Assembly (NCBI RefSeq): GCF_000177675.1
Contig: NZ_ADGX01000086.1
Span: forward strand, 1 to 35,865
DNA: 35,865 nucleotides
DNA from: Parafrankia sp. EUN1f
Lineage (GTDB): Bacteria > Actinomycetota > Actinomycetes > Frankiales > Frankiaceae
Direction of reading: 5' to 3'
The stretch's first letter is position 1, and each line of letters opens with the position of its first letter. The translations under genes and the position numbers were made by a program. The notes beneath the pieces are model-generated. The model was not told the DNA's origin, searched no databases, and saw only the letters and a list, made by a program, of their open reading frames with translations. Positions 1 to 35,865 of this stretch are shown piece after piece.

Positions 1-209
1 CGTGGAAGCGCCTGTGCGAGCCTCTGGCCGTCCGGCGGGTGGACCCTGCCCGTCGGTCGACTGGGCAGGTCCGAGTGACTTCATCCGCTACCGGGCTGAG
101 GTGGAGGTGCCTGCGGGTCAGCCGGGGGCTGAGCGAGGGCCGTGCCCTGGGCCGTCGGCGCGCCGGGCCTGGGAGCTGTCGAGCAGGCTCCAGGGAAAAC
201 CGCTCCGGC

Positions 210-512
210 CTATGACGTGCCGGGTGGCCGGGGTGCCGGATCGCTGTGTGCAGGGTTGAAGAACTGGCTGTTGCCGCAGAACTGGCTGTCGCCGCGACCG
301 ACGTCCTGTTCGGCTATGGCGATTTCTTGCTCGAAGAAAGTTGTGATGGCCGTGTGCCAGGCGGCCGCCTGGCCGAGTTTGGCGGCGAAGTCCGCGAGAC
401 CGCCGGGGGCCGAACAGGACTGGCGCCCTGCGTCTCCCAACCGGTCGGCGGCTTCTGCGGGGCCGACAGATCCTCGCACGGGGAGAACGCTGTCGGCGGG
501 CTGGAACCGCAC
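210..512 (-). CDS. Possible small hypothetical protein (100 aa)
   Basis: I do not recognise this protein. The minus frame has G or C at roughly three quarters of third codon positions from about 480 down to 215, better than the plus frame I compared, so it may be a real or decaying gene. The middle part is alanine-rich and looks helical (around FFEQEIAIAEQD), and the tail is Pro/Ser rich. The start would be GTG at 512 with no convincing ribosome binding site. It is transcribed away from the quinoprotein operon that begins at 905. No function can be assigned. Confidence 0.3.
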   Translation of the reverse strand: MRFQPADSVLPVRGSVGPAEAADRLGDAGRQSCSAPGGLADFAAKLGQAAAWHTAITTFFEQEIAIAEQDVGRGDSQFCGNSQFFNPAHSDPAPRPPGTS

Positions 513-674
513 ATTGTCGGAGGTCTGACAGTTGTCCGTGCGGCGGCGCGTCCCGGATGGTGACAGGCGGCGTCGGTGTGATAGATATGACCGCGGACGA
601 TCTCCCGGCCGGACACCGTGCTGTCGTCCGGACCGGCGGCCGAATTGCCGAGGACGGTCGGGGCGATGACGTGC

Positions 675-713
675 GGAATGAACCTTCGGAATGAACGTTC
701 AGGATGAAACGGA
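675..713 (+). promoter_or_regulatory. Three tandem 13-bp repeats upstream of the quinoprotein operon
   Basis: Three head-to-tail 13-bp units lie here: GGAATGAACCTTC (675-687), GGAATGAACGTTC (688-700) and the diverged AGGATGAAACGGA (701-713). Each of the first two holds a palindromic GAACNTTC-type core. They lie about 190-230 bases before the GTG at 905, in a stretch with no convincing gene, so a regulator-binding array for the operon is plausible. The function is inferred only. Confidence 0.4.
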
Positions 714-761
714 CACACCGCTTCGGTGGGGCAGAGGAAACCCGGTGAACACCGATGAATG

Positions 762-774
762 ACCGACGGTCGGT
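762..774 (+). promoter_or_regulatory. Short palindrome ACCGAC-N-GTCGGT
   Basis: A perfect 6-bp inverted repeat with a one-base centre lies about 130 bases before the 905 start. Its size and spacing resemble TetR-type operators. Apart from this and the tandem repeats at 675-713 I see nothing further in 513-904. Confidence 0.25.
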
Positions 775-904
775 GCCGGCCGCGGATCCCCGCGCGGTAT
801 GACGCGGAATCCGCCGGCCACCGGAGTTCCCGTGGCGGCGCCGACCGCCCGGGTGGGTGCGCGCAGCAGCGGAGAAGCGTGGCAACGGAGAACAGGAGAC
901 CCGG

Positions 905-2320
905 GTGATCGACCGACTGTGGCTGTACCCACCGCTCGCCTACGGGCGGCTGGGCCCGTCGCCCACTCCCTGTGACAACTACGTCTGGGGCCCCAACGAC
1001 CTGTCGTCGCGGGGCACCGGCCGCACGACGGTCCAGCCGGCCGAGACCCTCGACGTCGCCGAGGACGGAACAGTCACCCTCCGGCAGCCCGCGACGGTCA
1101 CGTTCAAGGACGCCGCGGGCTTTCGCCCGGTGTGCCCGTTCTTCGAACTGCACGGCGCCTGGACCGCCGACGGCGTGGCCCACGAGGGGCCGATCACCGG
1201 CGAGGTCCTCGCAGCCGCCGGCATCGCCCTCGGCGAGGTGCGCTGGGAGGTCGAGGTCGCCAACCTCAAGCCGCACCACTACACCCAGGTTGACGACGAC
1301 CGGATCGTCGCGACGGTGAGCATCGCCGGGGACGACACCGGGCGCCGGGCGCTCGACGGGCGCTCGCCCGCGGGGTCCACGGCGCCGCTGGTGCCCGCCG
1401 GCAGCCGCGTCCCGCTGGGCAGCGTGCAGCTGACCAGGCCGAACGCCGAGCTGCCGGAGCTGCGCCTGCGGTTCACCCCGGCCGTCGGCGCCGTGTACGG
1501 GCCGACGGACCTCCCGAACCGCACGAGCGACTACGTCCTGCCCCCGGACCGGCTCGTCCTCAGCCCGCAGTCACCCTGGGTCGGCTTCGCGCTGGGCGGC
1601 GACGACCCGCGGACCAACCCGGGCGGGTTGTTCGCGGGCGCGGAGGGCAACGCCGGTCTCGGGCTCGTCGACGACGTCTGCGACGGCACGGTGCGGGTCG
1701 TCCTGCCGGCGGGGCCGGGCCGGCCGGCGGAGCTGAGCGCGGTGGCCCGCATCGTCGTCGGGCCGCCGGACTTCGCGCCCGACCAGCGCCCGTTCACCTC
1801 GGCCGCGGACGGCCTGACCGACCGGGTCCGGCGCGCCGACGTCCGCGACCCCGCCTACGCGGCGGACGCCGCCCGCACCACCCTGGAGGTCCGCGACCTG
1901 TTCGAGCGGATCCTCGAGACGGTCGCCACGGTGAACGTCGACGCCCAGAACGACCGTGCCCGGTTCGAGAACAGCGCGATCGCGCGCAGCCGGGGGGAGC
2001 CGGACGAGGCGGCCCGGGACCGGGCGTTCCCGGCGTCCGAGCCGCTGACCGACCACCCGTTCCCGCTGACCGAGGCGGCACGGGCACGCCACCGCCGGTT
2101 CCTGGCCCTGGAGGTGCTGGAGGATGTGCTGCGGGAGCGGCCCGACCTGCTCCCCACGGTCGTGCGCGAGCCGGCGACGAGCGAGCGCTACTACGACCGC
2201 CGCATGCCGGCGCTGATGCGCGGCTCCGACCGCCATCCCATGCACATCACCCGGCGGCAGTACGACCTGCTCCGGGCCTGGAGCGCCGCGCTGCGGCGGG
2301 ACATCGAGCCGGGCACGTGA
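905..2320 (+). CDS. LodA/GoxA N-terminal-half-like protein, subunit of a split CTQ oxidase
   Basis: This 471-aa protein starts at GTG 905, five bases after a strong AGGAGA. Several blocks follow the order I recall from the N-terminal half of the L-lysine 6-oxidase LodA: YPPLAYGRLGPS (8-19; LodA HPSIGVARLGN), VTFKDAAGF (65-73; LodA VNFKDEAGC), a VRWEVEVANLK segment (112-122), an LVDDVCDGTV segment (254-263), GPPDFAPD (286-293; LodA GSPDFAPE), and near the C-terminus MHITRRQYDLLRAW (446-459), which matches the block just before LodA's catalytic half. The protein then stops, so it lacks the CTQ Cys and Trp. Those appear in the protein encoded at 3943. It has no signal peptide. Its stop overlaps the next start (GTGA at 2317-2320), implying translational coupling. 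Assignment as half of a split oxidase is inferred from motif order; no alignment was run. Confidence 0.7.
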   Translation: MIDRLWLYPPLAYGRLGPSPTPCDNYVWGPNDLSSRGTGRTTVQPAETLDVAEDGTVTLRQPATVTFKDAAGFRPVCPFFELHGAWTADGVAHEGPITGEVLAAAGIALGEVRWEVEVANLKPHHYTQVDDDRIVATVSIAGDDTGRRALDGRSPAGSTAPLVPAGSRVPLGSVQLTRPNAELPELRLRFTPAVGAVYGPTDLPNRTSDYVLPPDRLVLSPQSPWVGFALGGDDPRTNPGGLFAGAEGNAGLGLVDDVCDGTVRVVLPAGPGRPAELSAVARIVVGPPDFAPDQRPFTSAADGLTDRVRRADVRDPAYAADAARTTLEVRDLFERILETVATVNVDAQNDRARFENSAIARSRGEPDEAARDRAFPASEPLTDHPFPLTEAARARHRRFLALEVLEDVLRERPDLLPTVVREPATSERYYDRRMPALMRGSDRHPMHITRRQYDLLRAWSAALRRDIEPGT

Positions 2321-3807
2321 CGGTCCTGCTGCAGATCGGCCGCCGCCCGCCGGACCCGGAGCCGACCCCGGGCGGGCACCCGATGCCGGCCGACCGGCCC
2401 GCGCCGGGCGCGGCACCGGACGCGGCACCGGGCACGGTGCGCGACGCCACCGCCGAGGTGCGCCTGTTCCACAGCGCGCACGGGGCACACCTGTTCGTGG
2501 TGGACGGCAGCCGCGTCTACGACCTGCCCGGTGACGTCGAGGGGCAGGTGCGGTCCTGGCTGGACTCGGGCGGCGCGGACGGGCTCGGGCCCGGACCACG
2601 CGCGGCCCTGGGGCTGGCGCCCGATGCGCCCAGGCGCATCGACGGCCGCCCGATCGACCCGCCACCGCTGTCGGCCCTCTCCCTGAACGTCATGCAGGCG
2701 TGCAACATGTCGTGCGCCTACTGCTACGCGGATGAGGGACGCTTCGGCGGTGCGGCCCGGGTGATGCCGCGCGAGGTCGCCTTCGCCGCGGTCGACCGTC
2801 TCCTCGCAGAGTCGCGGCCGGGCGCCGACGTGGTCGTGGGGTTCATGGGCGGTGAACCGCTGCTCGCCGCGGACCTCGTCCACGAGGTCACCGCCTACGC
2901 GGCCCGGGCGGCCGAGACCGCCGGGCGCCGGGCGCGGTTCTCCCTCACCACGAACCTGACCGAGCTGCGCCCGGCGGACGCCCGCCTTTTCGCCCGGTAT
3001 CCCTTCGCCGTCTCGGTGAGCCTCGACGGCGACCGGGACCGCAACGACGCGCTGCGCCGGTTGCCCGGCGGGGCCAGCGCCTACGACCGGGTGCGTGCCG
3101 GGCTCGACCTGATGGCGCGGCACGGGCGCCCGCGCCATCTCGCCGCGCGGGTCACCGTCACCCCGGCGGCCGGCCGGCTGCTCGACGTCCTGGACCACGT
3201 GATCGGCCTCGGCTTCGACGAGGTCGGTTTCGCCGCGGTCGTCGCGTCGCCGGACCCGGCGCTGGAGTTCACCGGGCCGCGGTTCGAGGGGTTCCTCGAG
3301 CACATGGTCGAGTGCGGTGAGGTGGCGCTGCGCGAGCTGGCCGCCGGCCGCCGGTACCCGTTCGGCAACTTCGAGACGGCCATGGCGCAGATCCATCGCG
3401 GCAGCCACCGCCCCTACCCGTGCGGCGCGGGCGCGGGGTATCTCAGCGCGGCCGCGAACGGCGACCTGTTCGCCTGCCACCGGCTCGTCGACGACCCCGG
3501 CTTCGCCATGGGCTCGGTGACAGCCGGCCCGGACCGGGCGGCCCGGGCGGAGCATCTGGCCCGCGGCCACGTCGACCGGATGAGCCCGTGCCGGTCCTGC
3601 TGGGCCCGGTACCTGTGCGGGGGTGGCTGCTACCACGAGGTCGCCCGGCGCGGGCGGCCCGGGTGCGACTACATCCGCGGCTGGCTCGCCTTCTGCCTGC
3701 GGGCCTACGTCGAGCTGTCGGCGGCGCGCCCCGACTACTTCGAGGGGCTGGCGGCGTCTGCCGGGTATGGCGGCGGCGGCAGTGATCCGACGACCGTCGC
3801 CCGCTGA
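2317..3807 (+). CDS. Radical SAM/SPASM maturase, QhpD-like
   Basis: This 496-aa enzyme has the radical SAM cluster motif C129-x3-C133-x2-C136 (CNMSCAYCYADEGRFGG), the SAM-binding GGE motif (MGGEPLL, 178-183), and a C-terminal SPASM region with Cys369, 387, 425, 428, 434, 438, 450 and 460, enough for two auxiliary Fe-S clusters. The layout (CGAGAGYL, later a CRSCWARYLCGGGC block, ending in RPDYF) is that of the quinohemoprotein amine dehydrogenase maturase QhpD, which makes Cys-to-Asp/Glu thioether bonds in its partner subunit. The first 45 residues are Pro/Ala-rich; LFHSAHGAHLFVVDG (50-64) begins the usual N-terminal module. The gene overlaps the upstream one by 4 bases and sits between the two LodA-like halves. 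The likely role is to modify one of them, probably the Cys-rich segment of the protein at 3943. The substrate is inferred. Confidence 0.85.
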   Translation: MTVLLQIGRRPPDPEPTPGGHPMPADRPAPGAAPDAAPGTVRDATAEVRLFHSAHGAHLFVVDGSRVYDLPGDVEGQVRSWLDSGGADGLGPGPRAALGLAPDAPRRIDGRPIDPPPLSALSLNVMQACNMSCAYCYADEGRFGGAARVMPREVAFAAVDRLLAESRPGADVVVGFMGGEPLLAADLVHEVTAYAARAAETAGRRARFSLTTNLTELRPADARLFARYPFAVSVSLDGDRDRNDALRRLPGGASAYDRVRAGLDLMARHGRPRHLAARVTVTPAAGRLLDVLDHVIGLGFDEVGFAAVVASPDPALEFTGPRFEGFLEHMVECGEVALRELAAGRRYPFGNFETAMAQIHRGSHRPYPCGAGAGYLSAAANGDLFACHRLVDDPGFAMGSVTAGPDRAARAEHLARGHVDRMSPCRSCWARYLCGGGCYHEVARRGRPGCDYIRGWLAFCLRAYVELSAARPDYFEGLAASAGYGGGGSDPTTVAR

Positions 3808-3942
3808 CGGCCGCCGCGTGAGCTGGACGCGCGGACCGCACAGGTGCGGCCGCGAGAGCAGGACGCGTCGCCCATCAGGCGCGCCGCGGGGACACCGACG
3901 CGCCGCCCGACGAGGCGCGGCGCACGAGGAAGGGGCTGGAAC

Positions 3943-5931
3943 GTGACGGAACCCGTGACCGGACCACCCGCGGGCAAGATCTTTCCCCGAAACCTGACGG
4001 CGCGGGCGGACCACGTCGTGCGCGGCAACCCGGCGGCCTCCCGTCCCGAGAGCGGTGTCGACAACTGCTATCCGGGGCTGGAGTTCGACCAGCGCAACCT
4101 GGACAAGGCCTTCTTCCCCGGGCTGACCTTCGAGTTCCACCGCCCGGACGGTGCCGTGCTGCGCCGCGTCGGCGCCACCGGCATCGCCGCCGAGCGCGGC
4201 CTGACCGACGCGGACCTGCCCCTGCATCTGTGGGCCGTCTGCGGGCGCACGACCGTCGACCAGACCGAGGCCGCCATCCCGACGTTCAGCTGCGCGAACC
4301 TCGGCGGGCTGGACGTCTGGCGGCTGGTGCACGACCTCATGCCGGGGCGGATCGCGATCCTGCTCGGCCCGGCGCCCGGCATCTCCTCGCCCGGCGCGGA
4401 CGTCGTGAACGGCTCGCTCAACGGGTTCCGCCGCGGCGACCGCAGTGTCGTGCAGCGCGACCCGGACGGCACGGTGCTGGCGGTCCTGGTCGCGGACCGG
4501 GCCCGCTACCTCGACCCCGAGGGTGTCATCGACCCCGAGGTCTACCTGCCCGGCGAGCTGACCCGAAGCCTGTGCGCACCATGGCAGTACGACTTCCGGG
4601 ACTGCGGCTGCTTCTACTGGGCGGCCTCCAAGCCCGACGTCGTCACCAGCGCCGACGGGCAGGTTCCCTACGTCAACTTCCAGCGCGCCGACCGCACCGC
4701 CGTCCCGCCGCCCGCGGATCTGCCGACCGAGGCCGGGCGGCGGGAGCAGGAGCTGGACTACGCCGAGATGCTCCACGCCTGGAACGACCTGGCCGTCGTG
4801 CTGGGCGGCCGGGAGACCGCCGGGGTCGCCCCGCCACCGCCGCCGGGGCCGACCGCCGGCGAGCTGACCCGGCAGGAGGTGCTCGACGAGCTGAACTACC
4901 TGGCCACCGTCGAACACGCCCTCTCGGTGGAGTACCTGTTCGCGCACTACTCGCTCGACGCGCCCCGGCTGCTGCCCGACGACGCGGACGAGCACACCCG
5001 CCGCGTGCACGCCGCGGCCACCGAGGTCTACTCCATCGCCGTCGACGAGATGCGGCACCTGCGCTGGGTCAACGAGGCGCTCGCCCTGCTCGGCCGGCCG
5101 CCGAACGTCGGGCGGGCCGGGCGCATCCACCGCCAGCTCGACCGGCCTTTCCAGCTCGAGCCGCTCACGCCGGCGCAGCTGGACTGGTTCATCGAGGTCG
5201 AGCGGCCGAGCCAGGGAACGGCCTCGGGCGTCGACGGGATGTACGTCCGGCTGCTGACCACGATCGACGCGCGGCCCGACCTCTTCCCCGAGCGGGACAG
5301 GCTCGTCCACCTCATCAAGCTGATCATCGACGAGGGGGGTGAGCACTTCCGCCGGTTCGGCCTGGTCAAGGGCCACCTCGCCGGGCTCGCACCGGAGAGC
5401 TACCTGCGCACGCTGCGGGCGGACCCGGCCGACGCGCTCACCGAGGGCCTGGCCGATCTCAGCGACCAGAACTACGCGCTGCTGCTCAACGCCCTGCAGG
5501 CGACCTTCGCACTGGGGGACAGGGCCGGCGGCCAGCTACTCGAACAGGCCCGCCGGGCGATGTTCAGCCTGCACGAGACGAACCACCTGCTCGCGGCGCG
5601 CGGCGTACAGCCTCGCTTCGAGCTGCCCGTCCCGGTCACGCTGCCCGTCCCGGTCGCCGATCATGCCGCCGGGATCCGCCGCGCCCAGGAGACCGTCGCA
5701 GAGCTGGGCGGCGCGCCGGAGCGCCGGCTCGTCCTCCAGCACGGCGCGGCGCACGAGGCCCTGCTCGCCGAGCTGCAGGCCGCCGGCATCGGCACGAACG
5801 CCCCGGGCGGCACGAGCGCCCCGGGCGGCGCGAGCGCCCCGGGCGGCGCGAGCGCCCCGGGCGGCACGAGCGCCGCGGGCAGCACGACTGCTCCGCCGAC
5901 CCAGCCGCCACCGCCCCGGACACAGGGGTGA
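3943..5931 (+). CDS. LodA CTQ-domain-like protein fused to a ferritin-like domain
   Basis: This 662-aa protein starts at GTG 3943, preceded by GAGGAAGGGG. Residues 38-230 resemble the C-terminal half of LodA. VDNCYPGLEFD (39-49) matches LodA's NCVG..CPGIEM block. CAPWQYDFRDCGCFYW (211-226) matches LodA's CPWQADFFNC, whose last Cys (516) joins Trp581 to form CTQ. By this match Asp217 equals LodA Asp512, Cys221 equals Cys516, and Trp226 (FYWAASKPD) is the quinone-forming Trp. Only four residues separate Cys and Trp, against 64 in LodA. Residues about 308-555 form a ferritin-like domain of the VioB/iminophenylpyruvate dimer synthase type (LNYLATVEHALSVEYL), with candidate metal ligands Glu324, Glu330, Glu369-x2-His372, Glu464, Glu467 and His468. 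The tail (619-660) is a Gly/Ala/Pro repeat. It ends in a GTGA overlap with the next gene. The homologies are read by eye. Confidence 0.7.
   Translation: MTEPVTGPPAGKIFPRNLTARADHVVRGNPAASRPESGVDNCYPGLEFDQRNLDKAFFPGLTFEFHRPDGAVLRRVGATGIAAERGLTDADLPLHLWAVCGRTTVDQTEAAIPTFSCANLGGLDVWRLVHDLMPGRIAILLGPAPGISSPGADVVNGSLNGFRRGDRSVVQRDPDGTVLAVLVADRARYLDPEGVIDPEVYLPGELTRSLCAPWQYDFRDCGCFYWAASKPDVVTSADGQVPYVNFQRADRTAVPPPADLPTEAGRREQELDYAEMLHAWNDLAVVLGGRETAGVAPPPPPGPTAGELTRQEVLDELNYLATVEHALSVEYLFAHYSLDAPRLLPDDADEHTRRVHAAATEVYSIAVDEMRHLRWVNEALALLGRPPNVGRAGRIHRQLDRPFQLEPLTPAQLDWFIEVERPSQGTASGVDGMYVRLLTTIDARPDLFPERDRLVHLIKLIIDEGGEHFRRFGLVKGHLAGLAPESYLRTLRADPADALTEGLADLSDQNYALLLNALQATFALGDRAGGQLLEQARRAMFSLHETNHLLAARGVQPRFELPVPVTLPVPVADHAAGIRRAQETVAELGGAPERRLVLQHGAAHEALLAELQAAGIGTNAPGGTSAPGGASAPGGASAPGGTSAAGSTTAPPTQPPPPRTQG
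5797..5886 (+). repeat. 18-bp tandem repeat encoding an SAPGG(A/T) tail
   Basis: About five 18-bp units encode (N/S)APGG(A/T), the last one diverged, in the C-terminal tail of the ferritin-fused protein. It reads as a flexible linker and could vary in copy number between strains. Confidence 0.75.
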
Positions 5932-7136
5932 CCGAAACCGTCGTCACCGGGGCCGGGCTTGCCGGCCTGACCTGCGCCTACCTGCTCGCCGGGCAGGGCC
6001 GCCGCGTTCTGGTCACCGGGTGGCGACCGGGTGACCCCGAGCCGGCATCCGGCACCAGCCAGGCACCGGGGGAGACGTCCCCGCCGGCGCGTTGGCTGGT
6101 GCTCAACGAGCTGACCATCGACCTGCTGCGGGAGGTCTGGGACGGCGGGAGCGGCCTGTTCGACGGCGCCTGGCCAATTCGGTGCCGGCACGTCCGGTGG
6201 GGTGGCTCCAGCACCGACCAGCCCCTCGAACAGCCGAGCCTGGCGGTCGACGGGGCCCGGTTGGCCCAGCGGATGGGGAGGCGGCTGGCCGAGACCCATC
6301 CGGACCTGGTCCGGCTCACCGCGGCCGGCCCCGCACCGTCGGTGGCCGAGTGGCTGATCGCCGCCGGGCACCCGTCGGCCGGGCCGGCCGGGGGCCGTCC
6401 GGTTCACATCGGGCGCAGACACATGATCAGCGCGGAGGTGGGGCTCGCGGCGGGCGAGTCCGCCGCCACGAGCCACCTGGTGGCCACCGGTCCGGCCTGG
6501 ATCTTCCTGGCACCGGTCGGACAGCGGCGGGCGCTGGTGCAGGCCATGGTGCCTGGGCCCGTCGCGGACCCGGTGCCGTTGCTGCGCCGGCTTCTGGTCC
6601 GGACAGAGCTGGGACGCCGGCTCGTGGCACCGCCCGACGCCGCCGTCGTGGTGCCCGCGGCGCCACGGTTGCGGCAACCGCCCTGCGGGCCCGGCTGGAT
6701 CGCGGTGGGTGGCTACGCTGCCCGGTTCGACCCACTCAGCGGTTCGGGGACCGCGCAGGCTGTCCGAACAGCGGTGCTCGCCGCGGCGGCCATCGACGCG
6801 ATCGACCGTGGCGCCGACGAGCTGGAGGTCCGCGCGCATGTCACGGACCGGGTCCTGACCGCCTTCACCGAGCACGTCCGCACCTGCCTGGGCCTCTACA
6901 CCTCCGCCCTGGCCGGCGGTGATCCAGCCGGCGCTGATCCGGCCGGCGGTGGTGCGGGCAGCGCGCGGACATCCTGGGGCGACGGGCGCGCCGGCCTGGA
7001 CCCGGCGGCCTGGCAGGACGAGATCGACCTGACGGCCGCCGCCCTGCGCGGGTTCGGCATGTCCGCGGCCACCTCTGCGAGGTTCACCCTGACCGGCCCG
7101 CTACCGGGCTGGAGACTGGTGCCGCACAGTCGTTAG
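5928..7136 (+). CDS. FAD-dependent monooxygenase-type flavoprotein, LodB/QhpG-like
   Basis: This 402-aa flavoprotein has an N-terminal FAD-binding Rossmann motif (TGAGLAGLTCAYLLAGQG, 7-24) and a later FAD-contact motif (RFDPLSGSGTAQAV, about 266-279), the pattern of single-component flavin monooxygenases and tryptophan halogenases. In the known systems LodB (for LodA) and QhpG (for quinohemoprotein amine dehydrogenase) are flavoproteins of this kind that oxygenate the Trp precursor of CTQ. The GTG start overlaps the preceding stop by 4 bases, which ties it to the ferritin-fused protein. A Gly/Ala-rich low-complexity insert lies near residues 325-350. The proposed role, hydroxylating Trp226 of the upstream protein, rests on context and fold type. 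A general FAD oxidoreductase is the fallback. Confidence 0.75.
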   Translation: MTETVVTGAGLAGLTCAYLLAGQGRRVLVTGWRPGDPEPASGTSQAPGETSPPARWLVLNELTIDLLREVWDGGSGLFDGAWPIRCRHVRWGGSSTDQPLEQPSLAVDGARLAQRMGRRLAETHPDLVRLTAAGPAPSVAEWLIAAGHPSAGPAGGRPVHIGRRHMISAEVGLAAGESAATSHLVATGPAWIFLAPVGQRRALVQAMVPGPVADPVPLLRRLLVRTELGRRLVAPPDAAVVVPAAPRLRQPPCGPGWIAVGGYAARFDPLSGSGTAQAVRTAVLAAAAIDAIDRGADELEVRAHVTDRVLTAFTEHVRTCLGLYTSALAGGDPAGADPAGGGAGSARTSWGDGRAGLDPAAWQDEIDLTAAALRGFGMSAATSARFTLTGPLPGWRLVPHSR

Positions 7137-7614
7137 TCGCACCGCCCGGCCAAGGTGGCCGGTGGCGGCGGCGCCAGCTCGCCCCGTGATCCACGGCTGC
7201 GTGGGCATGGCGCGGGTCGCGTTGCCTACGCGGGTTTCCGCGGTTTGCGGCTGATGCGGTAGTCGAGGACGAGTAAGGGGATGCCGCGCCGATCGTGACG
7301 GGGCCTGCGCCGCTCAGTCGGCCGGCCGCCCACCCGGCGGGTGCGACAAGTGCCGCGCTGGTGGCGATCCGCTGCCACAGCGCGGGGATCTCGCCCGGCC
7401 GCTGCCGGGCGCGCGCGACGGCTTCGCCAGCCGCCAGCGCGCCCGCGCCAACCAGGGTGCCCAGAACGGCAGTCCGCCGGCTCCGATGGGCGGTGAGAGC
7501 CGCCCCCGCCACGCCCCCGATGGCGGCCGCGGACAGGACAGCCGTTCCGCGCCGCACCGGCTTCGTCCCCTTTGCCGCCTGCCACGCGACCAACCTATCC
7601 GGATGGGTGTTCAT
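7084..7614 (-). CDS. Small membrane protein, probably frameshifted at its C-terminus
   Basis: The start is ATG 7614, six bases after GAGG in the minus strand. The first ~95 residues look genuine, with Ala/Gly-rich hydrophobic segments (AVLSAAAIGGVAGAAL, TAVLGTLVGAGALAAG, ATSAALVAPAGWAAG). After about 7280 the open frame turns into Ser/Arg/Pro-rich sequence and runs on to 7084, overlapping the end of the flavoprotein gene on the other strand. The neighbouring frame instead gives IPLLVLDYRISRKPRKPA with strong GC3 and stops at 7226. One missing base near 7270-7285 would join them into a protein of about 128 aa. I infer a frameshift or sequence error. No function is recognised. Confidence 0.5.
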   Translation of the reverse strand: MNTHPDRLVAWQAAKGTKPVRRGTAVLSAAAIGGVAGAALTAHRSRRTAVLGTLVGAGALAAGEAVARARQRPGEIPALWQRIATSAALVAPAGWAAGRLSGAGPVTIGAASPYSSSTTASAANRGNPRRQRDPRHAHAAVDHGASWRRRHRPPWPGGATNDCAAPVSSPVAGRSG

Positions 7615-7743
7615 GCACCTCGCCGTCGACGGTTGGGGTGACAGAGCTGTCTGGTCGTAGGGGGATGTCCCGTTCGGCGGGTGCGCGATGGCGCCTGAGG
7701 ACGGTCGGGACGTTCCTCCGGGAGCTGTGATTACTGTGGCGAT

Positions 7744-8397
7744 ATGGGACTGCTGGGGGATCTGATCAAGATCGTGTCCGACCGGGTGACGGGCAGCCGC
7801 CGCCATGGTGAGGCACCCTCGCGGGAGGCGGGACGGAAAGGTCGGCGGCGGTCGGCACCGACGGCCCGTTCCTCTTCCTCTTCGGTGGCAGCCGCGCGTT
7901 CCTCTTCGGTGGCAGCCGCGCGCAGTCACCCGACCCGGGAACGGGGGCGGCCGTCCCGCACGAATGTGGAGGTCTCGCCGGGCGAGTTCGGGCCGGACGC
8001 CACCAGGGAGGTCGATCCGCGTCGCATCGGGCCGGTGCGGATGAGCTACTCGCCGCAATCGGACGGGGCCCCGGATCCCGGCGAGGTCGTCTGGACGTGG
8101 GTGCCGTTCGAGGAGAACGACGGACGAGGCAAGGACCGGCCGGTGCTCGTGGTGGCCGTCGAATCCGCGGGCACCTGTCTGGCCGTGCAGCTCACCAGCA
8201 AGGACCACGACGGCGAGGGCGACTTCGTGTCCATCGGCGCGGGCGGGTGGGACGGTGAGCGCCGGCCGTCCTGGGTCAACCTGGACCGGGTGATCCGGGT
8301 GCATGAGGGCGGGATGCGCCGAGAGTCGACGGCCCTGTCGCGCGAGCCGTTCGAACGGGTCACGGACCGGCTGCGTCAGCGCTACGGCTGGCGCTAG
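7744..8397 (+). CDS. PemK/MazF-like protein without an adjacent antitoxin
   Basis: This 217-aa protein has a C-terminal PemK/MazF-type domain (about 105-217): GEVVWTWVPFEEND followed by GKDRPVLVVAV is the usual start of the fold, where the Arg in the DRPVL block normally helps RNA cleavage, and LTSKDHD carries the following conserved segment. It matches a family of solitary PemK-like proteins I know from actinobacteria. No small DNA-binding antitoxin precedes it. The first ~100 residues are a basic, Ser/Ala-rich extension containing a tandem repeat. The sequence before the ATG (TTACTGTGGCGAT) has no clear Shine-Dalgarno, so the transcript may be leaderless. Whether it is a toxin or a housekeeping nuclease cannot be told. 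Confidence 0.75.
   Translation: MGLLGDLIKIVSDRVTGSRRHGEAPSREAGRKGRRRSAPTARSSSSSVAAARSSSVAAARSHPTRERGRPSRTNVEVSPGEFGPDATREVDPRRIGPVRMSYSPQSDGAPDPGEVVWTWVPFEENDGRGKDRPVLVVAVESAGTCLAVQLTSKDHDGEGDFVSIGAGGWDGERRPSWVNLDRVIRVHEGGMRRESTALSREPFERVTDRLRQRYGWR
7877..7922 (+). repeat. 24-bp tandem repeat in the PemK-like gene
   Basis: The unit CCTCTTCGGTGGCAGCCGCG plus CGTT occurs once in full (7877-7900) and once nearly complete (7901-7922). It encodes the duplicated SSSVAAAR segment of the N-terminal extension. Confidence 0.8.
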
Positions 8398-8460
8398 ACC
8401 CATTAGCGGGCGAGATCTCGGTCTGACCCTCGAGACGAGGAACGCCTGTCCGCGCAGTGA

Positions 8461-8949
8461 TCAGCTGACTCGCGGCTGAGGCGGTGCGGGCGCCGGAGGA
8501 GGGCCGTCGAGCCACCAGGCTGACCGTTGCTCCTCGTGCAGACCCGTGAGAGTCGGATACCAGGTGCTGTTCTCGGAGAAGTAACTCCTCATGGCCGGCG
8601 ACGAGTTGAAGAGGTCCAGAATCCACGCACGCCAGGATTCGAGATCTTTCTTGGAGTACTCGAGTTTCCGATCCCAGATGCACTCCATGATGTCGAGGCA
8701 GAACTCGGTTATCGCCAGCACCTGGTTGCGATCCTGGCGGGTTGAGTCCGCCGCTATCGGCTCGTCCTCATAAAAATGGGGTCGCCACTGGGGATACTCG
8801 ATGAAGACTCTGTCTACCTGAAGGGCCAGATCGGTCGTACTGTTGTAGGTCGTGACCGTCCGATTTCGCCTGGCATCCGACACGGACAGTGCCGTCGCGC
8901 CGATGGAAAGCATCAGCGCGACGACCGCGACAATGTTCGAGGTTTCCAT
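8461..8949 (-). CDS. Membrane-anchored hypothetical protein (162 aa)
   Basis: The protein begins METSNIVAVVALMLSIGATA, a single N-terminal transmembrane segment, followed by a soluble helical region rich in Trp, Glu and Asp (a YPQWRPHFYEDEP segment, then LAITEFCLDIMECIW) and a Pro-rich tail. The form is like the small actinobacterial proteins with one membrane helix and a DUF4760-type cytoplasmic part, but I cannot name a family with certainty. Its ATG lies six bases after the stop of the GNAT gene on the same strand, so the two are very probably one transcript and may act together. Confidence 0.65.
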   Translation of the reverse strand: METSNIVAVVALMLSIGATALSVSDARRNRTVTTYNSTTDLALQVDRVFIEYPQWRPHFYEDEPIAADSTRQDRNQVLAITEFCLDIMECIWDRKLEYSKKDLESWRAWILDLFNSSPAMRSYFSENSTWYPTLTGLHEEQRSAWWLDGPPPAPAPPQPRVS

Positions 8950-8955
8950 CCGAGG

Positions 8956-9585
8956 TCACTTTCCGGATGCTGCGATGACAAGTGGGTGGTCGGGAGGGAG
9001 ATCGTAGCCCTCCTCGTACAGTGCTCGAACGAGGTCGGTCAGGTCGTCGCCGGTCGGCGGATCCGGCCGGGCGGCCGGTGCCCACATCAGGAGCATCGGT
9101 TTTTCACCGTCTCCCTGGAGAAGCGGAACCCGGAAGTCGGTGGTGGGCAACCTGCGGGCGCCTCTGTTCTCGTAGAAGCAGATACGCCGTCGGCGTGCGA
9201 CGGTCGTCCGTGGATCGATATCAGGCTCGTCGGGGTCCTCGACCTCGAGGACAATCGCTGTCACGCCCCGATGGCGCTGGGCGTCGGTACGGATGTGATA
9301 CCAGAGCTCGCCGCCGAACCCACCGCCGCGATACCTCTCGTCGATCGCGAGGTATTCAAGATAGAATGTCTGGACCGATCGGAGCACGTAGGCCGATGCA
9401 AAGCCCAGCGCAATGCCCTCGTCAAGTGCGACGTAAGCGATGCGAACACCCTCGTTGACATCTCGCACTATCTCCTCGAACGGCATCCGCTCGCCTGCGG
9501 GGAAGGCCTCGAGATAAATTCGCTCCACTGAACTGACCTGCGACGGCTCGAGACCAGGTAACGCCGTGACGCGCATACCCGGCAT
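8956..9585 (-). CDS. GNAT family N-acetyltransferase
   Basis: This 209-aa protein has the acetyl-CoA-binding motif A of GNAT enzymes: EYLAIDERYRGGGFGGELW (77-95), with the (R/Q)xxGxG/A loop as RYRGGGFG. A β-strand (AIVLEVEDPDEPD) and FYENRGARRL follow in the positions expected for motif B. The substrate is unknown. The ATG at 9585 has no clear Shine-Dalgarno and a TAGTAT-like element abuts it, so leaderless translation is possible. The membrane protein gene follows after six bases. Confidence 0.8.
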   Translation of the reverse strand: MPGMRVTALPGLEPSQVSSVERIYLEAFPAGERMPFEEIVRDVNEGVRIAYVALDEGIALGFASAYVLRSVQTFYLEYLAIDERYRGGGFGGELWYHIRTDAQRHRGVTAIVLEVEDPDEPDIDPRTTVARRRRICFYENRGARRLPTTDFRVPLLQGDGEKPMLLMWAPAARPDPPTGDDLTDLVRALYEEGYDLPPDHPLVIAASGK

Positions 9586-9904
9586 ACTAGCCGGTATGGC
9601 GGCATCCTGTATGGATTACTGCCCGTCAACCTTGACGTCGACGGCCACACTTTGTGCTGCTGAACGAGGTGACGGTGTGGTCGGCGCGACCGGCTGGCTG
9701 ATCGCCGCAGGGTGCTCGGCGGGAAGGATCGTGGTCAACGCACTGGCGGTCTTCTTCCGCCTGTACTAGCGTGAATGTCGTCACTGTTTGTGTGTATACC
9801 TTTACTCTGGGTTAGATGTCGTGGAGGAGGATCGCCGGCGCAATCCAGTCCGGCTGGCAGGGCGATCCGTGCCGGCGAACAGGCGATGAGCCCAAGCGGA
9901 GAGG
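9586..9904. other. Divergent intergenic region, no gene seen
   Basis: This gap separates the GNAT gene (minus) from the GGDEF gene (plus). A short open frame crosses it but is Cys/Ser/Thr-biased and lacks a ribosome binding site. A weak promoter for the GGDEF gene may be TTGTGT (9788-9793) and TTAGAT (9812-9817). I see no strong hairpin or repeat. Confidence 0.4.
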
Positions 9905-12337
9905 ATGATGTCGCACGGGGAGGTCACTCGAGGTACCGCACCGGAGCAGGACGCGTCGTACTGTGGCGCGGCCATGTTCCGCCGAATCGTCGGTGCGTGC
10001 GCGGTGGTCGCGTTCGTGGTCCTGCTCGCCCCCTTCGTCCTGCCCTCGCGCGGCGCCGACCTGGCAGTCCGCCTCGGCGGCATGGCCGCGATGGGGTTTC
10101 AAGGCGGCTGTGAGCTCTGGTCGACGCCGCGGGCGAGGGGCGCCGAGCGACGCTGGCGGCTGCTCCTGCTCACTGGATGGATCGGGGTGGCGATCGGCCT
10201 GATGATCACGTCCGTCAGGGCGTTGTCGCTGGGACAGAACCCTTTGCCGCCGCTGTCGGGGACGGAGCCCGCCTACCTGGCGTTCATTCCGTCGTCGATC
10301 GCCGCGGTGCTTGCCTTCCCCACGGACCCGCTCAGGCCGGAGGATGAGCCGGCGGACACCCGGGGAACCCACTGGAAGATCGTCACCGTACTGGACGCGC
10401 TGCTTCTCGTCGGCTCGCTGAGCCTGCTCGGCTGGGTGGCCGTCTTCGGCCCGTTGGTGCGCGCGCGAGCACCGGCGCCGGCCCCTCTCGGAGTCCTGCT
10501 GGCGTTCGGCCTCGGATGTTTCCTGCTGCTGATCACAGTTCTGCTCGTCGCGGTGTTCCGGCGCCCCCGCTGCAAGGAATCATTCGTGCTTCTCGGGGGC
10601 GGGCTCGGTTCCATCACCGTACTTCTGCACGTGTCGCTGTACTTCATCGCGAGCGGCCGGCCGGAGCCCCTGCAACTGGTAGCCAGCAACGCCGTCGGCA
10701 CGATGATGATCGGGCTCGCCTGCATCGTGCCGCCGCGGCCGCCAACCGACCGTGCTGTCTGTCCCGCCGCCGTAGGTCTCGGATCCGCTCCCGGCGGCCT
10801 GGCCCGGTGGCGTGCCTGCTGGGCCGGCTGGCAGGCCGGACAGGGCCCCCGCTGGGCGAGGTTGCTCCTTCCGTACGTTCCGCTGGCGGCGTTGGGCGTG
10901 CTGGTGGCCGTCCAGATGGCGACGGAGACGCACGTCAGAGCGAGCGAACTACTCGGCGTCCTCCTGCTTGTGCTCGTCGTGCTGATCCGTCAGCTGCTGA
11001 CCTTGGCGGACAACATGAGGCTGCTGGACAGGGCTGAGCAGAGCCGCCGCCAGCTGCGCCACCAGGCGCTCCATGATCCCCTGACCGGGCTGGCGAACCG
11101 TGTCCTGTTCGGCGACCGGCTGGAACACGCGGTCGCTCGGCCCAGCCGCGGCCGGCTGGCGCTGCTCTTCTGCGATCTTGATGACTTCAAGACTGTCAAC
11201 GACACCTTGGGCCATCCTGCCGGCGACGAGCTGCTGCGGCTGGCCGCTCGGCGGCTGGTTGGCTGCGTCCCGCCGTCGGACACGGTTGCCCGCCTCGGGG
11301 GCGACGAGTTCGCGGTTCTCCTGGAGGACGAGACCGCGGACGCCGAGGCGGTCGGCAGGAGGGTGCGCGCGGCCGTCGGTGCGCCGTGCCGCCTCGCCGG
11401 GCAGCCATGCGCCGTTCAGGTGAGCATTGGCCTGGCAGTCGCCGAGCCGGGATCTCCGATCAGTTCCGAGAGCCTGCTCCAGCAGGCAGATCTCGCCATG
11501 TACGCCGCCAAGCAGCGGGGCAAGGACAGCCTGGTCGTCTACGGCCCCGGCCTCGTCGCTCACGGCGGCTCGTCGACAGCGCGCCGTGCGCTGCACCAGG
11601 TGTTGCGGGGAGATCCCGCGGGTGGCGTCCTCGACGTTCTCTACCAGCCGATCGTCGATCTGACCCACGGTCACCCGGTGGCCTACCAGGCCTCGACGCG
11701 GTGGCGCCACCCGATCCTCGGGCATCTCACGGGAGAGCAGACGGTCGCGGTGGCGGCCGGCGCAGGGCTGAGCCACCAGCTCGAACAGGTGATCCTGGAC
11801 CGTGCCTGCCACGACATCGGCCGCTACCGAAGGCGGACAGGAAAGAACGTCGCCGTCTACGTCGGCGTGTCGGTGGCGCGGTCGACCCGCGACCTGCCGG
11901 CCGACATCGAGACGGCGTTGGCCGCGTCCCACCTCCCGGTGCAGGCACTGGTCCTGAGGCTGTCGGAGACGGAGCGCCTGGATGAGCAGGCCGCTGACAG
12001 CCTGCGTACATGCGCCGCCCGTGGGCTGCGCCTCGCGCTGAACGGCATCGCCGGCAACCACAACAGTCTTCTGGCGCTGGACGAGCTGCCCATAGGGATA
12101 CTCATGTTCGACAGCTCGCTCGGAGGTCGTGCCGCTGGCAGTGGGGGCCGGGCCGACCTGCTCCGCCGTGCGGTGATCGCCTTCGCTGAAGACCTGGGTC
12201 TCATGGTCATCGCGACCGGCGTCCAGAGTCGGCAGCAGGCACGTTCACTGGCGCGCCACGGATGCCGCTTCGCACTGGGACGGCTGTTCGGACCACCGGC
12301 CGCACTCCCCGGGGCTGCCGGTCGTCCAGCGGCTTAG
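9905..12337 (+). CDS. Membrane GGDEF protein with degenerate EAL domain
   Basis: The ATG at 9905, or 9908 which is better spaced, follows GGAGAGG. The N-terminal ~375 residues hold about ten hydrophobic segments, forming a membrane sensor module. The GGDEF domain (about 385-550) starts HDPLTGLANR and contains RLGGDEFAVLLEDE, intact for diguanylate cyclase activity. The I-site position reads PPSD instead of RxxD, so product inhibition may be absent. The EAL domain (about 570-790) is present but its catalytic motifs are lost: EAL is QAS (AYQASTRW), VNVS is VGVS, DDFGTG is NGIAGN, and AEGVE is ATGVQ. I infer a c-di-GMP synthase whose EAL domain serves binding or regulation only. Confidence 0.9.
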   Translation: MMSHGEVTRGTAPEQDASYCGAAMFRRIVGACAVVAFVVLLAPFVLPSRGADLAVRLGGMAAMGFQGGCELWSTPRARGAERRWRLLLLTGWIGVAIGLMITSVRALSLGQNPLPPLSGTEPAYLAFIPSSIAAVLAFPTDPLRPEDEPADTRGTHWKIVTVLDALLLVGSLSLLGWVAVFGPLVRARAPAPAPLGVLLAFGLGCFLLLITVLLVAVFRRPRCKESFVLLGGGLGSITVLLHVSLYFIASGRPEPLQLVASNAVGTMMIGLACIVPPRPPTDRAVCPAAVGLGSAPGGLARWRACWAGWQAGQGPRWARLLLPYVPLAALGVLVAVQMATETHVRASELLGVLLLVLVVLIRQLLTLADNMRLLDRAEQSRRQLRHQALHDPLTGLANRVLFGDRLEHAVARPSRGRLALLFCDLDDFKTVNDTLGHPAGDELLRLAARRLVGCVPPSDTVARLGGDEFAVLLEDETADAEAVGRRVRAAVGAPCRLAGQPCAVQVSIGLAVAEPGSPISSESLLQQADLAMYAAKQRGKDSLVVYGPGLVAHGGSSTARRALHQVLRGDPAGGVLDVLYQPIVDLTHGHPVAYQASTRWRHPILGHLTGEQTVAVAAGAGLSHQLEQVILDRACHDIGRYRRRTGKNVAVYVGVSVARSTRDLPADIETALAASHLPVQALVLRLSETERLDEQAADSLRTCAARGLRLALNGIAGNHNSLLALDELPIGILMFDSSLGGRAAGSGGRADLLRRAVIAFAEDLGLMVIATGVQSRQQARSLARHGCRFALGRLFGPPAALPGAAGRPAA

Positions 12338-12390
12338 CGTCTCGCGGCGCACGCGACTTTCCGCCGGCTCGGCCGCTCGGGTCTCGCGTC

Positions 12391-12404
12391 CTGCCTGGAG
12401 GCAG
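12391..12404. terminator. Small hairpin between convergent genes
   Basis: CTGCCT-GG-AGGCAG forms a 6-bp stem with a two-base gap, between the ends of the GGDEF gene and the convergent MarR gene. It is a modest bidirectional terminator candidate without a T run. Confidence 0.3.
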
Positions 12405-12500
12405 AGCCACCGTGGACCGACTCGCTTCCTGATCAAGATTCGCGGTCGGCGTGCACGGGCACCTTCCGCCGATCCGCGCTGCGACCGCGGCGGGCGGGCG

Positions 12501-12986
12501 TCAGCCGGCGGGGCGCCGGTAGCCGGGATGAACCCCCGGGGTCAGGCCCTGCTGCTCGGCCATGCGGGCGAGCAGGCCGCGCAGGGCCGAACGCTCGGAG
12601 GCGGTCAGCGCGGCGCACAGGTCGCCCTCGTGCGCCATGCCCACCGCACCCACTTCACCCATGAGGCGTTCGCCGTCGCCGGTGAGGTGCAGGGCGTAGG
12701 ACCGTCGGTCGGGGCTGCCGCGGCGCCGTTCCACCAGGTTCCGCTCCTGCAGGGTGTCAACGAGCACGACGAAGCGGCTGGGCGGGGTGCCCAGCCGAGC
12801 CGCGTAGCTCTGCTGGCTGAGACCGGGTGACACCGCGATCATGCGCAGCAGCCCCGCCTGCGCCGGCGTCAGGTCGAGTTCTGCGACGCGGTCGGCGAAG
12901 CGCGCGGCTGCGTGCGCGCCGAGCTGCGCGAGCAGGAAGGCGACTCCTCCCCGGTTCTGCTTCGGCTCGTCGCACGCCTCGGACAC
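12501..12986 (-). CDS. MarR family transcriptional regulator
   Basis: This 161-aa protein has the MarR winged helix: LTPAQAGLLRMIAVSPGLSQQSYAARLGTPPSRFVVLVDTLQ forms the HTH and recognition helix region when read across residues ~38-80, and a DRRSYALHLT-type wing follows (SPDRRSYALHLTGDGE). The start is GTG 12986; a TAGTAT -10-like element (12993-12998) lies only seven bases upstream, so the mRNA is probably leaderless. It is divergent from an SDR remnant and an esterase-like gene, and the inverted repeat at 13012-13046 is its likely operator. Confidence 0.85.
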   Translation of the reverse strand: MSEACDEPKQNRGGVAFLLAQLGAHAAARFADRVAELDLTPAQAGLLRMIAVSPGLSQQSYAARLGTPPSRFVVLVDTLQERNLVERRRGSPDRRSYALHLTGDGERLMGEVGAVGMAHEGDLCAALTASERSALRGLLARMAEQQGLTPGVHPGYRRPAG

Positions 12987-13003
12987 CAGCGAATACTAAC
13001 AGC

Positions 13004-13056
13004 TTGAAAATGATAGACGTCAGTATATGGTTCACGTGTGTCTATCGATCGAGGAG
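13004..13056 (+). promoter_or_regulatory. Promoter with overlapping inverted repeat and strong RBS
   Basis: On the plus strand TTGAAA (13004-13009) and TATGGT (13026-13031) are spaced 16 bases as -35/-10 elements, and GAGGAG (13051-13056) lies before an ATG at 13062. The 7-bp arms GATAGAC (13012-13018) and GTCTATC (13040-13046) span the -10 element, a good place for repression by the divergent MarR protein. Confidence 0.45.
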
Positions 13057-13061
13057 TTGTC

Positions 13062-13154
13062 ATGCCCTCACCATGCGCTGCCGTCGTCCCTTTCCCGTCC
13101 CTACCCGTCCGCCTCGTACCCGCGACCGGGGCCATCGTCGCGGGCGCATCGTGA
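13062..13154 (+). CDS. Possible 30-aa leader ORF
   Basis: This ATG has the best ribosome binding site of the region (GAGGAG, five-base spacing) and encodes 30 residues rich in Pro, Val and Ala before TGA at 13152-13154. That stop overlaps the GTG at 13151, which opens an SDR-like frame. It could be a leader peptide or a residue of the original gene's start. The peptide resembles nothing I know. Confidence 0.25.
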   Translation: MPSPCAAVVPFPSLPVRLVPATGAIVAGAS

Positions 13155-13225
13155 TCGCCCTCGTGACAGGCGGCACCGCCGGCATCGGCCGGGAGATCGC
13201 CGCCAAGACGTCAGTGCCCGCTGAG
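13151..13225 (+). pseudogene. N-terminal remnant of a short-chain dehydrogenase
   Basis: From GTG 13151 the frame reads VIALVTGGTAGIGREIA, the classical SDR nucleotide-binding start (TGxxxGIG), then runs without a stop into the esterase-like protein after about 25 codons. No further SDR sequence follows. MarR genes divergent from SDR genes are common, so the original partner was probably an SDR of which only the first ~20 codons survive. Confidence 0.45.
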
Positions 13226-14577
13226 ATGTCAGTGCCGACTGAACCGAACTCACGCGGCACGTCCCGCCGAAGCCTGCTCCGGGCGGTGGGCGGTGGCGCC
13301 CTGGGACTCGGCGTCGCGGGTGTGTCCCGGCCGGCGAGCGCGGCCGAGCAGACCGCCATGCCGGATCCCGTCCCCAGGTGGATCAGCAGTCACGCGCACG
13401 GCATTGCCAGCACCGTGCCCGACGCCGCGCCCGTCGACCTCGAGCCGCTGCGCACGATGATCGACAACGTCGCGGTCGTCGGGCTCGGCGAGTCCACCCA
13501 CGGCGCGCACGAACAGCTCAGGCTCAAGCACCGCCTGGTGCGGTTCCTGGTCGAGGAGGCGGGCTTCCGGTCGGTGGTGCTGGAAGAGGACTGGACCAAG
13601 GGCATCCAGATCGACGAGTTCCTCCGTCTCGGCCGGGGCAACCCGCGCGATCTGCTCGCCGACGCCGGCACACCGTGGCAGTGCCGGGAGATTCTCGACC
13701 TGCTTGTCTGGATGCGGGAGTACAACGAACGCCATCCCACCGACCCGGTGCGGTTCGCGGGCGCCGACGTGGTCTCGGTCCGCGCCCTCGCCTACGACGC
13801 CGTCACCGACCACGTGGCCCGCCGCGCGCGGCGCCGCCTCGCCGACCTCAGCGCCCACTACGACGTGATCCGGCCGGCCGGAGCCATCGGCCCGCACGTT
13901 GCCTGGTACCGCGGCCAGCCGGACAAGAAGCCCTACATCGACCACGCCCGCGCGGCGCGTGACCTCGTAGCCAGCCTTCCCGCCGACCCCGGACGACGGC
14001 TCGCGCTGCGGCACGCCGAGGCGATCGTCGGCTTCTACGAGTACCACGCCACCTCCGCCGTGGCCGTCCGGGACCGCTACATGGCCGACACTGTCGCCTT
14101 CTGGCGTGAGTACACCGGCGGACGCTCGATCTACTGGGCGTCGAACGTTCACAGCGCCATCGGCGACCCGCTGACCATCTCCTTCCCCCGTTCCCGCCCG
14201 CGACGCAGACGAGCGCCGGCGGCATCCTGCGGCGCCGCTACGGCGATCGGTACCTGTCGGTCGCCATGACCTTCGACCACGGGGAGGTCAACGCGGGCTA
14301 CCCGCTGCAGCGGTACGCCGTCCCGCCGCCGACCCCACAGTTCACCGACACCGCACTCGCGCCGGCCGCCACAGCGGCCGACTACCTGCTCGACCTGCGA
14401 GCGCCCGCCCCGCCGCCCGTGCGGAGCTGGCTTCGGGGCCCCGCCGTCCTCCGCGCGATCGGCCCCAGCTACGACCCTGCCGGCGACCCGTCCTACTTCA
14501 TGTCCGGGGGCAGCCTCCGCGGCTGGTTCGACGTGCTCGTCCACCAGGGGCTGGTCACCGCGACCACGCCGCTCTGA
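13226..14577 (+). pseudogene. Tat-exported erythromycin-esterase-like protein, frameshifted
   Basis: From ATG 13226 the protein has a Tat signal (SRRSLLRAVGGGALGLG, then AAL/A-type cleavage region near ASAAEQ) and the erythromycin esterase-like core: VVGLGESTHGAHEQ with the GExTHG motif, VVLEEDW, and YWASNVHSAIGDP. After ISFP the frame is lost. The +1 frame continues the family sequence as PFPPATQTSAGGILRRRYG through FDHGEVNAGYP and ends at 14577 with WFDVLVHQGLV. Adding one C to the five-C run at 14185-14189 restores one protein of about 450 aa. Relatives hydrolyse macrolide lactones or have unknown substrates. The gene is either broken or affected by a sequencing error. Its start lacks a good ribosome binding site and is fused in frame to an SDR remnant. 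Confidence 0.75.
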
Positions 14578-14674
14578 GGTACTCGTTGACGTCCTCAGGT
14601 TCCGCGAAGTGGCTACGGGACCGGTGGGCCGCGCCTCCCACCTCGGTCGGATGGTCGCGGAGGGCGTGTTGTCC

Positions 14675-15145
14675 TCACTCCTCGGTCAGGACATCGTCAC
14701 CTATGATCCGGCGCAGGTTGGCGATCGCCTGTTCGAGGGCGCCGATCGCGATCTCGCGGTCGGGTGCGCTCACCTGCCCCATGGCCTCCTCGGCGAGTTC
14801 CGACCAGGCCCGCTCGACGGCGGGGAGCAGGGCGTGGCCCCTGTCGAGCAGCACGATGCGTACCTGGCGGCGGTCGGTGGCGACGGGCTCGCGCCGGAAG
14901 TAACCGGATTTCTCGAGGCGCGCGAGGCTGCGCGTCGCGGTCGGCTGCTCGACGCCGAGCCTGGCCGCCAGCTCGGAGATCGTCATTCCGTCGCGCTCCT
15001 GGGCCAGGTGCCACAGCAGTACGTCCTGGCCGGGGTGGAGTCCGAGCGCGGCGAGCCGGCGTGCTCTTGCGGCGCGGTAGAGCTTGCTCATCTTGGTCAG
15101 CGCCCGGTTGAGCCGCATGGCCTCGCCTGCGTCCACGCCGGCCAT
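14675..15145 (-). CDS. MarR family transcriptional regulator
   Basis: The ATG at 15145 gives a 156-aa protein beginning MAGVDAGEAMRLNRAL. The winged helix is clear: DVLLWHLAQERDGMTISELA and VEQPTATRSLARLEKSGYF as the recognition helix, and a wing with ATDRRQVRIVLLDRG. Helices at both ends form the dimer interface. A TATACA element lies just before the start, suggesting a leaderless message. The twin palindromes at 15156-15183 in the divergent spacer are the expected operators, making the SDR gene at 15199 its likely target. A longer start at 15187 would run through the operators and is rejected. Confidence 0.87.
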   Translation of the reverse strand: MAGVDAGEAMRLNRALTKMSKLYRAARARRLAALGLHPGQDVLLWHLAQERDGMTISELAARLGVEQPTATRSLARLEKSGYFRREPVATDRRQVRIVLLDRGHALLPAVERAWSELAEEAMGQVSAPDREIAIGALEQAIANLRRIIGDDVLTEE

Positions 15146-15155
15146 CCTACATTTG

Positions 15156-15183
15156 TATAGTCGGCTATAAGTTAGCCGGCTAA
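15156..15183. promoter_or_regulatory. Twin MarR operators
   Basis: TATAGTCGGCTATA (15156-15169, 6 of 7 base pairs symmetric) and the perfect palindrome TTAGCCGGCTAA (15172-15183) share the consensus TAGYCGRCTA. Their centres lie 15 bases apart, between the MarR start and the ribosome binding site of the SDR gene. Binding would block both promoters. Confidence 0.65.
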
Positions 15184-15198
15184 TCATCTGGAGGGGTC

Positions 15199-15957
15199 AT
15201 GGATTTCGGGCTCGAAGGTCGGATCGTGCTGGTCACGGGAGCGTCCGGCGCGATCGGAGCCGCGATCGCCAGATCGTTCGCGCGTGAAGGCGCCCAGGTC
15301 GGCGTGGGGTGGCACCAGAACGAGGAAGGCGCGCAGCGTCTGGTCGACGAGATCGTCCGTACGGGCGGGCAGGGGATGGCGGTGCGGCTCGACCAGCGGG
15401 ACGACCGCTCGGTCCAGGCCGGAGTCGGTCAGGTGCGGACCACGCTCGGGGAGATCGCTGTCCTGGTCGCGAACGCCGTCGCATGGCCGACGCAACAGAC
15501 CGAGACGTGGACGAGCCTCGTCGACGGCCTCACCGCGAATGTCACCGGGACGATGGCAGTTGTCGACTCCGTGCTGCCGGGCATGAGGAACGCCGGATGG
15601 GGCCGGGTGGTGCTGGTGTCCTCGGACGTCGTCGGGCAGCCACTACCCGCGGCGGTCACCTACCCCGCCGCGAAGGGGGCGCTTGAGGTGGCGGCCGCGG
15701 TGCTCGCGGTGAGGGAGGCGCGGCATGGCATCCTCACGAACGTCGTGCGACCCGGCTTCACCCTGACCGATCGGGCGTTGAGCACCCCGTGGCTCGGCCA
15801 GCAGGCCGTGGACTCCGAGGCGGCGAAGACGCCGACCGGGCGAATCTGCACACCCGAGGATGTCGCCTCCGCGATCGCCTACCTCGGATCGGCTGCCAAC
15901 GGTCACGTCAACGGCGAGGTTCTGTCCGTCGCGGGTGGACGGCATCTCACCCGCTGA
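15199..15957 (+). CDS. Short-chain dehydrogenase/reductase family oxidoreductase
   Basis: The ATG follows GGAGGGG with close spacing. The 252-aa protein has the cofactor motif TGASGAIG (14-21), the strand motif NAVAW in place of NAG, the catalytic Ser in VLVSSDVVG, YPAAKG as the YxxxK pair, then RPGFTLTD, and the usual C-terminal segment SVAGGRHL. Length and motif order are those of FabG-like classical SDRs using NAD(P)H. The substrate is unknown. Its location behind twin MarR operators suggests induction by a small aromatic or electrophilic compound, which is an inference. Confidence 0.88.
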   Translation: MDFGLEGRIVLVTGASGAIGAAIARSFAREGAQVGVGWHQNEEGAQRLVDEIVRTGGQGMAVRLDQRDDRSVQAGVGQVRTTLGEIAVLVANAVAWPTQQTETWTSLVDGLTANVTGTMAVVDSVLPGMRNAGWGRVVLVSSDVVGQPLPAAVTYPAAKGALEVAAAVLAVREARHGILTNVVRPGFTLTDRALSTPWLGQQAVDSEAAKTPTGRICTPEDVASAIAYLGSAANGHVNGEVLSVAGGRHLTR

Positions 15958-16079
15958 TCCCGGTCCATCGCGGGTGGGGCTCCGTGCCGCGACCGCGCCG
16001 GGGGAGGCGGGCCGGCGGGATCTATGGGAAGCGTCGCGGAAGCAGGCCTGTTCGGTCGGCCGTGGTGCAGGTTGGCTCC

Positions 16080-17255
16080 ATGAGCAACGAGATCTCCGTG
16101 TCCTCGCCGACCGGCGGGACCGTCGCACCGGCGACGGCCTGGACGCCGGTGGCCGCACTCATGTCGGGGACGACCGTGCTCGTGACGAGTGAGTTCCTGC
16201 CGGCCGGCGTGCTGCCGAAGATGGCCTCGGACGTCGGTGTCAGCGACGGGGTAGCCGGCCTGGCGATCGCGACCACCGCGATCGCCGGTGCCGTCACCGC
16301 GCCCACGATCGCGCTCGTCCTCCCACGGGCCGACCGGCGCACGGTGCTCGTCGCGCTGCTGGCCGCCGGCGCCGTCGCCAATCTCGTCGTGTCGGCAGCC
16401 CCGAACTTCGCCGTCCTGCTGCTGGGCCGGCTCCTGCTCGGCATCGCGCTCGCCGGCTTCTGGTCGTTCGCCTTCGGCGCGGGCCTGACCGTTGCCCCCG
16501 GGAGGTCGAGCGTCGTGTCGACCGCGCTCGCCTTCGGCGTGAGCCTCGCGACGGTTCTGGGTGTGCCGCTCGCCGCGCTCGTCAGCAACGACGTCGGCTG
16601 GCGGGCCGCGTTCGCCGGCGCCACCGTCATCTGCGCCGGCGCCGCGACCTGGCTGGCGTGCACGCTTCCGCCGGTGCCGGCGCATCCGTCCGCCGGCCTG
16701 CCGATGCTGCGCGAGGCTGTCGGGAACCGGCGGCTCATGGCGGGAATCGGGTGCGTCGTCCTGGTCGCCTTCGGGAACTTCGCCGCCTACCCCTACATCC
16801 GGCTCGCGATCGAACGGGTGAGCTCGTCCCACACCACGTGGCTGCTCGTCGCCTGGGGCCTGGGCGGCATGGCGGGCAACGTCATCGCCGGCGCGATCGC
16901 CGCGAGGCTGCGCCCGCTGGCGGCCGCGGGACCGGCCCTGCTGGGTGTCAGCCTGGTGGTCACCGCCATGGCGGAGGCTCCCGTGCAGCTCGTGATCGGG
17001 ATCCTGTTGTGGGGTTTCGCGTTCAACATGGTGCCGGTCGCCACCCAGCTGTGGGTCACCAGAGTCGAGCCGGAACGTGCCGAGTCCGCGATGTCTCTGC
17101 AGGTCACGGCGTTCCAGGTGGCGATCACGGCGGGCGCGGCGATCGGCGGCGTGCTGCTCGACACGCATGGTGCGAGGTCGCCGCTTCTCGTCGGCGCCGC
17201 CGTGGCGCTCGCCGCCGGCCTCGGGTTCGGGCTACTGCGCCTGCCCCGGACCTGA
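16080..17255 (+). CDS. MFS transporter, AraJ/DHA1-type efflux protein
   Basis: The start chosen is ATG 16080 (MSNEISVSS), giving 391 aa with about twelve hydrophobic segments, the size of DHA1-family drug or sugar efflux proteins. The first helix region (MSGTTVLVTSEFLPAGVLPK) matches the AraJ/SotB-like group, in which TEFLPAGLLP-type sequences are typical, and FWSFAFGAG follows in TM5. The cytoplasmic loop has ADRRTVL in place of a full motif A. A longer frame from 15789 overlaps the SDR gene and has no coding character there. It lies 120 bases after the SDR stop and may be cotranscribed. Confidence 0.85.
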   Translation: MSNEISVSSPTGGTVAPATAWTPVAALMSGTTVLVTSEFLPAGVLPKMASDVGVSDGVAGLAIATTAIAGAVTAPTIALVLPRADRRTVLVALLAAGAVANLVVSAAPNFAVLLLGRLLLGIALAGFWSFAFGAGLTVAPGRSSVVSTALAFGVSLATVLGVPLAALVSNDVGWRAAFAGATVICAGAATWLACTLPPVPAHPSAGLPMLREAVGNRRLMAGIGCVVLVAFGNFAAYPYIRLAIERVSSSHTTWLLVAWGLGGMAGNVIAGAIAARLRPLAAAGPALLGVSLVVTAMAEAPVQLVIGILLWGFAFNMVPVATQLWVTRVEPERAESAMSLQVTAFQVAITAGAAIGGVLLDTHGARSPLLVGAAVALAAGLGFGLLRLPRT

Positions 17256-17271
17256 CCGGGGGGCCTGTGCG

Positions 17272-17301
17272 GGTGCAACCGATCTGTGGATCGGTTGCAC
17301 C
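17272..17301. terminator. Strong bidirectional hairpin terminator
   Basis: A perfect 13-bp stem, GGTGCAACCGATC (17272-17284) with GATCGGTTGCACC (17289-17301), closes a TGTG loop. It sits in the 49-base gap between the convergent MFS and multicopper oxidase genes. There is no U run, as is common in actinomycetes. Confidence 0.8.
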
Positions 17302-17304
17302 GGA

Positions 17305-19110
17305 TCATTCGACGACGCGGAAGGGCAGCATCATGCAGTCGTCCTCGTGGTCGAGAACGTGGCAGTGCCAGACGTATCCCTGCAGGGTCTCGCCGGCCGG
17401 GCTGAGGAAGGGCGAATCGGGGTCGAAGCCCAGCTCGTCCGCGGTCGGAAAGCGCACGAGGACCCGGGTCACCATCTTGCTCGGGGCACGGACCGTGTCC
17501 TTCCATCCGGCTTCCCACGCCGCTGGCCGCTGCACCGGCCGCCCGAGGGTGAACGGGCCGACGGGCGGCGCCCACCGGGTACCGAGCGCCGGGCGCGGGT
17601 TGAGCAGCACATAGCTGGCCGCGTCGAACGCCTGCCGGTGCAGGATTCGGAACTGGACGAGGTGCAGGTGAATCGGGTGTTCGTCGTCGGTGGTGTTGAC
17701 GATGTCCCACTGCTCGACCGCGCCCTGACGGGGCCGGTCGATGTCGGTGTCATGGAATCGCAGGTTGTTCAGCGTCATCTTGGCCGGTGGCCAGCGGACG
17801 GCCACCAGCTGGCTGACCGTGACGGTGCGCACCTTCTGCGGCGACGGCAGCGGCGGCAGGACGGCCGGCTGGTTGGTGCCGCCGCGCAGTGACGCGGGCG
17901 GTCCTCCGGTCACCCCCTGGGCCGTTCCGACGGTGAACCGCATGACCCGCGGCAGGACATCCACGCCGATGACCGTCGACTGGGCCGGCGGTGCCTCGTC
18001 GTTGCGCAGCTCGCACTGCGTTCCAGGGGGTAACGCCGAGAAGTCGACGAGCAGGTCGTAACGCTCGCCCGCGGCGATGTGGAGGTCCGTGGTGCGCACC
18101 GGCGCGTTCAGCAGGCCGCCGTCGTTGCCGATCACCCAGAACGGCATCCGGTCGGCGAAGAACAGGTGGTACGTGCGCAGGTTCGCGGCGTTGAGGAGCC
18201 GGAACCGGTACAGCCCACGGGCGACGGTGAGGTTCGGGTTGACCACCCCGTTGACGACCACCGTGTCGCCGGTCATGCCGCCTTCCCAGGTACCCGCGGC
18301 GACCAGCTTGAAGACACGGAAACCGAGCGTTCCGTCGGCGTTGAACATCTTGTCCTGCAGGACCAGCGGGACCTCGAACTCGCCGCTGGGCAGGCCGAGC
18401 GGGTTACCCGGCCGGCCGGTGTCGTACTGGTCGCGCACCAGGCACATGCCGGCGAGCCCCGCGCACACGTTCAGCCGGGTGATCCCCATGGCGTGGTCGT
18501 GGTACCACAGCGCGGTGGCCTCGAGCCGGTTCGGGAAGTCGTGGACGACGTCACGGCCCGGCAGGAACGTCGCCATCGGGTGGCCGTCGGATCCCGGCGG
18601 GCTGGGAGCCCCGTGCAGGTGCAGAACGGTGCGCGGCGTCGTGCGGTCGACGTCGCTCGCACCGTCCAGCGTGGTGTCGACGTCCGCGGCGTAGATGTGC
18701 GGCCCGAGCCGGTTCTGGTGAAGGATCCTCGTCGGGACCCCGGCCTGGACCTCGATCGTCGGGCCCAGGTAGGGCTGCCCGCCGTAGCCCCAGGTGCGCG
18801 CCGTGCCGAGATCCCGGTGGAAACGATGGGTGCCCTCGGCCGCGGCCAACGTCAGGTCGCCGGTCACCACCGGCGGGATCGCCAGCTCGTCCACATAGGG
18901 GGTCAGCGGCGGGGAGTGGAACACCAGGTCCGGGTAGGGCGGCGCGGCCCACGACCGGACCGCCCCCGCGTTCAGCGCCCAGCCCACGCCCGCGCTGGCA
19001 CCAACCCAGCCGGCGACGGCGCCCGCCCGCAGGACGCCGCGACGACTCATCGGCCGCGGGTCGGGCTCCTGACCGTCGCCGTCTTCCCGCGGCCGCCGCT
19101 GCCGGCTCAT
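17305..19110 (-). CDS. Tat-exported multicopper oxidase, CotA/bilirubin-oxidase type
   Basis: ATG 19110 follows AGGAG by seven bases and gives 601 aa; ATG 19050 (MSRRGVLRAG) is an alternative that still keeps the Tat signal (SRRGVLRAGAVAGWVGA, 22-38). All four copper motifs are present in order: HLHG (164-167), WYHDHA (202-207), HPIHLH (478-483) and HCHVLDHEDDCMM (582-594), supplying the T1 Cys-linked centre and the T2/T3 trinuclear cluster, with Met as probable axial ligand. Such enzymes oxidise phenols, bilirubin or metal ions with O2. Export folded through Tat fits a copper enzyme. A 16-bp palindrome at 19174-19189 may control it. The exact substrate is unknown. Confidence 0.92.
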   Translation of the reverse strand: MSRQRRPREDGDGQEPDPRPMSRRGVLRAGAVAGWVGASAGVGWALNAGAVRSWAAPPYPDLVFHSPPLTPYVDELAIPPVVTGDLTLAAAEGTHRFHRDLGTARTWGYGGQPYLGPTIEVQAGVPTRILHQNRLGPHIYAADVDTTLDGASDVDRTTPRTVLHLHGAPSPPGSDGHPMATFLPGRDVVHDFPNRLEATALWYHDHAMGITRLNVCAGLAGMCLVRDQYDTGRPGNPLGLPSGEFEVPLVLQDKMFNADGTLGFRVFKLVAAGTWEGGMTGDTVVVNGVVNPNLTVARGLYRFRLLNAANLRTYHLFFADRMPFWVIGNDGGLLNAPVRTTDLHIAAGERYDLLVDFSALPPGTQCELRNDEAPPAQSTVIGVDVLPRVMRFTVGTAQGVTGGPPASLRGGTNQPAVLPPLPSPQKVRTVTVSQLVAVRWPPAKMTLNNLRFHDTDIDRPRQGAVEQWDIVNTTDDEHPIHLHLVQFRILHRQAFDAASYVLLNPRPALGTRWAPPVGPFTLGRPVQRPAAWEAGWKDTVRAPSKMVTRVLVRFPTADELGFDPDSPFLSPAGETLQGYVWHCHVLDHEDDCMMLPFRVVE

Positions 19111-19173
19111 CTGCGCACTCCTGATCGCCGCCAGACCGGACGTCCCGTCCACGCGAGGTGATCGTGTGCCAAA

Positions 19174-19189
19174 TATATGATCACATATA
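19174..19189. promoter_or_regulatory. AT-rich palindrome upstream of the multicopper oxidase gene
   Basis: TATATG-ATCA-CATATA has perfect 6-bp arms and lies 64-79 bases upstream of the oxidase start, an AT island within very GC-rich DNA. It is a candidate operator or promoter element. Confidence 0.4.
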
Positions 19190-19272
19190 CCTCCGGCGGG
19201 ACGGTACCATCCGGGGCTCCACGCGGTTGACCGATTCGGAATTCTGATGACCCGGACGACCATCCGGAAGAA

Positions 19273-21660
19273 TCAGGTGCCGGATTGCCTGACGGGCGTG
19301 GTGCCTCGCATGCCGAAGTGAGGTGAGCACATTTCGGTGCTGGACCGGAGATCCGCGTGCCACACGCAGATCCACATCGTGTATCCCGCGACTGGAACGA
19401 AGTTCGTTTTCCTGGCGCCCCAGGACGCGGAGAAGGTGTACGCGATTCCGTCGCTGCGGAAAAGTTCGGCGACGCAGGACTGGGTCAGCGACGTGTTGAG
19501 CACTCCCGCGAGTGCGCCGGAGCCGTTGTCGGACAGCCATGCGGAACAGGTCGCGTTGCCGCCCACCCAGTAGGTGTCCGCCTCGGAGCCCGGAACCTGG
19601 GTCGTGTCGTCGCCGCCGTTGATCCCGTTGATCGCGGACGAGGTCAGGTGCGGGCCGGTCTGCGCGGCGGCGGTCTGTGCGGCGGCGGTCTGTGCGGCGG
19701 TGTTCGCCGGCCCTGCGCTCGAGGTCGCGGACGTGCTGGAAGCGCTGGGCGAGCTGGTCGCCTCGGTGGAGGGCGAGACCGGTCCGCTCGGCCCCCGCGA
19801 CGGCGACCGGGGCGTTTCGGCCGCGGGTGTGGTGTCGGCCGATGCGGCGGGGGAGACGCGTGCCGCGGGATGCGTGGGAGACGTCCCGGGATACCGGGAC
19901 AGCGCGAGCGCTCCCACCACGACCGTCAGCACGAGCACAACGACGCCGATGACGGCGGCCCTGCGCTCCAGCCGCCGTCGCCGCCGCCTCCGCCTGCTCC
20001 GCGGACCGGTCCGCGGCCTGGCGCCCGAACCGTCCGCCGACGGCTCCGGACCACCCGGGATGACGTCGGCCGCCAGCCCGGACGTGCCCGGCGCCCGGCT
20101 GTCCGCCGCCGGCGGGCCGGACTCCGCGGCCGGTGGTACTGCGGCCTGCGGCACTGCTGTCGATGGCATCGCGTCCGCCGGCATCGCGGCTGGTGGCGCC
20201 GAGTAGTCCCGGGAATGCCGCGGTGGGAGTCCGGGCCCCGCCGGGAACGGCGGCGCGACGGTCGCGCCCGGCAGCCGGGGCGGTACCAGGGCCACGGACC
20301 CGGCGATCGCCCTGGTCTGCGGGAGAGAAACAGACGCCCCCGGGCCCGCGCGATCGTCCCGCCCGGCCAGGGCGACGGTCGCCCGCTCCAACAGCGCCGT
20401 TCGTGCCGCCTCGGCGGAGCTGCCGAACAGGTCGAGAGTCGGCGCCGTGCCGGGAAGCTCCGGGCGGGCACAGTTCTCGACCCGCACCTGCACCAGTGTC
20501 CGTGCGAGGGTCACCGCGTCGGCGCCGCGCACGGTGCCCCACCCGGCCTGCTCGAACTCCGACTCCAGGTAGGAGTCGGAGAGGAGGACCAGCGTGCGGG
20601 CACAGTGCCCGACACCCGCACGCACGTCGGCGGTCCACCGCGACCCTGCGGTGCCATCCCGTGCCTGAAGCAGAACCAGGTGGCCGGCGGCCTCCAGGAC
20701 CCAGGCGACCCAGTCCGCCCAGTCCTGATCGGCGCTGGCATAGGAGATGAAGAAGTCCCAGTGCGCCCACCCGGGCGGACGCTCGGTAGCGGCACGAACC
20801 GTCGCGTCGAGATGCAGCGGTGACCGCCCACGCGCCGCCCAGCCGACACCGAACACGGCGGTGGCAGCGGACGCCAGCTCGAGCGCGAACGTGGCCGCGT
20901 CCGGGGGGCGGTCAGCGGGGGACTTGGCCAGCGCGCGTGACACCACGTCGGCCAACGGAGCGGCCACACCGGTCATCGGCGGCGGTGGCTCGGCCAGCTG
21001 ACGGCCCAGCAGCGCCAGCAGCGGCAGCTTCGGATCGAACGGCAGCCTTCCGGTGAACAGGCTGTACAGCACGATCCCCAGCGCGTACAGATCGGTCCAC
21101 GGCCCCAGCTGGCCACCCTCGATCTGTTCCGGGGCCATGTAGGCCGGTGTGCCGGCGATGCCGCTGGTGGTCGTCCCCGACCCGTCGAACAGCTTCGCGA
21201 TGCCGAAATCGGTGACCTTGAGCGTGCCGTCACCGGCGAACATGACGTTGTCGGTCTTGATGTCGCGGTGCAGCACCTTGTGGCGGTGCGCGTGCTCGAG
21301 AGCCGCGGCGATCGCCAGCGCCGCCGCGCAGATCTCCTCGGGGCTCATCGTCGCCCGCCGCTCGGTCAGCGTGCCCCCGGCGAGCAGCTCCATCACGACC
21401 ATGCACAGGCCGCGGTCCTCGACATAGTCGTAGACCCGCACGACGTGTGAATGATCCAGCCTGGCCAGCACCCGTGCCTCGGCGGCGAAACCAGCTGTGG
21501 CGGCCACGGTGCCCCGGGCCTCCATCACCTTGATGGCCACCGGCCGGCCCATCTGCCGGTGCGTGCCCGCCAGCACCAGCCCGAACGCCCCTGACCCGAG
21601 CTGCTCACCCAGAACATAACCAGGCAGGGCCTTCGCCACCCGGTCCCGGTCGACGATCAC
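19273..21660 (-). CDS. Membrane Ser/Thr protein kinase with internal TIR domain
   Basis: The start taken is GTG 21660; the longer frame to 21825 adds sequence without kinase character. The 795-aa protein has a Hanks-type kinase (14-275): LGSGAFGLV (21-29), AIK (42-44), HRDIKTDN (131-138), DFG (151-153) and APEQ (176-179), all intact. A TIR domain follows (300-430), beginning WDFFISYASADQDWADW. At the position where actinomycete TIR domains usually have the catalytic Glu before Trp (EW), this one has Gly373-Trp374 (SEFEQAGW), so NADase activity is doubtful. A Pro/Ala linker, an Arg stretch, one transmembrane helix (about 566-586), a Ser/Thr-rich spacer and an extracellular domain with several Cys (690-795) complete it. 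I infer a receptor kinase with an intracellular TIR adaptor. Confidence 0.88.
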   Translation of the reverse strand: MIVDRDRVAKALPGYVLGEQLGSGAFGLVLAGTHRQMGRPVAIKVMEARGTVAATAGFAAEARVLARLDHSHVVRVYDYVEDRGLCMVVMELLAGGTLTERRATMSPEEICAAALAIAAALEHAHRHKVLHRDIKTDNVMFAGDGTLKVTDFGIAKLFDGSGTTTSGIAGTPAYMAPEQIEGGQLGPWTDLYALGIVLYSLFTGRLPFDPKLPLLALLGRQLAEPPPPMTGVAAPLADVVSRALAKSPADRPPDAATFALELASAATAVFGVGWAARGRSPLHLDATVRAATERPPGWAHWDFFISYASADQDWADWVAWVLEAAGHLVLLQARDGTAGSRWTADVRAGVGHCARTLVLLSDSYLESEFEQAGWGTVRGADAVTLARTLVQVRVENCARPELPGTAPTLDLFGSSAEAARTALLERATVALAGRDDRAGPGASVSLPQTRAIAGSVALVPPRLPGATVAPPFPAGPGLPPRHSRDYSAPPAAMPADAMPSTAVPQAAVPPAAESGPPAADSRAPGTSGLAADVIPGGPEPSADGSGARPRTGPRSRRRRRRRRLERRAAVIGVVVLVLTVVVGALALSRYPGTSPTHPAARVSPAASADTTPAAETPRSPSRGPSGPVSPSTEATSSPSASSTSATSSAGPANTAAQTAAAQTAAAQTGPHLTSSAINGINGGDDTTQVPGSEADTYWVGGNATCSAWLSDNGSGALAGVLNTSLTQSCVAELFRSDGIAYTFSASWGARKTNFVPVAGYTMWICVWHADLRSSTEMCSPHFGMRGTTPVRQSGT

Positions 21661-21836
21661 CGATCGTCCCGCCGGGCCCGTCGTCGCACACCGTCTCCAT
21701 GAGGCGCCATCGGGATCGAGCGTAATAGTCCGCAACGAAGCGCCACGAGGTGCCTCCTTCCCGTGGAAACGGGCCGGGGTGGGTCGGCGGCGGCGCGTTC
21801 GTGTCCTCTCGAAACCAGTGACCATGAGCCAAAGGC

Positions 21837-21858
21837 TTGACCTTCACGTGGACGTCAA
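21837..21858 (+). promoter_or_regulatory. MerR-type promoter/operator
   Basis: A 22-bp dyad centred on CACGTG matches in 9 of 11 base pairs, with outer arms TTGAC (21837-21841) and GTCAA (21854-21858). Its left edge is a consensus -35 (TTGACC) and a -10-like TCTAGC lies 18 bases on, the long spacer and internal dyad that MerR proteins untwist. The downstream ATG at 21876 would then lie at or near the transcript start. Confidence 0.6.
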
Positions 21859-21875
21859 TGTCTAGCGTGCGCCGC

Positions 21876-22925
21876 ATGAACACTCAGCATCCGAACCGCC
21901 GGCCGGCAAGCCCGAGAGCATCAGGTGGTGACCGGACGGGCCTGGAGGTCCGTCTCGCGGCCCGACCGGTCGGCAGGCCGACCATCGCAGACTTCACCCT
22001 CGTACGGGCGGTGGTGCCGGAACCGGCCGTCGGCCAGGTGCTCGTACGCAACCGCGTGCTGTCGCTGGAGGCGGGCATGCGGCTGCGGATGAGCGATGTG
22101 GGCGTCCCGCTGCCGCTGTATGCCGTGGGCGAGGCGATGGACGGGGATGCCATCGGCGAGGTGATCGCCGGCACCGGTCCGGGACTCGCGGTAGGTGATC
22201 TCGTCCGTCACACGAGGGGATGGCGTGAGTACGCGCTGGCCGACGCGGCCTCGTTCACCCGCGTCGACCCGGAGGCGTTCCCGACCTTGTCCGCGCACCT
22301 CGCACCCCATCTGACGGCCTGGGTCGGCCTGGTCGACGTCGCCCGGCTGGCCGCCGGGGAGACCGTCTTCGTCTCCGGTGCCGCGGGCGCGGTCGGCGGG
22401 CTCGCCGGCCAGATCGCCAGGTGCAGGGGCGCCGGTCGGGTCGTCGGAAGTGCCGGCACACCGGCCAAGGTCGCTCACCTGACCGGAAAGCTCGGTTTCG
22501 ACGCGGCGTTCGACTACCACGACGGCCCGCCCGCCGACCGGCTCAGGGAGATCGCTCCCGACGGGCTCGACGTGTACTTCGACAACACCGGCGGTGCGCA
22601 GCTGCAGGCGGCGATCGAGGTGATGAATCCACGTGGTCGGATCGTGCTGTGCGGCGCGCTCGCGTCGCAGCACGGGCCAGGCCAGCCCGGGCCTTCGAAC
22701 CTGGTCCTCGCCGTCGCCAAGCGGCTCACCCTGCAGGGGTTCCTGACGCGTGACCATCTCGCCCGGGCCCGGGTGATCGACACCGAGGTCGGCGGCTGGC
22801 TGCGGGACGGGCGGATTCGGCTGGACGAGACAGTCGTCGACGGGCTCGACAATGCCGCGCAGGCCTTTGTCGACATGGTGCACGGCGCCTACACCGGAAA
22901 GATCGTGGTCCGTCTTCCCTGGTAG
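21876..22925 (+). CDS. MDR-superfamily NADP-dependent oxidoreductase, CurA/YncB type
   Basis: ATG 21876 (MNTQHPNRRP) gives 349 aa. The protein follows the zinc-free enone/alkenal reductase pattern: an N-terminal GroES-like domain with VLVRNRVLSLEAGMRLRM, then the nucleotide-binding domain with VFVSGAAGAVGGLAGQIA (AxxGxxG) and DVYFDNTGGAQLQAA, and a C-terminal LTLQGFLTRDH segment as in CurA. It has no zinc-ligand cysteines. Such enzymes reduce the double bond of unsaturated ketones or aldehydes with NADPH. The MerR-type promoter before it and the merR gene 37 bases after it suggest that it detoxifies the compound the regulator senses. Confidence 0.85.
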   Translation: MNTQHPNRRPASPRASGGDRTGLEVRLAARPVGRPTIADFTLVRAVVPEPAVGQVLVRNRVLSLEAGMRLRMSDVGVPLPLYAVGEAMDGDAIGEVIAGTGPGLAVGDLVRHTRGWREYALADAASFTRVDPEAFPTLSAHLAPHLTAWVGLVDVARLAAGETVFVSGAAGAVGGLAGQIARCRGAGRVVGSAGTPAKVAHLTGKLGFDAAFDYHDGPPADRLREIAPDGLDVYFDNTGGAQLQAAIEVMNPRGRIVLCGALASQHGPGQPGPSNLVLAVAKRLTLQGFLTRDHLARARVIDTEVGGWLRDGRIRLDETVVDGLDNAAQAFVDMVHGAYTGKIVVRLPW

Positions 22926-22962
22926 GCGTAGGTCATTCTCGGCCGGCGCGGCGGGGGAGAAG

Positions 22963-23352
22963 ATGGTGGTCGTGCGCATTGGTGAACTGGCGGCGGAGGT
23001 CGGGACGACAACCCGGACCCTGCGGTACTACGAGGAACAGGGGCTGCTGAGCGCGACCCGCACACCGGGCGGCTATCGTCGCTACGGTCGCGACGACGTG
23101 ACCCGGGTCGAGAACATCCGCACTCTCGCCGAATGCGGGTTCACCCTGCAGGACATCCGGTCCTTTCTGGCGTTTCTCGACCGCCCGCTGCCCGAGCGGT
23201 TCCGCGCGGCCCCCATGTGCGAGGACGCGCTGGCGGTGGCGGCCAGGCGGCTCGCCTCGCTCGACGAACGTATCGACGTCCTGTCCCGGCTGCGGGATCG
23301 CCTGGCGCAGCGCCTTCCCGAACTCGGCGTCGGGCGCTCTGAGGAGCGTTGA
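22963..23352 (+). CDS. MerR family transcriptional regulator
   Basis: ATG 22963 follows GGGGGAGA and gives 129 aa. The N-terminal HTH is typical: IGELAAEVGTTTRTLRYYEE, then GLLSATRTPGGYRRYG and VENIRTLAECGFTLQDI. A dimerisation helix follows (LDERIDVLSRLRDRLAQRL). Only one Cys (PMCED) is present, so it is not a metal or SoxR-type sensor. It probably responds to an organic or redox-active compound. It lies just downstream of the MDR oxidoreductase and is likely to be autoregulated through the dyad at 21837-21858, which is an inference. Confidence 0.9.
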   Translation: MVVVRIGELAAEVGTTTRTLRYYEEQGLLSATRTPGGYRRYGRDDVTRVENIRTLAECGFTLQDIRSFLAFLDRPLPERFRAAPMCEDALAVAARRLASLDERIDVLSRLRDRLAQRLPELGVGRSEER

Positions 23353-23463
23353 GCCGCAGCCAGCGGTGTCTGACCGGCATCGCCCACCGACGGGCGCGGC
23401 GGAGCCGCCGAGTCGCCTGATCCGAAGGAGCGCCGGGACGGGACGTCCCGCGAACGGTCTCGC

Positions 23464-23913
23464 CTATCCGCCCAGCGCGGCCAGCGCCTTGTCCGCGTGC
23501 GTGTTCATGTTCAGCTCACTGACGATGGCCTCGACGATGACCCGGTCCGTACCGATCACGAAGGTGGCGCGCTTGACCCGCAGCAGGTCGATCGACCGCT
23601 TCACGCCGAAAATCCGTGACACGACACCGTCGGCGTCCGACAGCAACGGATAGTCGAAGGCGTGCTTGTCGGAGAACTCCTTCTGCTTGGCGACGGTGTC
23701 GGGGCTGATACCGATCCGCTGCGCGCCGACCTTGGCGAACTCCGCCGCGAGGTCCCGGAAGTGGCAGCTCTCCGCGGTGCAGCCCTTGGTCATCGCCGCC
23801 GGGTAGAAGAACAGGACGACCGGGCCATCCGCCAGCAGGGCGGAAAGCCGGCGCGGGGTGTTCGTCTCGTCGGGGAGTTCGAAGTCCGGCACGGTGTCGC
23901 CGACACGCAGCAT
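23464..23913 (-). CDS. bcp: Peroxiredoxin of the Bcp/PrxQ type
   Basis: ATG 23913 follows GAGGAG by seven bases and gives 149 aa; the longer frame is rejected. The thioredoxin fold carries FFYPAAMTKGCTAESCHFRD across 35-54, with peroxidatic Cys45 and resolving Cys50, the C-x4-C spacing of α-type PrxQ/Bcp enzymes. GISPDTVAKQKEF and YPLLSDADG follow as usual. It reduces H2O2 and organic peroxides in the cytoplasm using thioredoxin. A CCGGTA hexamer repeat lies 34-57 bases upstream, in its promoter region. Confidence 0.93.
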   Translation of the reverse strand: MLRVGDTVPDFELPDETNTPRRLSALLADGPVVLFFYPAAMTKGCTAESCHFRDLAAEFAKVGAQRIGISPDTVAKQKEFSDKHAFDYPLLSDADGVVSRIFGVKRSIDLLRVKRATFVIGTDRVIVEAIVSELNMNTHADKALAALGG

Positions 23914-23946
23914 CTGTGCGCTCCTCACCTCGGGCTGGACGCCGAG

Positions 23947-23970
23947 CCGGTACCGGTACCGATACCGGAT
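23947..23970. repeat. CCGGTA-type hexamer repeat before bcp
   Basis: Four hexamers, CCGGTA, CCGGTA, CCGATA and CCGGAT, lie upstream of the peroxiredoxin gene. Similar hexamer runs occur at three other sites in this window. Confidence 0.6.
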
Positions 23971-24020
23971 CTGTGCCCAGGGCCGCCGGCATGACGGCCT
24001 CATCCGTACACGGTAGTCCT

Positions 24021-25640
24021 TCACCTGCGCACCGGTTCCCGGGCTTTCCGGGACGGATGCCAGGTGACAACCGCGATGGCCGCGACCAGCACGATCACGG
24101 CCACCACCCGCAACCCGGTGTCCATCCCGGAGGTGAAGGCATGGACGACGGCCTCGTGCGCGTCCGGCGGGGCGCCGGTGCCGGTGCCGGTGCGGGTGCC
24201 GGTCCCCCTGGCGTCGAGGCGGGCGAGCGCCGCGGAGACGGTGCGCGGGGTGTCGGCGCCGGCCGGTTCGCGCAGTACGGCGGGCAGCTGGCCGGTGAAG
24301 CGTGAGACCAGGACGGTTCCGACGGCGGCGACCCCGAGCGCGCTGCCCAGCTCACGGGCGGTGCTGTTGATGCCCGCGGCCACCCCGGCCTGCGCGGGCG
24401 GCAGCGCGTGCACGATCCCGTTCGACAGCGCGGGAAGGGCGAGCCCGCAACCGGCCGCGACGATGAGCAGAAAGATCACGTAGAACCGGTAGGGCGTGTC
24501 CGGAGTGGCCGTCGAGAGCAGGAGCAGTCCGGCCACGATCGATCCGAGGGCGAGCCCGGCGACCGCACGGTGGCCGATCCGGTCGCCAAGCCCGACGCTC
24601 ACCTGGGCGACGATCACCATCGCCACCGCCATCGGAACGATTCCGAGGCCGGCGACCAGTACGGAGTATCCCTTTCCGTACTGCAGGTACTGGGCGTTGA
24701 CATAGAACAGGGCGTACAGGCCGAAGAAGGCGACCAGCATGCCGAGCGTCGCCGCGCGCAGGCGGGGAATGGCGAACACCCGCGGGTCCAGCAGCGGATG
24801 AGCCCGGCGCAGCTCGTACCAGGTCCAGGCGGTGAGGCCGGCCGCGGCGAACGCGAAGGCGCCGAGCACCGGCGCGGTCACCCAGCCCCGCTCGGGCCCC
24901 TCGATGATCCCGTACAGCAGGGCGAGGAACGACGCGGTGAGACCGACCGTGCCGGCGACGTCGAGGGGATGTGGCTGCCGGGGTGGAGTGGGTGTGGTCC
25001 GCGCGGCCAGCGCCAGCAGGATCAGCGCGATCGGGACGACGGCGGCGAACAGGGTGCGCCAGGAACCGAGCTGCACCGCCAGTCCACCCGCGGCGTTGCC
25101 GACGACGCCACCGACGCCCGTCATGGCGGCCCACGTGCCGACCGCCGCCTGCCGGCGCTCGACCGGGAACACGTTGATGATCAGGGCGAGCGTGCTGGTC
25201 AGGATGCAGGCCGCCGCGGCGCCGGTGATCGCCCGGCCGACGAGCATGACGGCGACCACCGGGGCACAGGCGGACACCGCGCCGCCGACCGCGAAGACCG
25301 CGAGGCCCACCAGCAGGGTTCCCCGCCGCCCGAAGCGGTCACCGACGGCACCGGCGGGGATCAGCAGGCAGGCGAAGACGATGACGTACGTGTCGACGAT
25401 CCACAGCAGCGCGGCCGCGGACGGGTGCAGGCCGCCGGCGGCGATGTCGGGCACCGCCAGGTTGACCGCGGCGACCATGCCGACGACCAGGACGACACAC
25501 GCCGACATCACGGCGAGCACCACGTTCGGGTTCGCCGCCGATGGGTAGGGGGCCGGCCCGGGTGCCCTCACGGGCTGACGGTAGCCGTGGGCGACCGGTA
25601 GCGCCTGCGCGGTCGACGCGGCCTGAAACGCTTCTGACAC
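24021..25640 (-). CDS. DHA2-family MFS drug efflux pump (14 TM)
   Basis: GTG 25640 (VSEAFQAAST) is taken as start, 35 bases after the MarR stop; the longer frame runs into the MarR gene. The 539-aa protein has about 14 hydrophobic segments. Motif A is intact (GDRFGRRGTLLVG). The typical DHA2 opening, MVAAVNLAVPDIAAG followed by LLWIVDTYVI, is present, as is GINSTARELGSALGVA of the later helices. It resembles EmrB/QacA-type proton antiporters for drugs. The loop before the last helix has a Gly-Thr repeat coded by hexamers. Adjacent regulation by the MarR protein at 25676-26236 is likely. Confidence 0.9.
   Translation of the reverse strand: MSEAFQAASTAQALPVAHGYRQPVRAPGPAPYPSAANPNVVLAVMSACVVLVVGMVAAVNLAVPDIAAGGLHPSAAALLWIVDTYVIVFACLLIPAGAVGDRFGRRGTLLVGLAVFAVGGAVSACAPVVAVMLVGRAITGAAAACILTSTLALIINVFPVERRQAAVGTWAAMTGVGGVVGNAAGGLAVQLGSWRTLFAAVVPIALILLALAARTTPTPPRQPHPLDVAGTVGLTASFLALLYGIIEGPERGWVTAPVLGAFAFAAAGLTAWTWYELRRAHPLLDPRVFAIPRLRAATLGMLVAFFGLYALFYVNAQYLQYGKGYSVLVAGLGIVPMAVAMVIVAQVSVGLGDRIGHRAVAGLALGSIVAGLLLLSTATPDTPYRFYVIFLLIVAAGCGLALPALSNGIVHALPPAQAGVAAGINSTARELGSALGVAAVGTVLVSRFTGQLPAVLREPAGADTPRTVSAALARLDARGTGTRTGTGTGAPPDAHEAVVHAFTSGMDTGLRVVAVIVLVAAIAVVTWHPSRKAREPVRR
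24174..24203. repeat. GCCGGT hexamer repeat within the efflux gene
   Basis: Five hexamers (GCCGGT x3, GCGGGT, GCCGGT) encode the Gly-Thr/Arg-Thr stretch near the C-terminus of the pump. A change of one unit keeps the reading frame. Confidence 0.7.
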
Positions 25641-25675
25641 CGCCAGGCCGGTCCGGTCCTGGTCGGTTCGGCCTG

Positions 25676-26236
25676 TTACCGAGGATCCACGATGTCGTCG
25701 AGCGCGTCGCGGACGACGGTGAGCAGGGCGACGAGCTGCTCGTGCTCGGCGGCGGTCAGCTGGCTGGCGGTGTGGCGCTCGAGCTCGTGCCACGCCGCGC
25801 GGGCGGCGGGGGCGAGGTCGCGACCGCGCGGGGCGAGGCTGACGATCATGGTGCGCCGGTCGTCGGGTGACGGGGTCCGGGCGACGAGGTCGGCGCGTTC
25901 CATGGCCTGGAGCGTCGCGGTGACCGTCGAGCGGTCCCGGCCGAGGTAGTGCACCAGCTCGGTCTGGGGGACGGGCCCGTGCTCGTCGAGGTAGAGCAGC
26001 ACGATCTCGTGGGGTGTCGTCACGCCGACGCGCCGCAGCAGATCGTCGCCCAGCCGGGCGTGGACCCGGATGGTCTGCAGCAGCAGTGAGCCGAGCGGCG
26101 CGCCGTCAATGGTCGTGCCGACGTGCCGCCGCCCCGGCTCGCGAGGTGCGCGAGGTACGCGAGGTGTGTGAGGAGCGTGCGGTGATGGTTCGCGGTGCGA
26201 TGCCGCGGCATCCTCGCCGCGCGACGCCTTCGCCAT
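25676..26236 (-). CDS. MarR family regulator of flanking efflux genes
   Basis: This 186-aa protein has a 45-residue Pro/Arg/His-rich lead before the MarR fold. The HTH is VTTPHEIVLLYLDEHGPV with VPQTELVHYLGRDRSTVTAT as the recognition helix region, followed by a wing with SPDDRRTMIVSL. The ATG at 26236 has no clear ribosome binding site; a later start is possible since the first residues are low in complexity. Two identical palindromes lie 22 and 50 bases upstream, in the divergent spacer. It therefore very likely represses itself, the pump downstream on its own strand and the divergent pump/oxidoreductase pair. Confidence 0.88.
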   Translation of the reverse strand: MAKASRGEDAAASHREPSPHAPHTPRVPRAPREPGRRHVGTTIDGAPLGSLLLQTIRVHARLGDDLLRRVGVTTPHEIVLLYLDEHGPVPQTELVHYLGRDRSTVTATLQAMERADLVARTPSPDDRRTMIVSLAPRGRDLAPAARAAWHELERHTASQLTAAEHEQLVALLTVVRDALDDIVDPR

Positions 26237-26257
26237 GGTGTCAGCCTATCTCACATT

Positions 26258-26271
26258 GTTGGCATGCCAAC
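26258..26271. promoter_or_regulatory. MarR operator, copy 1
   Basis: The perfect palindrome GTTGGCATGCCAAC lies in the divergent spacer, overlapping the -35 region (TTGGCA, 26259-26264) of the plus-strand pump promoter. Confidence 0.7.
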
Positions 26272-26285
26272 GAATCTCGGGCATA

Positions 26286-26303
26286 TTGTTGGCATGCCAA
26301 CAA
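26286..26303. promoter_or_regulatory. MarR operator, copy 2, containing a start codon
   Basis: TTGTTGGCATGCCAACAA is a perfect 18-bp palindrome. Its centre is exactly 30 bases from copy 1, almost three helical turns. The ATG of the divergent pump (26294) lies inside it, and a CATATT -10-like element (26282-26287) abuts it. Confidence 0.75.
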
Positions 26304-27742
26304 CCTCCCTGGCTTCGTCCCGGGTGCCACCACTGGATCGCGACCTGCTTCGGCTGATGGCCGTGTTGCTGCTCGGCGCCCAGGCGGCGTTGCTGGACAC
26401 GACGATCGTCGCGATCGCCCTCGACGACGTCGCACGTACCTTCGATACGACGGTCGCGGTGGCGCAGTGGGCGACGAGCGGCTATCTGCTTGCGATGACG
26501 TCGGTGATCCCGTTACTGGGCTGGCTGGTCGATCGGTGGGGCGGCAGGCGCGTCTGGCTGGGCGCGATCTCGATGTTCCTGCTCGGATCCGTGCTGTGCG
26601 CGCTGGCCGGGTCGATCGAGAGCCTGATCGTTTTCAGGGTGGTCCAGGGCCTGGGCGGCGGCCTCGTCCTGCCACTGGTGCAGACGATCCTCGCGCGGGC
26701 GGCCGGTCCGACGCGCATCGGTCGGGTCATGGGCCTGGTCGGCATCCCCGGCCAGCTGGCCCCGATTCTCGGGCCGGTTCTGGGCGGCCTGCTGCTGGGC
26801 CTGGGAGGTTGGCGGTGGCTGTTCCTGGTCAACGTACCGGTCTGCGTCGCCGCCCTCCTCCTGGCCCATCGGTATCTCCGGGTGGCCACCGATGACAGTC
26901 ACGCTCACCTGGACCGGGTCGGTGTTCTCCTGCTGACTCCGGCGGCGGTCTCGATCCTCGCCGGGCTTTCCGCGGTCCCTGGCGAGATCGACGCGCTTGT
27001 CCCGCCCGGCGTCCTGATCGCGGCGGGTCTGCTCCTGCTGGGCGTCTTCGTGCTCCATGCCCGCGGGCTCGGCCGCGGGGCACTCCTGGATGTCGGCCTG
27101 CTGCGGCTGCGGTCGTTCGCGGCCGCCACCACGGCGATGTTCCTGTTCGGGCTCTGCCTGTACGGGCCCATGCTGCTGCTGCCGTTGTTCTACCAGCGCG
27201 TCCACGGGTTCTCCGAAACTGAGGTCGGCCTCCTCCTGGTGCCCCAGGGAGTCGGCACGATGCTCGCGCTCGCGGTCATCGGGCGACGGGTCGACCGGAC
27301 CGGCCCGCGGGGGGTCGCGGTGCTCGGCGTGGTGCTCGCCTGCGCCGGTATCACCCTGATCGCGTCGACGGGCTCGGCGGCCGCCATCACGACCCTGTCC
27401 GCGGCGATCTTCCTGCTCGGCGCCGGGATCGGGTCACTCGGCGTCGCGGTCTCGGCGGCGAGCTACCGCGACCTGGAACCCGCCGCGTTCGCCCGCGGAA
27501 CCAGCCTGACCAACGTCGTGCAGCGGCTCGGCGCATCGTTCGGCACCGTCGTCGTCGCGCTCATCCTCGAAAGCCAGACCACCGCGGCCGGGACGGAGGC
27601 CGGCGCCGCGTTCGCCGTCACGTTCTGGTGGATTCTCGGATTCGCCGCGGTGACGTTCGTTCCGGCCGCCTTCCTGCCTGGTCGTCACGCCAGTCGCCCA
27701 GGTCCCGTCGAAGCTCCCAGGAGTGTGTCATGCGCGCCGTAA
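26294..27742 (+). CDS. DHA2-family MFS drug efflux pump (14 TM)
   Basis: ATG 26294 (MPTTSLASSR) inside operator copy 2 gives 482 aa; ATG 26264 in copy 1 is in the same frame and also possible. There is no Shine-Dalgarno before either, while -35/-10 elements place the transcript start near 26294, so translation is probably leaderless. The protein has about 14 hydrophobic segments, DTTIVAIALDDVARTFD in TM1, the motif A-like LVDRWGGRRVWL, and LGPVLGGLLLGLGGWRWLF as motif C with the region after it. It is an EmrB/QacA-type exporter. Its stop overlaps the next gene by 13 bases, making an operon. Confidence 0.9.
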   Translation: MPTTSLASSRVPPLDRDLLRLMAVLLLGAQAALLDTTIVAIALDDVARTFDTTVAVAQWATSGYLLAMTSVIPLLGWLVDRWGGRRVWLGAISMFLLGSVLCALAGSIESLIVFRVVQGLGGGLVLPLVQTILARAAGPTRIGRVMGLVGIPGQLAPILGPVLGGLLLGLGGWRWLFLVNVPVCVAALLLAHRYLRVATDDSHAHLDRVGVLLLTPAAVSILAGLSAVPGEIDALVPPGVLIAAGLLLLGVFVLHARGLGRGALLDVGLLRLRSFAAATTAMFLFGLCLYGPMLLLPLFYQRVHGFSETEVGLLLVPQGVGTMLALAVIGRRVDRTGPRGVAVLGVVLACAGITLIASTGSAAAITTLSAAIFLLGAGIGSLGVAVSAASYRDLEPAAFARGTSLTNVVQRLGASFGTVVVALILESQTTAAGTEAGAAFAVTFWWILGFAAVTFVPAAFLPGRHASRPGPVEAPRSVSCAP

Positions 27743-28698
27743 TCGCCGACCGTCCCGGCGGCCCCGAAGTGCTGCGCCCCGTCGAGCTGCCCGACCCGGA
27801 GCCGGACCCCGGGCAGGTCCGGGTCGCGGTGGAACGCGCCGCCATCACCTTCATCGACACCCAGCTGCGCGCCGGCACCTCACTCGGCCCCCGCGTGACC
27901 TTTCCCGTGATCCTCGGCAACGGCGTCGGGGGTGTCGTCGACGCCATCGCCGCGGACGTCGACCCGGCCTGGCTGGGCGCGAGGGTCGTCACCACCACCG
28001 GGGGTAGCGGCGGCTATGCCTCCGCCGCCCTGGCCCGAGCGGGCGACCTGCACCGTGTCCCCGCGGAGCTGACGTTCGACGAGGCCACCGCCGTGCTCGC
28101 GGACGGCCGCACCGCGCTCGGGCTGCGGCGCGCCGCCCACCCCGGGGCCGGCGAGGTCGTCGTGGTGACCGCGGCGGCCGGCGGAGTCGGTGGCCTTCTC
28201 GTCCAGCTCGCCGCGGCCAGCGGCGCGCGTGTCATCGGGCTCGCCGGCGCCGACGCGAAACTCGGCCAGGCGCGCGCTCTCGGCGCCCACCACGCCCTGA
28301 GCTACCGCGCCGCCGGCTGGGAACGGAAGCTCGCCGGGCTGGCACCCGACGGCGTGGACGTGGTCTTCGACGGCGTCGGTTCCACGATCACCGAGGCCTT
28401 GTTCCCGCTGGTCCGCCCCGGCGGACGCTATCTGCCCCACGGCGCCGCGGGCGGGCGCTGGGGCAGGATCGACCAGGCCGACGCCGCGGCGCGGCACATC
28501 ACGATCGTGCCGCTCGGCGCGATCGGCGCCACCGGCGACGAACTGTTCGCCCTTGCGGCCGAGGCGCTTCGGCTCACCGCGGCCGGAACCCTGCGCCCGA
28601 CGATCGGGCAGACCTTCAGGCTGGAGGCCGCCGCCGCGGCGCACGCCGCCATCGAAGCCCGCACCGCGATCGGCAAGACACTGCTGACGACAACCTGA
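27730..28698 (+). CDS. MDR-family quinone oxidoreductase
   Basis: ATG 27730 follows AGGAG by seven bases and lies inside the end of the pump gene. The 322-aa protein is a zinc-free medium-chain reductase of the NADPH:quinone type: GroES-like domain (residues 1-120, with a VILGNGVGGVV segment), then VVVVTAAAGGVGGLLVQLA as the AxxGxxG nucleotide site and VDVVFDGVGST. A C-terminal AHAAIEARTAIGKTLL completes the family pattern. It likely reduces quinones or enones with NADPH. Coupling to an efflux pump under a MarR regulator suggests a joint reduce-and-export response to a quinone-like toxin, which is an inference. Confidence 0.9.
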   Translation: MRAVIADRPGGPEVLRPVELPDPEPDPGQVRVAVERAAITFIDTQLRAGTSLGPRVTFPVILGNGVGGVVDAIAADVDPAWLGARVVTTTGGSGGYASAALARAGDLHRVPAELTFDEATAVLADGRTALGLRRAAHPGAGEVVVVTAAAGGVGGLLVQLAAASGARVIGLAGADAKLGQARALGAHHALSYRAAGWERKLAGLAPDGVDVVFDGVGSTITEALFPLVRPGGRYLPHGAAGGRWGRIDQADAAARHITIVPLGAIGATGDELFALAAEALRLTAAGTLRPTIGQTFRLEAAAAAHAAIEARTAIGKTLLTTT

Positions 28699-28721
28699 TC
28701 CAGCCGTGATTTCTGAAAGTG

Positions 28722-29237
28722 CTATGCGATAAACATTACAAAAGACGTACATGGGCTGATGTTCTCGATGGTTACAGCGGCTTTCAGGTAGCGCCTGCCG
28801 TCGGGGTCGGTGGTCATCTCAATGCTGTCCGGGTGTCCCACCTGAGCGGTGGAGTCGTCGGCGGGAAGGAATGACAACGCTTTCTGAATCTTCGGGTAGT
28901 CGAAGCCTTCGTCGACCGGACCGAACTTGAGCGTGTATTTTCCGGGACCGGTTATGTCTATGGGAAGTGAGGCGTAGACGTGATCGCCGGGGTTCGCAAT
29001 TTGAGCTCCAGGCTGCCCGGCACTCGCTGGGGGTGTCGTTTGAAGCTCCCGCTTGGATGCGCGCATTTCGGCAAGCCTTGCCTGAACATCAACCTCGGTG
29101 CATGGCGCACCTGGCTCACGGGGCTGTGTAGCGCCAACTGCGGAGACTGCTACCCTCTCACCTCCGCTGCCGCATCCCGCCAAAATAGCTATTCCGAGAG
29201 AACCAACGACGACGGAGGAACGCCTGAGGTGCTTCAT
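28722..29237 (-). CDS. Putative lipoprotein (171 aa)
   Basis: ATG 29237 follows GAGAG by five bases. The N-terminus MKHLRRSSVVVGSLGIAILAGC is a lipoprotein signal with the lipobox LAGC (Cys at about 22). The mature part has no domain I recognise; it contains a β-rich ITGPGKYTLKFGPVDEGFDY segment and VTIENISPCTSF near the end, with two Cys (after CTEVD and SPC) that could form a disulphide. The DNA here has clearly lower GC than the surroundings, which may reflect horizontal gain. It converges on the quinone reductase gene. Confidence 0.7.
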   Translation of the reverse strand: MKHLRRSSVVVGSLGIAILAGCGSGGERVAVSAVGATQPREPGAPCTEVDVQARLAEMRASKRELQTTPPASAGQPGAQIANPGDHVYASLPIDITGPGKYTLKFGPVDEGFDYPKIQKALSFLPADDSTAQVGHPDSIEMTTDPDGRRYLKAAVTIENISPCTSFVMFIA

Positions 29238-29244
29238 TAATCTC

Positions 29245-29321
29245 TCACTTTCGATCCGACAAGGGGCAGTTCGTCGAATCAAAGGATCATGCCTCTAATG
29301 CTGTGCCGCAATCGAAAGTGA
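29245..29321. repeat. 11-bp inverted repeat upstream of the lipoprotein gene
   Basis: TCACTTTCGAT (29245-29255) and ATCGAAAGTGA (29311-29321) are perfect inverted copies 55 bases apart. The left arm adjoins the lipoprotein ribosome binding site. The repeat may be a pair of regulator sites or a long-range stem. Nothing else is evident in 29322-29550. Confidence 0.45.
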
Positions 29322-29550
29322 TGTTGACTACAATGTAATTGAATGTCGAGTGTCCGACGTCTTTCTCTGGGCGGTGTGCTGACCTGCGGATTCCCCTCGG
29401 GTGTCACTGGGTGTCAATTTGCTGGTCAAATCTCGACCGAAAGTAGTCGTCGCATGTAGGCGGCCTTCTGGACGGCTGAAATGGCAGATGCAATTGCAGA
29501 TGCACAAGCGATACCGCCGTCTTCGGTCGATGAAAAAGAAGGTTCACTGG

Positions 29551-30510
29551 ATGCACCGGTTGCTGTCCCCCTGGCGGAGCTCCGGAACGGCGCTTCCTGA
29601 GCTCCCTGAGCGGGTGAACCGGGCGGCGGCCGAGCGCGTCCAAGGGCACGTGACGTCTTTGTGGATTCGGCGACGGGGTGGTTGGCTACCGACCCTCGGC
29701 GCGGTGGCCGCGATGCTGGCCGCCCTGGCGGTGCTGCCCATGCTGGCCCAGCGCGACGGCCGCGAGGACCGGGTCTTCGCCCAGCGTCTGCGGGAGAGCG
29801 TCGCCGTGCGCTGGGAGGCGTTGCAGGCCAGCCAGGACGGCACGCGGCCGTCCGCGGTGCTGCTCCCCGGCGGCGTCCTGGCGCTGAGCCTGCTGGGTTC
29901 CTCCTCGTGCCCGGCCAGACCGACGAAGATCGAGATCGTGAACCCGCACGCGCTGCGGATCTCGGTCGAGACGGTCGAAGGCGAGACCTGCACCGCCGAC
30001 CTCGGCACCACCACCAGCGAGGTCGACCTCGACCCCGACAAGGTGGATCTGTCGACCAACCTTGACGTGACATTGGCACGCGACGGGCGGGCCTACGACC
30101 AGCTGAAAGTACGGCCTGCGGGGCAGACGGGCCGGCCCGGGGCCGAGCCCGCGGATCCGCGGGCGGCCATGGCCCGGATCCGCGCCGCCTACGCCGAAGC
30201 GTTCATCGCCACCGACCTCGATCGGGTGCTCGCCGCCGTCGACGGCGGCGCCGAGCTGCGCGGCACCGTCGAACAGCTCCGGCGGGACCGCCCGGAGGTC
30301 ACCGCCACCAGGTCGGTCACCGTCGGCGAGATCCTCTTCGTCGAACCCGGCCACGCCGCACTGCTGTACGACGTCGTCGGCGGCGACCTGCGGGGGGACG
30401 ACCTGCTCGGCGAGGCGGTGCTGACCGCGGCCGGCTGGCAGGTGCAGCGCAGGACCTTCTGCGGTGTCCTCGGCGCGGCCGGCGCCCGGTGCCCGGATCA
30501 ACCGGGATGA
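29551..30510 (+). CDS. Membrane-anchored protein with C-terminal NTF2-like domain
   Basis: ATG 29551 follows AAGAAGG by eight bases; ATG 29530 in frame is an alternative. The 319-aa protein has a basic N-terminus, a transmembrane helix (LGAVAAMLAALAVLPMLA, about 50-67), then a long exported part. Residues ~215-310 (MARIRAAYAEAFIATDLDRV, then AELRGTVEQLRR, and HAALLYDVVGGDL) resemble SnoaL/NTF2-like domains of actinobacterial surface proteins. The N-terminal 40 residues (LPERVNRAAAERVQGHV) before the helix recall anti-sigma-factor-like or sporulation membrane proteins. I cannot name it. The function is unknown. Confidence 0.65.
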   Translation: MHRLLSPWRSSGTALPELPERVNRAAAERVQGHVTSLWIRRRGGWLPTLGAVAAMLAALAVLPMLAQRDGREDRVFAQRLRESVAVRWEALQASQDGTRPSAVLLPGGVLALSLLGSSSCPARPTKIEIVNPHALRISVETVEGETCTADLGTTTSEVDLDPDKVDLSTNLDVTLARDGRAYDQLKVRPAGQTGRPGAEPADPRAAMARIRAAYAEAFIATDLDRVLAAVDGGAELRGTVEQLRRDRPEVTATRSVTVGEILFVEPGHAALLYDVVGGDLRGDDLLGEAVLTAAGWQVQRRTFCGVLGAAGARCPDQPG

Positions 30511-30550
30511 CCCGGCGTGACTGGCTGCATGCGGCGCCGTCCCCGCTGTC

Positions 30551-30582
30551 GACCTGGGTGCCGGCCGTCCGGCCCGCAGGTC
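30551..30582. terminator. Hairpin between convergent genes
   Basis: GACCTG and GCCGG on the left pair with CCGGC and CAGGTC on the right around a CCGT loop, with a three-base internal bulge. It lies between the NTF2-like gene and the convergent CMD-family gene and touches the latter's stop. Confidence 0.5.
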
Positions 30583-31021
30583 AGACGGTGGTGGGTGGTG
30601 GGGTTCGGGTGGTGACCGCGAAGCGGTTCCACACGTTGATCGTCGCGATGGCCACGATGAGGTTGGCGGCTTCCTGTTCGGTCCAGACCTTGGTCACCGT
30701 GTTCCACACGTCGTCGGGGACGCCGTCCGGGCCGAGCCGGGTGACGGCGTCGGTCAGGGCGAGGGCTGCTCGTTCCCGTTCGGTGAAGAACGGTGACTCG
30801 TGCCAGGCGGCGACGGAGAACAGCCGCCGGCTTGATTCGCCGGCGGCGAGCGCGTCGCGGCTGTGCATGTCCACACAGAAGGCGCAGCCGTTCAGGATCG
30901 ACGCCCGCAGCTTCACCAGCTCCAGGACGGTGCCGTCGACGGCTGACCGGACGTGCTTCTCCAGGTGCATCACGGCCTTGTAGGCCTCGGGGACGACGCT
31001 GGCCATGTCGAGACGTTGCAT
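30581..31021 (-). CDS. Carboxymuconolactone decarboxylase (AhpD-like) family protein
   Basis: ATG 31021 follows GGGAGG by six bases and gives 146 aa. The family motif is present: C46-AF-C49-VDM-H53 (LNGCAFCVDMHSRDAL), the CxxC-x3-H active site of AhpD-type peroxidase-like proteins, followed by LTDAVTRLG and LIVAIATINVWNRFAV, the usual last helices. Such proteins act in peroxide defence or, in some cases, on lactones. The role here is not known. The gene lies on the same strand as the LLM oxidoreductase, which starts upstream and ends 98 bases before it. Confidence 0.9.
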   Translation of the reverse strand: MQRLDMASVVPEAYKAVMHLEKHVRSAVDGTVLELVKLRASILNGCAFCVDMHSRDALAAGESSRRLFSVAAWHESPFFTERERAALALTDAVTRLGPDGVPDDVWNTVTKVWTEQEAANLIVAIATINVWNRFAVTTRTPPPTTV

Positions 31022-31119
31022 GACGACCTCCCGGACCGTGACCTGGCGCCCAGCGGCCAGCCGCCGACGAGACTACCCGGAGTCAGACGGTCACGTGACG
31101 CTGCTCCGAGGGTCGGAGG

Positions 31120-32055
31120 TCAGGAGTGATCGTTGCCGAACCGGGTGGCCAGCTCGGCGGCGAAGGTGATCGTGCGCTCCTTCTCCGCCGGTGTGCCGCA
31201 GGGGATGATCTGCAGTTCGGTGGTTCCTGCCGCGGCGAACCGGTCGATCTCGCGCTCCAGGGCCGTCTCGTCGCCGGCGAGCACCGTGTCGGCCGGGCCG
31301 GCGACGCCCTCGCGCTCGAACGCGGCCCGGTAGCTGGGTAGGCCGATCGCCGCGCCGAACTGTTCGTGAACCCAGCCGCGCAGGCCGTCCACATCGTTCG
31401 TCAGGCCGACGCACACGCCGGCGATCACGGCCGGAACGCGCCCGCGCCCGGCCGCCTCGGCGGCGCGGGTCAGGGCCGGGAGCACATAGTCGGTGATGGA
31501 ACGCGGACCGGTCCAGGTCGTCAGCGTTCCGTCGGCGACCTCGCCGGTGAGCGCCAGCATCCGGGGGCCGAGCGCGGAGAGGTAGACCGGCGGCGCCGGG
31601 AGGGCCGGGTCGGCCGGCAGGGTGAGCGCGCCGGCCGCGTGCCAGGCCGGGCCGTCGTGGGCCACCTGCTCCCCGCGCAGCAGTGGGAGCAGGATCGACA
31701 GGTACTCGCGCAGGTTCTCGACCGGCTTCGCGGTGCCGTAGCCGTACTGACCTTCGAGGATGGGCTGCGGGCCCGGGCCGAGGCCGAGGAGGAGCCCGTT
31801 TCCGGTGGCGGCCTGCGCGGTCAGAGCCTGGGCTGCCAGCGCCAGCGGGTGCCGAGGGTACGTCCGCACGATGGACGTCCCGACCGGAGTGCCGGCCGGC
31901 AGGGGCCCGATGGCGGTGAGCAGGGTCAGCGGGTCCCAGCCGCCGCGCTCGCTCAGCCAGACCGAGCTGAATCCGGCCTTGCTCGCCTCGTGTGCCCGTT
32001 GCGTGATCTCGCCGACCGACAGCTGGTCGTCGTCGAGCCACAGCCCAATTCGCAT
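31120..32055 (-). CDS. LLM-class flavin-dependent oxidoreductase
   Basis: ATG 32055 gives 311 aa; the longer frame overlaps the divergent LysR gene and is rejected. The protein opens MRIGLWLDDDQLSVGEI and has GFSSVWLSERGGWDPLTLL, TSIVRTYPRHPLALAAQALT and LLLGLGPGPQP, the pattern of luciferase-like TIM barrels of the F420-dependent type (TIGR03564-like F420 enzymes have similar blocks). It is probably an F420- or FMN-dependent dehydrogenase/monooxygenase. It is divergent from a LysR gene with 228 bases between, suggesting LysR control. The substrate is unknown. Confidence 0.88.
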   Translation of the reverse strand: MRIGLWLDDDQLSVGEITQRAHEASKAGFSSVWLSERGGWDPLTLLTAIGPLPAGTPVGTSIVRTYPRHPLALAAQALTAQAATGNGLLLGLGPGPQPILEGQYGYGTAKPVENLREYLSILLPLLRGEQVAHDGPAWHAAGALTLPADPALPAPPVYLSALGPRMLALTGEVADGTLTTWTGPRSITDYVLPALTRAAEAAGRGRVPAVIAGVCVGLTNDVDGLRGWVHEQFGAAIGLPSYRAAFEREGVAGPADTVLAGDETALEREIDRFAAAGTTELQIIPCGTPAEKERTITFAAELATRFGNDHS

Positions 32056-32199
32056 GTAATCCGCCTTCTCCGTGTCTCTCCCGCGCGCCGGACGGGTCCG
32101 TCCGGCCGGGTTCGTCCAGTCAACGGGGCGGATCACCGCGGACCAAGGGCCGGCATCCACGCGCAGCGATAAGGAAAGATGATCGATGGGCGAGATGCC

Positions 32200-32244
32200 G
32201 GCACCGGCAGCACGGGCACCGGCAGCACGGGCACCGGCAGCACC
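32200..32244. repeat. 15-bp tandem repeat in the LLM/LysR divergent region
   Basis: Three copies of GGCACCGGCAGCACG (the last ending ACC) lie 40-84 bases before the LysR start, in the region where a LysR protein would bind. If translation began at 32179 they would encode Gly-Thr-Gly-Ser repeats. Confidence 0.7.
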
Positions 32245-32283
32245 GGCACCGGTGGCTGGGTTACCGGGGGAGGGCAGGCGGAC

Positions 32284-33177
32284 GTGGAACTCAGGCAGCT
32301 TCGTTACTTCGTCACGGTCGCCGAAGAGCTGCATTTCGGGCGAGCCGCCGACCGCCTGCACATAGCCCAGCCGGCGGTGAGCCAGCAGGTGCGCCGGCTG
32401 GAGCGGGAGCTGGGCCTGCGCCTGTTCGAGCGTTCGTCGCGGCGGGTCCGGCTCACGCCGGAAGGTGATCGCCTGCTCGTCGAGGCGCGCGCCGCGCTCG
32501 CCGCGGCCGACCGGGTGACAGCCGTCGCCGGCGACCTCACATCCGCGCCGATGAGCGTCCTGCGGGTGGGGGCCAACCCCGGGCTCGGTCCGCGGCTCGA
32601 CCGCGGCCTGGAACGACTCCGGCAGGCCCACCCCGACTTCGATGTCGAGCTCGAACTGGTCGGCATGCCGGTCATCGACCAGCCGGCGGCGGTGGCCCGG
32701 GGCGAGCTGGACATGACGCTGCTGCGGCTCGCCCCATCCGGCGACGGATTCCAGGTGATCGACCTGTGGCCCGAACCGCTGGTGGCGGCGCTGCCGGCCG
32801 GGCACCCGGCCACCGGGCAGTCCGCCGTGCGCCTGCGTGATCTCGCCGCGCTCCCGCTACGGCTGCCGTCGTGGGAGTGCGACCCGCTGCTGCGTGCCTT
32901 CGTCCTCGACGCCTGCCGCGACGCGGGTTTCGAGCCCCGGCTCGGCCGGCCCACCGGCAGCACGGCGGACGTCCTGCTGGAGCTGGCGAACGGCTCCCCG
33001 GGCTGGGCGCTGCTCCACGCGGACACGGTGCCGACGTCGGAGGTGACCCGGGTCGCGGTGCTCCCGGTGGACCCGCCGCTGACCACCCGCGGTTGTGTGG
33101 TGGTCCCGGCGACGAGGCCCGCCGCCTGCGTCGCGGGCCTGCGCGTCGCGTTCGGCGCGGGCCCGTCGGACGGCTGA
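32284..33177 (+). CDS. LysR family transcriptional regulator
   Basis: GTG 32284 is chosen because LysR proteins begin here (MELRQLRYFVTVAEELHFGR-type start) and a G/A-rich GGGGGAGGGCAGG precedes it; an upstream ATG at 32179 would add a Gly-Thr repeat. The 297-aa protein has the HTH with RAADRLHIAQPAVSQQVRRL and LFERSSRRVRLTPEG, then a substrate-binding domain of two lobes (from VLRVGANPGLGP onward). It probably controls the divergent LLM oxidoreductase gene. The inducer is unknown. Confidence 0.9.
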   Translation: MELRQLRYFVTVAEELHFGRAADRLHIAQPAVSQQVRRLERELGLRLFERSSRRVRLTPEGDRLLVEARAALAAADRVTAVAGDLTSAPMSVLRVGANPGLGPRLDRGLERLRQAHPDFDVELELVGMPVIDQPAAVARGELDMTLLRLAPSGDGFQVIDLWPEPLVAALPAGHPATGQSAVRLRDLAALPLRLPSWECDPLLRAFVLDACRDAGFEPRLGRPTGSTADVLLELANGSPGWALLHADTVPTSEVTRVAVLPVDPPLTTRGCVVVPATRPAACVAGLRVAFGAGPSDG

Positions 33178-33280
33178 CCCGGTAGCGGCCGTCTGGTCGC
33201 CGCCCAGCTCCGCCCTCGACATTCGATCATCGGTCGGACGTTACCGCAGCTCACAGCATGTGCTTACTCGATCCCGTGAC

Positions 33281-33312
33281 GCATCCACCATCATGATCAT
33301 GATGGTGGATGC
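33281..33312. repeat. Perfect 32-bp palindrome flanked by CGTGAC repeats
   Basis: The left half GCATCCACCATCATGA (33281-33296) is followed directly by its exact reverse complement (33297-33312), with no loop. The hexamer CGTGAC flanks it on both sides in direct orientation (33275-33280 and 33313-33318). It might be a terminator after LysR, a protein-binding site, or a small inserted element with target duplication. Confidence 0.8.
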
Positions 33313-33350
33313 CGTGACCGGTCGTGATCTCTCGCCGGATGGGTGAGCTG

Positions 33351-33386
33351 CCGGCACCGGCACCGGCACCGGCACCGGCGTCGGCG
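33351..33386. repeat. CCGGCA hexamer repeat
   Basis: Four exact CCGGCA units, then CCGGCG and TCGGCG, follow the palindrome. The run is noncoding and about 215 bases upstream of the acyltransferase gene. Confidence 0.7.
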
Positions 33387-33599
33387 TCGGGACGGGTTGG
33401 AACCTGCTCGTCGGAGAGTGTTGATCGATGCGCTGGGTAGCAACCTGTCGCTCGTAGTGGGCACCGTCGTGGGTTCGCGGCTGGTGGCTTCGTGATCGCC
33501 CCTGCCAGGGCGACCTGACAGCTGGCGCCAAGGTTGGCCGGATAGAAGGGGGCGGAAGGCGGGGCGACGGACGGCTCGGCTGCTCTCGGAGGAGTGCGG

Positions 33600-35249
33600 A
33601 TGGCGAAGCACGCGAACGACCTGGAAAACCGATCGCGTCGTCTGGACCAGACGGCACGCCGTGGTCCGGTGTCAGCGGATCGCGCGAGAGGCGTCCTGCT
33701 GGCCGGCCCGGCGCCACCGAGGGCACCCGGCAAGCCGAGACCGGCGGTCGTGCCGGCTGATCGTGCCGGTAGCAGCCGCCTGCCCAGCCTGCCGAGCCCG
33801 GGCGGTTCCAGCCTGGCCGGTTCCGGGGCGCCTCGCCTGCCCAGTCCCTCCCGCCCGCCTGGTCTCACCGGTCCGACCGGCGTGGACGGACCTCGGGAGC
33901 GGCCCGTCCCGCCGGACACGGCGGCGCGGCGCGCGGGGGCTCCGACCCGGCGTACCGGGTACAACCCTGCGCTGGATGGTGTGCGGGCGCTCGCGATGCT
34001 GTGTGTGCTCGTGTTCCACATGGACGCGCTGCCCGGCGGCTACCTGGGCGTGGACGTGTTCTTCGTGCTCAGCGGGTTCCTGATCACCCGCCAGCTGCTG
34101 GCCGAGCGGGATCGGACCGGCAGGGTGTCCCTGCCGATGTTCTACCTGCGGCGCGCCTACCGGCTGCTGCCCGCGTTCTGGCTGCTGGCCCTCGTCGGTT
34201 TCACCGCGGTCGTGGTGCTCGGCGCCGGCACGGCCGGTGAGCGGGATGAGTTCCTGCACACCCTGGCCGCCGCCATGCTGTACGTGAACAACTACTTCCA
34301 GGTGGTGCAGCAGAACACCGGGGCCGGCTGGCTCGGGCATACCTGGTCGCTGTCGCTGGAGGAGCAGTTCTACCTGCTCTGGCCGTTGCTGCTGCTCGTG
34401 CTGTGCCGCCGGCCGTGGATCGACCGCCGGCTTCCCGCGGTCCTGCTGGGCGGCGTGGTCGCGGTCATGCTGTGGCGCGACGTGCTGAACGCCTCCGGTG
34501 CGTCGGGGACGCGGACCTACTTCGGCCTGGACACCCGGGCCGACGCCCTGCTGGTCGGCTGCGCCCTCGCCGCCTGGCTGCGCGCCCGCCGGCGCGATGC
34601 CGGGGAGGCCGGGGAGGCCGGGGAAGCCCGCGATCGCGGGACGGTGCTGCCTGGCCGTCAACGACGTCCCGAGGATGCCGCCGTGCCCGTGGTTCAGGAA
34701 GCGGTGCCGCCCGGAACGGTGCGTCCCGAGACGGTGCGTCCGGTATGGGTGCGTCCGACCTTCGCGTGGCCGGCGTCCTGGCCGGTGTCGGTGCGTCCGG
34801 TGGCGGTGCTGCCGGTGGTGGGGGCGGTCGCGTTCGTGCTGCTCGCGGTGGCGATGGTGGCGGCGCCGAGCGGCTGGGGCCCGCGGCCGACAGCGCTCGC
34901 CCGCGGCGGGTACACCATGGTCGCCCTGCTCGCCGGAGTCGTCATCCTCGCGCTGGAGATGGGGGCGACGTCCAGCTGGCTGTTCCAGGTGCTCGCGGTG
35001 CGGCCCCTCGCCTGGCTCGGGCGGATCTCCTACGGGTTCTACCTGTGGCATTTCCCCGTGGTCGCCCACTGGGGCCGCGATCTGACCGTCGCGGTCGGTC
35101 GGTGGCCGGCGATCCTGGTGGTCGGGCTGATCTCGCTGGGCCTGGCCTCGGCGTCGTACTACCTGCTCGAACGGCCCATCCAGCGGCGCCGCCCCGGTGT
35201 GGCGCGGCGGGGGACCGGCGACGCCGCCCGCCCGGCCTGGTCGTCGTAG
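33600..35249 (+). CDS. OafA/YrhL-type membrane acyltransferase
   Basis: ATG 33600 follows GGAGGAG by five bases and gives 549 aa. The first ~120 residues are a cytoplasmic Pro/Ser/Gly-rich extension. The acyltransferase-3 domain follows: NPALDGVRALAMLCVLVFHM with its conserved His, GGYLGVDVFFVLSGFLIT, FYLRRAYRLLPAFWLL with the conserved Arg pair, TWSLSLEEQFYLLWPLL, and later ISYGFYLWHFPV. About ten transmembrane helices are expected. A charged, Arg/Val/Pro-rich insert (about 335-400) splits the helices. The family O-acylates sugars, peptidoglycan or secondary metabolites at the membrane. The substrate is unknown. Confidence 0.92.
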   Translation: MAKHANDLENRSRRLDQTARRGPVSADRARGVLLAGPAPPRAPGKPRPAVVPADRAGSSRLPSLPSPGGSSLAGSGAPRLPSPSRPPGLTGPTGVDGPRERPVPPDTAARRAGAPTRRTGYNPALDGVRALAMLCVLVFHMDALPGGYLGVDVFFVLSGFLITRQLLAERDRTGRVSLPMFYLRRAYRLLPAFWLLALVGFTAVVVLGAGTAGERDEFLHTLAAAMLYVNNYFQVVQQNTGAGWLGHTWSLSLEEQFYLLWPLLLLVLCRRPWIDRRLPAVLLGGVVAVMLWRDVLNASGASGTRTYFGLDTRADALLVGCALAAWLRARRRDAGEAGEAGEARDRGTVLPGRQRRPEDAAVPVVQEAVPPGTVRPETVRPVWVRPTFAWPASWPVSVRPVAVLPVVGAVAFVLLAVAMVAAPSGWGPRPTALARGGYTMVALLAGVVILALEMGATSSWLFQVLAVRPLAWLGRISYGFYLWHFPVVAHWGRDLTVAVGRWPAILVVGLISLGLASASYYLLERPIQRRRPGVARRGTGDAARPAWSS

Positions 35250-35348
35250 CATCCGCGCATTCCGGTGTAGCGCCGCATTCCGGTTCCGAGGAGCCTGTCG
35301 CAGGATCCGGAGCTTCGAACTGCCGCTGCTGCCGGACAAGATCTAATG

Positions 35349-35865
35349 CCACTTAGCCTAAGTTGATCTTCAGGGTTGTGGTGTGTCGGTGCTGGGTGTT
35401 CGTCCTGGTTGCCGGCATGATCACGGTCTGTGGCAGATGATCGCCCGGTCGTCGACGGCCGGTTGACGGACTGGATCTCACTCGGTGTGCTGACCGCGTT
35501 CGTGTCCCGGGACGAGATCGACGAGGCGATCGAGGCCACCGGGAAGGCCGCGAAACGGGCGGGTGGGAAGATCCCACCCCGGGTCGTCGTGCTGTTCGTG
35601 ATGGCGCTGGCACTGTTCGGCGACGAGGACTACGAGGAGGTCGCGGCCCGTCTCGCGGGAACACTCGCGGACTGGGGCCGGTTCGAGGAGGGCTGGGAAC
35701 CGACCTCGGGCGGGCTGACCCAGGCCCGTCAACGGCTCGGCCCCGAACCGCTGGCCCACCTGTTCTCCCAGGTCGCGGCCCCGGTCGCGGACCCGGACAC
35801 GATCGGGGCGTTCCTGCGGACCTGGCGGCTGATGAGTATCGACGGAGTCGAGTTCGACGCGGCGG
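35349..35865 (+). mobile_element. Left end of an IS4-type insertion sequence, cut by the window edge
   Basis: A transposase gene begins at 35430 and runs off the end. The element probably starts near 35349, where CACTTAGCCTAAGTTGATC could be the terminal repeat; it contains the near-perfect dyad ACTTAG-C-CTAAGT (35351-35363). The right end lies outside, so the boundary is a guess. Confidence 0.55.
35430..35865 (+). CDS. IS4 family transposase, N-terminal part
   Basis: From GTG 35430 an open frame of 145 codons runs to the window end: it begins VADDRPVVDGRLTDWISLG, then VLTAFVSRDEIDEAIEATG, IPPRVVVLFVMALALFGDED, EEVAARLAGTL and TSGGLTQARQRLGPEPL, and ends RLMSIDGVEFDAA. This is the N-terminal domain typical of actinomycete IS4-family transposases, and SIDGVEFD is the region of the first catalytic Asp of the DDE triad. 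The rest of the catalytic domain is outside the window, so whether the copy is intact is unknown. Confidence 0.88.
   Translation, partial: MADDRPVVDGRLTDWISLGVLTAFVSRDEIDEAIEATGKAAKRAGGKIPPRVVVLFVMALALFGDEDYEEVAARLAGTLADWGRFEEGWEPTSGGLTQARQRLGPEPLAHLFSQVAAPVADPDTIGAFLRTWRLMSIDGVEFDAA

Follow-up and report, generated by a model that had tools for sequence, protein, structure and literature searches.

The cassette occupies positions 905 to 7136 of the window (the whole 35,865-nucleotide stretch of DNA analysed here) and is composed of four genes, all on the forward strand. The first, g1 (905–2320, 471 residues), is followed by g2 (2317–3807, 496 residues), the GTG start of which, at 2317, overlaps the stop of g1. 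A similar overlap is found downstream, where g3 (3943–5931, 662 residues) is followed by g4 (5928–7136, 402 residues), the GTG start of which overlaps the stop of g3. Every motif quoted in the original prediction lies in an open frame, at the position it gave.

The cassette is real and conserved. A genome-neighbourhood survey, proposed with the original prediction, was carried out by scanning genome contigs with g3: the order g1–g2–g3–g4 is identical in the window, in a congener and in 18 of the 19 loci found by the scan and, because it recurs in this way, it is not due to chance. Cassettes in the scan belong to Actinomycetota, Cyanobacteriota, Planctomycetota and Pseudomonadota. The nineteenth locus (L027) is a decayed remnant, the broken g3 of which still contains the motif described below; because its frames are broken, it was excluded from all alignments. 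Three loci that are near copies of each other (L011, L012 and L021) were all retained. In a tree of concatenated g1–g3, the rows cluster by phylum (97/96 for Actinomycetota), with L114 and the Pseudomonadota rows on long branches; grouped in this manner, the tree does not demonstrate transfer between phyla. Further conserved partner genes were sought in the flanks (loci of 8–18 kb and, for the window, its first 20 kb; frames of at least 80 residues) and none was found, no gene examined being common to more than two other loci.

g1 is a LodA/GoxA-type N-terminal subunit, which ends just ahead of the catalytic part with the cysteine tryptophylquinone (CTQ). Searches of the PDB with the single sequence (phmmer) gave a best E value of 0.75, the LodA_N family (PF17990) scored 11.8 bits, below its curated cut-off of 26.3, and GoxA and LodA models matched with E values of 0.003–0.004. 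The profile of the g1 alignment matched GoxA (5e-7) and LodA (7e-4) in the PDB, and hhalign against LodA-like proteins gave an E value of 1.6e-13. The AlphaFold model of g1 (pLDDT 74.9) is matched by the LodA structure 3weu with a Z score of 13.0 (307 aligned residues, rmsd 5.6), the next unrelated row having a Z score of 8.9. Profile and predicted fold agree, thereby bearing out the proposed relation of g1 to the N-terminal part of LodA.

g3 is predicted to be the catalytic subunit, the one with the CTQ, and carries a ferritin-like domain in its C-terminal part. Its N-terminal part is related by profile to the C-terminal, CTQ-bearing part of LodA (hhalign 1.1e-7 against that part of LodA-like proteins, and 1.4e-12 for the g3 core with added relatives), as the original prediction had it. 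The LodA_C family (PF18417) scores 21.0 bits on g3 (E 2.9e-4), under the 25-bit cut-off, and 24.3 bits with a sub-stretch, and it exceeds the cut-off in several cassette relatives (best 31.4 bits). The single g3 sequence found no LodA match in the PDB by phmmer, and a fold search with the whole g3 model returned only ferritins among the top rows listed, a result compatible with matches of its N-terminal part to LodA or to the gamma subunit of quinohemoprotein amine dehydrogenase lower down. In that model, computed from a shallow alignment of 19 rows, residues 206–237 and 241–281 are under pLDDT 50 and the CTQ region is not ordered.

The key feature of the family, new here and missed by the original prediction, is a set of QhpC-type extra cysteines and aspartates in g3. 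The motif C211-x5-D217-x3-C221-x-C223-x2-W226-x5-D232 (4573–4638, forward strand; registers by hhalign) is found in 22 of 22 cassette proteins and a matching pattern in all 11 QhpC rows (from 10 genomes, nearly alike), whereas the two extra cysteines are found in none of 25 LodA-like proteins, some of them closely related. These 25 were drawn from 28 in the loci, L084 (a near copy of L081) and L086 and L069 (no motif found) being left out; 18 were read by script and 7 by eye (L032, L058, L060, L061, L062, L067 and L068). The Trp of L117, missed by the script, was also read by eye. QhpC carries thioethers C7–E16, C27–D33 and C41–D49 and a C37–W43 CTQ (PMC8172795). C27–D33, C41–D49 and C37–W43 have in-register counterparts in g3, which thus holds all CTQ residues of QhpC and the paired residues of two of the three Cys-to-Asp/Glu thioethers; the spacing of C211–D217 equals that of C27–D33, and that of C223–D232 differs from C41–D49 by one residue. 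C221 and W226 also align with the CTQ Cys and Trp of the LodA type, which in LodA are C516 and W581 (PMC4417212); by counting on the 3weu alignment, C516 is the Cys in PWQADFFNC and W581 the second Trp in WWPPQ. We therefore predict from these alignments a C221–W226 CTQ with thioethers C211–D217 and C223–D232.

Three further elements of g3 surround this motif. C42-x-PGL-E47 (4066–4083, forward strand) is the counterpart of LodA C448-PGI-E452 (numbered on the 3weu alignment) and of QhpC C7 ... PGWE16. E47 is invariant and C42 is present in 21 of 22 cassette proteins, with Thr in L026; the two residues may form a third thioether pair, with a Cys-to-Glu spacing of 5 against 9 in QhpC, a four-residue difference. 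The preceding residues 12–41 (3976–4065, forward strand; KIFPRNLTARAD..RGNP...ESGVDN) are strongly conserved and, by analogy with the QhpC leader required by QhpD (PMC7876137), are a possible leader-like recognition segment for g2; AlphaFold confidence is very low for the blocks covering residues 1–50 (pLDDT 25–42). Finally, W280 (4780–4782, forward strand; WxxL..V) corresponds to the W-x-x-L with which the LodA and QhpC cores end, aligning with LodA HWSALAFI, with the LodA-like profile and, by eye, with QhpC DWRxLxxVF. The 65-residue spacing of LodA had made W280 a candidate for the CTQ tryptophan, and it was rejected: W581 lies in WWPPQ, which corresponds to W226, and it is a later conserved Trp of LodA that matches W280.

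The ferritin-like domain of g3 (4855–5667, forward strand) matches PF12902 (1.4e-9; 38.6 bits, above the cut-off of 22.3), and the g3 model superposes on the ferritin-like structure 3hl1 (Z 21.2, 233 aligned residues, rmsd 2.8), so that family match and fold both uphold the proposed fusion. E324, E369, H372, E420, E464 and H468 are invariant in 19 of 19 rows and are putative metal ligands; an alignment with bacterioferritin 1nf4, at a weak E value of 0.026, includes the segments EMRH and IIDEG..H. A VioB model also matches this part of g3 (18.7 bits). The same domain is found in PF12902 proteins such as Caulobacter CC_0557 (3hl1), whereas in g3 it is fused to a CTQ catalytic segment. PF12902 occurs as a separate gene adjoining the oxidase in L113 and a LodA-like gene in G200, and genes of this family are described near fungal lodA genes (PMC4417212). 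Other LodA-like proteins likewise join a CTQ oxidase to an iron or haem domain, being fused to PF14518 (L085 and L086) or to catalase-type domains (PMC4417212), but in these the domain is of another family and the enzyme is unsplit; no QhpD-type gene was seen beside L085 or L086.

The division of a LodA-like enzyme in two, as originally proposed, is supported by the homology of both halves and by a natural unsplit relative. In the planctomycete locus L113, g1 and the N-terminal part of g3 form one 767-residue protein with the full motif, beside which the ferritin-like gene stands separately. Because L113 has both parts in a single chain, the split is genuine and the halves belong together. Two separate genes encode the halves in the window and in 18 of the 19 loci of the scan, and L113 alone has them unsplit. 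The enzyme of the cassette is most likely a heteromeric CTQ oxidase.

g2, which sits between the two LodA-like halves as proposed, is a QhpD-type radical SAM/SPASM protein and is predicted to be a Cys-to-Asp/Glu thioether maturase. Its best model is QhpD (TIGR03906, 273 bits, below the equivalog cut-off of 453), with PapB at 224 and the SCIFF maturase at 181 bits; the radical SAM family PF04055 (1.5e-18) and TIGR04085 (48 bits, above the cut-off of 27) also match. The SAM cysteines C106, C110 and C113 and nine more are invariant in 20 of 20 rows. This numbering and the g2 searches are based on a start at 2386, which is probably internal, with 2317 the true start, because the product from 2317 begins like the family consensus MxxLxxIGRxPPxP. 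g4 is the expected flavoprotein, a QhpG-type FAD-dependent monooxygenase with GAGLAG as its GxGxxG motif, and is predicted to be a Trp dihydroxylase. It scores 64 bits with QhpG (NF049967, below the cut-off of 240), 34 with GoxB and 23 with LodB. QhpG is the best model for all four cassette flavoproteins tested (g4 and three relatives), that of L113 reaching 306 bits and thus exceeding the 240 cut-off. Because the flavoproteins favour QhpG, both maturases are nearest to the type of quinohemoprotein amine dehydrogenase (QHNDH). The 'hybrid maturation set' of the original prediction therefore holds as QHNDH-type maturation on a LodA-type oxidase, and its reading as LodB plus QhpD is rejected. 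Among the LodA-like regions examined, none has a QhpD-type radical SAM gene except a Roseibium region that holds a cassette.

The cassette thus resembles two known systems. With LodA/GoxA and LodB/GoxB (PF17990, PF18417) it has in common the g1 scaffold, a flavoprotein partner and, in g3, the PWQxDxxxC...W CTQ segment; it differs in that the enzyme is split over two genes and bears a ferritin-like fusion, in its extra QhpC-type Cys/Asp pairs and QhpD-type radical SAM gene, and in a flavoprotein closer to QhpG than to LodB/GoxB. With the QHNDH system (the gamma subunit QhpC, with QhpD and QhpG) it shares cross-link and CTQ residues at matching positions in g3 and QhpD-like and QhpG-like maturases, whereas the haem alpha subunit, the beta subunit, the protease QhpE and the exporter QhpF are absent from the four cassette genes. 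Its CTQ segment lies within a large LodA-type enzyme, and PF08992, the small gamma subunit, does not match it (whole g3 at E 1; three g3 stretches at E 10, with filters that discard most matches above 0.1).

Profile comparison establishes that both parts are homologous to LodA and that the CTQ and cross-link residues are present. We consider it likely that the product of the cassette is a CTQ oxidase of amines or amino acids that consists of two proteins, depends on O2 and is matured by g2 and g4, with the ferritin-like domain handling H2O2 or product. g1 would provide the LodA-type N-terminal scaffold and g3 the catalytic segment. g2 would first make the thioethers C211–D217 and C223–D232, and perhaps C42–E47; g4 would next hydroxylate W226 twice, as QhpG does, and C221 would join W226 to give CTQ. 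The matured g3 segment would then dock on g1, closing the active site. The quinone would oxidise a primary amine or amino acid and be re-oxidised by O2, yielding H2O2; O2 is proposed as oxidant, and H2O2 as product, because there is no cytochrome in the cassette. In the least certain step, the fused diiron domain would, most likely and judged by association, remove or use H2O2 or act on the product.

Several parts of this scheme have an alternative. g2 could modify g3 in some other way, such as by forming the Cys–Trp bond itself, with the QhpC-like residues kept for a purpose such as metal binding. The score of g2 below the QhpD equivalog cut-off, the close QhpD and PapB scores of the L114 radical SAM protein (262 and 256 bits) and the fact that PapB makes Cys–Asp links too, in a different peptide (PMC8172795), would allow this. 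We find it rather improbable, as QhpC and the cassettes, both of which are accompanied by QhpD-type genes, have the extra cysteines, whereas none of the 25 LodA-like proteins has them and the regions of the latter, as far as examined, lack a QhpD-type gene of their own, and as the C27–D33 spacing is kept exactly. It is also unlikely that the CTQ part works like that of QHNDH, as a dehydrogenase passing electrons to the diiron site or an outside carrier instead of O2: the scaffold is of the LodA/GoxA oxidase type and neither a cytochrome gene in the cassette nor a conserved flanking gene is found, although the QhpC-like motif and maturation, and a ferritin-like domain on the same polypeptide as a potential redox partner, would suit such a role. 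As for the ferritin-like domain, its fold would be consistent with iron storage or a passive structural extension outside the oxidase chemistry. That reading appears quite improbable given the six invariant putative ligands, the PF12902 genes next to the L113 oxidase, the G200 LodA-like gene and, as reported in PMC4417212, fungal lodA genes, and the PF14518 or catalase-type fusions of other LodA-like proteins.

The preferred scheme, a LodA-type oxidase with QHNDH-type maturation, bears on the origin of the cofactor. A convergent origin has been suggested for the tryptophylquinone cofactors of different proteins (PMC7876137). Against this, our comparisons suggest that the CTQ segments of QhpC and LodA share ancestry. 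The LodA–QhpC profile match was equalled by 0 of 200 and 0 of 300 column shuffles, the likeness extends beyond the reacting residues (A-D, WWPAQxPD, PGxE and WxxL), and the cassette family is intermediate between the two. Direct matches of g3 to QhpC are weaker: whole g3 gave only a chance hhalign match, in the ferritin part, and the profile match with four QhpC rows had a probability of about 1% (27 of 200 shuffles as good, not significant) and reached significance only once the QhpC rows numbered 11 and two divergent relatives had been included (24%; 1 of 300 shuffles). That weakness of the g3 match on its own, and a shared stretch of only about 30 residues, speak together with the published suggestion for a likeness driven by chemistry and not descent, an explanation we regard as doubtful while giving it real weight.

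The haems of QHNDH have a proposed role in the last oxidation of the cofactor. We tentatively propose, at somewhat less than even likelihood, that the cassette is a living LodA–QhpC intermediate: QhpC would be a pared-down relative of the LodA catalytic segment, the QhpD/QhpG route would once have acted on LodA-type oxidases, the LodB-only route would have arisen by loss of the cross-link cysteines and the radical SAM gene, and, in this family, the diiron domain would have assumed the last cofactor oxidation or would convert H2O2 and imine to a further product.

In the open-licence literature (titles and the starts of abstracts, with subscription journals mostly outside), we found no description of a split LodA, of a radical SAM gene accompanying a LodA-type enzyme or of LodA–QhpC homology. 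The cassette unites QhpC cross-link residues, QhpD/QhpG-type maturases and a LodA scaffold in a small system of four genes, the radical SAM enzyme of which would act as cross-linker on a large catalytic protein, and g3 is a natural fusion of an oxidase and a ferritin-like domain. The cassette appears to bridge two cofactor systems hitherto suggested to be independent in origin and, because it combines features of both, allows a direct test of whether the two CTQ families descend from one ancestor.

The four genes of the cassette are present as the original prediction of a split LodA with a hybrid maturation set described, packed on one strand: g1 (905–2320, 471 residues), g2 (2317–3807, 496 residues), g3 (3943–5931, 662 residues) and g4 (5928–7136, 402 residues). 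The start of g2 at 2317 overlaps the g1 stop, and that of g4 at 5928 overlaps the g3 stop. The best NCBIfam models are QhpD for g2, a radical SAM protein, and QhpG for g4, a flavoprotein. In a search of the whole genome, a LodA_C match (E 0.001, below the cut-off) is found at the cassette only, and g2 is the best match of the QhpD model.

Together, g1 and the N-terminal part of g3 resemble LodA and GoxA, the cysteine tryptophylquinone (CTQ) oxidases. Single-protein scans give weak matches: LodA_N (11.8 bits) and GoxA (E 0.003) for g1 (Pfam and NCBIfam), and LodA_C (21.0 bits) for g3 (Pfam). A profile built from 19 g1 proteins finds LodA-like proteins at E 1.6e-13 and, in the PDB, GoxA at 5e-7 and LodA at 7e-4. 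The AlphaFold model of g1 (pLDDT 74.9, from 19 sequences) yields 44 Foldseek hits with E ≤0.001, every one GoxA or LodA, and superposes on LodA with Z 13.0 (307 residues, r.m.s.d. 5.6; model residues 4–467 on chain residues 2–424); unrelated entries come next, at Z 8.9. The N-terminal part of g3 aligns with the C-terminal part of LodA at E 1.1e-7, and its core alone matches LodA-like proteins at E 1.8e-10 (a level that none of 200 column shuffles reaches) or, with more rows added, at 1.4e-12. In g3, PGLE (44–47) is the counterpart of the LodA PGIE that follows C448 (counted from the 3weu alignment). Because the g1 model reaches LodA residue 424 and PGLE matches this PGIE, the cut between g1 and g3 lies at about LodA 424–448.

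An unsplit relative is found in a planctomycete locus (L113), where four genes follow one another on the same strand: a PF12902 ferritin-like gene (10580–12031), a gene for a 767-residue protein with the g1-type and g3 N-terminal-type parts in one chain (8280–10580), a radical SAM gene of QhpD type (6904 to ~8265, start approximate; TIGR03906, 304 bits) and a QhpG gene (5454 to ~6881, start approximate), whose score of 306 bits exceeds the cut-off of 240. Two chains in the window correspond to one chain in L113, and the ferritin-like domain that is fused in the window is a separate neighbour gene there. L113 is therefore the key for reading the window twice, for the chain split and for the ferritin-like fusion. 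In a cyanobacterial locus (L114), g1, g2 and g3 follow one another and the flavoprotein gene is divergent and upstream.

The accessible text of PMC4417212 gives the LodA CTQ residues as C516 and W581; counted along the 3weu alignment, these correspond to the Cys in PWQADFFNC and to the second Trp in WWPPQ. For QhpC, of quinohemoprotein amine dehydrogenase, the accessible parts of PMC8172795 and PMC7876137 give C37 and W43 as CTQ residues and C7–E16, C27–D33 and C41–D49 as thioethers made by QhpD. The g3 motif reads C211-A-P-W-Q-Y-D217-F-R-D-C221-G-C223-F-Y-W226-A-A-S-K-P-D232, and that of QhpC reads C27-x-P-M-E-x-D33-L-Y-G-C37-x-D-x-C41-W-W43-P-A-Q-x-x-D49. The pattern C.P...D...C.C..W.....D occurs in all 22 cassette proteins (window, 18 loci, L113, L114 and the congener), and C.P...D...C...C.W.....D in 11 of 11 QhpC. 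None of 25 LodA-like proteins (18 scored by script, 7 read by eye) carries a Cys at the position of C211 or in the stretch that separates the CTQ Cys from the CTQ Trp; five of these proteins (four by script, L117 by eye) have the short Cys-to-Trp gap of 5 seen in g3. C42 is present in 21 of 22 cassette proteins (read directly from the sequence rather than by the motif script in L114) and is Thr in L026. A LodA-like protein fused to PF14518 (L086, G071:C14, 5130–8927, reverse strand) has neither the CTQ Asp nor the Cys (PWQASLYLRKDGWWPAARPDD), and so may be either dead or endowed with some other activity.

All cassette flavoproteins tested score best on QhpG (4 of 4: window, L016, L113 and L114) and all radical SAM proteins tested on QhpD (3 of 3: window, L113 and L114), with PapB close behind in L114 (256 versus 262 bits). 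For flavoproteins adjoining LodA-like genes, the top-scoring model is LodB or GoxB in all 5 tested. Besides the Roseibium cassette itself, the g2 profile finds one gene only in the LodA-like regions examined; with lengths of 6 to 20 kb, these regions would not reach a gene farther off. This gene (L085, G070:C78, 5508–6803, forward strand) is a divergent radical SAM gene of another type (TIGR04463 137 bits, QhpD 59 bits); it stands head to head with a LodA–PF14518 fusion, behind which lies a GoxB-type gene. Canonical LodA-like genes with a flavoprotein lie ~4 kb from the cassette in Roseibium (L083, 7483–10472) and ~7 kb from it in Streptomyces (L084, G070, 5403–9604); both CTQ systems are therefore side by side.

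Residues 305–575 of g3 clearly match PF12902 (Pfam scan), and the model of this domain superposes on Caulobacter CC_0557 (3hl1; Z 21.2, 233 residues, r.m.s.d. 2.8) well above other ferritins (Z ~14 to 16). Six residues, E324, E369, H372, E420, E464 and H468, are shared by all 19 proteins aligned and fit a putative diiron ligand set, with a weak bacterioferritin match; the spacing of the last pair is one residue longer than in the bacterioferritin ExxH. Of 289 alphaproteobacterial genomes, 10 have LodA_C, 6 have PF12902 and two have both, on different contigs in G111 and side by side in G200, where the frames overlap or lie ~50 bases apart, depending on the choice of LodA start. There (L087, G200:C281, 1119–4180), a stand-alone PF12902 gene directly precedes the LodA-like gene on the same strand. 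Caulobacter, a control genome, has matches in both families. The accessible text of PMC4417212 places PF12902 genes close to fungal lodA genes and describes bacterial LodA-like proteins fused to PF14518 or catalase-type domains; L085 and L086 encode PF14518 fusions. Given PF12902 beside lodA genes and these fusions, an iron or haem partner recurs with CTQ oxidases. The plainest common reason would be H2O2 removal; a bolder one would be imine tailoring. PF12902 is also found with Fer4_19 and CDGSH iron–sulphur domains in a 666-residue protein (L070, G080:C7, 229–2226, reverse strand).

When genome contigs were scanned with g3, 19 loci emerged, and in 18 of them the four genes keep the same order and orientation; g4 of L025 is matched weakly (E 1e-4), with an open frame in place. 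L027, from a Bryobacterales MAG, is the remnant of a decayed cassette (7995–9909): g2 is shortened, a stop and a frame change break g3, and nothing matches g1. Full g3 occurs in 2 of 58 related genomes, namely this one and its congener G004, where the four genes stand in cassette order. The phylum, sampled by an even draw of 396 genomes that included this one (five candidates scored per genome), gave one other match, short and of LodA type only, and the cassette is thus rare and patchy. When the open frames around the cassette were compared by blastp, over the first 20 kb of the window and the stored extent of the 18 loci, none was common to more than two other loci, so the unit is the four genes. 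At the end of g3 (5790–5895), APGG(T/A)S repeats are absent from the other 19 alignment rows, including the congener; in relatives, other open frames are matched by repeats of this kind.

Convergence of tryptophylquinone systems is suggested in the accessible part of PMC7876137. The LodA-like core matches QhpC at E 9.7e-6 with 4 QhpC rows (reached by none of 200 shuffles) and at 4.1e-5 with 11 (none of 300); whole alignments match at 8e-4. For the g3 core, 4 rows give E 0.04 and 0.066 (27 of 200 shuffles as good), and 11 QhpC rows with L113 and L114 added give 8.3e-4 (1 of 300). The register is identical in every core comparison. Common ancestry of the QhpC and LodA/g3 CTQ segments is graded only likely on these alignments, because hhalign probabilities are modest (~1 to 24% for g3–QhpC, 24 to 83% for LodA–QhpC), the matched stretch has few residues and there is little variation among the QhpC rows.

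In the best-supported mechanism, g2 would install two or perhaps three thioethers in the loop of g3, g4 would dihydroxylate W226, C221 would add to W226, and the g3 segment would fold onto g1. The g3 CTQ segment is without order in the single-chain model. The accessible text of PMC7876137 describes QhpC as mostly random coil, with a leader that QhpD requires; the conserved stretch at g3 12–41 could take that role. As the cassette is without a cytochrome, O2 is the likely acceptor. The parts of the cassette are of known kinds; their combination was not found in the literature searched (open-licence titles and abstract starts), and the cassette is relevant to the question of how CTQ systems arose.
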